From Candidatus Uhrbacteria bacterium (GTDB lineage: Bacteria; Patescibacteriota; Patescibacteriia; GWA2-47-26), in contig JACPJN010000003.1 of the NCBI GenBank assembly GCA_016187515.1, forward strand, positions 1-43,236: DNA of 43,236 nt. The letters are read 5' to 3'. The translations under genes were made by a program, and so were the position numbers. The first letter of the stretch is position 1; each line of letters begins with the position of its first letter. Shown piece by piece: positions 1-43,236 of the stretch. The notes below the pieces were generated by a model. That model worked only from the letters and a program-made list of their open reading frames with translations. It had not been told where the DNA came from and did no database searches.

Positions 1-138
1 AAACAAGAACTTATCCGATTCGTGAACTACTACAATACCGTTAAACCGCACAAAGGCATCAACAATCTTACCCCCATGGAACAACTAATTAATTACTTTT
101 ATCCGCAAAAACTGTGAACAACGCGACTAAATCCTACA
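1..138 (+). mobile_element. 3'-terminal 138 bp of an insertion sequence; C-terminus of a DDE/integrase-core transposase (KQELIRFVNYYNTVKPHKGINNLTPMEQLINYFYPQKL*) plus terminal end
   Basis: Open frame 1-117 ends with a YN.VKPHKGI..LTPMEQL pattern typical of IS3/IS481-like integrase-core transposase C-termini. Perfect inverted match to 43099-43236, stopping at ...TCCTACA (5'-TGTAGGATTTAG on the other strand). Confidence 0.8.
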
Positions 139-141
139 AAT

Positions 142-281
142 GAGAGTGTTGAAGAATATACGATTGCGTAGGTTCACACGAATATCCACGAATAGACGGC
201 CGCAAAATCCTGGGTTTCCTGCGATATCTATCTCCTGCGGCCTGACGAATGATCACGAATCATCAATTGTTCAACGGTCTC
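142..281 (+). repeat. MITE-like/structured ~140 bp repeat, copy 1
   Basis: gagagtgttgaag...cacgaatatccacgaatagacggccgc...caattgttcaacggtctc. Shares ends and internal blocks with copies at 6617, 18579 and 30383. Ends 4 bp before the prmC ATG. Confidence 0.75.
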
Positions 282-285
282 GATT

Positions 286-1278
286 ATGACCGCCAACCAA
301 ACCCTGCAGTGGGCAATGGAAAAATTGCAAAAAGCCGGCGTGGATTCACCCGCACTTGACGCGGAGCTGCTTTTCATACACGCGCTTCATTCTGCGATTC
401 GCGCGAATCGCAGAATGGACAGAACATGGCTTTATGCGCATGGGAAAGAGCAAGTGCGTATGACGGCATTACGGCGTTATAAAAAATTAATCGCGCGGCG
501 GATTAAGCGCGAGCCCGTGGCCTATATTTTGGGCCATAAAGAATTTTATGGATTGGATTTTTTGGTGAATCGTTCTGTGTTGATCCCCAGACCGGAGACC
601 GAGATATTAGTCGAGCGAGCGCTCGACGAAATTAGAAATTGGAAATTAGATATTAGAAATTTAGCTGTGGTGGATGTGGGGACGGGGAGCGGGGCGATTG
701 CGGTGGCGGTGGCGAAAGAATGTAAAATTAAAAATGTAAAATGTAAAATTATCGCGACCGACATTTCCGTCCAGGCACTCAAGGTGGCGAAGAAAAACGC
801 GTGGCGGCATGGGGTGGACAAGAAAATCACATTTTTACGCGGAAATCTATTGGAACCGGCGTTCAATGTCATCCTGAACGAAGCGGGGCGAAGTGAAGGA
901 TCCCGCACGAATGTGTGCGCGTCCGCGCGAGATTCTTCGCCTCCGACTCAGAATGACAGATTGGTGATTGTGGCTAATCTGCCTTACCTGCCAACCGCGG
1001 AATGGCGCGGGGCACAGCCCGAAATAAAAAAATGGGAACCGCGCGCGGCGTTGGATGGCGGGAAAGATGGTCTTAAGTATTATCGGAAGTTGTTTGCGCA
1101 ACTCAAATTTCTAATTTCTAATTTCCAATATCCAATTTCCGTTTTTTGTGAACTCTGTCCTCATCAATTCTCCCCTTTTAAACGCCTGGCGCGCGAATTT
1201 TTTCCAAGCGCGAAATTTCGCGTGGAAAAGGACTTAAGCCGGCAAGAACGCGTGGTGATTGTAAATGTTGGGGAGTAA
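286..1278 (+). CDS. prmC: Peptide chain release factor N5-glutamine methyltransferase with several repeat-derived insertions
   Basis: HemK/PrmC motifs: REPVAYILGHKEFYGLDF, VLIPRPETEILVE, VVDVGTGSGAIAVAVA, VANLPYLP (NPPY variant). Confidence 0.9.
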   Translation: MTANQTLQWAMEKLQKAGVDSPALDAELLFIHALHSAIRANRRMDRTWLYAHGKEQVRMTALRRYKKLIARRIKREPVAYILGHKEFYGLDFLVNRSVLIPRPETEILVERALDEIRNWKLDIRNLAVVDVGTGSGAIAVAVAKECKIKNVKCKIIATDISVQALKVAKKNAWRHGVDKKITFLRGNLLEPAFNVILNEAGRSEGSRTNVCASARDSSPPTQNDRLVIVANLPYLPTAEWRGAQPEIKKWEPRAALDGGKDGLKYYRKLFAQLKFLISNFQYPISVFCELCPHQFSPFKRLAREFFPSAKFRVEKDLSRQERVVIVNVGE

Positions 1279-1280
1279 TA

Positions 1281-1312
1281 AAAGCCCTGCGCGAGGTTGT
1301 CGCACAGGGCTG
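1281..1312 (-). terminator. Hairpin terminator for the minus-strand ORF at 1449-1658
   Basis: agccctgcgc-gaggttgt-cgcacagggct stem. On the minus strand it is followed by cttttatta. Confidence 0.5.
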
Positions 1313-1448
1313 CCCTCTCCGAGGCGGCCCGGGCCAGGGATACGGGTGCATCTCTTCACGGAAGGGGGGAAGGACGTGGGCTATCGCCCCTTTCTTTGGG
1401 CCTTTATCTCACCTCCTTTTTTGCGCGGCAGTTTTGCCGCGGAAAGAG

Positions 1449-1658
1449 CTACTGGTTCGGGTGGTCGCTCTGCAGTCCCTCGGACGCGGTTTCGGCCGAG
1501 AGCGGGTCGGGGGGCTTCTCCTCGTGGTGCACCGCGCCTCGGCGCGGATTCCGGTGGCTGACCCGGGTTTCGCTCGCGGCGCGTGCCCCGCTCTTGCGCT
1601 TCTTGCGCTTGCGAAGTTCGCGCGCCTTCTGGCGGTGTTTGCTTCCTTTGCGTGCCAA
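1449..1658 (-). CDS. Small very basic protein (TTG start), unknown function
   Basis: MARKGSKHRQKARELRKRKKRKSG... preceded on the minus strand by AGGAGGAG-taacc-TTG, with a hairpin plus T-rich stretch downstream. Confidence 0.5.
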   Translation of the reverse strand: MARKGSKHRQKARELRKRKKRKSGARAASETRVSHRNPRRGAVHHEEKPPDPLSAETASEGLQSDHPNQ

Positions 1659-1749
1659 GGTTACTCCTCCTGGTGATTTACCGCGCCCCTATGGCGCGAT
1701 AATGGTGTAGAGTATATCGGGGGCAGGGAAAGTTGTCAAGAGGGGCGGG

Positions 1750-2649
1750 CTAAGGAGGGGAGATTGTTTGCTTTTGAAGCGCCGCGGTGATTGGGTCAAG
1801 TTCGCCCTCCATAATTTTCGGCAGATTGTGGAAGTTTTGATTGATGCGGTGGTCGGTTAGGCGGTCTTGCGGAAAATTGTAAGTGCGGATTTTTTCCGCG
1901 CGCTCGCCAGTGCCGATTTGTCCGCGGCGCCTCGCTTCACGCTCGGCGCGCTGTTTCTCCTGCTCCAGCGCGAATAACCGCGAGCGCAAAACCTGCAAAG
2001 CCCGTGCCTTATTCTGCTGCTGTGAGCGTTCGTCTTGACAAGAGACGACCAGGCCGGTAGGCAGGTGAGTAACGCGGATCGCGGAATAGGTGGTATTTAC
2101 GGATTGTCCGCCATGCCCTCCGGCCGTCATGGTATCGATGCGCAAGTCCTTGGGATCAAGTTTAACATCCAATTCCTCGGCCTCGGGGAGCACGGCCACG
2201 GTTACCGTGGAGGTATGCACGCGGCCGGCTTTTTCGGTTTCCGGAATGCGCTGGACGCGGTGCACCCCGGATTCAAATTTGAGCGCACGGTACGGCCCTT
2301 TGCCTTCAATGGAAAAAATGATTTCTTTAAAGCCGCCGATGTCCGTGCGACTGGACGAGGCGACCCGTACTTTCCAGCCCTGGCGCTCGGCAAAACGCGC
2401 GTACATGCGGTAAAGCTGCGCCACAAATAAGGCGGCCTCCTCTCCGCCGGTTCCGGCGCGGATCTCCATGATTACGTTCCGCTGTCCAATATCTGTTTGT
2501 TTTCCGGCGCGCGAAAGCGCGGCTTTGACTTGTCCATACTCGCGGCTTAAGTCCTGAATTTTTTGCGGATGAGCCAAGACCTCGGGCGAGCTTAACAACT
2601 GCTCAAGTTCGGCGGCGCGGGATTGTAGGTTGGAGGATTCGTTAGTCAT
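1750..2649 (-). CDS. prfA: Peptide chain release factor 1 (short N-terminus)
   Basis: [10 protein letters not shown]...[38 protein letters not shown] carries the GGQ motif of class I RFs. Start at MTNESSN is preferred over the 10-residue upstream extension. Confidence 0.92.
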
Positions 2650-2709
2650 ACCTAAATCATTATACAAAAACATCCCCATTTTGTCATTCCCGGATGACGA
2701 TTGGGGATG

Positions 2710-2997
2710 TTACTTCTCTTCCCTTTCGATTTTTGCCGTACGCTTGGATTCTTTTTCTTTGAGTTTTGCGCGCTTGCTCTTTGTCGGGCTGGCCGATTTT
2801 TTGGACGTACGCTCGGTAAATTTTTCAACTCGTCGAGCGGTGTCCACCAGTTTTTGTTTGCCGGTATAAAAAGGATGGCAGGCGCTGCAAATTTCCACGC
2901 GGATCTCCTCGACGGTTGATCCGGTGGTATAGCTTGCCCCGCAGGCGCAAGTAATCTTGGCCTGCGGGTAGTAGGTTGGGTGAAGGTCAGTTTTCAT
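2710..2997 (-). CDS. rpmE: Ribosomal protein L31 with extended Lys-rich C-terminus
   Basis: [60 protein letters not shown]; Zn-binding L31 signature. Confidence 0.93.
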
Positions 2998-3045
2998 AAC
3001 TGTGTACGAATCAACGAATTTCGTCCGAATACTACGAATTTATTG

Positions 3046-3324
3046 TTATTTTCGGGTGGTCTTTACTATATCACAGGCACTAAAACTTGACAAGCCTACG
3101 ATGGAGGCTGCGTGGCCAGGTACGGCTGGAGGTTCGATCGCGGCCAGCTTCTCCAGGGTGTCCAGCGTCGGGGACTGCTCGGCCCGCAGAAGCCGCGAAA
3201 CGTAGCCGCGGCTGAGACCGGCGAAGTCGGCCAGCCGATTGACCGATAGTCCCCTGGCCCGGGCCAGCGCGCCGATCTTCTTGGCAGCCCGCTTGGTCGT
3301 GGCCGTGACCTTGGCCCGTCGCAC
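3046..3324 (-). CDS. Small XRE/Cro-like helix-turn-helix protein
   Basis: GALARARGLSVNRLADFAGLSRGYVSRLLRAEQSPTLDTLEKLAAI is a canonical HTH_XRE layout; GTG start. Confidence 0.65.
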   Translation of the reverse strand: MRRAKVTATTKRAAKKIGALARARGLSVNRLADFAGLSRGYVSRLLRAEQSPTLDTLEKLAAIEPPAVPGHAASIVGLSSFSACDIVKTTRK

Positions 3325-3641
3325 CCTGCGGACCGTAGGCGGTCTGCGGACAGAACGTGCTGCTTATAGGCAGCAGATCGGGCTTGACCGCTGCCCCTCG
3401 ATGGGTCTAGCCTGCGGACGATGGACACGGCCAGGCAAAACGGTTGCCCACGGGAAGCGGCAGGCCTTCCGAGGAGCACGGCTGCGTCGGGTTGGATCGC
3501 AGACCATGTTCCCACCGCCGCGAATGAGTTATCCACAGGACGCGGGCATGGACTGGATGCGGCGGCCAGATGTATACTAAACTTTACGAACGTGTAAGCT
3601 GCGAAACGGGGCAGGGGCCAACGTGAGCACTCATCGTACGT

Positions 3642-3818
3642 ATGGACACATTACGTCTAATCACATTCTACGTTGTAATAATGGCGCCGCCGATTGTGGG
3701 GTTTCTTTCCGGTTACGTTGCCAGCCGCCGGCTCGGCGCCATACGGGGTCTTTTGGTTGGCCTTGGGGCGATGATTGTCGCCTATATGGTTGCTGGTATC
3801 TTTGTGGCAAATCGATAA
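3642..3818 (+). CDS. 58-aa small hydrophobic (two-TM) protein, not in the supplied ORF track
   Basis: Translation from 3642: MDTLRLITFYVVIMAPPIVGFLSGYVASRRLGAIRGLLVGLGAMIVAYMVAGIFVANR*. Confidence 0.45.
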   Translation: MDTLRLITFYVVIMAPPIVGFLSGYVASRRLGAIRGLLVGLGAMIVAYMVAGIFVANR

Positions 3819-3869
3819 CCACTGACGGCATGACGGTGTCCCTATGGTAGCGAGAACTGCGGCTTGACC

Positions 3870-3998
3870 ATGCGAGACTCGCCTGCACGCGTAGCGCTTC
3901 TTTTATTGACACTTGGGGGATGTGCTTCTGAGTCAGACTCTGGCTACCAGCCCAACGATGCGAGCAGCCCTGGTCTTGACAAGGCAGGGGAGCTTTGA
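3870..3998 (+). CDS. 42-aa mini-lipoprotein candidate, not in the supplied ORF track
   Basis: MRDSPARVALLLLTLGGCASESDSGYQPNDASSPGLDKAGEL*: N-region, hydrophobic core and lipobox LGGC, then a polar tail. Confidence 0.4.
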   Translation: MRDSPARVALLLLTLGGCASESDSGYQPNDASSPGLDKAGEL

Positions 3999-4004
3999 TA
4001 CACT
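3976..4004 (+). promoter_or_regulatory. Sigma70-type promoter for rpsB-tsf
   Basis: TTGACA - 17 bp - TACACT. Overlaps the 3' end of the mini-lipoprotein ORF. Confidence 0.55.
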
Positions 4005-4079
4005 GCGGAAACTTAAAAAACACGCTGAAAATCTAATCCTGCTCCACAGAGCTGTTTCAGCGGATGAATTAAGGATTAT

Positions 4080-4826
4080 ATGACTAAAACCCCAGAACTT
4101 ATTGATTTACTTAAGGCCGGAGTGCATTTCGGCCATAAGACCTCGCGCTGGCACCCCAAAATGGCGCCTTTTATTTTTGGCGCCCGCGGCGGCGTGCATA
4201 TTATTGATCTGGAGAAAACTCAAGAGCAGCTGACCGCCGCGTTAAATTTTGTGAAGAACCTGGGCAAAGAAGGGAAAACCATTTTATTTGTGGGGACCAA
4301 AAAGCAGGCCGCGGCGTTTATCAAAGCGGAAGCGATCGCGGCCGGTCTGCCTTACGTGGAGAATCGGTGGCTGGGCGGCAGTATTACCAACTGGTCGGAG
4401 ATTTATAAGCTCATCAAGAGGTATCTTGATCTTAAGGGCAAGCAGGAGCGCGGACAGTTGAGTAAATATACCAAAAAAGAACAGCTGGAATTTCAAAAAG
4501 ATATTGAACGCATGCGGCAGCTGGTGGAAGGGATGGCGACCTTAACGCGGCTTCCTGACGCGCTGTTTCTAGTGGATCTTAAATACGAAGACACGGCGCT
4601 GCGCGAGGCGAATCAAAAAGGGATCCCGATTGTCGCGCTTTGCGATACCAATGTTAATCCGGAGCAAGTCCAATATCCGATTCCCGGAAACGATGACGCG
4701 CTCAAAGCCATTGAGTTGATCGTCAAGCTCGTGGCGCAGGCGTATAAAGAGGGGAAAGAGGAGGGTGCGGCGGCAAAGGTGGAGAGCGAGGAGAAGGATG
4801 TGGAGAAGGTGGAAGTAGCAGCTTAA
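4080..4826 (+). CDS. rpsB: Ribosomal protein S2
   Basis: LLKAGVHFGHKTSRWHPKMAPFIFG...FVGTKKQA...YVENRWLGGSITNW...LPDALFLVDLKYEDTALREANQKGIPIVALCDTNVNPEQVQYPIPGNDDA. Confidence 0.97.
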   Translation: MTKTPELIDLLKAGVHFGHKTSRWHPKMAPFIFGARGGVHIIDLEKTQEQLTAALNFVKNLGKEGKTILFVGTKKQAAAFIKAEAIAAGLPYVENRWLGGSITNWSEIYKLIKRYLDLKGKQERGQLSKYTKKEQLEFQKDIERMRQLVEGMATLTRLPDALFLVDLKYEDTALREANQKGIPIVALCDTNVNPEQVQYPIPGNDDALKAIELIVKLVAQAYKEGKEEGAAAKVESEEKDVEKVEVAA

Positions 4827-4950
4827 TTTCTAATTGCTCTAATTATTCTAATTAACCTAAACAATGCCGAATTTCTAATGAACAATTTTGGGATTTGGAT
4901 ATTGGGGATTGTTTAGAAATTAGGTCAATTAGATCAATTAGGTCAATTTT
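4825..4950. repeat. Palindromic period-9 (AATTAGRNN) array, family A copy 1
   Basis: TCTAATTGC|TCTAATTAT|TCTAATTAA|CCTAAACAA ... TTTTGGGATTTGG ... TTGTTTAGA|AATTAGGTC|AATTAGATC|AATTAGGTC. Confidence 0.8.
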
Positions 4951-4955
4951 ACGTT

Positions 4956-5534
4956 ATGATTGATTCAAAACTAGTCATGGAACTTCGCGCGCAGACCGGC
5001 GCCGGAGTGCTGGAAGCAAAAAAAGCGCTGGAGGAGACCGCCGGCGATATTGCCAAGGCCATTGAGCAGTTGCGCAAATCCGGCGCGCTTAAAGCCGCGA
5101 AAAAATCCGATCGCGAAACGTGCGAAGGTCTGGTGCATGCTTATATCCACGGCGGCGGAAAAGTCGGGGTGCTGGTGGAAGTTTTGTGTGAGACGGATTT
5201 TGTCGCGCGCAACCCGGAATTTGAAGCGTTGGCCCATGATCTGGCGATGCAGATCGCGGCCACGAATCCTTTGTATGTCAAGCCGGAAGATGTGCCTTCC
5301 GAGATGGTGGAAAAAGAAAAGGCGATCTATGTAGAAGAAGTGGCGGGCAAGCCGGCCAACATTGTAGAGAAAATCGTGAAAGGCAAGCTGGACAAATGGT
5401 ATTCGGATGTCTGCCTCATGCGTCAGGCATTTATCAAAGACGAGGATATCACGATTGAAGATCTGATTAAATCCAAAATCGTGAAGTTGGGTGAAAATAT
5501 CCAAGTGCGGAGGTTTGTACGGTTTGCACTCTAG
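4956..5534 (+). CDS. tsf: Elongation factor Ts
   Basis: LVMELRAQTGAGVLEAKKALEETAGDIAKAIEQLRKSG...LCETDFVARNPEFEALAHDLAMQIAA. Confidence 0.97.
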   Translation: MIDSKLVMELRAQTGAGVLEAKKALEETAGDIAKAIEQLRKSGALKAAKKSDRETCEGLVHAYIHGGGKVGVLVEVLCETDFVARNPEFEALAHDLAMQIAATNPLYVKPEDVPSEMVEKEKAIYVEEVAGKPANIVEKIVKGKLDKWYSDVCLMRQAFIKDEDITIEDLIKSKIVKLGENIQVRRFVRFAL

Positions 5535-5576
5535 ACAAATAACTCGCGAATCAGAGACGAATAACTCACGAATATA

Positions 5577-5602
5577 AAACGGGGCCGCAGGGCCCTGTTT
5601 GT
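5577..5602 (+). terminator. rho-independent-like hairpin after tsf
   Basis: acggggcc-gca-gggccctgtttgtg. Confidence 0.5.
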
Positions 5603-5710
5603 GTTAATAATGACATCTTATTATGGGACAATTGACAATGTTCAAGGCATGGTCTATGATGGTCATAGGTTGTTAATTTACAAAACCCTTCACCAGTCAA
5701 GGAGGTCCCA

Positions 5711-6484
5711 ATGGATCGACACGCACAGAAGGTGTTCCTCGCCGTCGCCATCGGCGTCGGACTCGGCATTCTTGCCGGCCGAGCGCTTGGCGGGGCGTTG
5801 GCCTGGATGCTCGGCGCCGCGCTCGGCGGGGCGTCCGCGTACGTCCTGTTCGCGCCCATCGCCGCGCTGCGCGCGATTCCGCGCGCGTACCGCGCCGCGC
5901 GCGGGAAGTGGCCGAACGCGGAACGGTGGGAGATGATCCGGTGGAACGTCTGGGCGGCCCTCGCGCCCATGACGACGATCCTCGTGTTTATCGCTCTGCT
6001 CGAATGGAGCGATCCGGAGGCCATCACGGCGTTCAAGTTGTTCGGCCGGGTCGTTTTCTTCACCACGGTGTTTGGAAGCGTGTTCTGGGTCTTCATGGCC
6101 AGTATTGCAATGTACCGTTGGCCCTCCGATCTCGACAAGGATCACGAGGGTCAAATCGTCCAGCTGCGCTACAGGACGGTCCACGCGCTCCTGCCGGTCC
6201 TCGTGTTCTGGCACACCCCGCGGCTCCTCGGATGGATCGCGTTCGTGGCCATTCCGGGGATGGTGACGTTCTCCCTGCGCCTCGCCAAGCAGTGGGTCAT
6301 CCTCATCCACTCGGACATCCGCATGATCTGCCTGGCGGACGCGTTCCTGTTCGCGGGCATCGGGACGCTCGTCGGCGGCCCGATCCTGGCCTGGATGGCT
6401 GGTGGCGGTGCCTTCGGCGTGCTGAACTACCGGATCGTCTCGGTCCGCCTGCTCAAGCTGAAGCCGGTGCGCTCGGCAAAGTAG
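5711..6484 (+). CDS. Multi-pass membrane protein with locally GC-rich composition
   Basis: ATG after ggaggtccca; several hydrophobic segments (VFLAVAIGVGLGILAG, LAPMTTILVFIALL, VVFFTTVFGSVFWVFMASI). Confidence 0.7.
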   Translation: MDRHAQKVFLAVAIGVGLGILAGRALGGALAWMLGAALGGASAYVLFAPIAALRAIPRAYRAARGKWPNAERWEMIRWNVWAALAPMTTILVFIALLEWSDPEAITAFKLFGRVVFFTTVFGSVFWVFMASIAMYRWPSDLDKDHEGQIVQLRYRTVHALLPVLVFWHTPRLLGWIAFVAIPGMVTFSLRLAKQWVILIHSDIRMICLADAFLFAGIGTLVGGPILAWMAGGGAFGVLNYRIVSVRLLKLKPVRSAK

Positions 6485-6542
6485 CGGAAAGTAGAGGAGC
6501 GACCAGTCATACCGGTCAATGTTCGTTCGTACGTTCCAAGAT

Positions 6543-6582
6543 CCCCCGAAGCAGGACTGCCACTGCTCCGGGGTTGTTTTTT
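6543..6582 (+). terminator. rho-independent terminator
   Basis: ccccgaagcagg...cctgctccgggg-like stem followed by ttgtttttt. Confidence 0.5.
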
Positions 6583-6588
6583 GAGAAT

Positions 6589-6616
6589 TTGACACGTTGA
6601 TTAAGGGTGTTATAAT
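6589..6616 (+). promoter_or_regulatory. Sigma70-type promoter directly abutting MITE copy 2
   Basis: TTGACA - 16 bp - TATAAT, then the element begins. Confidence 0.6.
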
Positions 6617-6757
6617 GAAAATGCTGAAGAACTAACACCTGCGCAGGTTCACACGAATATTCACGAATAGACGGCCGCCGGAATCGCCGGTTTCCTGCGT
6701 TGTCCTGGCCAGGCGGCCTTACAAATGAACACGAATAATCAATTGTTCAACGGTCTC
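6617..6757 (+). repeat. MITE-like/structured ~140 bp repeat, copy 2
   Basis: gaaaatgctgaagaactaacacctgcgcaggttcacacgaatattcacgaatagacggccgcc...aattgttcaacggtctc. Immediately follows a TATAAT box. Confidence 0.8.
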
Positions 6758-6770
6758 ATAATAGCCAGAT

Positions 6771-7319
6771 ATGGAGAGTCAAAATAATAATAAAGAAGTG
6801 CTGGAGGCAATTCAGGAGTTGGCGACCCACATGGATCAGCGGTTTGATGCGGTTGATCAGCGTTTTGAGCAGGTTGATAAGCGTTTTGAGCAGGTGGACA
6901 AGCGGTTTGAGCAGATTGATGAGCGGTTCGATGCGGTGGATCAGCGGTTTGATCGTGTTGATTTGCGTTTTGAGCAATTGGAAAAAAGCTGGGAAACGCG
7001 ATTTTTAGAATTACGCAAAGATATCGCGATACAGGTTGAAGGTGTGTATAAGCGCATTGACAACGTCGAGACCAGTTTGGGAAAGCGCATTGACAACGTC
7101 GAAATTGGTTTGGGAAATAGAATTGACAATGTTGAAACCAGTTTGGGAAATAGAATTGATCTGGTCAACGAGCGGATTGACAAGCTGTATACCGCGGTTG
7201 ACGGATTTGTGGTTCTCCACCGTAAATTGGAACAAGAATTCACCATGCTGCGATCAAAATACCAGCGGCTGGAGGAGCGTCTGGTATTAGTTGAACAGAA
7301 AGTCGGGCTTGCGGCATAA
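6771..7319 (+). CDS. Coiled-coil protein with heptad-type peptide repeats
   Basis: VDQRFEQVDKRFEQVDKRFEQIDERFDAVDQRFDRVDLRFEQLEK and RIDNVETSLGKRIDNVEIGLGNRIDNVETSLGNRID repeats. Confidence 0.8.
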   Translation: MESQNNNKEVLEAIQELATHMDQRFDAVDQRFEQVDKRFEQVDKRFEQIDERFDAVDQRFDRVDLRFEQLEKSWETRFLELRKDIAIQVEGVYKRIDNVETSLGKRIDNVEIGLGNRIDNVETSLGNRIDLVNERIDKLYTAVDGFVVLHRKLEQEFTMLRSKYQRLEERLVLVEQKVGLAA

Positions 7320-7333
7320 GGCCAACCCAACAC

Positions 7334-7362
7334 TTGACAGAAAAATAGGGGTAAGGTAGAGT
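7334..7362 (+). promoter_or_regulatory. Promoter of the rplJ-rplL operon
   Basis: TTGACA - 17 bp - TAGAGT. Confidence 0.5.
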
Positions 7363-7379
7363 GGGGATACAATTAAATA

Positions 7380-7499
7380 GCCACAGACCATAGGCAAACC
7401 AGTGTGTAAGTCCTATGCAGGCGATCCATGGGTGTGGGTTTCATAACCCCTCCCATCCTCCCCTTATCTTAAGGGGAGGGGAGTGTGGATGTCTGTGGC
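7380..7499 (+). ncRNA. Putative L10(L12)4-binding ribosomal protein leader
   Basis: Long-range 9-bp closing stem GCCACAGAC(7380-7388)/GTCTGTGGC(7491-7499); internal hairpin CATAGG/CCTATG. Located between the promoter and rplJ. Confidence 0.5.
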
Positions 7500-7547
7500 A
7501 TAACCACAGCTTATTTATTTTTATGCCCGGTAGTAGAATTTCGACGT

Positions 7548-8078
7548 ATGCCTAAAACAAAAGCTCAAAAAGAGCAGACCCTTCAAGAATTTACCGAACG
7601 GCTGGGGAAGATGAAAGGGATGGTGCTCGTGGATTACAAAGGACTCAAGGTTAAGGATGCCCAGAAAATCCGGGAGGCCTCTTGGGGCGAGGGGATTGAT
7701 TATGAAGTGGTGAAAAAGACCTTGCTTAAATTGGCCCTCAAGAATAAAGGCCTGGAAAACGCGCTTGATCCCCAGGCCTTGGAAGGAAACATTTCAACGG
7801 TGGTGGGCTATCAGGATGAGGTGGAAACCGCGAAGTTTGCCGCGAAGTTTGCCAAGGAGATTGAGGCGATTAAGATTCTGGGCGGACTCTTCGAGGGTAA
7901 GTATATTTCCGCCAGTCAAGTAAAAGCGCTTGCCGCGCTGCCAAGTCGGGTCGAACTTTTGGCACGCTTGGTGGGCACGCTTAACGCTCCGATTTCCGGA
8001 TTGGTGAATGTCTTGGCGGGAAATCTGCGCGGATTGGTGCGGGTGTTAGATGCGGTTAGAGAAAGTAAATCAAGCTAA
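7548..8078 (+). CDS. rplJ: Ribosomal protein L10
   Basis: MPKTKAQKEQTLQEFTERLGKMKGMVLVDYKGLKVKDAQKIREASWGEGIDYEVVKKTLLKLAL; preferred start 7548. Confidence 0.93.
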   Translation: MPKTKAQKEQTLQEFTERLGKMKGMVLVDYKGLKVKDAQKIREASWGEGIDYEVVKKTLLKLALKNKGLENALDPQALEGNISTVVGYQDEVETAKFAAKFAKEIEAIKILGGLFEGKYISASQVKALAALPSRVELLARLVGTLNAPISGLVNVLAGNLRGLVRVLDAVRESKSS

Positions 8079-8079
8079 C

Positions 8080-8172
8080 AAGTAAATCAGGTAAATCAGG
8101 TAAATCAGGTAAATCAGGTAAATTGCGAGCTTGATTTACTTGTCTTGCTTGCCTCGCCTGATTTACCACAAC
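8080..8172. repeat. Period-9 (GTAAATCAG) palindromic array, family B copy 1
   Basis: GTAAATCAG repeated tandemly, then CTTGATTTA|CTTGTCTTG|CTTGCCTCG|CCTGATTTA. Confidence 0.8.
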
Positions 8173-8177
8173 AATCT

Positions 8178-8594
8178 ATGTCCGATGAACAAAAAATCGT
8201 GGAGGTGCCTGAAAAATTCAAGGGCCTTGTAGGTGAGATTGAGAAAATGTCCGTGCTTGACCTTTCCGAGCTCGTCAAGGTGCTGGAGGATAAATTTGGC
8301 GTATCCGCCGCCGCGCCCATGATGGCGATGGCGGCAGCGCCTGGCGCAGGAGCTGCTGGTACGGCACCGGCCGCCGAAGAGCAAACCACCTTTAACGTGG
8401 AGCTTACGGATTCCGGATCAAATAAGATCGGGGTAATTAAAGCCCTGCGCGAAATCACCCAGCTTGGTCTTAAAGAAGCCAAGGATTTGGTGGACACCGC
8501 GCCCAAGATGGTAAAAGAAGGCGTCGGCAAAGCCGAAGCCGAGACCATGAAGAAGAAAATTGAGGCCGCCGGCGGAAAAGCGACCTTAAAATAA
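8178..8594 (+). CDS. rplL: Ribosomal protein L7/L12
   Basis: [22 protein letters not shown]...[56 protein letters not shown]. Confidence 0.96.
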
Positions 8595-8608
8595 GAGTTC
8601 CAGTATTC

Positions 8609-8635
8609 AAAAAGCCCTCTCCGGAGGGCTTTTGG
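8609..8635 (+). terminator. Terminator after rplL (may be bidirectional)
   Basis: aaaaagccctctccggagggctttt. Confidence 0.7.
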
Positions 8636-8650
8636 GTATTAGAGGGGGGA

Positions 8651-10633
8651 TTATAAATGTGATAAAGGAATTGAGAAAATGTCCGTGCCACTCGACATAT
8701 ACGCGGTTTTTACCGGCTCATCAATTTTAAAGTCCTTAAGATCGGTAAAGCTCGGGCTGGTATATTGGGTCTTAAGCAGCCCGTCTTTTTTGGCAAAGAC
8801 CGCCAGGCGTTTGGTGGATGGTTCAAGGATGTAAAGATAGGAGGAGTTTTCATGGGTCCAAATTTTAGCGGCGCCGGAAAGCGGCGGATCAATATTTTTG
8901 AGCGCGAAACTAACCCGGGCGCCTTTGCGAAACTCCAGGACATTGCCCGTGCCCTCCAGTACATATACAGATCCGTCAACCGCAAGGGCCACTCCGTCGC
9001 GCACAGCAGTCCCATCTTTGATCCAGCTTGCCCCCGCGTCAAAGCCGCTGTCTTTAGGTTCATGTTTTAGAATTTGATTTTGCTCGGGGACCAGAGTATA
9101 CAAGCGTTTTCCGTAGCGCGCGCGCAGCGGAGACCCTTCACCCAGGCGAAGCGCGGAGCGCAGCGGTTCGCTCACGGTCTGCGGTGACTCAATCGTAATC
9201 AGGTGGCGCAGGGCGGCTTTGATCGGCTCAATCGCGCCGTTTAACTCTTCAATAGTGGCGCGCGGCAAAGAAAGATCAAAGCGGCGCAGCGGGCGTATGC
9301 CCAATTCCCGCAGCCGTTCTTTCTGAAAGGCGGTTAAAGAATTGATGCGCAGCGTGACCTCGTCAATTTTCGCCTGCGCGCCGTCTTCGTCGCCATAGAT
9401 TGCCGCGGCGCTGCCCTCATTAAGCAAGGTGCGAATCGCATCTACTTCGCTTTGAAGGGCGTTTTTGAATTGCCGGGTACGCGCTTTTCCCAGCCCCAGA
9501 AACACGCTTTGCGTGAAAACGAAGAAGACGAGCAGGGTCAGCAAGAATAACACTTTACTTAACCGCGGAAGCGCGTTGAACCGTGCGATTAGCTGTTCCA
9601 AATTTAAAAGGGATAAAGCGGGAATTTTTTTTAAGCCCTTAAAAGGGGAAACGGGCGGAGGGATAGTCCGCTTTAACGCGGAAAATTTGTTATGAAAGGA
9701 GCGGGCGAATCGCGAAGAATAGCGCAATAGCGGGGGGAGGGTCGGCGTTTTATCTGGGGTACCCTCCGGCGCGGTTTTTTCCGCGGTGTCCTTTGTTTTT
9801 AGCGCGGAGAGGCCGGTTTTTACGCGATCAATTTTTTCAAAAAGTTTTTGTGCGGAGCGCCTGAACTGATTGACTAAAGGGCGCATTAAGGGCGGCGAGA
9901 GCAATTCTTCAGTTTTTGCCTCGGTATCCAGCAGTCGGGCGATGGATACTTCCGTAGTATTGGCGCTGACGGGCAGTTTTACTTTGGTCTCCAAAAGTAT
10001 GGCCTTGAGCGCGCCGCTGGTACCGCGATTACCCCAGATATGCTCCAGATAAGTTATTTTTGGGCCGGTGGAGCCGGCAAAGGTGAGTTGTTTGAGTTCA
10101 TCGGATTTAAAAAGCGTGCCCATCCGTTTGGGAATAAACAGCAAATGGGATCGCGGGGTCAGTACTCCGGAGTGAAAGGTATCAAAATGGAACGGGTGGC
10201 CGCTCCCGCTGGCCGCAATATTGATGATGGAGGAGGGACTGATCTGCAGCGCGAGTATTTCGCCGACGGTCGCGAAAAGTACGCGGGTATTGATCAGCAC
10301 TCCGATGGCTCCATGGATAGGCAATTCTTCCCGCGCCGCTCCGCGGAGCCGTTCTTCGAAGTTGATTAGTTTTTTTTCAAAGAATCCATCGAGGAGCGCG
10401 GGGTCTCTGGGGATGTATTCGAACGCGCCAAAAAGTTTAAGGGCAAACTCAATCAGTTCACTGACGTGTTCTTGAGTGGAGGGCGGGAGTTGATTTAATT
10501 CCGGCTCGGGGCACCCGAGCAGCGCGAAACACTGTGTTTCTGAAGATTCTCGACCGCGCCGTACCGCGGTCACCCAAGGTAAATAGGGTTTCCCGGAAGG
10601 GGTCGTTTCGATGCGAATGGAGAGTTTATGCAT
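8651..10633 (-). CDS. 660-aa protein with PP2C-like N-terminal region, TM segment and C-terminal beta-rich region
   Basis: Long ORF with central TM LSKVLFLLTLLVFFVFTQSVFLGL and C-terminal WIKDGTAVRDGVALAVDGSVYVLEGTGNVLEF propeller-like segments. Confidence 0.75.
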   Translation of the reverse strand: MHKLSIRIETTPSGKPYLPWVTAVRRGRESSETQCFALLGCPEPELNQLPPSTQEHVSELIEFALKLFGAFEYIPRDPALLDGFFEKKLINFEERLRGAAREELPIHGAIGVLINTRVLFATVGEILALQISPSSIINIAASGSGHPFHFDTFHSGVLTPRSHLLFIPKRMGTLFKSDELKQLTFAGSTGPKITYLEHIWGNRGTSGALKAILLETKVKLPVSANTTEVSIARLLDTEAKTEELLSPPLMRPLVNQFRRSAQKLFEKIDRVKTGLSALKTKDTAEKTAPEGTPDKTPTLPPLLRYSSRFARSFHNKFSALKRTIPPPVSPFKGLKKIPALSLLNLEQLIARFNALPRLSKVLFLLTLLVFFVFTQSVFLGLGKARTRQFKNALQSEVDAIRTLLNEGSAAAIYGDEDGAQAKIDEVTLRINSLTAFQKERLRELGIRPLRRFDLSLPRATIEELNGAIEPIKAALRHLITIESPQTVSEPLRSALRLGEGSPLRARYGKRLYTLVPEQNQILKHEPKDSGFDAGASWIKDGTAVRDGVALAVDGSVYVLEGTGNVLEFRKGARVSFALKNIDPPLSGAAKIWTHENSSYLYILEPSTKRLAVFAKKDGLLKTQYTSPSFTDLKDFKIDEPVKTAYMSSGTDIFSIPLSHL

Positions 10634-10729
10634 ATTCAGGCATTAGCCGGTTCTTGCTAGATCCGCCCAGATAGTATATCATATCATTGAGTGCGAATAT
10701 TGCAAATGTCAAGGACCCGTATGCGCAAA

Positions 10730-11344
10730 ACAGTATCGCTTGAACAAATTTTTGGTTCAAAGATCAGAGTGCGTTTACTTAAGCTTTTTTTGGGACATCC
10801 CCAGGATTCTTTCTACGTGCGGGAGATTACCCGCGCGACTCGTTCGCATATTCACTCGGTGCGGCGGGAATTGTCCAATCTTTGCAAGGTTGGACTGATC
10901 CATATACATGACGATTTAAAAAGTGAGCTGCCGCAATTGGGCGGAACGAAGAGAAAATTTTACGCAACCAATCAGGAATGCGTAATTTTTAACGAGCTGC
11001 GAGCGCTGCTCGTAAAAGGACAGCTCTTTCTTCAAGAAGAACTGGCCCGGCAGTTTTCCAAGCTTGGTTCAGTCAAGTATCTCGCGCTGACCGGATTTTT
11101 CGTTGATCTGCAGGGTTCGCCTACCGACCTTTTAGCGGTTGGACGGGTTCCCAAAAACCATTGCCAGGAGTTGATTTCCCAGTTTGAAGAGGAATTCGGC
11201 CGCACGATAAATTATACCGTTTTGCCGCTCAAAGAATTTATTGAACGCAAGGAAATGATGGATCGCTTTCTTTATAATTTTCTGGAGAGCAAAAAGGTCG
11301 TGCTAATTGACAAGCTACCCAATACGGCACGGATGGGGTTATGA
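10730..11344 (+). CDS. Winged-helix transcriptional regulator-like protein
   Basis: LEQIFGSKIRVRLLKLFLGHPQDSFYVREITRATRSHIHSVRRELSNLCKVGLI (wHTH). The start is uncertain; candidates lie between 10691 and 10730. Confidence 0.7.
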   Translation, partial: TVSLEQIFGSKIRVRLLKLFLGHPQDSFYVREITRATRSHIHSVRRELSNLCKVGLIHIHDDLKSELPQLGGTKRKFYATNQECVIFNELRALLVKGQLFLQEELARQFSKLGSVKYLALTGFFVDLQGSPTDLLAVGRVPKNHCQELISQFEEEFGRTINYTVLPLKEFIERKEMMDRFLYNFLESKKVVLIDKLPNTARMGL

Positions 11345-11682
11345 GGAAAAGAATTAAGAATGAAGAATTGAGAATGAAGGAGTTGTCTATTCAGGTAGAT
11401 GGCGAGACAGCGTCAGTGCGATATGGGCGCAAAAAAACAATCGTGCAGCTTAAAAAACGCCCCCTTCTAAGGGGAATTGCGGAGGTGGTGGATAACGCAC
11501 CGAGAATTAGCAGTATCGCAGTTAGAATTGCGAGTGCGACCTTTAGCGGCACGCGGCAGGTAATTGCGACCGTCAATACGCTGGCCCGGGGACTCGGAAT
11601 AAAAGTAAACGGGAAAAAACAGATGAACGCAACTTATAGCGCCGAGCCGAATATTACAAAGCCGCCGTTTCGCGCAAAGTAG
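11341..11682 (+). CDS. Hypothetical protein, partly repeat-derived; doubtful
   Basis: Overlaps the upstream stop (ATGA). N-terminus KRIKNEELRMKE and KKRPLLRGIAEVV look like translated genomic repeats. Confidence 0.35.
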   Translation: MRKRIKNEELRMKELSIQVDGETASVRYGRKKTIVQLKKRPLLRGIAEVVDNAPRISSIAVRIASATFSGTRQVIATVNTLARGLGIKVNGKKQMNATYSAEPNITKPPFRAK

Positions 11683-11736
11683 CGGGTGTATGGAAATTTG
11701 ACAAAGTAGCGGTTTTGATGATACTCTAAACATATT

Positions 11737-11976
11737 ATGACCCAGCATTCCACAGCACTATCTCCCAATGATATGACTACCACCGCGCTTGAGCGGGCGC
11801 TTGAGGAGTTGGATCAAGTGATCCATCGTTCCAAAGCGATTCTTCAGCATGCGCGTAAACCAGGGGTTGAAGAACGTTTGCAGGCATGGAAATCAATTAG
11901 GGGGTTGTGGAAGGGGAAGATCGTGGAGGATCCGGTAGCATATCAGAGACGGATTCGCGATGAAGAAGATGTATGA
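11737..11976 (+). CDS. VapB-like antitoxin candidate
   Basis: Small ORF overlapping the start of a PIN-domain ORF by 4 bp (TA operon layout). Confidence 0.6.
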   Translation: MTQHSTALSPNDMTTTALERALEELDQVIHRSKAILQHARKPGVEERLQAWKSIRGLWKGKIVEDPVAYQRRIRDEEDV

Positions 11977-12344
11977 TTGCCGTTGATACCAATATTGTAA
12001 TTGCGTACTTGGGGGATGAACCGTCCGTAGTGAATAGAATTGAATCGGCAGTAAGCAGTGGGGAAACGGTTATCGTCCCCACTGTTGTTATTGCCGAGAC
12101 CTTTGCGTATCCGTATATTGATGAAGCACTTACCACGCGCATCCATAATTGGCTTGATACAGGTGTTATGATCAAGTCATTTGATTTACCACTTGCGGAG
12201 AGATCCGCCACGATTCGTCGAGCAACAAAAATAAAATTAACCGATTGTATAATTGCCGCAACGGCACTCGCCTATGGCGCTCCTCTTGCCACGCGCGACC
12301 AGCAATTCAAAAAAGTTCCAGACCTTACCATACTCGCGTGGTAA
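11973..12344 (+). CDS. PIN-domain ribonuclease toxin, VapC-like
   Basis: MIAVDTNIVIAYLGDEPSV...LTDCIIAATALAYGAPLATRDQQFKKVPDL; conserved D residues and the LATRDQQF motif. Confidence 0.85.
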   Translation: MIAVDTNIVIAYLGDEPSVVNRIESAVSSGETVIVPTVVIAETFAYPYIDEALTTRIHNWLDTGVMIKSFDLPLAERSATIRRATKIKLTDCIIAATALAYGAPLATRDQQFKKVPDLTILAW

Positions 12345-12579
12345 TTTTTTGTTTTAAAATCTATGCCAAGACGACCAAAAGGCGGAGGAGGGGAATCGCG
12401 ACTCCAAATTCCAAAAGACACGTGGTGTGATACTATAAGGGACCTCAAAATCCTCCTTCCAGAAGTGTAGACACCAGCAGTGCAATTTAGAGGGATGACA
12501 GCTGCCCCTCACCTCGTCCTCTCCCGCGGGGAGAGGGGATTGACTGGATTCCCGCATGCGCGGGAATGACAATGGAGTT

Positions 12580-12807
12580 ATGAAAACGTTGCACTTGAAA
12601 ATCTACGGCCGGGTGCAGGGGGTGTTGTTTCGGCATAGCGCGCGGGAGAAAATGAAGGAGTGGGGACTGAAAGGATGGATACGGAATTGCGATGACGGCT
12701 GCGTGGAGACCGAAGTGGAAGGCGAAGAAGGCGCGGTGGAAAAATATCGGGCGTGGTGTAAGAGTGGACCGAGAGGGGCAAGAGTGGAGAGGATTGAGAA
12801 TTTCTAA
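12580..12807 (+). CDS. acyP: Acylphosphatase
   Basis: MKTLHLKIYGRVQGVLFRHSAREKMKEWGLKGWIRNCDDGCVETEVEGEEGAVEKYRAWCKSGPRGARV; GRVQGV.FR and G...N..DG motifs. Confidence 0.9.
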   Translation: MKTLHLKIYGRVQGVLFRHSAREKMKEWGLKGWIRNCDDGCVETEVEGEEGAVEKYRAWCKSGPRGARVERIENF

Positions 12808-12938
12808 TTAACTTAATTGACCATAGAGAATTAACCTAATTATTCTAATTAACCTAATTGACCTAAACAATGCCCAATTTTGGGATTTGGAGCTTGTTTA
12901 GAGTAATTAGAATAATTAGAGCAATTAGACTAATTACA
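12799..12938. repeat. Palindromic period-9 array, family A copy 2
   Basis: ...CCTAATTATTCTAATTAACCTAATTGACCTAAACAATGCCCAATTTTGGGATTTGGAGC TTGTTTAGA|GTAATTAGA|ATAATTAGA|GCAATTAGA|CTAATTACA. Confidence 0.8.
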
Positions 12939-12941
12939 AAA

Positions 12942-14474
12942 ATGCTTCCCAAACCTCGTTTCTATCGTTTTCTGGAAATGATTCCCGGCACGCTGGTGTG
13001 GGGGACTTTCGCCGCCGCCATTATTTTGTCGTTTGCGGCTCCGCTTTGGGCGCTTTATTTTATCATTCTCTTTGATTTATATTGGCTATTCCGGGTGGTA
13101 TATTTCGTGTTTTATCTGACCCTGTCCTGGCGGCGTTTTCGGCAAGATGGCGCCGCCAATTGGTGGAGTATCATCCGCAAAGATAAACCGGAATGGGAGC
13201 GCTTATGGCAGCTGGTTTTTCTTCCGACCTATAAGGAGGATATTGAAGTGCTGCGCGCGACTTTTCGGGCGCTCCAGGCCGCGCATTTTCCAAAAGAGCG
13301 TTTAGTTGTGGTGCTGGCGGGGGAAGAACGGGAGGGCGGCGCGTTTATCAAGAAGGCGGAAATACTCCAGCAAGAATTTGGCGATTACTTTAAGCATTTT
13401 CTAGTGACGGTTCATCCGAGCGGGCTTCCCGATGAAATTCCCGGGAAAGGATCAAATTTGCATTTTGCCGGCCGGCAGGCAAAAAAGTACATTGATGCCC
13501 GGCAGATTCCGTATGCGGATATCATTGTTTCCGCTTTTGACGTGGACACCGCGGTGCATCCGCAATACTTTGCCTACCTTTCCTATAAATATCTCACGGT
13601 GCCGGATCCGTTGCGGGCCTCGTATCAGCCGATCGCGCTTTACAATAATAATATCTGGGAAGCGCCGGCGCTTGTGCGTCTGGCCGCGTGGGGTACGACG
13701 TTTTGGCTGATGACGGAACTGCCGCGTTCCGAACGGCTGTTTACTTTTTCCTCCCATAGTATGCCATTTGCCGCCCTCCTGGACGTTAATTTTTGGGAAA
13801 AGGATATTGTGACCGAGGATTCACGAATATTTTTGCAGTGTTTTCTCCACTACAACGGCGCTTATCGGGTCGTGCCGCTGTATCTGCCGGTTTCCATGGA
13901 TACGGTCACTACCGGAAATTATGTCAAGAGCTTGAAGGCGCTGTATCTGCAGCAGCGGCGCTGGGCCTGGGGGATTGAGCATTTTCCCTATATGGTCTGG
14001 CATTTTTTGAAAAAGCCGCAAATTCCGATTTGGAGAAAAAGTAAGTTTCTTTGGAATCTGGGCGAGGGCATGTATTCTTGGGCCACCGCCCCGATGCTGA
14101 TTTTTTTGCTTGGACAATTGCCGTTTTCCGTCGGAGAAGCGTCAATCGGTCAGAGCGTCGTGTATCAGTCCACTCCCCTTATTTTAAAGTGGATCATGCG
14201 CGCGGCGATGATCGGAGTGGTTGTCTCGGCGATTCTGACCGTCCAGCTCCTTCCGCCTCTGCCCAAAGGAGTGTCGCGGCTGCGCAAGCTGGATATGCTT
14301 TGGCAGTGGCTGCTCCTGCCGATCAGTTTGATTCTTTTTGGTTCGATTCCGGCGGCCGACGCGCAGACCCGGCTTCTTTTTGGAAAGTATCTCGGTTTTA
14401 ACGTTACCGAGAAAAAACGAACCGAGAAGTATCCGCCCAAGATTATTAGGGAGGAAGCGGCGGTTTGGAGGTAA
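12942..14474 (+). CDS. Family-2 (cellulose-synthase-like) membrane glycosyltransferase
   Basis: VFLPTYKEDIEVLRATFRAL, VSAFDVDTAVHP, WEKDIVTEDSRIFLQCF, LQQRRWAWGIEHFPYM (D, DxD, ED, Q..RW motifs). The track start at 12870 lies inside a repeat, so 12942 (MLPKPRFYRF) is preferred. Confidence 0.9.
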   Translation: MLPKPRFYRFLEMIPGTLVWGTFAAAIILSFAAPLWALYFIILFDLYWLFRVVYFVFYLTLSWRRFRQDGAANWWSIIRKDKPEWERLWQLVFLPTYKEDIEVLRATFRALQAAHFPKERLVVVLAGEEREGGAFIKKAEILQQEFGDYFKHFLVTVHPSGLPDEIPGKGSNLHFAGRQAKKYIDARQIPYADIIVSAFDVDTAVHPQYFAYLSYKYLTVPDPLRASYQPIALYNNNIWEAPALVRLAAWGTTFWLMTELPRSERLFTFSSHSMPFAALLDVNFWEKDIVTEDSRIFLQCFLHYNGAYRVVPLYLPVSMDTVTTGNYVKSLKALYLQQRRWAWGIEHFPYMVWHFLKKPQIPIWRKSKFLWNLGEGMYSWATAPMLIFLLGQLPFSVGEASIGQSVVYQSTPLILKWIMRAAMIGVVVSAILTVQLLPPLPKGVSRLRKLDMLWQWLLLPISLILFGSIPAADAQTRLLFGKYLGFNVTEKKRTEKYPPKIIREEAAVWR

Positions 14475-14479
14475 TCATT

Positions 14480-16444
14480 ATGCGCTTGGTTTTAAAAGCA
14501 GCGCTGCTAATTTTGGGAGCGCTTATACTGTCAATCGGTATCGCGCTTCCCTTCGCGTTTCGCGCGGTAGACGCGCTGGAGGGAGCGCGTATTGCATTGG
14601 CAGCAGCCATAAATTCATTGTCCGCGGATCGTAATATTGGCGAAGCCGCCGCGCATCTTGAACGCGCCGCGGAAGAATTTAACCGCGTGAAGAAAAATAT
14701 TGGACGCGTTCAATACCTGCGCGCGGTCCCTTGGGTGGGCCGGCAGGTTAAAGCCGCGTATGCCGGAGGCGTGGCGGCGCATTTGGCCGTTGGCGCGTTT
14801 GGCCGGGCGATTGTTTCCGCGAAGGACGCGGCGAGCATCCTGGCCAGCATGACCAAAGTGCGCGTCGGAGACATTCCGCGTCAAGAGCGGATGGTGCTGC
14901 TGGAGTCGCTCAACAGCTCGCTTCCGGATCTTCAAGAGACGGCGCTGGATTTGGAACGCGCCAAAGAGATTCTCAAACGCGCTCCCAAAACCGCGGTTGT
15001 AAGCGCGTTGCGCAGCCGCCTGGAGGAGTTGGATAGGTATGTCGCTGTTTCCGCGCGGGTATTTTCCGATATACTGCCGCTGCTCCAGATTGGCCCGACT
15101 TTTCTCGGATATCCCGATCCGCAAACCTATCTGGTTTTGCTGCAAAACAGCGATGAAATGCGGCCCACCGGCGGATTTATCGGAACTTACGGATTGATGC
15201 GGTTTGATACCGGGCATATCACGGAATTTTTTACTGATGATGTTTATAATCTGGATCGCTTTGTTCCCGGAAGAACACGGCCGCCTGCGCCAGATCCCGT
15301 CCGCCGTTATTTGCAGCAGCCCTACTGGTATTTGCGCGACGCAAACTGGGATCCGGATTTTGAAGCGTCGGCAAAGCGGATTTTGCAATTTTATGATGAA
15401 GAAGTGAAATATCAAAAGGGTTTAGCGGCCGCCAAGAGCGATCCGGATAAATCACGAGAACCCGGCATTACGCCGATTCACTCCAGAATAGAAAACACCG
15501 CTGATCTCGCCGGTGTAATTGCCATCATGCCGGAGGCGATTCGGCCGATTTTGGAGCTGACCGGCCCCATTGACGTTCGGGGCCAGACCTTTACCGCGGA
15601 AAATCTGACTGACGCGCTGGAGTATGAAGTTGAAATCGGGTTTGAGCAAAAAGGCATCCCGCGCCCCCAGCGCAAAGAGATAATCGCGGAGCTGGGACAC
15701 GCGCTGATTGCAAAAATTTTTGAGCTGCCGGTTAACCAGTGGCCGGAGATCTTGCATAGCGCGCGGCAGGCCTTGGATGAAAAGCATTTCTTGATATATT
15801 TCACGGATCCGGAGGCGCAATCCAAAATCGAAACCTTGGGCTGGAGCGGAAAGATTGTTTCACCCGCGCAGGATTATCTTTCGGTTTTTGACGCGAATTT
15901 ATTTTCACTCAAGACGGATCCGTATGTGGCGCGTACGATTTTTTATCGCGCGACCAAAGATCAGGGCGGCCGCCTTATTGGAGAAGTGGAGATAGTTTAT
16001 GCCTATCCGAGAGCCGGACCGGCTTGGAAAACCAAGGGCTATCGCAGCTTCACTCGCGTATATGTGCCAAAAGGTTCAATACTGACTAGCGCCTCCGGCG
16101 CGCTCACGGAAGAATTTGCAAAGCCCGGGGCAGTGGAGCTGACCCAGGAATTTGACAAAACCGGGTTTGGAGCGTTTGTGGCTGTACAAGTCGGCGAGGT
16201 CAAGCGTTTGCGCTTTACCTATCGTTTACCGGATACGGTGGCCGCACCAGTACAAGCCGGAGTTTATGAGCTGCTTGTGCAGAAACAGCCCGGGACGTTG
16301 GGCCACGGTTTGACAGTAGCGCTGGATTTTGGTAAGGTGCCCCAGGTATGGAACCCGCGCGGATTGAATGTTTCGCGGCAGGGCAGTCAGCTGACCTGGC
16401 AGACGGATCTAATACAGGACCAGCAATTTCGTGTTGAATTTTGA
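14480..16444 (+). CDS. DUF4012-like membrane-anchored protein
   Basis: N-terminal TM, then LVLLQNSDEMRPTGGFIGTYGLMRFDTGHITEFFTDDVYNLD, a motif characteristic of DUF4012 proteins. Confidence 0.8.
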   Translation: MRLVLKAALLILGALILSIGIALPFAFRAVDALEGARIALAAAINSLSADRNIGEAAAHLERAAEEFNRVKKNIGRVQYLRAVPWVGRQVKAAYAGGVAAHLAVGAFGRAIVSAKDAASILASMTKVRVGDIPRQERMVLLESLNSSLPDLQETALDLERAKEILKRAPKTAVVSALRSRLEELDRYVAVSARVFSDILPLLQIGPTFLGYPDPQTYLVLLQNSDEMRPTGGFIGTYGLMRFDTGHITEFFTDDVYNLDRFVPGRTRPPAPDPVRRYLQQPYWYLRDANWDPDFEASAKRILQFYDEEVKYQKGLAAAKSDPDKSREPGITPIHSRIENTADLAGVIAIMPEAIRPILELTGPIDVRGQTFTAENLTDALEYEVEIGFEQKGIPRPQRKEIIAELGHALIAKIFELPVNQWPEILHSARQALDEKHFLIYFTDPEAQSKIETLGWSGKIVSPAQDYLSVFDANLFSLKTDPYVARTIFYRATKDQGGRLIGEVEIVYAYPRAGPAWKTKGYRSFTRVYVPKGSILTSASGALTEEFAKPGAVELTQEFDKTGFGAFVAVQVGEVKRLRFTYRLPDTVAAPVQAGVYELLVQKQPGTLGHGLTVALDFGKVPQVWNPRGLNVSRQGSQLTWQTDLIQDQQFRVEF

Positions 16445-16527
16445 GTAAATCAAGCGAGACAAGCAAGTCAAGTAAATCAAGTGCTTGACCTGCCTGATTT
16501 ACTTGCTTTACTTGATTTACTTCAAAA
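16445..16527. repeat. Period-9 array, family B copy 2
   Basis: GTAAATCAA|GCGAGACAA|GCAAGTCAA|GTAAATCAA...CTTGATTTACTT, immediately upstream of the mreB ATG. Confidence 0.75.
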
Positions 16528-16530
16528 CGT

Positions 16531-17538
16531 ATGTTTATCAAAAAAATCGGCATTGATCTCGGGACCACTAATGTCCGCGTTTACGTGCCCAAACGGGGAA
16601 TTATTATCAATGAACCGTCGGTGGTGGCCATTTCCAAAATTGATAAGAAAATTCTGGCGGTGGGGCGTGAAGCGAAAGACATGCTGGGGCGCACGCCGGA
16701 GACCATTGTCGCGCTCCGTCCGATGAAAGATGGGGTGATTGCCGAATATCGCACGACCGAGGCGATGCTGCGCTATTTTATCAATAAGGCGCTGGGCGGA
16801 ATTAAATTGTTTCGTCCGGAAGTGATGGTGGCCGTGCCGGGGGGAATTACTTCCACCGAGCGGCGCGCGGTGATTGACGCGACTATCGCGGCCGGAGCGA
16901 AGGCCGCCTACATTATTAAAGAGCCGATTGTCGCGGCCATTGGCGCGGATATCCCGATTGGCAGCCCTTCCGGACACATGATTGTGGAGATGGGCGGAGG
17001 AACGATGGAAGCCGCGGTGCTTTCTTTGGGCGGTATTGTGGCGGCGGCCTCGGTACGGGTTGGCGGAAATCGGCTTGACGCTTCCATTGCCGAGTATGTG
17101 CGGCGGCGATATAATGTGGCGGTTGGTGAGCGCACCTCCGAGGATATAAAAATCCAAATTGGTTCAGCCCTGTATCTTCCGGAACGCCTGACGCTAGAGG
17201 TTACCGGCCGAGATATGATCCAAGGGCTTCCCAAAACCATCACCGTAACCTCCCACGACGTAACCGAAGCAATTCAAAACGCGCTGGAACAGATGGTCAA
17301 CACCGTCAAAGAAGTGCTGCATAATACTCCGCCGGAGCTTTCCGCCGATGTGATGGAAAAGGGGATGGTCGTCTCCGGCGGTACGGCCCAGCTCCGCAAT
17401 CTTCCAGAGCTGTTTTCGGAAGCCACCGGCGTACCCTGCATGATGGCCGAGGAGCCCGCACTTTGCGTGGCCAAAGGCACCGGAGTGGCTTTGGAAAATC
17501 TAGAGTCATACAAGCGCAGCATTCTTGCGTCGCGATAA
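16531..17538 (+). CDS. mreB: Rod-shape determining protein MreB
   Basis: IGIDLGTTNVRVYVPKRGIIINEPSVVAI...MIVEMGGGTMEAAVLSLGGIV...GMVVSGGTAQLRNLPELFSEATGVP. Confidence 0.95.
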   Translation: MFIKKIGIDLGTTNVRVYVPKRGIIINEPSVVAISKIDKKILAVGREAKDMLGRTPETIVALRPMKDGVIAEYRTTEAMLRYFINKALGGIKLFRPEVMVAVPGGITSTERRAVIDATIAAGAKAAYIIKEPIVAAIGADIPIGSPSGHMIVEMGGGTMEAAVLSLGGIVAAASVRVGGNRLDASIAEYVRRRYNVAVGERTSEDIKIQIGSALYLPERLTLEVTGRDMIQGLPKTITVTSHDVTEAIQNALEQMVNTVKEVLHNTPPELSADVMEKGMVVSGGTAQLRNLPELFSEATGVPCMMAEEPALCVAKGTGVALENLESYKRSILASR

Positions 17539-17633
17539 TGGTGATATTATCGCTTTGAGGGTGACAGTGCCCAAGCGGGCGCTTTTTCTTTTTTACGGAA
17601 GATGTGATATAGTGCAGAACTTATTCCACACCT

Positions 17634-18515
17634 ATGGCGATTGATTTACATATTCACTCTAATCACTCGGATGGGCGTTTAACCCCCAGACAATTGGTGG
17701 CTAAGGCCGCGCGTTTGGGATTGAAAGCGATTGCCGTAGCTGACCACGACACTTGTTCTGGAGCGAGGGAGGCGGCACGGTATGCCAAGCAGTTCAAGAT
17801 CCGTGTCATTCCCGCGGTTGAGGTAAGCGCGATTCACCAAAGCAAGGTGATCCATATTTTGGGCTATTTTGTAAATACGCGTAGCCGCGCCTTGGTTGCC
17901 AAGCTCGATGCTTTGCGGCGCGATCGCATTTCTCGCGCGGTAAAAATAATTAAGCGCGTGAATGTTCTGGCCAAGAAAAGAGGCCGGCCAGCCGTAGATC
18001 CGAAAGAGTTTTTAGAATGGGCCGGTAAGAAAGAAATGATCATGCGGGGAGATCTGGCCTGGTTTTTATTTCACAAAGGATTTGGCAAAAGTCCGAACGA
18101 TGTATTTTTGAATTGGCTGGAAAGTACCAATATACCGGTGCGCGGTTTGTCAGTGCGCGAGGCGATTCGCGCAATCCACGGCGCCGGAGGCGTGGCGGTG
18201 CTCGCCCATCCGAATTCCGCCTCGCTCGGATTGCGGCGGTTTAGCCAAAGGATTCGCGATCATCAAGCCATCATCGCCGCCTTTGCGCGCTATGGACTGG
18301 ATGGTTTGGAGGTTAAGACCCCGCGCACGGCGAAGTCGGTTGCCGCCTATTACCGGAAAGTGGCGGATCGGCTGAAAATTATCCCTACTGCCGGTTCGGA
18401 TTTTCACGGGCCGCATATTCCGGGCGCCCGCGTGCTGGGAGCGGCGCGAGCTCCGGATGCCACCTATGACGAGTTAAAAAAGCGAAGCGAGCGGTATGCT
18501 CGAGATGCGCGGTAG
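17634..18515 (+). CDS. PHP-domain metal-dependent phosphoesterase
   Basis: IDLHIHSNHSDGRLTPRQLV...AVADHDTCSGAREA...VLAHPNSA...GSDFHGPH. Confidence 0.92.
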   Translation: MAIDLHIHSNHSDGRLTPRQLVAKAARLGLKAIAVADHDTCSGAREAARYAKQFKIRVIPAVEVSAIHQSKVIHILGYFVNTRSRALVAKLDALRRDRISRAVKIIKRVNVLAKKRGRPAVDPKEFLEWAGKKEMIMRGDLAWFLFHKGFGKSPNDVFLNWLESTNIPVRGLSVREAIRAIHGAGGVAVLAHPNSASLGLRRFSQRIRDHQAIIAAFARYGLDGLEVKTPRTAKSVAAYYRKVADRLKIIPTAGSDFHGPHIPGARVLGAARAPDATYDELKKRSERYARDAR

Positions 18516-18543
18516 GGTGGAAAAATTATCCACGATCGCGGCG

Positions 18544-18572
18544 TTGTATAAAGAGCGGTTGTGCGGTATAGT
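18544..18572 (+). promoter_or_regulatory. Promoter immediately upstream of MITE copy 3
   Basis: TTGTAT - 17 bp - TATAGT, 6 bp before the element. Confidence 0.45.
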
Positions 18573-18578
18573 AACAAT

Positions 18579-18719
18579 GAGACCGTTGAACAATTGATTA
18601 TTCGTGTTCATTCGTAAGGCCGCCTGGCCAGGACAACGCAGGAAACCGTCTATTCCGGCGGCCGTCTATTCGTGAATATTCGTGTGAACCTGCGCAGGTG
18701 TTAATTCTTCAACATTCTC
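18579..18719 (-). repeat. MITE-like/structured ~140 bp repeat, copy 3 (inverted)
   Basis: Reverse complement gagaatgttgaagaattaacacctgcgcaggttcacacgaatattcacgaatagacggccgcc...caattgttcaacggtctc is highly similar to copy 2. Confidence 0.8.
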
Positions 18720-18726
18720 ATGATGT

Positions 18727-19239
18727 ATGTTCAAACGCTTAAAGCGGGAGGATCATGATGAAATTTCGTTTCGGGTGCTTTTAGGATTTCTTCTGGCGTT
18801 TCTGCCGATGCGGCTTTACTTGGCTCTGGAGTACGCGGGAATTTTTCCGAATGCCGCCGTTATCATTGGGGATCTGCATGTCCATCACTTCGTGTTTGGA
18901 ATCTCGACCCTCGCGATTGCCGGGTACGCCTCCTTGATCGCGCCATATTTTCGCCGGAAGATCGCCTGGTTTTATGGCATTGGACTGGCGCTCGCGTTTG
19001 ACGAGTTTAGCATGTGGCTGCACTTAAACGATACTTATTGGACGCGAACCAGCATTACGGTGGCGATACTGATCGCCGGGTTGCTTTTAAACGGTATTTA
19101 CTTTAAGCGATTTTGGGTGCGCATCTGGCGGACTACCAGATTTGTAAACCCGCTCTATCCTTTTGTCCAGTACATTGAAAAGCGCTTGGCTGCCGCGAAA
19201 GCCCGAGCATTGGAAAGGGTCTCTAAATTTAATGCCTAA
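18727..19239 (+). CDS. Integral membrane protein, unknown function
   Basis: Several hydrophobic segments; conserved-looking HVHHFVFGISTLAIAGY and FDEFSMWLHLNDTYW. Confidence 0.75.
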   Translation: MFKRLKREDHDEISFRVLLGFLLAFLPMRLYLALEYAGIFPNAAVIIGDLHVHHFVFGISTLAIAGYASLIAPYFRRKIAWFYGIGLALAFDEFSMWLHLNDTYWTRTSITVAILIAGLLLNGIYFKRFWVRIWRTTRFVNPLYPFVQYIEKRLAAAKARALERVSKFNA

Positions 19240-19573
19240 ACAGATTATGCAGACCAATTTTTCTTTTAAAAATTGCGCCGAGCGCGAAAAAGGATTTGCA
19301 AGAACATATTTTTCCAACGACGCGAAATTGGGCAAGATTCAAGCGATTGTCAATCGTCTTAACCCGGACGTGGCCCTGGAGGTGCGGGCCGAAAAGTTTG
19401 TCAAAAAAAGCGCCTACAAAATCTCGCTGATCTTAGGAAAGCCGATGAATCTGTTTGTTTCCGAGGATGATCATACTTTGCAGGAGGCCATTGATCTGGC
19501 TAAAGATAAGCTGCTGGAACGGCTGCGCAAGGTCTGGGCGAAGCGCAAATACGATATTGGCGGAAGGAATTAA
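19232..19573 (+). CDS. Ribosome hibernation promoting factor/RaiA-like protein
   Basis: MPKQIMQTNFSFKNCAEREKGFARTYFSNDAKLGKIQAIVNRLNPDVALEVRAEKFVKKSAYKISLILGKPMNLFVSEDDHTLQEAIDLAKDKLLERL; overlaps the upstream stop. Confidence 0.75.
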   Translation: MPKQIMQTNFSFKNCAEREKGFARTYFSNDAKLGKIQAIVNRLNPDVALEVRAEKFVKKSAYKISLILGKPMNLFVSEDDHTLQEAIDLAKDKLLERLRKVWAKRKYDIGGRN

Positions 19574-19576
19574 TAG

Positions 19577-19706
19577 AATTTCTAATTATTCTAATTGCTC
19601 TAATTGACCTAAACAAACCCCAATTTCCAATAACCAATTTTGGGATTTGGTGCTTGGTCATTGTTTAGAATAATTAGGTCAATTAGTATAATTAGAATAA
19701 TTTTAC
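19577..19706. repeat. Palindromic period-9 array, family A copy 3
   Basis: TCTAATTAT|TCTAATTGC|TCTAATTGA|CCTAAACAA...TTTTGGGATTTGG...TTGTTTAGA|ATAATTAGG|TCAATTAGT|ATAATTAGA|ATAATTTTA. Confidence 0.8.
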
Positions 19707-19734
19707 TCTGGGCAATTATAAATTCTAGATCATT

Positions 19735-20289
19735 ATGTCTTGGGATCTCTATCTTTTTAGATTAGCTAATGGTTTTGCGAATCAGTACGGTGGTTTAGAC
19801 GTCCTCGGGGTATTTGCCGCGGTATTTTTACTTCCTCTGGTTGGGTTTTTGATCATTCCGGCCGCCTTTACTATAAAGCGTCTGAAGGAGGAGCATTGGT
19901 ATGAGCTACCGCTTAAGGCCTTTTGCGCCGGCGCGCTGGCTTACGGCGCGCGCACAATTATCGGGGCGCTTGTGGAGCGGCCGCGGCCCTTCCTGGCTTT
20001 GTCGGACATGCACTTGTTGGTGTCTCCGGAGCCCTCTCCCGCGTTTCCTTCCGGACATGCTTCGGTCGCGTTCGCGCTGGCCTTTACGGTGTTTACCCAT
20101 GATCGGGATTGGGGAATCGCGCTCTTTATCCTTGCTGGCCTGGTCGCGGTCGGCCGGGTGTTTGTAGGAGTACATTATCCACTGGACATCATTGCCGGAG
20201 CACTGCTTGGCTGCGCTTCCGGATGGGTGGTGCATTGGCTGGAGAGAAGAGAGTGGAGCAAATTGGAACGCGCCCTGCGTGTTCGGTAA
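19735..20289 (+). CDS. PAP2-family phosphatase
   Basis: KxxxxxxRPRP variant VERPRPFLAL, PSPAFPSGHASVAFALAF, GRVFVGVHYPLDIIAGALLG. Confidence 0.9.
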   Translation: MSWDLYLFRLANGFANQYGGLDVLGVFAAVFLLPLVGFLIIPAAFTIKRLKEEHWYELPLKAFCAGALAYGARTIIGALVERPRPFLALSDMHLLVSPEPSPAFPSGHASVAFALAFTVFTHDRDWGIALFILAGLVAVGRVFVGVHYPLDIIAGALLGCASGWVVHWLERREWSKLERALRVR

Positions 20290-20418
20290 ATTCCAAATAA
20301 CAAATTCCAAATCACAAACAAATCTCAAATTCCAATACCCAAACCCCAAACTTGGCATTTGTAATTTGTAAATTGGAATTTCCTTGTAATTTGGTGGCTG
20401 TAATTTGTAATTTTGAGC
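20290..20418. repeat. Period-7 AT-rich palindromic array (AAATNCN / TTTGTAA)
   Basis: ccaaataacaaattccaaatcacaaac...gcatttgtaatttgtaaattggaatttccttgtaatttggtggctgtaatttgtaatttt. Confidence 0.7.
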
Positions 20419-20420
20419 GT

Positions 20421-21596
20421 ATGCTATATGCGATAATCATGGCCGGCGGGGTCGGAACCCGTCTATGGCCGGTCTCGACTAAGGGTAAGCCAAAACAGGT
20501 TTATCCTTTGCTTGACGATGAGACCTTGCTTCAAAAAACCTGGAAACGTTTGCGCCGCGGATTTCCCGCAAAAAATATTTTTGTGGCGACGAGTGAGGGA
20601 TTGGCCGAGGAAGTGGCGCGGCAGTTGGGTGCAGTTCATAATCCACCCCAACCCTCCCTTACCTTAAGGGAGGGGGCAAAACGCGTTCTCCCCCTTAGGG
20701 TAAGGGGGAGTGAGAGGGGGTTACGAGGTGTATTAGATCAAAACCTCATCCTTGAACCCGCTCGCCGCGGAACCGCGCCGGCGCTTGGACTCGCGCTTTT
20801 GAAAATCGCGAAACGCGATCCAAACGGAATATTTGTATTTGTAAACGCGGACAACTTCGTGCGCAAAGAGGATGAATTTGTGCGTCTGCTTCGGGTGGCG
20901 GAGCGCGTAATAAAGAAAAAGCCGGACCATACGCTGCTTATTGGCGTAAACCCCACTTATCCGGAAACCGGTTATGGGTACATTAAAATGGGCAAGCCCG
21001 TCTTGAAGTTCACAGTTCACCGCTCGCAGTTTACAGTATTTGAAGTTGAGAAATTCGTGGAAAAGCCGGATTTGCAAACCGCGCGAAAATTTTTGCGGCG
21101 TTGGGAATATCTTTGGAACCCGACACTGGTGATTGCGCGCGTTGATCATTTCCTTGGTTTGTATAAAAAGCATTTGCCGAAAATGTGGCGGCAGCTGCAA
21201 AAAGGTGAATTTAGTAAGATTAAGGCGGAAACGATTGACTACGGCATTTTGGAACATGAAACAAAGATGCTGGTGCTTCCGGGTAACTTTGGCTGGACCG
21301 ATGTGGGGCATTGGCGGGCGGTGCACGAGGTGTTGGCAGGAAACATAAGAACAAAAGAACTAAAGAACATAAGAACGAAAGGGAATATTTGTAAGGCGGG
21401 GAAGTGTGTGAGTGTGGATAGCAGCGGCAATTTAATTTACAGTTTAAGCGGGAAACTCGTGGCGCTGGCCGGAGTGCAGAATATGATTTTAATTGAGAGC
21501 GAAAACGCGCTTCTGCTTTGCCCGAAAAGTCGCGCGCAGGACGTAAAAAAACTGGTGGAGAATTTAGAGAAAAAAGGATTGAAAGAATATTTGTAG
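20421..21596 (+). CDS. manC: Mannose-1-phosphate guanylyltransferase, with repeat insertions
   Basis: MLYAIIMAGGVGTRLWPVSTKGKPKQVYPL...EPARRGTAPALGLALL...VFVNADNF...EVEKFVEKPD...LPGNFGWTDVGHW. Confidence 0.92.
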   Translation: MLYAIIMAGGVGTRLWPVSTKGKPKQVYPLLDDETLLQKTWKRLRRGFPAKNIFVATSEGLAEEVARQLGAVHNPPQPSLTLREGAKRVLPLRVRGSERGLRGVLDQNLILEPARRGTAPALGLALLKIAKRDPNGIFVFVNADNFVRKEDEFVRLLRVAERVIKKKPDHTLLIGVNPTYPETGYGYIKMGKPVLKFTVHRSQFTVFEVEKFVEKPDLQTARKFLRRWEYLWNPTLVIARVDHFLGLYKKHLPKMWRQLQKGEFSKIKAETIDYGILEHETKMLVLPGNFGWTDVGHWRAVHEVLAGNIRTKELKNIRTKGNICKAGKCVSVDSSGNLIYSLSGKLVALAGVQNMILIESENALLLCPKSRAQDVKKLVENLEKKGLKEYL

Positions 21597-21666
21597 GACA
21601 CAAGTAACTCACGAATTGAAAACGAATAACTCACGCATGTAGTGCGCGAGGGGAGAAAATAGTGGT

Positions 21667-22683
21667 ATGGGAAAATTATTAAAGTTCGCACTGATTGCCG
21701 CGCTGGGGTATGGGATTTATGTGATTTTATTTGGCACGCCGGATTTAAAAGCGCCGGCGCAAGTGGAGATCCCCAAAGGCGCGGGAGTGTCGGATATCGC
21801 CGTTAAATTGAAAGACGCGGAGATTATTCGCTCAAAGTTGGGCTTTGAAACACTGGTGTGGCTGATGCGGGCTTCTTCAAAATTGCAGGCCGGGGAATAT
21901 AAGTTTGAACCAAAAGAGTTGGGTCTGGCCGATATTGTACGCGCGCTCACGCAAGGGCTGGGGGCGAGTAATGAACGTGAAATTACGGTGATTGAAGGAT
22001 GGGGCGTGGATGATATTGGAGCGTATCTGGAAGCGCAGGGGATTGGGACGAAGAGAGAGTTCTTCGAGGTTGTCGGAAAAGAATGTAAAATGCAAAATGA
22101 AAAATGTAAAATGGTGAATGAGTTTGATTTTTTGAAAGACAAACCGGCAAGCGTGGGATTGGAAGGGTATTTATTTCCGGACACATATCGCGTGCAAAAA
22201 GATGCGAAGGTTGAGGAGGTGGTGAAGATCATGATTGAAAATTTTGATAAGAAACTGACAGTTCATATGCGTGCGGATATCGGGGATCAGGGAAAAGATA
22301 TTTTCGATGTGGTGCGCATGGCCTCGATTATTGAGGCGGAAGTTCCGCACGAGGAAGATCGCCCGGTGATCGCCGGAATTTTATGGAAGCGGCTGGATAT
22401 TGGGATGGCGCTTCAAGTGGATTCCACGCTTAACTATGCCACCGGCGGCAAGAACCGCGCGCTTACAGCGGAGGAGTTGAAAATTGATTCGCCTTACAAT
22501 ACCTACAAACACCGCGGCCTGCCGCCCACTCCGATTGGTAATCCCGGACTCTCGGCCATTCGTGCGGCAATCTATCCGCGCCACACCGCGTATCTGTATT
22601 TCCTCTCCGACAAAGAAGGCAAAACCCACTTTGCGAAGACCCTTGACGAGCATAATGAAAATAAAGCAAGATATTTAAGGTAA
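21667..22683 (+). CDS. mltG: Endolytic murein transglycosylase, YceG/MltG family
   Basis: VEIPKGAGVSDIAVKLKDAEIIRS...GLEGYLFPDTYRV...MASIIEAEVPHEEDRPVIAGILWKRLDIGMALQVDSTLNYATG...YNTYKHRGLPPTPIGNPGLSAIRAA. Confidence 0.95.
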   Translation: MGKLLKFALIAALGYGIYVILFGTPDLKAPAQVEIPKGAGVSDIAVKLKDAEIIRSKLGFETLVWLMRASSKLQAGEYKFEPKELGLADIVRALTQGLGASNEREITVIEGWGVDDIGAYLEAQGIGTKREFFEVVGKECKMQNEKCKMVNEFDFLKDKPASVGLEGYLFPDTYRVQKDAKVEEVVKIMIENFDKKLTVHMRADIGDQGKDIFDVVRMASIIEAEVPHEEDRPVIAGILWKRLDIGMALQVDSTLNYATGGKNRALTAEELKIDSPYNTYKHRGLPPTPIGNPGLSAIRAAIYPRHTAYLYFLSDKEGKTHFAKTLDEHNENKARYLR

Positions 22684-22737
22684 ACAAGCCGGCCCAGGGG
22701 CTTGCAATACGTGGTGAAATGTGATACACTGTTGTAT

Positions 22738-22962
22738 ATGTACAACTGGTCAGTTGACGAAGCACAAATGAAGAAAGTTGATCCGAAGGGGTACGAGATC
22801 TGGCGCCTGGAGCAGATGATTAACTATGGCGAACCAGGTGAGAAACTAAATGAACGGCTAGTGCGGAAACATTGGGGTATAGTTAAGGAGCGAATCGATC
22901 CTGAATATCGCGCGTATTTGGAATTTCTTTTATGGCCGTCCAAAAGGGACAAACTATCCTAA
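22738..22962 (+). CDS. Small hypothetical protein, possible partner of an AbiEii-like toxin
   Basis: MYNWSVDEAQMKKVDPKGYEIWRLEQMINYGEPGEKLNERLVRKHWGIVKERIDPEYRAYLEFLLWPSKRDKLS. Confidence 0.6.
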   Translation: MYNWSVDEAQMKKVDPKGYEIWRLEQMINYGEPGEKLNERLVRKHWGIVKERIDPEYRAYLEFLLWPSKRDKLS

Positions 22963-23009
22963 CGCCGCATCAGAAGGCGGTGCTGGATGCTATCGCCAGT
23001 GAATCATAA
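22932..23009 (+). pseudogene. 5' remnant of an AbiEii/AbiGii-type nucleotidyltransferase toxin
   Basis: MAVQKGQTILTPHQKAVLDAIASES*: start typical of AbiEii-family proteins (ILTPxQ..vL..I), ends after 25 aa. Confidence 0.4.
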
Positions 23010-23086
23010 ATGAGTGGAAAAATTTTTTTGTCGCGGAAGCCAGCAAATTAAAAAAGGAGATTTTTGAATAACAAGGCAACTCTTTT

Positions 23087-24733
23087 ATGAAAGTCAAAAT
23101 TCAGCAAGGTCGGATTGAGAAATTTGCGTGTGATCTCTTGGTGGTGAAATGGGTCATGGGGCAAAAGATGGATGGGTCAACCGGCGCGGTGGATAAAGCG
23201 CTGCGAGGCCTTATTTCAAAAGCGATGAAAGAGGATGGGCGATTTAAGGGTAAAGAAGGGGATGTGCTCGTGTTTCCTATCCATGACAAGAGAATTGCGG
23301 CAAAGAGAATTATGTTGCTTGGACTTGGCGAGCAGAAAAATGTGACGGTGGATTGCGTGCGGCGGTCGGCCGCCCGAATCGTAAAAGAAGCGCGAAAGTG
23401 CCGCGCAAAGCGTGTGGCCACGATCTTGATTGGTACCGGTACGGCCGGGATTGATCCGTTTACGGCGGCAAAAGCAATGACCGAAGGGGCGCTGCTTGGC
23501 GGGTATGTGTATCACAAATATAAATCCGAAGAAGCGCGGGAGGAGGCGGCGTTTCCCGGCGAGTTTGTGATGATGACGGCAGGGGTGCATGAGAAGGCGG
23601 TGTTTCATAACCCCTCCGCTCCCACCCCTCCTAACCTCCCCTCGGGCAGGGGAGGAAAATTGGGAGGAGAAGCGTTGAAAATCCGCGAGGCGGAGCGCGG
23701 GGTTAAAGAAGGTGAGCTGTATGCGCAGGCCACCATTTTTGCCCGTGAGCTGGTCAATGAACCGGCGTCAAACATGGTGCCAAAAACCCTTGCGGATACC
23801 GCGCGTGGCCTTGCTAAAGGAGTATCTGGTATTGCGGTCAAGATTTTGAATCGCGGGCAGTGCGAAAAACTTGGCATGGGCGCTTATTTGGGCGTGGCCA
23901 AGGGGTCGGATCATGAGCCGTACTTTATCCACTTGGTTTATAAACCAAGTGGATCAAATCACAAATCACAAATCACAAATCACAAATTGGAACGCATTGC
24001 CATTGTGGGCAAGGGGATTACGTTTGATTCCGGCGGCCTTTCGCTTAAGCCATCGCAGCACATGGAGACCATGAAACTGGATATGGCCGGATGCGCCGCG
24101 ATGCTTGGCGTATTTTCGGTCATTGCCAAACTTAAACCAAACGTGGAAGTGCATGGCATTTCGGCGGTGTGCGAAAACATGCCTTCCGGCCGCGCGCAAA
24201 AGCCGGGCGACATTGTGCGCACCGTTTCCGGAAAGACCATTGAAGTGCTCAACACTGATGCTGAAGGGCGGCTGACGCTGGCGGATGCGTTTGGCTACGT
24301 GAACAAATTCGTGAAACCGGACGCGATGGTGGATCTGGCCACGCTTACTGGCGCGTGCATGGTGGCGCTTGGGGAAGAAGTTGCCGGATACATGGGTAAT
24401 GATCGCGCGCTTTTGGATAGTGTAAAAAAAGCCGCCGAGAGTGCGGGCGAGCGCGCTTGGGAACTTCCGCTCGTGGAAGAATATAAAGAACAGACCAAAT
24501 CGCACGTGGCGGATTTTTCCAATATCACGCCGAGCCGTTATGCCGGCGCGATTACGGCCGGACTTTTCCTGGAACATTTTGTGGATAAGACGCCCTGGGT
24601 GCACGTGGACATCGCCGGTCCGGCATTTGCGGAAAAAGAAGTGATCCCATACAATCCCCGCGGCGCAACCGGGTTTGGCGTGCGGATGATGTTGGAGCTC
24701 CTAAAGCAGTGTGATTTTCAAGGCAAAAATTAA
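23087..24733 (+). CDS. pepA: Leucyl aminopeptidase (M17), with repeat insertions
   Basis: GKGITFDSGGLSLKPSQHMETMKLDMAGCAAMLG...NTDAEGRLTLADAFGY...LATLTGACMVALGEEVAGYMGND. Confidence 0.96.
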   Translation: MKVKIQQGRIEKFACDLLVVKWVMGQKMDGSTGAVDKALRGLISKAMKEDGRFKGKEGDVLVFPIHDKRIAAKRIMLLGLGEQKNVTVDCVRRSAARIVKEARKCRAKRVATILIGTGTAGIDPFTAAKAMTEGALLGGYVYHKYKSEEAREEAAFPGEFVMMTAGVHEKAVFHNPSAPTPPNLPSGRGGKLGGEALKIREAERGVKEGELYAQATIFARELVNEPASNMVPKTLADTARGLAKGVSGIAVKILNRGQCEKLGMGAYLGVAKGSDHEPYFIHLVYKPSGSNHKSQITNHKLERIAIVGKGITFDSGGLSLKPSQHMETMKLDMAGCAAMLGVFSVIAKLKPNVEVHGISAVCENMPSGRAQKPGDIVRTVSGKTIEVLNTDAEGRLTLADAFGYVNKFVKPDAMVDLATLTGACMVALGEEVAGYMGNDRALLDSVKKAAESAGERAWELPLVEEYKEQTKSHVADFSNITPSRYAGAITAGLFLEHFVDKTPWVHVDIAGPAFAEKEVIPYNPRGATGFGVRMMLELLKQCDFQGKN

Positions 24734-24745
24734 GAGGCAATAATT

Positions 24746-25618
24746 ATGGAAAGGGAGCAGGAAATTTTAGCAAGCCAGCGCGCTGAGGGGAAAAGCCATG
24801 ATCTTGAAGAACGAAATCGTTTGGAAAGTCAATCGCGGCGTCAATTTTTAGCGAAATTGCGCGATGGGTTTTTAGTTCTTGGCCTGGGCACTATGGAAGC
24901 GACTTTAGGTACTGGATGTGCGTTACAAAGACAGGGCATGGGGTTTGAAGATATTCAGAGAAAACTCGAAAGGTACCAGGAAAAAATTGCAGATCCCAAC
25001 GATTATTTAAGGTACCTACAAACTGGGGAGTACGTTATTAAAGAAGAGGTTTTTGAAGCTATGGTGCGCACCGTGGATAAAAGGCCGGAATGGCTGGTAC
25101 AACCAATAGGTGGTTATCAGGCAGAACCTTTTCTAGCAAGTTTATCTGCAAGGCGGGAGTTTTCGGAGCGTTTGCATGAGTTGGGTGTTGCGGAAGAAAA
25201 AATTGTATTCTATACTGGATTGTTTAGCACTGCAGACACTATCGTATTTCGGGAGACAGCGCTTCGCGACCAGGATTTCCTTAGGGCTCTTCCACATGAG
25301 CGGTTCCACCGCGAGATTAAAAAGTTGCCAAATCAAGAATACAAATCCATGAAACAAGCTGCGGAAGAGATGATGTTGCGTACCACGCCGGATGGGCTAC
25401 TTTTCGTTCGCGAGAAGATTGGTGGCGGATGGTATGCCGTCGCAGCATCCACCGAGTGGCAAGAATTTTATACCTATTTGGCGCAAGGCGAGTTTAGAGA
25501 TAATGCCGAAGATGCCCTGATGAAAGATTACCCTCAGGTTTATAAGCTTTATCTAGATATTAAGCAGAAATGTGCAATACGGGAAAAAGACGATGTTGGA
25601 GTTGTTGAAGGGGTGTAG
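24746..25618 (+). CDS. Putative exported lipoprotein-like metallopeptidase
   Basis: SRRQFLAKLRDGFLVLGLGTMEATLGTGC (twin-Arg-like start plus lipobox-like C) and HExxH motif HERFH in DFLRALPHERFHREIKKLPNQ. Confidence 0.5.
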   Translation: MEREQEILASQRAEGKSHDLEERNRLESQSRRQFLAKLRDGFLVLGLGTMEATLGTGCALQRQGMGFEDIQRKLERYQEKIADPNDYLRYLQTGEYVIKEEVFEAMVRTVDKRPEWLVQPIGGYQAEPFLASLSARREFSERLHELGVAEEKIVFYTGLFSTADTIVFRETALRDQDFLRALPHERFHREIKKLPNQEYKSMKQAAEEMMLRTTPDGLLFVREKIGGGWYAVAASTEWQEFYTYLAQGEFRDNAEDALMKDYPQVYKLYLDIKQKCAIREKDDVGVVEGV

Positions 25619-25715
25619 AATGTAAAAATACAGATGATAAGCAGCCGATTTGACACCGCAGATCAGGGTATAGTATATTTATGAAAGAAGACTATAGGTA
25701 ATGTGCTCCGCATAT

Positions 25716-25907
25716 ATGTCACACACTATTGTTCAGTCGCAATCAATCAAAACACAATGGGGGCAAGAGCTGTTGCCGGTGCGCAAGAATCCAAAGGCGC
25801 ATGCGCGGCTTCTTAAACTTGGGAAAAAATTGATGAAAGAAAAGGGGTGGCAAGCGCTTGCGGGCCGCGCGGTAGAGACATTTCTTCATGAACGACATCG
25901 CGGATAG
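25716..25907 (+). CDS. VapB-like antitoxin candidate
   Basis: MSHTIVQSQSIKTQWGQELLPVRKNPKAHARLLKLGKKLMKEKGWQALAGRAVETFLHERHRG, directly upstream of a PIN fragment. Confidence 0.45.
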   Translation: MSHTIVQSQSIKTQWGQELLPVRKNPKAHARLLKLGKKLMKEKGWQALAGRAVETFLHERHRG

Positions 25908-25913
25908 TATTTT

Positions 25914-26072
25914 ATGCTATATCTCGACTCTTCGGTAGTTATTGCTGCATATTACCCAAGAGATCCTCATCACAAGACATGCGAGAAATTGATGCGCGAC
26001 CTCTCTTCCGGCAAGGACGAAGGGGTCATTTCGCTTTGCTATGAAAAATTATTCATCGCGTCGTACGGTTAA
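25914..26072 (+). pseudogene. Truncated PIN-domain toxin
   Basis: MLYLDSSVVIAAYYPRDPHHKTCEKLMRDLSSGKDEGVISLCYEKLFIASYG*: PIN N-terminus (LDSSVVIAAYY) without the remaining acidic motifs. Confidence 0.6.
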
Positions 26073-26191
26073 AAAAGGTGGTGTGCGGTTTCGCACCCCG
26101 AGTTTGTTTTTGGTGCGTAGAGCCGAAAGCGGAAAGCATTTTAAGCAGCCGCTCTTGATAAAAGGGCGGAGGAAAATAGGATAGGTCATCT

Positions 26192-26872
26192 ATGTCGGTT
26201 TTTGTTATCTCGCTTGGCGGGTCTTTAGTTTCTCCGGAAGCCGGAAAAGTTGACGTTGCATTTTTAAGAAAATTTCGTGCGCTGATTGTGAGATATGTGA
26301 AGCGTGGACATCAGTTCGCGATTATTGTGGGCGGCGGAAAACTGGCACGGGTTTGGCAGGAATCCGCGAAGAGATTAGCGATTAAGCGAATTAGCGAATT
26401 AGATTGGGTTGGCATTCGTGCCACGCAATTGAACGCGGAGCTGGTCCGGGCGATGTTTGAAAATGCGGCGCAGGGTGCGGTGGTGTTTAATCCCAAGCAG
26501 GGGGTGGGGAAATTTAAAATCCTTATCGGCGCTGGGTATGTGCCGGGACACTCCACGGATTATGACGCCGTGGTGCGCGCCAAAACAGTAGGCACGCGCA
26601 CGGTGATCAACCTCTCAAATGTGAAATATGTGTATGATAAGGACCCCAGTAAATTTAAAGACGCGAAACCGCTTAAAAAGATTTCCTGGCCGGAGTACCA
26701 CGAGCGTTTTCACGCCCGCTGGGTCCCCGGCGTTAATGTCCCGTTTGACTCAAAAGCCGCGCATCTGGCTTGGCGCTCTGGGATCCGCGTGGTTTTTATG
26801 GATGGGCGGAATTTGAAGAATTTTGAGCGCTTTTTGCAGGGAAAGAAGTTTGATGGTACAATAATTGGGTAA
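26192..26872 (+). CDS. Amino-acid kinase family protein (UMP kinase-like)
   Basis: VFVISLGGSLVSPEAGKVDVAFLRKF...FAIIVGGGKLAR...GTRTVINLSNVKYVYDKDPSKFKDAKPLKKISWPEY. Confidence 0.85.
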   Translation: MSVFVISLGGSLVSPEAGKVDVAFLRKFRALIVRYVKRGHQFAIIVGGGKLARVWQESAKRLAIKRISELDWVGIRATQLNAELVRAMFENAAQGAVVFNPKQGVGKFKILIGAGYVPGHSTDYDAVVRAKTVGTRTVINLSNVKYVYDKDPSKFKDAKPLKKISWPEYHERFHARWVPGVNVPFDSKAAHLAWRSGIRVVFMDGRNLKNFERFLQGKKFDGTIIG

Positions 26873-26880
26873 GAAGTAAT

Positions 26881-27013
26881 TGTCATCCTGAGCCCACGCA
26901 CCAGAGCATAGCTCGGTGCGGGGTTGCACTCCGCGAAGGATCTCTGGCGCATGCCAGTACACACATGCGTGTGAGATTCTTCACTACGCTTCGCTACGTT
27001 CAGAATGATAGAA
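26881..27013. repeat. Intergenic TCATCCTGA...GAAGGATCTC...GAGATTCTTC...TCAGAATGA repeat
   Basis: tgtcatcctgagcccacgcacc...gaaggatctctggcgc...gtgagattcttcactacgcttcgctacgttcagaatgata; same family as the prmC insertion at 866-961. Confidence 0.7.
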
Positions 27014-27020
27014 GCAAACT

Positions 27021-28046
27021 ATGTCCAAAATTCGTGTTGCCATCAATGGTTTTGGCCGCATCGGCCGCAATACGTTTAAAGCCGGTTGGGGGCGGAAAGG
27101 TTTGGAATTTGTAGTACTTAACGATTTAACCGAGCCGAAAATTTTGGCGCATCTTTTAAAATACGATTCCGTGTTTCGGAAATGGGACCATAAAGTGGAG
27201 GCGGATGCGAAACACCTGATTGTGGATGGCGTGAAGATTCCGGTGGTCGCGGAGAAAGAACCGGCAAAACTGCCTTGGAAAGCGTATAAAGTGGATGTGG
27301 TCATCGAATCCACCGGACGATTCACGAACATGGAGGCGGCGCGCGAGCATTTGCGTGCTGGCGCCAAGCGTGTGGTAATTTCTGCACCAGCAAAAGAGGT
27401 GCCGACATATTTAATGGGGGTGAATCACGCGGCATGCCCGAAAGACGCGCAGGTGATTAATAATGCCTCCTGCACCACCAATTCCATCGCACCGGTAGTG
27501 GCCATTATGAACGAGGTTTTTGGTGTGCGTAAGGCAATGATGACTACAGTGCACTCCGTCACTGCCGAGCAAAATTTAGTGGATAGCATTCCGCCGCCGC
27601 TTCATCCGGATTTGCGCCGCGCGCGCTCGGCAATGGTCAATATCGTGCCGACCACCACCGGCGCGGCGCGCGCCACCACCGAAGCCGTGCCGGAACTTAA
27701 AGGACGTTTTGACGGGATTGCGATTCGGGTGCCGACTCTGGATGTATCGCTTTCGGATTTTACGATGCTCACCAAGCGGACAGCGACCGTGGAAGAAGTA
27801 AATAGCGTATTTAAAAAGGCCGCGGTTCAGCCGCGCTGGCGCGGGGTCGTGGGCGTAACTGAAGAGCCGCTGGTGTCTTCCGACTTTATCGGTTCGCCAT
27901 ATTCTTCCGTGGTTGATCTTTCCATGACCCGCGTGGTGGATGGTGACTTAGTCAAAGTCCTGGCTTGGTATGATAATGAGTGGGGATATTCTGTACATTT
28001 AGTAAATATGGTAGAGCACATCGGGCGTTTATTAAAAAGGAGCTGA
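27021..28046 (+). CDS. gapA: Glyceraldehyde-3-phosphate dehydrogenase
   Basis: INGFGRIGRNTFKAG...NNASCTTNSIAPVVAIMNEVFGVRKAMMTTVHSVT...WYDNEWGYSVHLVNMVEHI. Confidence 0.97.
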   Translation: MSKIRVAINGFGRIGRNTFKAGWGRKGLEFVVLNDLTEPKILAHLLKYDSVFRKWDHKVEADAKHLIVDGVKIPVVAEKEPAKLPWKAYKVDVVIESTGRFTNMEAAREHLRAGAKRVVISAPAKEVPTYLMGVNHAACPKDAQVINNASCTTNSIAPVVAIMNEVFGVRKAMMTTVHSVTAEQNLVDSIPPPLHPDLRRARSAMVNIVPTTTGAARATTEAVPELKGRFDGIAIRVPTLDVSLSDFTMLTKRTATVEEVNSVFKKAAVQPRWRGVVGVTEEPLVSSDFIGSPYSSVVDLSMTRVVDGDLVKVLAWYDNEWGYSVHLVNMVEHIGRLLKRS

Positions 28047-28141
28047 CGGAGATGCGTAGCGAAGCGGAGCCCCGTACCGAACTTGTTCTGGTGCGGGGGC
28101 GGAACATGTGGGGAAATTGTTGAGGAGATAATTTGAAAATT

Positions 28142-28230
28142 CCTCCCCTTAGGGTAAGGGGAGGTTAGGAGGGGTTACGAACCATTCATAACCCTCCCCA
28201 GCCCTCCCTTATCTTAAGGGAGGGAGAGAT
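28142..28230. repeat. G/C-rich palindromic repeat (cctccccttagggtaaggggagg family), tandem inverted copies
   Basis: cctccccttagggtaaggggaggttaggaggggttac...cataaccctccccagccctcccttatcttaagggaggg; related blocks at 7442, 12505, 20637 and 23607. Confidence 0.75.
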
Positions 28231-28329
28231 TGTAGGCGCGGGGTTGTTCCCCGCGTTTTTATTTGTTTTAATGTCGGGGCTGATTCGCATTATCTTGCCC
28301 ATTTTCAAACCCTGTGTTAGCATAGAATC

Positions 28330-28448
28330 GGAAGCAATTCCAACCAAAAGGCGAAGCATAGCGGAGTCCTCCGAGCATGCGGGTGACCCAAACCCGCAGC
28401 CCGCAAGGCGAAGGTATGCCCGTCGAACCAAGAGGAGGAAGAGAGGCC
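28330..28448 (+). promoter_or_regulatory. Conserved structured leader L1 of lipoprotein cassette 1
   Basis: cggaagcaattcc...gcgaagcatagcggagtcctccgagcatgcgggtgacccaaacccgcagcccgcaaggcgaaggtatgcccgtcgaaccaagaggaggaagagaggcc; near-identical to L2 at 30538-30660. Confidence 0.6.
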
Positions 28449-30257
28449 ATGCGAAACAAAGTGAAGTCCGCCGAGTATGCCGGTGCCCCAGACCCGAGCC
28501 CGAAGGGCGGAGGCATGCGCGGCGGTAACAGAGGCGGGCGTACCTTGAAAATCTACCTGGTGGCAAGCGCGTTGTGCGCCGCGCTTACCGGTTGCGGCAA
28601 GCATGACACTCAACCATCCGAATCCGACCAATCCGAGCATGCCTATACAACGGCCGAGATTGACCAGGCGTTGGATAACGCGCGGAAAGCGTTTGAAGCG
28701 CAATATGGGCGCAGTGTTGATGTCACGGTGTGGGAGGATCGCGAGTACTTTCCGCTACTGCTGGATTTGGTGATCCAAAATCTCGCCAGCGATGCTGATT
28801 CTGCCGCGCTTATTCGCCGCCACACGCATCCGAAATACGACGGGGACACCGAATATTGCGGTCCGGGCGCCGGGTTTTGGAATCCGGATCCCGGAGATTG
28901 TCTCAATCATATCTGCGCGATTCACGACGCGTGCTACGAGCAGACGAATCCGGAACTGTCTTTTTGGTGCGTTTGGAGCATTGAAACTGACAAGTGTGAT
29001 CAGGTATTTTTCAAGGAGATTGAGCAATGCCCGAGCCCGGGAGAATGTCGTTCCGGCATTGAGCAGGCCTGCAACTTCTACGCGATCTGGGGGATGGCGC
29101 GCGACCTGAAAAGGATGCAAGGGACCAAGGAAGTACAAGCCCAAGAGGGGTGCGGACTTGAAGCCGAGGCAGAGAGTGAGGCCGAAGGTGAAAGTGAAGT
29201 GGAAGGGGAGGGCGAGGCGGAGAGTGAAGCGGAACATGATGTATGGATGGCGATTTCCACCACTGACGCACCTGCGGCGCGCTACTCCCACACCGCCATC
29301 TGGACCGGGAGTGAAATGGTGGTCTGGGGAGGAGCGGGTGATAGTTCGGGTCTCAACACTGGCGGGCAGTATGATCCGGTGACCAACCGTTGGACCCCGA
29401 CTTACACTGCTGGTGCGCCTGCGGCGCGCGCCCACCACACCGCCATCTGGACCGGGAGTGAAATGCTGGTGTGGGGAGGATACAATAGTTGGACTCTCAA
29501 CACTGGCGGGCAGTATGATCCGGTGACCGGCCGTTGGACCGCGATTCCCACCACTGGCGCGCCTGCGGCGCGCATCTACCACACCGCCGTCTGGACCGGG
29601 AGTGAAATGCTGGTGTGGGGAGGAGCGGATGATAGGTTGCCCTTTCCCCTCAACACTGGCGGGCAGTATGATCCGGTGACCGGCCGTTGGACCGCGATTC
29701 CCGCGCCTGGGGCGCGCTCATTACACACCGCGATCTGGACCGGGAGTGAAATGATAGTGTGGGGAGGAAGGGAGATTGTTATTTTCAACACCGGCGAGCG
29801 ATATGATCCGATCACCAATATCTGGACTGCGATCTCCACCGCCTTTGGCGCGCCCGCGGCGCGCTACTTACACACCGCGATCTGGACCGGGAGTGAAATG
29901 ATAGTGTGGGGAGGAACGGATGATAGCGGTCGTTTCCACACCGGCGATCGATATGATCCGATCACCAATACCTGGACTGCGATTTCCACCGCTGGCGCGC
30001 CTGCAGGGCGCTACTACCACACTGCCATCTGGACCGGCAGTGAAATGCTGGTGTGGGGAGGAGAGGGTGAGGGTGGTAGTATTCTCAACACCGGCGGGCA
30101 GTATGATCCGGCAACCAATACTTGGACATCGACCTCCACTGCTGACGCGCCTGAGGCGCGCACCTACCACACTGCCATCTGGACCGGGAGTGAAATGCTG
30201 GTGTGGGGAGGATATGCTGGCCCGACTTTCAACACCGGCGGGCGGTACCGGCCCTAG
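28449..30257 (+). CDS. Lipoprotein with PLA2-like domain, E/S/A/G-rich linker and 7-repeat kelch-like propeller
   Basis: IYLVASALCAALTGCGK lipobox; YCGPGAGFWNPDPGDCLNHICAIHDACY (HDxCY); EAEAESEAEGESEVEGEGEAESEAEHD; 7x HTAIWTGSEMxVWGG...NTGGQYDP.T..WT. Start could also be 28515 or TTG 28545. Confidence 0.85.
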   Translation: MRNKVKSAEYAGAPDPSPKGGGMRGGNRGGRTLKIYLVASALCAALTGCGKHDTQPSESDQSEHAYTTAEIDQALDNARKAFEAQYGRSVDVTVWEDREYFPLLLDLVIQNLASDADSAALIRRHTHPKYDGDTEYCGPGAGFWNPDPGDCLNHICAIHDACYEQTNPELSFWCVWSIETDKCDQVFFKEIEQCPSPGECRSGIEQACNFYAIWGMARDLKRMQGTKEVQAQEGCGLEAEAESEAEGESEVEGEGEAESEAEHDVWMAISTTDAPAARYSHTAIWTGSEMVVWGGAGDSSGLNTGGQYDPVTNRWTPTYTAGAPAARAHHTAIWTGSEMLVWGGYNSWTLNTGGQYDPVTGRWTAIPTTGAPAARIYHTAVWTGSEMLVWGGADDRLPFPLNTGGQYDPVTGRWTAIPAPGARSLHTAIWTGSEMIVWGGREIVIFNTGERYDPITNIWTAISTAFGAPAARYLHTAIWTGSEMIVWGGTDDSGRFHTGDRYDPITNTWTAISTAGAPAGRYYHTAIWTGSEMLVWGGEGEGGSILNTGGQYDPATNTWTSTSTADAPEARTYHTAIWTGSEMLVWGGYAGPTFNTGGRYRP

Positions 30258-30288
30258 TTCGTTCTTCAAAAATAGAACATGCTGTATG

Positions 30289-30322
30289 CCGAAGTTCACC
30301 TGGACTTCGGCTTTTTTAATTA
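30289..30322 (+). terminator. Terminator of cassette 1
   Basis: gccgaagttcacctggacttcggcttttttaa. Confidence 0.8.
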
Positions 30323-30382
30323 AAAATCCCTTCTCTTTTAGTATTGTAGGGCCTGGGCTTGTCCCCGGTCGCATCCTATGAT

Positions 30383-30522
30383 GAGAGCGTTGAAGAATTA
30401 ACTCCTGCGCAGTTTACACGAATATCCACGAATAGACGGCCGCCAAAACCGCAGTATTCCGGCGAGGCGCTTACCAGGCGGCCTGACAAATGACCACGAA
30501 TAATTGATTATTCAACGGTCTC
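30383..30522 (+). repeat. MITE-like/structured ~140 bp repeat, copy 4
   Basis: gagagcgttgaagaattaactcctgcgcagtttacacgaatatccacgaatagacggccgcc...attcaacggtctc. Confidence 0.8.
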
Positions 30523-30537
30523 ATGCTATCATTGTAT

Positions 30538-30660
30538 CGGAAGCAATTCCACAACCAAAAAGGCGAAGCATAGCGGAGTCCTCCGAGCATGCGGGTGACC
30601 CAAACCCGCAGCCCGCAGGGCGAAGGTATGCCCGTCGAACCAAGAGGAGGAAGAGAGGCC
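30538..30660 (+). promoter_or_regulatory. Conserved structured leader L2 of lipoprotein cassette 2
   Basis: Near-identical to L1 up to gaggaggaagagaggcc-ATG. Confidence 0.6.
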
Positions 30661-32610
30661 ATGATCCGTACCTTGACAACCAAATTCTTGGCCATCACGG
30701 CCATGCTTACGGCAGGTTGCGAAAAATCCGAGCCGGATTCAACGCCAATCTGCCAAGATGGTGATTACGACGAAGCAGATGTGCGCGAAGCCGTGGAGGA
30801 CGCGGTGGACGCGTTGAAAAAAAGGGGGGAGACGATTGACCCCTCGGTTTGGGACGACCCCGAACGTTTTGAAGCGCTGGTAGAGCAGACCACGGTGGAA
30901 ATGGGTTGCCATCTTGAGGGAAGCCCGTCAGCAGGACAGAGCGGATTTGGCGCGCGCCGCCAGGGCGGATCTCGGGAGTGCGCGGATACCGATGTCAGAG
31001 AGCGATACGAAGACGACAAGATTTATTGCGGTCCGGGAGTCATTGAACGGGACGATTGCGAGTGGCGCTGGCCCGGCGATTGCCTGAACCGTGTCTGCCA
31101 TACCCACGATCTTTGCTATGATCGGACCAGAATTCCGGAGCTTTCTGTCGCCGGCCGTGATCTGGATATTTGCCTTTGGAGCGATGTGACCGCCGAGTGC
31201 GATCTGGAGTTTTTTGAAGGAGAGGGCGATTGTCTTTCCGGGTTTGATTGCGGAATCCGCTGTATGATCACCGGCGCGATTGCCGCAACGCTTCAGGCAT
31301 TGAGCAGAGTGCCGATTACCAGTGGTATCTCTGTAAGCGATGCATGTGTCGTATGCGCCGAAACCGACGCGTGCGAGGTTGATGAAAAAGGGGACGGGAT
31401 GGAGGGGGAGAGCGAGGCGGAAGCCGAATCCGAGGCGGAGAGTGAAGCGGAGGGAGAAGGTGAAGCCGAGGCGGAATCAGAAGCAGAATCGGAAGCAGAG
31501 AGTGAAATGCTAGAGATATGCAATGCCCTTGATGATAATGGTGATGGGAGAATAGATGAAGATTGTTGTAAGGAACCGGGCAGTTGGATCGCGGGACAAA
31601 TTGCAACAGTTGACCGTGGGATAAGCCCCTCGTTCAGCTTTGCGTTTTCCGGTTATCCCAGATTGATTTATCCTAATGCAGGCGTAGATGCAGAATTTGT
31701 ATATACCCATCGGCAGGATCCTGCGGAATGGACCTCAGAAGTTGTGGGTTCTGGTTCTGCCTCAACGTTGAGAGGATACCGGATTGAATCAGATGAAGAT
31801 GGGGGTATCCATATTGCTTGGAAGGTGGCAAATTTGTCTCCTATAAATTATTTGCGGTCACCTGGAGAAGGAAGACCCTGGAGTGAGGAAACTATTACGC
31901 CATCGGGGGGAAGTTCAATTTACTTGAGTGACCTTGCCGTCACTTCAGAAGGTGTTCCGGCTGTAACCTATCGTAATTCATCTACCAACTTTCTGTATTA
32001 TGCAGAAAGGACTGAAGCGGGCGCTTGGGTATCGAACACAATCTCCTTGAATGCTTTGTCGGGTGGGGCCTTAACATTTGATATATCTGACAACCCGCAT
32101 GTTGCCTACTACGTACCGGAGGACGGAGACGGCAGTCTGTATTATAGGACCAGAAATTCCATGGGGGAATGGGCCAGTTCTTTGAGAGTGGCAAGTTTCG
32201 GCGATCTCCGCGGCCCCATAGACATAAAAACGTATGGGGATATCGACGTTCACATTCTCTTTTTCGATCAGCGCCCCGTTTTTGGAGGAGATGCCAATAG
32301 ATTTTATCATGTGGAAGGAAACAGCGGAGGGGCTTGGTCCACGACAGAACTTTCGGACTGGTCAGGACATGTTTGTTCGGTCAGTGCGAGGGGCTCCCTT
32401 GCATTAGATGGTGAAAATGGTGTTCATATAGTACAATCAATGTGCGGGAACATCGATTACGCGACACGCAATCCTGCAGGCGTATGGAGCGAGGAAGATT
32501 TTGAAAGTAGTGGATCGTATGCAGATATTGCAGTTAATCCGGTTACCGGGACACCCGCGATCGTCTATTTTGACGAAGGAGCCATCTGGTATGCTTACCA
32601 GTGTGAATAA
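30661..32610 (+). CDS. Lipoprotein with PLA2-like domain, E/S/A/G-rich linker, MopE-like motif and C-terminal beta-propeller-like domain
   Basis: MIRTLTTKFLAITAMLTAGCEKS lipobox; YCGPGVIERDDCEWRWPGDCLNRVCHTHDLCYD; EGESEAEAESEAESEAEGEGEAEAESEAE; EICNALDDNGDGRIDEDCC. Confidence 0.85.
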   Translation: MIRTLTTKFLAITAMLTAGCEKSEPDSTPICQDGDYDEADVREAVEDAVDALKKRGETIDPSVWDDPERFEALVEQTTVEMGCHLEGSPSAGQSGFGARRQGGSRECADTDVRERYEDDKIYCGPGVIERDDCEWRWPGDCLNRVCHTHDLCYDRTRIPELSVAGRDLDICLWSDVTAECDLEFFEGEGDCLSGFDCGIRCMITGAIAATLQALSRVPITSGISVSDACVVCAETDACEVDEKGDGMEGESEAEAESEAESEAEGEGEAEAESEAESEAESEMLEICNALDDNGDGRIDEDCCKEPGSWIAGQIATVDRGISPSFSFAFSGYPRLIYPNAGVDAEFVYTHRQDPAEWTSEVVGSGSASTLRGYRIESDEDGGIHIAWKVANLSPINYLRSPGEGRPWSEETITPSGGSSIYLSDLAVTSEGVPAVTYRNSSTNFLYYAERTEAGAWVSNTISLNALSGGALTFDISDNPHVAYYVPEDGDGSLYYRTRNSMGEWASSLRVASFGDLRGPIDIKTYGDIDVHILFFDQRPVFGGDANRFYHVEGNSGGAWSTTELSDWSGHVCSVSARGSLALDGENGVHIVQSMCGNIDYATRNPAGVWSEEDFESSGSYADIAVNPVTGTPAIVYFDEGAIWYAYQCE

Positions 32611-32664
32611 AATGGCCACAGTGCCAGGTATCGTGTTGTGTTAGCGACGATAGCAAAAGAGTGG

Positions 32665-32683
32665 CGCTCGTTACCGGCCCTAG
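32665..32683 (+). pseudogene. Fossil kelch C-terminus (ARYRP*) downstream of the stop of cassette 2
   Basis: gcgctcgttaccggccctag = ARYRP* outside any CDS, followed by the same ttcgttcttcaac...ccgccgaggtt tail as the other cassettes. Confidence 0.6.
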
Positions 32684-32699
32684 TTCGTTCGTTCTTCAA

Positions 32700-32745
32700 C
32701 TCAACCGCCGAGGTTCCCATTCGGGGAACCCCGGCCTTTTTTTAT
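32700..32745 (+). terminator. Terminator of cassette 2
   Basis: ccgaggttcccattcggggaaccccggccttttttt. Confidence 0.75.
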
Positions 32746-32812
32746 TCTGCTTTCCGAAATAATTTTGACAGGCCTATCTATCCCTTTGGATTATAAATGC
32801 CCATTCTACAAA

Positions 32813-33046
32813 TTAACTGGGGAGTCGGCTCGCGTGCATGATGGTAAGACCAACGATGTGTTCTCCGCGCCGACGCACGAGTATATTGTTTTCAAGCAAT
32901 TCGCTATCGGTTGCCTGTTGCGGACGCTCAAACGAAACATATAAGACATCCGCTTCTTTATCATAATCAAACCACGCATGAGGATATTGCATGCGAAGAA
33001 AAATGGGAACGGCTTTTAGTGCTTCTTGAATTGCGGTTTGCGCCAT
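32813..33046 (-). CDS. DUF2283-family protein
   Basis: AWFDYDKEADVLYVSFERPQQATDSELLENNILVRRRGEHIVGLTIMHAS matches the YD.EADVLYI.F...G.I.G..I pattern. Confidence 0.8.
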   Translation of the reverse strand: MAQTAIQEALKAVPIFLRMQYPHAWFDYDKEADVLYVSFERPQQATDSELLENNILVRRRGEHIVGLTIMHASRLPS

Positions 33047-33284
33047 ATAATTGAACGACGATTGGTAAGTTGGTCGGGTTTTGAAGTTTGAAACGCGGTG
33101 ATGATAAATCCATCCTTAATGCGGTTTACTCCGCCTAGCGAGGGAGGAAAGCAAATGATGACATTTGCTTTGCAACCGAGCGACGACGGCGCAAAGGTTG
33201 AATGCCGCGCGGCTTGCTTGCCACGGGGTCCTTTACAAGTGTGGGTAGTTTCACTATACCATAACGATAGGATGCGTCAAATTA

Positions 33285-33357
33285 GTGTGGATTGTATGGC
33301 AAAAGCAAAATACGGTCTCTTTTTTAGAACTTGACACCATACGCCGTTATTGTTATT
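33285..33357 (+). promoter_or_regulatory. Duplicated promoter block (copy at 34938)
   Basis: gtgtggattgtatggcaaaagcaaaatacggtctcttttttagaacttgacac; TTGACA -35 in both copies. Confidence 0.55.
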
Positions 33358-33383
33358 TTAAAAGCGGCTCTACCAACAACAAG

Positions 33384-33484
33384 GGAGGCGTAGCGTAGCG
33401 GAGTCCTCCGAGCCTGCGGGTGCCCCAGCGCCGCAGCCCGAAGGGCGAAGGTATGTGCGTCGAACCCAGAGGAGGAAAAAAGCC
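33384..33484 (+). promoter_or_regulatory. Conserved structured leader L3 of lipoprotein cassette 3
   Basis: aagggaggcgtagcgtagcggagtcctccgagcctgcgggtgccccagcgccgcagcccgaagggcgaaggtatgtgcgtcgaacccagaggaggaaaaaagcc. Confidence 0.6.
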
Positions 33485-34684
33485 ATGCGTACCTTGACAA
33501 TGACCGCGTTTTTGCTGGCGTTCTTGACCGCCTGCGGAGGCGGCGACTCAACCACCGCCCCACAGGAAGGTGAGGATGAAGCCGAGGCCGAAGGCGAGGA
33601 AGACGAAGCCGAGACGGAGAGTGAAGTGGAACATGATGTATGGGTGGCGACTTCCACTGAAGGCGCACCGACAGCTCGCCGGCGCCACACCGCCATCTGG
33701 ACCGGGAGTGAAATGATAGTGTGGGGAGGATTGGATAATGGTCGGAATCTGATCAACACCGGCGGGCGGTATGATCCGGAAACCAATACTTGGACCACGA
33801 CTTCTACCTCTGGCGCGCCTGCGGCGCGCAGCGACTACACTGCCATCTGGACTGGGTCGGAAATGATTGTGTGGGGAGGACAAGAGGGATCCAGCCAACT
33901 TAACACCGGCGGGCGGTATGATCCCGTGACCAACTCCTGGACTGCGACCTCCACTGCTGGCGCGCCTGCGGCGCGCTGGTTCCACACCGCCATCTGGACC
34001 GGGTCTGAAATGATGGTGTGGGGCGGATGGAATGAATGGCGTGATTTCATCAACACCGGCGGTCAGTATGATCCGGAGACCAACACTTGGACTGCGACCT
34101 CCACCGCTGGCGCGCCTACCGTGCGTCGTGTACACACCGCGATCTGGACCGGGTCGGAAATGATTGTGTGGGGCGGAGACAGTGATGGTAGTGCGCTTCT
34201 CAACACCGGCGGGCGGTATGATCCGGAAACCAATACTTGGACCACGACTTCTACCTCTGGCGCCCCTGCGGCACGCGAAATCCACACCGCGGTCTGGACC
34301 GGAGAGGAGATGATTGTGTGGGGAGGATGGGATAATGATTGGAATCCGTTCAACACCGGCGGGCGGTATGATCCGGAAACCAATACTTGGACCGAGACCT
34401 CCACCACTGGCGCGCCAGCGACGCGCGTCGGCCACACCGCCATCTGGACCGGCTCCGAGATGATTGTGTGGGGAGGAGAGGCTAGATGGGATGATAGTGC
34501 TTTCAACACCGGCGGGCGGTATGATCCGCTAACCAATACTTGGACTGCGACCTCCACCGCTGGCGCGCCAGCGGCGCGCAGCGACCACACCGTCATCTGG
34601 ACTGGAGATGAGATGATTATGTGGGGAGGGGGAGGATGGGATGAAGATGATCACCTTGACACCGGCGGGCGGTATAGACCCTAG
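33485..34684 (+). CDS. Lipoprotein with acidic linker and 7-repeat kelch-like propeller
   Basis: MRTLTMTAFLLAFLTACGGGDS lipobox; EGEDEAEAEGEEDEAETESEVEHDVW; 7x HTAIWTGSEMIVWGG...NTGGRYDPETNTWT. Confidence 0.88.
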   Translation: MRTLTMTAFLLAFLTACGGGDSTTAPQEGEDEAEAEGEEDEAETESEVEHDVWVATSTEGAPTARRRHTAIWTGSEMIVWGGLDNGRNLINTGGRYDPETNTWTTTSTSGAPAARSDYTAIWTGSEMIVWGGQEGSSQLNTGGRYDPVTNSWTATSTAGAPAARWFHTAIWTGSEMMVWGGWNEWRDFINTGGQYDPETNTWTATSTAGAPTVRRVHTAIWTGSEMIVWGGDSDGSALLNTGGRYDPETNTWTTTSTSGAPAAREIHTAVWTGEEMIVWGGWDNDWNPFNTGGRYDPETNTWTETSTTGAPATRVGHTAIWTGSEMIVWGGEARWDDSAFNTGGRYDPLTNTWTATSTAGAPAARSDHTVIWTGDEMIMWGGGGWDEDDHLDTGGRYRP

Positions 34685-34717
34685 TTCGTTCTTCAACCGT
34701 TCTTCAACCCAACCGCC

Positions 34718-34747
34718 GAGGTTTCTTCCCGAACCTCGGCTTTTTAA
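34718..34747 (+). terminator. Terminator of cassette 3
   Basis: ccgaggtttcttcccgaacctcggctttttaatt. Confidence 0.8.
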
Positions 34748-34900
34748 TTTTCCGAGAATTTTAAGTCCGGGGCGCAGAAATTCTGTCGGAAAATTAACCC
34801 GCCAAGTATGCGGGTGCCCCAGGTCCGCAGCGCAGCAAAGGTATGCTCGTCGGCGGGAGCGGCGGGTAACATCTAAAGTGTGCTTCCAAGTCGTCCCGTG
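34747..34900 (+). repeat. Conserved structured spacer L4 (same core as the leaders)
   Basis: ttttccgagaattttaagtccggggcgcagaaattctgtcggaaaattaacccgccaagtatgcgggtgccccaggtccgcagcgcagcaaaggtatgctcgtcggcgggagcggcgggtaac; near-identical copy at 35487. Confidence 0.7.
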
Positions 34901-35063
34901 TTTGGCTCGATCGCGCTAAATGCAAGACGTTTAGGAAATGTGGATTGTATGGCAAAAGCAAAATACGGTCTCTTTTTTAGAACTTGACACAGCACGCTGC
35001 ACTACTAGATGATACACTTGACAAGCTCGCTCGAATATGGTAAGTTGAGTTTAGGAGGAAAAC

Positions 35064-35423
35064 ATGGAAAAACTGACCTGCCAGGCGGCACTTGCCGCAC
35101 TGTTGTTTACCGCTTCCTGCAGAAGCGGAAGCCCGCCCGGAGAGGGTGAGGATGGTGTTGATGGCGAGGCCGAGGCGAGAGCCGAAGCCGAGTCCGATGG
35201 CGACGCGATCCGGACCGGCTTCCAGGGGGTCGTGTGTAACGGAGTGGCTTGCGACTCTGCGTTTTTCAGCGACGAGTGGTACGATCCGGCCACGAACTCC
35301 TGGACTGCGACTTCCGCTGGCCGCTGGATCACCGCCATCTGGACCGGCTCGGAAATGATCGTGTGGAGCGGAAGCGGAGACGATGTCTCTGTCCTCAACA
35401 CCGGCGCTCGTTACCGGCCGTAG
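35064..35423 (+). CDS. Minimal lipoprotein carrying a single degenerate kelch unit
   Basis: LTCQAALAALLFTASCRSGSPPGEGEDGVDGEAEARAEAESDG...WYDPATNSWTATSAGRWITAIWTGSEMIVWSGSGDDVSVLNTGARYRP*. Confidence 0.75.
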   Translation: MEKLTCQAALAALLFTASCRSGSPPGEGEDGVDGEAEARAEAESDGDAIRTGFQGVVCNGVACDSAFFSDEWYDPATNSWTATSAGRWITAIWTGSEMIVWSGSGDDVSVLNTGARYRP

Positions 35424-35452
35424 TTCTTCCGTTCGTTCTTCACATCCTGCAT

Positions 35453-35486
35453 GCCGAGGTTCTCCGCAAACCTCGGCTTTTTTAAT
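35453..35486 (+). terminator. Terminator of cassette 4
   Basis: gccgaggttctccgcaaacctcggcttttttaa. Confidence 0.8.
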
Positions 35487-35638
35487 TTTCCGAGAATTTT
35501 AAGTCCGGGGCGCAGAAATTCTGTCGGAAAATTAACCTGCCAAGTATGCGGGTGCCCCAGGTCCGCAGCGCAGCAAAGGTATGCTCGTCGGCGGGAGCGG
35601 CGGGTAACATCTAAAGTGTGATTTCAAGTCGTCCCGTC
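35487..35638 (+). repeat. Conserved structured spacer L5
   Basis: Near-identical to 34747-34900. Confidence 0.7.
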
Positions 35639-35718
35639 TTACGGTCTATTCTTTAAAACTTGACACAATCTCTGGCACTCTGCTAGATTTAAAGTGGCTA
35701 ACCACCGAGGAGGAAGCC

Positions 35719-37566
35719 ATGACCCTTGAAAATCTGCGATTGAAAATGTTCGGTCTGCTGCCAGCTGTTAGTTTTGCAGCGCTGCTGTATGCCGGGTGCG
35801 ATCGTTCTGATATGAGTTCTTCATCAGGCGGAAGAGAAGGGGAAGCAGAAGGAGAGCGGGACCGGATGGGAGAAAGGCATGAAGATGGCGGGGCAAATGA
35901 CGGCTGTATTCCTGCAACGTATTTTCTGGACAACGATGGAGACGGCTATGGCGCTCCCATGCAGAATTTGGAAGGTTGCATGAAGCCGAAAGGCTATGCC
36001 ACAAATGCAGATGATTGCGATGATGGAAATGAAAATATTTATCCCGGCGCAGAAGAACTCTGCGATGGGCTGGATAATGACTGCAATAGAGAAATTGATG
36101 ATGGTTTAACCGCACCTTCGCAGGAATGTTTTGCCGGCAGAGGGGAATGCCGGCGTGCCGGCCTGGAATACCAGGTTTGCGAAGGCGCAGCCGGATGGAG
36201 TACGGATTATAGAAATTGCGATGCGTCTGCCGGAGAAGCAGCAGCAGAATTGTGTGATGGATTGGATAATGACTGTGATGAAACGAATGACAATAATCTT
36301 ACCAGGCCATCAAGAGAATGTTATATTTCTGTAGCTGGGTGCAGGCGTCCGGGAATGGAGTACCGGGCCTGTGAAGGCGCAGCCGGATGGAGCGCCCAAT
36401 ACCAAAACTGTGAGGCCGATGCGCTTTCGGAAGAAGTATGTGATGCATTGGATAATGATTGCGATGGGTTTATAGATAATCATTGCGCCAGAGAGATCTC
36501 TGCCGGATATCGTGCAACCTGCATGACTTTAGGCGATACTTCTGTCCGCTGCTGGGGGTACAATGGGCTAGGACAGCTCGGAGACGGCACGAACACCGAA
36601 CGCCATACACCCACTCCCGTCTCCGGGCTAAGAGGTGCTGTTGGGATTTCTCTTGGACAACATCACGCCTGCGCTCTATTGGAAGAGGGTTCTGTCCGCT
36701 GCTGGGGCGCGAACTCGTACGGCCAACTGGGAGATGGCACAAGCACCGATAGCTCAGTGGTGCCCATAGCGGCGGTTTCCGGAGTGGGCAGCGCGGTTCA
36801 GCTTTCTGCCGGATTTCATCACACCTGCGCGGTTTTGGAAAACGGTTCTGCCCGATGCTGGGGAAAGAATGAGAACGGCCAACTGGGCAACGGCACAAAT
36901 AATGATGGTGGTCCTACCCCCCCGGTGACTGTTTCCGGACTGGCAGGCATCATTCAAATCTCCGGTGGAGAGAATCACACCTGCGCGGTATCAGCAGATG
37001 GCTCTGCCTATTGTTGGGGGCGTGACCAGTACGGCCGACTGGGTACTGGCTCCAGCGACTATCCGGACCCGCACACTCCCGCATTGATTTCCACTCTTAG
37101 TGATGTTGCTCAAATCAGCGCTGGAATGTGGCACACTTGCGCAGTATCAGCAGACGGCTCTGCCTATTGCTGGGGTGCGAACCCGTACGGCCAACTGGGC
37201 AATGGCTCAGCCTACCTATTCAGACCAAGTGACTCCACGCCAGGATTGGTTTCCGAGCTGGAAGATGCCTCCCAAATCACTGCCGGAGATGAACATACCT
37301 GCGCTTTATTGGGAGACGGCTCTGCCCGCTGCTGGGGGTACAACATAGCTGGCCGGCTCGGCGACGGGACGGTCATAGACCGCTATACACCCGTCGCGGT
37401 TTTTGGACTTAGTGATGCTGTCAGGCTTTCTACCGGAAGTGCCCACACCTGCGCAGTTTTAGAAGACGGTTCTGCCCGCTGCTGGGGGAACAACTCGTAC
37501 GGCCAACTGGGAGATGGCACGACGCAAAGTCGAACTACCCCCGTGGAAGTGGTATGGACGGAATAA
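35719..37566 (+). CDS. Lipoprotein with MopE-like metal-binding repeats and 7-repeat RCC1-like propeller
   Basis: LLPAVSFAALLYAGCDRS lipobox; ELCDGLDNDCNREIDDGL, ELCDGLDNDCDETNDNNL, EVCDALDNDCDGFIDNHC; 7x SARCWGxNxxGQLGDGT. Confidence 0.9.
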   Translation: MTLENLRLKMFGLLPAVSFAALLYAGCDRSDMSSSSGGREGEAEGERDRMGERHEDGGANDGCIPATYFLDNDGDGYGAPMQNLEGCMKPKGYATNADDCDDGNENIYPGAEELCDGLDNDCNREIDDGLTAPSQECFAGRGECRRAGLEYQVCEGAAGWSTDYRNCDASAGEAAAELCDGLDNDCDETNDNNLTRPSRECYISVAGCRRPGMEYRACEGAAGWSAQYQNCEADALSEEVCDALDNDCDGFIDNHCAREISAGYRATCMTLGDTSVRCWGYNGLGQLGDGTNTERHTPTPVSGLRGAVGISLGQHHACALLEEGSVRCWGANSYGQLGDGTSTDSSVVPIAAVSGVGSAVQLSAGFHHTCAVLENGSARCWGKNENGQLGNGTNNDGGPTPPVTVSGLAGIIQISGGENHTCAVSADGSAYCWGRDQYGRLGTGSSDYPDPHTPALISTLSDVAQISAGMWHTCAVSADGSAYCWGANPYGQLGNGSAYLFRPSDSTPGLVSELEDASQITAGDEHTCALLGDGSARCWGYNIAGRLGDGTVIDRYTPVAVFGLSDAVRLSTGSAHTCAVLEDGSARCWGNNSYGQLGDGTTQSRTTPVEVVWTE

Positions 37567-37618
37567 GGGATAAAAAATGGAGAGGTGAAAAATCCCTCGA
37601 GATCGGGGTTTTGGTCTC

Positions 37619-37642
37619 ACCGGCGCTCGCTACCGTCCGTAG
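37619..37642 (+). pseudogene. Fossil kelch C-terminus (TGARYRP*) downstream of the RCC1 gene stop
   Basis: accggcgctcgctaccgtccgtag = TGARYRP* about 50 bp after the RCC1 stop codon, followed by the cassette tail and terminator. Confidence 0.65.
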
Positions 37643-37663
37643 TTCTTTCGATCTCAACCCAAC

Positions 37664-37696
37664 CGCCGAGGTTTTCCCAACCTCGGCTTTTTTTAT
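37664..37696 (+). terminator. Terminator of cassette 5
   Basis: ccgaggttttcccaacctcggcttttttta. Confidence 0.8.
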
Positions 37697-38174
37697 TAAG
37701 GAGTTAAGTAAAATAATAAAAAAGCCCCGCATTTGGATGGGGGCGGGGAAAAGGGGGGGTGCCGGGATTTTAACAAAGGCGATTGAATTTCAGGTATTGA
37801 CAGATCTTGCCTATATATTATAGGATAAAAGTAGGATGCGAATAAGCTATGAATAAATGTATGAACGGCAGCATTTTTACCAATTCAATGAAATTGGAAT
37901 ACCGCGAGCATCGGATTATTAAAGCGGGTATATTTGATATTCCGCGGGTTGCTGGATAAGATGGTTGGTGTGTAAAGATCTGACAAAGTAAGTAGGCATA
38001 AATAAAATCCCGCGGGAAGTCCGTGGGATTTTCGCTAAATTTGGAGATTGCAGGGTATGATTCTGGAATCGTTCAGGATTATAGCCAGCACTCTCTTCAC
38101 AAAATTGGAGGAGTGCGTGCACTTTGACAATTAAGGGCTTTACAAAGCCAAGAAATCAGTAAAGGAGGACGAGC

Positions 38175-41100
38175 ATGCATCCTAAGCTCAATTCAGCATA
38201 CCAAAGCGCGTTTGCGATACTGGTTTTTGGATACATCGGTCAACCGCGTTCGGCCGAAGCATGTTCCGTAGTGTTTCCGAGCGAAGTGCCGACTGGAGCG
38301 AGTTTTGACATAGAAGTTCACCACACTCTCCCAAGCGTGAGTTGGCACGGACAATTTGTTGCCCGCGCATCAGTAGGGGTTCCAACACGCACCGGCGATC
38401 GTCAATGCATTGACGATCGTTATGTCGGACCGTATTGTTCCGTGATTAATGTCCGCGCTCCTGCAACGGCGGGTTTGTTCGCCATTGAGGTGGAATGCGG
38501 AGTGGAAGATTGTGATGGTAGCGGTACAAGGTGGCTTGATACCGAGTGGGCGACGATCGAAGCCGGAGACAGATGGCGCGGGTCAAGTTCGCGCACCTGT
38601 CCGTCAACCGGGCGTGAGTGTTCCTGTTCAGATTGTGATCCGCACTCCGACCTGGATTACGATGCCTACAATATCGTTTCCGGTCGCGCCCGCGCCGGCG
38701 AGGAGTTCCGCTTTGAACTCCGGATCTGCAATGTCGGCGACGGTCTGTGCGAGATTGATACGGTTGATCTTAACCGTGACAGCGGGCCGAGTGTTTCGTG
38801 GGGCGACGACGAAGAGGCCAGCGATGAGGATTTGGGTCCGGGCGATTGCTCCTGGGTTGGCGATCCGTTTTGCCTAACCGCGAATTCAGACGGTCGTCTC
38901 TGGATTGAGATTGACGTTGAAAGCGATACTGACGGGGATTGGTACCGCGATGTAGATTCGTTCTACATTGACATTGAAAGATCTGATCCCTGTGCCGGCG
39001 TGGTATGTTCCGATATCTGCAGCGGCTCCTCGCTCATCACCAGTCGCACGTGTTCTGGCGGAGCATGCGGCGGCGGAGTAGGTACAAATTGCGCTTGGGG
39101 TTGTTCTACTTCCGGTGGCGCGCATTGCAATCCGGATCCGTGTGCCGGACGCGTGTGCTCCGGCGGTTGTCCGAATACCTGTAGTGGTTCTACTCTCATC
39201 ACCGGGCGCGTTTGCAATTGTGGGTCCTGTACCGGTGGTACGGGTACAAGCTGTGCTTGGGGATGTACAGGTACGGGCGCCAATACGCGGTGCCGTCCCA
39301 ATCCTTGTGCCGGGGTGGTTTGCCCCGCAGGATGTACGGGAAATACGCGGCGCTCTAACGGAAGGCCGGTGGTAAGGAGCGACACTAGCTGCGAGTGCGT
39401 GTACGATACTCTGGATTGCGCTACCCTCAACAATGTGGGTGCGAGCAGTCAGTATTGTTGCGGCGAAAATGCCTGTTCTCGCGAGTTGGAAACGAGCTAC
39501 GCTTGCTCGGCCGGTTTGTGCCAGGTTGACCAAACTCGGTGGGTGAACGAGCGCGTGGAGTTTGCCTGCGAGAACATGGACACTGCGCCGGAAACATCCT
39601 TGTACTGTTCCGGGAATGACGTGCGCGGAGTAGATCGTTTCATGGATTACTCGTGTAATCCGGAAACGATTACGTGTGTAGGGGAACCAACCGAAGCAGA
39701 CGACCGATTGGTTGAGCGCTGTCCGTACGGCTGCGCTGATTCCGGTGGCGCGCATTGTAACCCAAACCCATGCGCCGGAGTAACCTGCCCCGCAGGTTGT
39801 GTAGCCGGCAATGTGCGCCGGTATAACGGTACGCCAGTGGTCAGCGGCGGATCCTGCCGGTGTGATTACGAATCGCAGGACTGCGATGATCTGGATAATG
39901 CCGGGGTACGAGAGGAGTATTGCTCCGGCAGTGATGTTTGGTCGCATTACTGGTATACCGACTATGGATGCAGTGGTAGCGGATCGTGCGCCATCTCAAG
40001 TCAATCCTGGTCAGACAGCCGGCTGGAGGAAACTTGTGCAGGTCGCGGCTGTTTAGACCGTGGCGGCGCGCATTGTAACCGTCCCCCTACGCTGGTCGTG
40101 CGGCGAGTGGGAGAGGAGGAACCGTTGGCGGATGGATCGGTGATTGAGATGACAACCGGCGATCTGGTTGAACTTGAAACCTCGGCCAGTTTTGACCCTG
40201 ACGGAAATGCACTGACTTTTCGTTGGTTTGTGGATGAAGAGGATGTGACACCGGATGAAGCGGAGCGTTTCTCCTGGCAGACATTTTCTCCAGGTCAATT
40301 CCGGCTTCGCGTTCGGGTTACCGATGGGTTGACCGAAGTTGATCAGGAGTTTGATCTAGTTGCATATCTCGACGATATTGCGGCTCATTGGGATGGGTCA
40401 CGCAATATACGCACGTTTGAGATTACGCTACCTTCAAACGGCACGATCAATTACGGGTTTTATACACCCAGCGGACTGGATGACTTCTCAATAACCCTTG
40501 ATTTGGATGGTCTGTGGTCGCAATTCCCATTTGACGATGTCGGGATGTGGGTTGATCCTCCAGATCAAGTTCCTTGGTTCGGACATGTCAACGACTGGCC
40601 ATTGTTTGACCGGGTGCAATTCCGGCGTCAAGATACCCCGGACGGGAATTGGGGCCTAGAGGTGGTTACCGGCTTCACGCTGTCGCATAATGCCACTCTG
40701 GAGTTCGCATACGACTGGCCATACCCGGATCCGCCCGGACACTTTTTATCCTCGTGTGCATGGGGATTGGTATCCGGTAAATGCGCCGACGACCTGGATT
40801 GCATCGATTGTGCGTTGGGTGGAGTGGCCCTGGTGGTTTTGGTTCCGATAGATGAGGCGCAAGACGCGATCAACTTCGTGGTCAACGCGGTCGTGGCCTC
40901 CTGGAACACCAGCGAGGGATTGGCGGCGTACATACTCTATCGCGATCCGGATGCGTTTGATGACGCCGTGCGATATTGGATCGCGAGCGGGTTGTCGGTC
41001 GTTAACTTCGTGGTCGTTATTGATGTTGGGTTTGTTCGTTATCTTGATAACATTCCGCAGTCCGCAGAATGGTTGCGGCGGTTCGGTTTCCTTACCGACG

Positions 41101-42029
41101 ATATGGTTCGCCGATTTGGGGATGGTCTTCCGGAGATCGTTGGCAATGATCGCGGTCTTCGGAGAGTGTTTAATCGGCGCGCGGCCACGATTCCGGAAGG
41201 AATGCCGGATTGGGAAAAGGACAGCTTCATCGCACTCGTTGATGAGGTTGATCCGCTTTGGACGCGCGCTGTGCGAGACGGGAAAGATACGCTTTCTTCG
41301 GGAGAGCGCGGTATCTTCCGAGAGCGTTTTACCCAGCTTCATGCGCGCTCCCGCGGCTTGCAGCCGATTCGGATGGGGAGCGCGAGCCCAACTGGTCCGC
41401 TTACCAATCAGCGCATCACGCACATCGGCGGGCGTTCTCTCGGTACTGATATTGATTATGCACTCCAGCACGAAGATGGGACGCTTTACCTTTTTTTCGT
41501 TGCGGGTGATAACGCTGTAGCGGGAGGACGCGCCCACAATCTCGGGGAGATCGAGCAGGTGCAGAGATTCTTTAGCGCAAACTCTGACCTTGCCACGCAG
41601 TTTCCGAACCGGGTGTATGTAAGCTGGGCAGGCACGCGCCGGGCTTCGTTGGGTACGGTGGAAACTTTTGTGGAAGTAACGAGTCGCGCAGTAGAGGAGA
41701 ATGAGGAAAAACCGGATTGGCTAGATCCGTCCGATCCTCGGCTTGTTCCGGTGGGAAGCGTGGATGGCGGAGCCGCGGTATGCAGTCGTATTTGTTTCTC
41801 CGGTTCGGAGCAGGAAAGCGACTGCGGCAATTACTTCGGAGCGTGCGAAAATCTTCCGGGCAAGGTGTATTCGTGCGAGATGGTCGCGTGTGATGTGGGA
41901 CCGCCGCCGATGCCTGACGGGTGTGATTGTCGCGCGGGTCAGAATTCCGGAAACGATGTTCCTTTCGTGTTCTTTGTGTCTACGCTGGGCGTATTGTGCT
42001 GGCGAATGAGGCGTAGGCGCATTCGTTAG
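38175..42029 (+). CDS. 1284-aa secreted Cys-rich protein with PKD-like domain and C-terminal TM plus Arg-rich sorting-like tail
   Basis: SD aaaggagg; N-terminal hydrophobic signal; repeated NPCAGVxCPAGC/CAWGC; PKD-like TGDLVELETSASFDPDGNALTFRWFVD; C-terminus CDCRAGQNSGNDVPFVFFVSTLGVLCWRMRRRRIR. Confidence 0.85.
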   Translation: MHPKLNSAYQSAFAILVFGYIGQPRSAEACSVVFPSEVPTGASFDIEVHHTLPSVSWHGQFVARASVGVPTRTGDRQCIDDRYVGPYCSVINVRAPATAGLFAIEVECGVEDCDGSGTRWLDTEWATIEAGDRWRGSSSRTCPSTGRECSCSDCDPHSDLDYDAYNIVSGRARAGEEFRFELRICNVGDGLCEIDTVDLNRDSGPSVSWGDDEEASDEDLGPGDCSWVGDPFCLTANSDGRLWIEIDVESDTDGDWYRDVDSFYIDIERSDPCAGVVCSDICSGSSLITSRTCSGGACGGGVGTNCAWGCSTSGGAHCNPDPCAGRVCSGGCPNTCSGSTLITGRVCNCGSCTGGTGTSCAWGCTGTGANTRCRPNPCAGVVCPAGCTGNTRRSNGRPVVRSDTSCECVYDTLDCATLNNVGASSQYCCGENACSRELETSYACSAGLCQVDQTRWVNERVEFACENMDTAPETSLYCSGNDVRGVDRFMDYSCNPETITCVGEPTEADDRLVERCPYGCADSGGAHCNPNPCAGVTCPAGCVAGNVRRYNGTPVVSGGSCRCDYESQDCDDLDNAGVREEYCSGSDVWSHYWYTDYGCSGSGSCAISSQSWSDSRLEETCAGRGCLDRGGAHCNRPPTLVVRRVGEEEPLADGSVIEMTTGDLVELETSASFDPDGNALTFRWFVDEEDVTPDEAERFSWQTFSPGQFRLRVRVTDGLTEVDQEFDLVAYLDDIAAHWDGSRNIRTFEITLPSNGTINYGFYTPSGLDDFSITLDLDGLWSQFPFDDVGMWVDPPDQVPWFGHVNDWPLFDRVQFRRQDTPDGNWGLEVVTGFTLSHNATLEFAYDWPYPDPPGHFLSSCAWGLVSGKCADDLDCIDCALGGVALVVLVPIDEAQDAINFVVNAVVASWNTSEGLAAYILYRDPDAFDDAVRYWIASGLSVVNFVVVIDVGFVRYLDNIPQSAEWLRRFGFLTDDMVRRFGDGLPEIVGNDRGLRRVFNRRAATIPEGMPDWEKDSFIALVDEVDPLWTRAVRDGKDTLSSGERGIFRERFTQLHARSRGLQPIRMGSASPTGPLTNQRITHIGGRSLGTDIDYALQHEDGTLYLFFVAGDNAVAGGRAHNLGEIEQVQRFFSANSDLATQFPNRVYVSWAGTRRASLGTVETFVEVTSRAVEENEEKPDWLDPSDPRLVPVGSVDGGAAVCSRICFSGSEQESDCGNYFGACENLPGKVYSCEMVACDVGPPPMPDGCDCRAGQNSGNDVPFVFFVSTLGVLCWRMRRRRIR

Positions 42030-42038
42030 TTAGGATGT

Positions 42039-42076
42039 CCGTAGGCGGAGGTGTCTCCTTTCGCCTACGGTTTTTT
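42039..42076 (+). terminator. Terminator of the 1284-aa gene
   Basis: ccgtaggcggaggtgtctcctttcgcctacggtttttt. Confidence 0.85.
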
Positions 42077-42119
42077 GTTTATGATTTTGCGTACACAATT
42101 TCCTGGTGACCGTTGACCT

Positions 42120-42160
42120 TAAAAAAACACGGCAGGGGATCGGGACGATCGCCTGCCGTT
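42120..42160 (-). terminator. Terminator of the 42190-43089 minus-strand gene
   Basis: aaaaaaacacggcagg...cctgccg; U-run on the minus strand. Confidence 0.65.
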
Positions 42161-42189
42161 TGCGTATACGCGAGGGTGAGGCGCGCTTT

Positions 42190-43089
42190 TTACGCGCGCT
42201 CCACCCAGCGCGCAAGCGCGGTATCCGGCGGGATTTGGTAATTGCGGATTGCGTGGATGATGCCGAGTTTTTCCGGATTGAGCGAAGAACGGACGTATAT
42301 TCCGCCGCGCGTGAGAATCACGCTATCTTTGACTAGCGCCGCGAAGGCCTCATCAAACAGACCAATCAGGTCTGACGGCAGATTTCGCGCGCGTTGGTCT
42401 TCCGGATTCACATTGGCGGCGCCGAATTGCCGTCCGGCCCACATTCGGCGCACAATGCGCCAAGCCACCCAGAAACGGAGTTCGCGCGGATTTTCCGGAC
42501 GGGGACGGCTGATGAGCGGCGAGGGAGGCGCGGCTTTTGGTTCCGGATCACCCGTGGCGGGAGCGTTGGCACGGTGGCTGCCTCTTTGCCTTACGGCCCA
42601 GCGTTCCAGTACCTGCGTGGTCCATTCGCCGTTTCCGCGCAAGGCGCGTTTAAGTCCGCGCCGGCGCGCTTCGTTTAGAAAGTCCGGATACGCGAGCAGA
42701 TCGCTTTCCCACAGCGCGGGCGCGCGCTTGAGCTCGCGCTCAAACCGGTAGGTTAGCGCGAGCGTTGCCGGGGTGCGCGCGCCAAGGTTGGCGTCAACCA
42801 GCCAACGGTGCGGAATGCCATAATCGCGGGCGGTCGCACAGCACAGCGCGATTCCGGCCGCGTCAAACCCGCGCTTAAGGTAATCGTGCAGAACGCGGAT
42901 CGGCGTACCCGGATGCGCGCGGCGCAGAGTATCAAGCGCGCGATAGGTTTTCACGTCCGCGGGCTTAACTCGCCGCGCGATCGCGTAGGCGCGATTTACT
43001 CCGATTTGCGAGCAGGCGCTAAAGAAAGATTCCGGATGCTCCGGATTGACTCTCATAAGCCCTCGGGTACGTTTGCCAAATTCCTGCAC
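42190..43089 (-). CDS. 299-aa hypothetical protein
   Basis: Long ORF with a matching terminator; MQEFGKRTRGLMRVNPEHPESFFSACSQIGVNRAYAIARRVKPADV... no family recognised. Confidence 0.65.
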   Translation of the reverse strand: MQEFGKRTRGLMRVNPEHPESFFSACSQIGVNRAYAIARRVKPADVKTYRALDTLRRAHPGTPIRVLHDYLKRGFDAAGIALCCATARDYGIPHRWLVDANLGARTPATLALTYRFERELKRAPALWESDLLAYPDFLNEARRRGLKRALRGNGEWTTQVLERWAVRQRGSHRANAPATGDPEPKAAPPSPLISRPRPENPRELRFWVAWRIVRRMWAGRQFGAANVNPEDQRARNLPSDLIGLFDEAFAALVKDSVILTRGGIYVRSSLNPEKLGIIHAIRNYQIPPDTALARWVERA

Positions 43090-43098
43090 GGCTTTAAC

Positions 43099-43236
43099 TG
43101 TAGGATTTAGTCGCGTTGTTCACAGTTTTTGCGGATAAAAGTAATTAATTAGTTGTTCCATGGGGGTAAGATTGTTGATGCCTTTGTGCGGTTTAACGGT
43201 ATTGTAGTAGTTCACGAATCGGATAAGTTCTTGTTT
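43099..43236 (-). mobile_element. Second copy of the same IS 3' end, inverted relative to the left end
   Basis: Reverse complement is identical to 1-138. Transposase C-terminus is encoded on the minus strand at 43120-43236. Confidence 0.8.

Follow-up and report, generated by a model that had tools for sequence, protein, structure and literature searches.

The locus analysed here raises the question of why codons that spell the end of a kelch protein lie behind the stop codon of a gene that has no kelch body. The window, that is, the whole stretch of DNA analysed, is a complete contig of 43,236 b from a 1.2 Mb genome, and it carries five tandem lipoprotein-like genes (c1 to c5) between 28.3 and 37.7 kb (Table 1). 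The genes c1, c3 and c4, together with kelch genes on the contigs C4 and C6 of the same genome, are members of the kelch-repeat lipoproteins with Glu-rich linkers (PF24681, PF01344), whereas c2 and c5 are devoid of a kelch body and keep only the last kelch codons as a relic. The c2 protein has no kelch match in Pfam and does not belong to the kelch propellers. The intact architecture is represented by its paralog c1, which ends in frame with NTGGRYRP* (asterisks mark stops) and whose start codon is uncertain (28450 or 28514).

Table 1. Features of the lipoprotein gene array and of the kelch relics in the window.
Feature	Position	Strand	Description	Basis
c1	28450..30257	+	Lipoprotein gene: PLA2-like N-part, Glu-rich linker, kelch propeller	ORF, Pfam kelch 1.5e-50
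c2 5' header	30524..30663	+	Promoter-proximal/5' UTR block	94% over 140 nt to c1 28315-28451; 106 nt at 99%
c2	30661..32610	+	Lipoprotein gene: PLA2-like N-part, Glu-rich linker, MopE-like stretch, non-kelch C-terminal domain	
c2 Glu-rich linker	31402-31509	+		
Putative replaced/inserted c2 block	31474..32662	+	Body, own stop, 52 nt of own 3' sequence	GC change point
c2 stop	32608-32610	+	TAA	ORF
c2 kelch C-terminal relic	32663..32683	+	GGC GCT CGT TAC CGG CCC TAG = GARYRP*	
Kelch-type 3' UTR and intrinsic terminator (c2)	32684..32746	+	Hairpin 32707-32735, T run	
c3	33485..34684	+	Kelch lipoprotein gene, in-frame end DTGGRYRP*	ORF, Pfam
c4 upstream flank	34755..34911	+		First 148 nt 97% identical to c5 flank
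c4	35064..35423	+	119-aa kelch lipoprotein gene, in-frame end LNTGARYRP*	ORF, Pfam
c5 upstream flank	35493..35640	+	Duplicate of c4 flank	
c5	35719..37566	+	Lipoprotein gene: MopE repeats, RCC1 propeller	ORF, Pfam
c5 stop	37564-37566	+	TAA	
c5 kelch C-terminal relic	37619..37642	+	ACC GGC GCT CGC TAC CGT CCG TAG = TGARYRP*	
Kelch-type 3' UTR and terminator (c5)	37643..37697	+	Hairpin 37665-37687	

Between its lipoprotein leader/Glu-rich linker and its kelch end, c4 has only about 1.5 kelch repeats. It is probably too short to close a propeller alone and is perhaps a collapsed kelch gene. The PLA2-like domain (CGPG...PGDCxNxxCxxHDxCY), which Pfam matches only weakly, was observed in putative lipoproteins of this family with different partners: kelch in c1, another body in c2, and MopE plus a possible PQQ-like body in a gene of the genome G001 (L015:8077-10971).

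A previous sequence-only reading of the window had claimed that ARYRP* is still spelled downstream of the c2 stop and is followed by the 3' tail and terminator of the kelch paralogs, and both claims are borne out. The relic begins after 52 nt beyond the c2 stop, in a frame different from that of the CDS (offset 1), and it is followed by TTCGTTCGTTCTTCAACTCAACC and then by a terminator that is 97% identical over 38 bp to the terminator of the C6 kelch gene. Alignment of this 3' flank with the paralog 3' ends, the comparison proposed in that reading, revealed a similarity to c4 and c5 that extends over about 84 nt with 76-80% identity (by blastn, 84 nt at 79.8% to c5 and 90 nt at 75.6% to c4). 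Local alignments extended over 76-90 columns with c3, c4 and c5 and over just the tail (32 columns) with c1, and their scores for c1, c3, c4 and c5 (42, 62, 69 and 79, respectively) were never reached in 1000 dinucleotide shuffles each, the shuffle maxima being 25-29. The homology starts at GGC. The 52-nt gap before this point showed no likeness to kelch bodies beyond chance, save one marginal score (22/1000), and its composition (48.1% GC) is like that of the c2 body, with 71% GC in the relic, which has just 21 nt. Upstream, the reading frame of the relic is closed by stops (KMATVPGIVLC*RR*QKSGARYRP*). Since the relic is out of the c2 frame and its own frame is stopped on the 5' side, it does not contribute to the c2 translation product.

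A genome-wide search with the pattern CGNTAYNNNCCNTAG revealed 7 matches in the 1.2 Mb, which correspond to the in-frame ends of 5 kelch genes (c1, c3, c4 and one each on the contigs C4 and C6) and to 2 relics. When a stricter 21-nt pattern was applied to 384 genomes of the class, only 1 match was found in the other 383, and the backwards control gave 3 in all. The tail reads as kelch coding sequence, because the kelch repeats have NTGGRYDP as their internal motif, and GGRYVP*, GGRYTP* or GGRYTPP* closes the kelch genes elsewhere in this genome and those of G002, a genome of the same family. The tails of c2, c4 and c5 differ by 1, 2 and 3 changes, small numbers but all at synonymous third positions, as would be expected if their divergence preceded the loss of coding. 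In type, the c2 relic goes with c4 and c5 (GARYRP) and not with c1 (GGRYRP), its sister in the N-terminal half, and c2 is thus a mosaic of more than one paralog. The tail and terminator also look mosaic in themselves, with GCTCG as in c4 and c5, CCCTAGTTCGTTC as in c1 and c3, and a terminator nearest to that of the C6 kelch gene.

The out-of-frame tail is not unique to c2. Another relic, absent from the sequence-only reading, was found 52 nt past the stop of the RCC1 gene c5 (37566), out of the c5 frame and with its own frame closed upstream by stops (G*KMER*KIPRDRGFGLTGARYRP*). No homology exists between the 52-nt gap of c2 and that of c5.

On the 5' side, c2 is homologous to c1 in the header, the N-domain (41% identity in the aligned core of the PLA2-like N-parts) and stretches of the linker, and then nothing is shared until the tail. 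Within the c2 CDS, the GC content changes from 57.6 to 47.8% at position 31474, inside the linker (0/500 codon shuffles), and the c1 control has no such change point (252/500); a weaker break was found in c5 between MopE and RCC1 (14/500). The GC evidence is restricted to this within-CDS test: with the downstream flank added, a two-breakpoint scan responded chiefly to an AT-rich intergenic stretch and did not pass the largest of 100 shuffles. The gene c5 shares with c4 about 142-148 nt of upstream sequence (97%) and the promoter block (89%), and again nothing more until the tail. At its full 157 nt, this flank repeat was seen nowhere outside the array, and a diverged core of it occurs elsewhere. 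From the shared upstream flanks and the shared tails, it follows that both non-kelch genes sit between kelch-type flanks. The proposal that a different C-terminal domain replaced, or was inserted into, an ancestral kelch gene is supported by the header, N-part and linker that c1 has in common with c2 and by the GC break in the c2 linker.

Some of these upstream sequences are repeated. A palindrome-rich 106-nt header abuts the starts of c1, c2 and c3 (28346-28451, 30558-30663 and 33386-33487; 86-99% identical), a diverged second copy lies within the 5' end of the c1 ORF (28451-28541), and in G001 another copy (C5:10812-10909) stands in front of a gene for a MopE lipoprotein. No Rfam match was found for this header, which is possibly a 5' UTR element or a small repeat family. 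A 52-nt promoter block is 100% identical upstream of c3 (33286-33337) and c4 (34939-34990) and is shared in part by the upstream region of c5 (35640-35667).

The C-terminal body of c2 is probably a propeller of the BNR/PLL type, as suggested by weak signals: a score of 18.3 bits to Pfam BNR_4 (cut-off 27.3), an all-beta single-sequence structure prediction of low confidence (pLDDT 46.5), and a Foldseek search with this model in which the top matches were propellers (TM about 0.26). No solved structure matches the domain by sequence. A search for c2 orthologs or donors in 384 genomes of the class gave only two weak partial matches, the full c2 protein had no match in the GTDB contigs, and the c2 locus was not found in any other genome compared. 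The nearest stand-in for an in-frame ortholog is the paralog c1, in which PLA2-like N-part and linker run in frame into kelch and end with GGRYRP*. The PLA2-like domain was found by search only in the same-family genome G001, in a gene with another C-terminus and no kelch tail, so the PLA2-like N-domain does not generally come with the tail. Relatives of the c5 RCC1 propeller are common in the class (18/384 genomes); no kelch tail was found at the RCC1 loci examined, and none in either same-family genome. Nothing relevant was found in Rfam.

These sequence comparisons make it probable that, within a tandem array of kelch genes, different C-terminal domains, each with a stop of its own, took the place of the kelch body in c2 and c5. 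Both genes would occupy the former places of kelch lipoprotein genes, and recombination would have exchanged the kelch body for the probable BNR/PLL-type propeller in c2 and for MopE plus RCC1 in c5. With the incoming domain would have come its stop codon and about 50 nt of the 3' sequence native to it. What was left of the kelch gene, namely its last 6-8 codons, stop, 3' UTR and terminator, would form an untranslated relic whose terminator may still end transcription. In c2, the 5' joint would lie in the repetitive Glu-rich linker, the repeats of which are a plausible joint, and in c5 the old promoter and upstream flank would have been retained. The direction from kelch to the other body is suggested because the relic is kelch-coding, and at least two replacement events are indicated because the bodies, gaps and joints of c2 and c5 differ. 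The sample is one metagenome-type assembly, the relics hold 21-24 nt of coding sequence, and the searches returned neither a donor for the c2 or c5 body nor an orthologous locus. Against a replacement speaks that the 5' header is not specific for kelch genes, its copy in G001 preceding a MopE lipoprotein gene.

The main rival, which we regard as rather improbable, is that c2 and c5 were never kelch genes and that both acquired, downstream, the copy of a kelch 3' end (last codons and terminator) through gene conversion or unequal crossing over between terminators within the array. A conversion tract of this kind behind pre-existing genes would look alike, and the mosaic nature of c2 fits it, both in the tail and terminator, which resemble c4/c5, c1/c3 and the C6 kelch gene by turns, and in the c4/c5-type tail joined to a c1-type N-half. 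The array is, besides, rich in recently homogenised repeats (headers 99%, flanks 97%, 52-nt promoter block 100%). However, conversion needs prior homology and so presupposes a related 3' end in the recipient, and a 3' event explains neither the c4-type flanks on both sides of c5 nor the kelch-paralog N-half and the linker composition break of c2.

The equal distance of about 52 nt after two unrelated genes, with junctions within 3 nt, would also suit a functional non-coding element (RNA or recombination site) placed after genes and only secondarily used as a kelch C-terminus. This explanation is very unlikely, as the tail matches the motif of the internal kelch repeats, its variation falls on synonymous sites, the kelch genes on contig C4 and in G002 share the protein end but have unrelated 3' flanks, and neither an Rfam match nor a conserved fold of the tail besides the terminator was found. 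The region is repetitive and the genome is probably metagenome-assembled, which might favour a chance similarity or an assembly artefact; this is hardly credible, given that the shuffles gave 0/1000, that the two cases are separate and differ in body and gap, and that both alternative bodies are intact ORFs. The ARYRP codons are intact, as they would be if the tail were translated by frameshift or read-through as the true C-terminus of c2 or c5. The probability of this is practically nil, and such translation is contradicted by the sequence, with stops in the ARYRP frame between each CDS stop and its relic and with the relics off the CDS frame.

The proposed replacement of the kelch bodies has a known counterpart in the C-terminal displacement of Rhs genes, in which the incumbent C-terminus, displaced by incoming tips, remains downstream and the composition shows a break (Jackson et al. 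2009, PMC2935791). In both systems, a conserved N-part gains a new C-terminal domain, old C-terminal sequence lies untranslated downstream and the composition breaks at the joint. Accordingly, c1 and c2 have homologous N-parts and different C-terminal domains, old C-terminal coding sequence lies downstream of the new stop in c2 and c5, and the composition of c2 breaks at the joint (31474). Unlike Rhs, a toxin system in which whole displaced tips are kept with fragments of core sequence, c2 and c5 carry propellers and not toxins, the old body is gone and the last 6-8 codons and the terminator alone remain. Pfam gives kelch, MopE and RCC1 but no Rhs domain, and the likeness is one of analogy only. 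In the mafB loci of Neisseria (described in PMC2935791), a full-length gene is followed by C-terminal fragments of another variant; the array differs in having complete paralogous genes instead of a series of spare C-termini.

Among the papers searched, none mentions kelch together with Uhrbacteria. The relic stop and terminator would settle in which direction the domains were swapped, a point that is usually ambiguous, with kelch as the first state. The presence of two relics in an array of five genes suggests that Patescibacteria with reduced genomes may diversify their surface lipoproteins by exchange of whole propellers behind a low-complexity linker, and kelch-end codons out of frame after a stop could serve as a search rule for further swaps. 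The case is clear, polarised and doubled, but with one genome and short relics it is solid and modest. A further idea, which we put forward as speculative and unlikely, is that the array is a domain-exchange locus, where constant 5' modules (promoter, header, lipoprotein leader, Glu-rich linker) and 3' modules (GARYRP end and terminator) would be recombination anchors for binding propellers repeatedly installed in surface lipoproteins. If so, the locus would perhaps vary what the Patescibacteria (CPR) cell attaches to, and a preferred 3' joint would account for the near-coincidence, to within 3 nt, of the starts of the two relics.

Shared 3' ends were observed again on contig C4 of this genome, where two large kelch proteins (L056:5108-6643 and 7453-11601), one with M23-like, MopE and kelch parts and the other Cys-rich with kelch, have the near-identical 3' tail TAGCTCTTTTGCAAACCCGCCACGA. 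Adjoining the array in the window, positions 38175-42029 encode a Cys-rich, secreted-looking protein of 1284 aa with a weak PKD match and without the kelch tail. Upstream of the array, a strong inverted repeat of C/G-rich runs is located at 28138-28225; its Rfam microRNA matches were only sub-threshold, and it is likely a MITE-like repeat.

Follow-up and report, generated by a model that had tools for sequence, protein, structure and literature searches.

When one fold takes the place of another under a single promoter and terminator, the evidence usually comes from domain trees. In Mycoplasma genitalium, expressed surface-protein genes recombine with partial copies (mgpC/MgPar; PMC2169797), and for the surface proteins of Porphyromonas gingivalis both domain rearrangement and allelic exchange have been shown by strain comparison (PMC5266723). 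At the locus described here, an RCC1-type gene (g5) is followed by an untranslated stub that would belong to the old gene and would mark the 3' breakpoint of such a replacement, and in the surrounding array g2 is a second case and g4 a decayed copy.

The lipoprotein gene array and its repeats

The window that we analysed is the entire 43,236-bp contig C2 of a 1.215-Mb genome in 10 contigs, a size that hints at a reduced bacterium of Patescibacteria-like kind. Five lipoprotein-like genes, g1 to g5, form an array from 28.3 to 37.7 kb of this contig, with the following features:

28449..30257, + strand: g1, lipoprotein with an N-terminal domain shared with g2 and a kelch propeller; live end TGGRYRP*
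30661..32610, + strand: g2, lipoprotein whose N-terminal domain is a homologue of the g1 domain and whose C-terminal part is non-kelch, with a weak BNR-like match
32660..32683, + strand: second untranslated kelch remnant, reading SGARYRP-stop and located 49 nt past the g2 stop
33485..34684, + strand: g3, kelch lipoprotein; live end TGGRYRP*
35064..35423, + strand: g4, reduced kelch gene of about one and a half repeats; live end TGARYRP*
35479..35640, + strand: g4-g5 spacer, 97.5% identical over 162 nt to the g3-g4 spacer (34741-34902)
35655..35721, + strand: g5 head of kelch type, comprising -35 box, 5' UTR, ribosome-binding site and ATG, from alignment with the kelch gene on contig C6
35719..37566, + strand: g5, lipoprotein-like ORF encoding MopE-type metal-binding motifs together with an RCC1 propeller of 7 repeats
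37567..37618, + strand: 3' flank of g5, unrelated to array DNA, with only a self-match in blastn and a weak hairpin at 37595-37608
37619..37642, + strand: untranslated remnant of a kelch C-terminus (TGARYRP-stop), from motif counts and similarity to the g4 end
37643..37697, + strand: 3' UTR of kelch type with an intrinsic terminator (hairpin 37665-37687), aligning with g3 and g4

The N-terminal domain of the g1/g2 type carries a phospholipase-A2-like CGPG...HDxCY signature, read by eye. The product of g4 is a 119-aa remnant of a kelch lipoprotein in which signal, frame and C-terminus are all intact. Identical 52-nt promoter segments (gtggattgtatggcaaaagcaaaatacggtctcttttttagaacttgacac) precede g3 and g4, at about 33286-33341 and 34936-34990. 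Beyond the array, positions 38175-42029 encode a 1284-aa Cys-rich secreted protein that is absent from six relatives searched.

Two interspersed repeats were also observed. The first is a 77-nt structured element in the leaders before g1, g2 and g3 (28364-28440, 30576-30652 and 33401-33477), where its 3' arm is the ribosome-binding site; more copies lie at 28464-28539, 34795-34867 and 35533-35605, on contigs C1, C4, C5, C6, C7 and C10, and in the genomes G001 and G002. Its closing stem covaries, being either CCTCC/GGAGG or CCGCC/GGCGG. A covariance model built on six copies matched this genome 16 times, G001 5 times and G002 7 times, with one marginal match in G016 and none in the other 24 relatives searched, and the element is present in all three genomes of the family. 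In an enlarged set, 91% of cells were paired as opposed to at most about 50% in slid controls, and 7 pairs had changed on both sides as opposed to 3.1 in shuffles, which supports the pairing, although the alignment had been fitted to the covariance model and is thereby biased towards the structure. No Rfam match to the element was obtained. Many copies lie between genes or overlap the start of one: in G002, one (L105:1501-1567) overlaps the start of a pilin-like gene and would encode ...GGTRGG before the FTLVELL hydrophobic stretch, and another (L108:1501-1563) overlaps the start of a similar gene and would encode ...GGARGG before YSLLLAL. Because of these positions, the pilin-like start included, the element looks like a lineage-specific interspersed palindromic repeat that is sometimes recruited as a leader, rather than a riboswitch. 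The second repeat has a palindromic core (ACGAATAATTGATTATTC). Copies lie at 206-281, 6682-6757 and 30447-30522, and an inverted one precedes the C6 kelch gene; a stretch of about 130 nt ahead of g2 is 94% identical to the C6 region, in the opposite orientation.

The kelch remnant behind the RCC1 gene

The initial annotation had reported the peptide TGARYRP* about 50 bp past the RCC1 stop and taken it for a fossil kelch C-terminus followed by the cassette tail. The string was confirmed. The 24 bases concerned, accggcgctcgctaccgtccgtag, occupy 37619-37642, 52 nt past the g5 stop (TAA, 37564-37566), and are directly followed by TTCTTTCGATCTCAACCCAACC and then by the terminator hairpin at 37665-37687 with its T run. 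Over 25 nt (37618-37642) this sequence is 92% identical to the live end of g4. When GGCGSNCGNTAYMGNCCNTAGTTC was searched with up to three mismatches, five places in the window were found, all of them exact (mean 0.02 in 100 dinucleotide shuffles), and the protein-level pattern G[A/G]RYRP-TAG, on both strands, was confined to the same five. The looser pattern GGCGNNCGNTAYN{5,9}TAGYTC matched nine times in the whole genome, compared with once for the reversed control pattern, and had zero matches in four relatives. These nine copies comprise five in the window, three on contig C4 and one on C6. Seven of them form, in frame, the last codons of a kelch lipoprotein gene, namely of g1, g3 and g4 and of the four genes on C4 and C6, which end in RYTP, RYTPP, RYTPP and RYVP; the remaining two lie untranslated behind g2 and g5.

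The kelch lipoprotein family is recognised by the C-terminus GG[RQ]YxP(P)-stop, which is found behind g5 as the TGARYRP variant. Kelch proteins of G002, from the same family of genomes, and of G020, from another family, end in GGRYTPP* and GGQYTPP*; since kelch proteins of two other genera share the ending GG[RQ]YTPP*, the coding state is taken as ancestral and the untranslated state as derived. Behind g5 the frame of the remnant reads G*KMER*KIPRDRGFGLTGARYRP*, so that with two stops upstream, no start codon and a frame other than that of RCC1, the tail is not normally translatable. With seven other motif copies at live kelch ends, similar endings in other genera and a closed frame, the fossil reading is well supported, and the string behind g5 is almost certainly a dead kelch C-terminus. 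That it should be a readthrough or frameshift extension of the RCC1 protein, or the product of a sequencing or assembly error that split one ORF, is scarcely credible. The intact peptide sequence of the tail would fit such an origin, but the 52 intervening nt are unrelated as well as the frame being wrong and closed by two further stops, the RCC1 domain is already complete without the tail, and g2 has the identical layout.

The similarity of the g5 module to those of g3 and g4 begins at 37618 and stops at 37692-37697, and 0 of 1000 mononucleotide shuffles scored as high; the 3' UTR and terminator typical of the kelch lipoprotein family are thus found at 37618-37697. From this comparison, a putative 3' breakpoint between the unrelated flank and the kelch tail can be placed at about 37613-37619, inside the interval 37560-37620 that the initial annotation had proposed to test for a recombination breakpoint. 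Could the RYRP-TAG-TTC region instead be a functional 3' UTR element, kept for RNA processing, stability or termination, with an incidental overlap with kelch codons? The TAG-YTC and the hairpin that follows are well kept, and folding of the g5 module is slightly more favourable than that of shuffles (z -2.35). Yet the stable pairing sits in the terminator, outside the 24 nt, the centroid folds differ among the g2, g4 and g5 tails, the differences between tails track codon third positions, and elsewhere in the genome there are zero copies behind unrelated genes. We consider such a role very improbable. A conserved 3' element behind unrelated genes, which the initial annotation had named as the finding that would speak against its fossil reading, was not seen outside g2 and g5 in this genome and four relatives, nor did longer DNA matches in 56 relatives reveal one. 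No kelch remnant was found after RCC1 genes of other genomes, and no Rfam family reached the gathering threshold in the window, the array elsewhere giving only weak spurious miRNA matches. A scan of a collection of genome contigs returned two single matches, in a Myxococcales MAG and an Oscillospiraceae MAG, which is near chance level for the pattern.

The tails of g2, g4 and g5 have the GAR variant in common, while every other copy in the genome has GGR, and this shared derived variant places the three tails in one sub-lineage. They differ from one another by three changes, all three synonymous (random expectation 18/63, p about 0.02). This suggests, from three changes, that most of the divergence among these tails arose while they were still translated.

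The terminator behind g2 (32707-32745) and the one of the C6 kelch gene are identical over 39 nt apart from a single inserted base. The leader of g2 is 94% identical to that of g1 over 140 nt, and the N-terminal domains of the two proteins are 30% identical over 248 aa (E 1e-19). The C-terminal body of g2 is single-copy in the genome, and a structure search with g2 gave no PDB match. In G001, of the same family, the lipoprotein L070 combines a homologue of the g1/g2 N-terminal domain with MopE repeats and a further non-kelch domain; since this homologue has another C-terminal part, change behind a kept N-terminus is recurrent. The g5 case had been described as independent of that of g2. This holds for the bodies and the gap sequences, which are unrelated, and for the terminators, which are of different types; the GAR variant in both tails speaks against full independence.

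Probable replacement of the gene body at g5

The g5 protein matches WD40_RLD (1.4e-87), RCC1 (6.5e-66) and Cu-binding_MopE (2.8e-15) in Pfam. Its RCC1 repeats form seven stretches, as in RCC1-repeat proteins, and kelch repeats are absent (RCC1 and MopE only), so that g5 is not itself a member of the kelch family. It is the sole RCC1 gene of the genome. The nearest relatives of its RCC1 body within the class are 33-49% identical, and no donor was found among 381 genomes of the class. At the DNA level, the body and the 52-nt 3' flank match the array genes only in short MopE-motif stretches, besides their own repeats. The head, in contrast to this unrelated body, is of kelch type: 33 nt align with the C6 kelch gene through the ATG with a score of 37, which 0 of 3000 mononucleotide shuffles reached, and as a control the regions upstream of 14 further genes of the window scored at most 18. 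An unrelated ORF thus stands between a start of kelch type and the stub of a kelch gene.

Replacement of the body by recombination, as proposed initially, is probably the best explanation of this layout. An array unit would then act as a frame, with spacer, promoter and ribosome-binding site in front and a kelch C-terminus and terminator behind. A kelch-propeller lipoprotein gene would formerly have occupied the g5 locus, and the remnant would be its last seven codons and stop. Recombination would have swapped the kelch ORF, from its start codon to its last codons, for a complete MopE-RCC1 ORF, which would have carried along its own stop and about 50 bp of native 3' flank. As a result, g5 would run from a kelch-type promoter to a kelch-type terminator, the kelch end persisting as untranslated 3' UTR. 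At g2, recombination would have replaced the C-terminal part only, instead of the whole ORF as at g5. We infer the former kelch gene, its replacement in a single recombination and the order of events; direction and mechanism stay at this level because neither an RCC1 donor nor an ancestral allele was found. No relative with a kelch gene at the g5 locus was found: in G001 and G002, of the same family, the array is absent next to GAPDH. Only about 24 nt of a kelch body survive at g5. We also considered insertion into a kelch gene without loss, which would leave a tail-less kelch body beside g2 or g5, and none was seen.

In an alternative scenario, an RCC1 gene already present in the array acquired a copy of a kelch C-terminus at its 3' side, and with it the family terminator, through gene conversion or unequal exchange. 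Several points favour this. The block of remnant and terminator is compact (37618-37697, about 75 bp) and ends at the T run, as it does at g2, and a weak hairpin belonging to g5 itself lies ahead of the remnant. Exchange of flanks among the array genes is also clear, with leaders 94-99% identical as against about 30% for N-terminal domains. This scenario would, however, leave both the g1/g2 pair and the kelch-type head, which extends through the ATG, to be explained separately, the 52-nt flank offers no seed homology to guide conversion, and the spacer found after g3 and g4 is missing after g5. We therefore regard it as unlikely and prefer replacement of the body.

Comparison with known systems

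The probable replacement of the body at g5 clearly illustrates an evolutionary process that is already known, and not a new kind of system. No relevant paper on kelch or propeller lipoproteins of Patescibacteria was found in the literature. It seems very unlikely that the array serves this bacterium, with its very small genome, for active exchange in which whole kelch, RCC1 and BNR-like propeller bodies are repeatedly swapped in conserved front and back frames, altering the cell surface. If body swapping is common in surface lipoproteins of these small-genome bacteria, stubs of this kind would be a simple search signal.

As in mgpC/MgPar (PMC2169797), the setting is a small genome in which related copies recombine into surface-protein variants, with conserved stretches flanking variable ones. 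There, the products are variants of one protein and silent partial copies stay, whereas here an unrelated fold would replace the body. Silent donors of the MgPar kind are absent, the RCC1 and g2 C-terminal bodies being single-copy in the one genome compared. The array resembles the Porphyromonas gingivalis system (PMC5266723) in that domains of surface proteins are swapped between otherwise conserved genes; that exchange was seen by comparing strains, while here it is inferred from one genome via an untranslated stub. Integron gene cassettes have attC sites and an integron integrase; the repeated 3' part of this array consists of an intrinsic terminator and kelch codons. The array also resembles ordinary tandem gene-family evolution by duplication, gene conversion and domain shuffling: its paralogues stand in tandem, leaders and spacers are homogenised, g4 is decayed and domain architectures are mixed. 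What sets it apart from ordinary tandem families is the leftover C-terminal codons behind two apparently replaced genes, which make the 3' breakpoint unusually easy to see.
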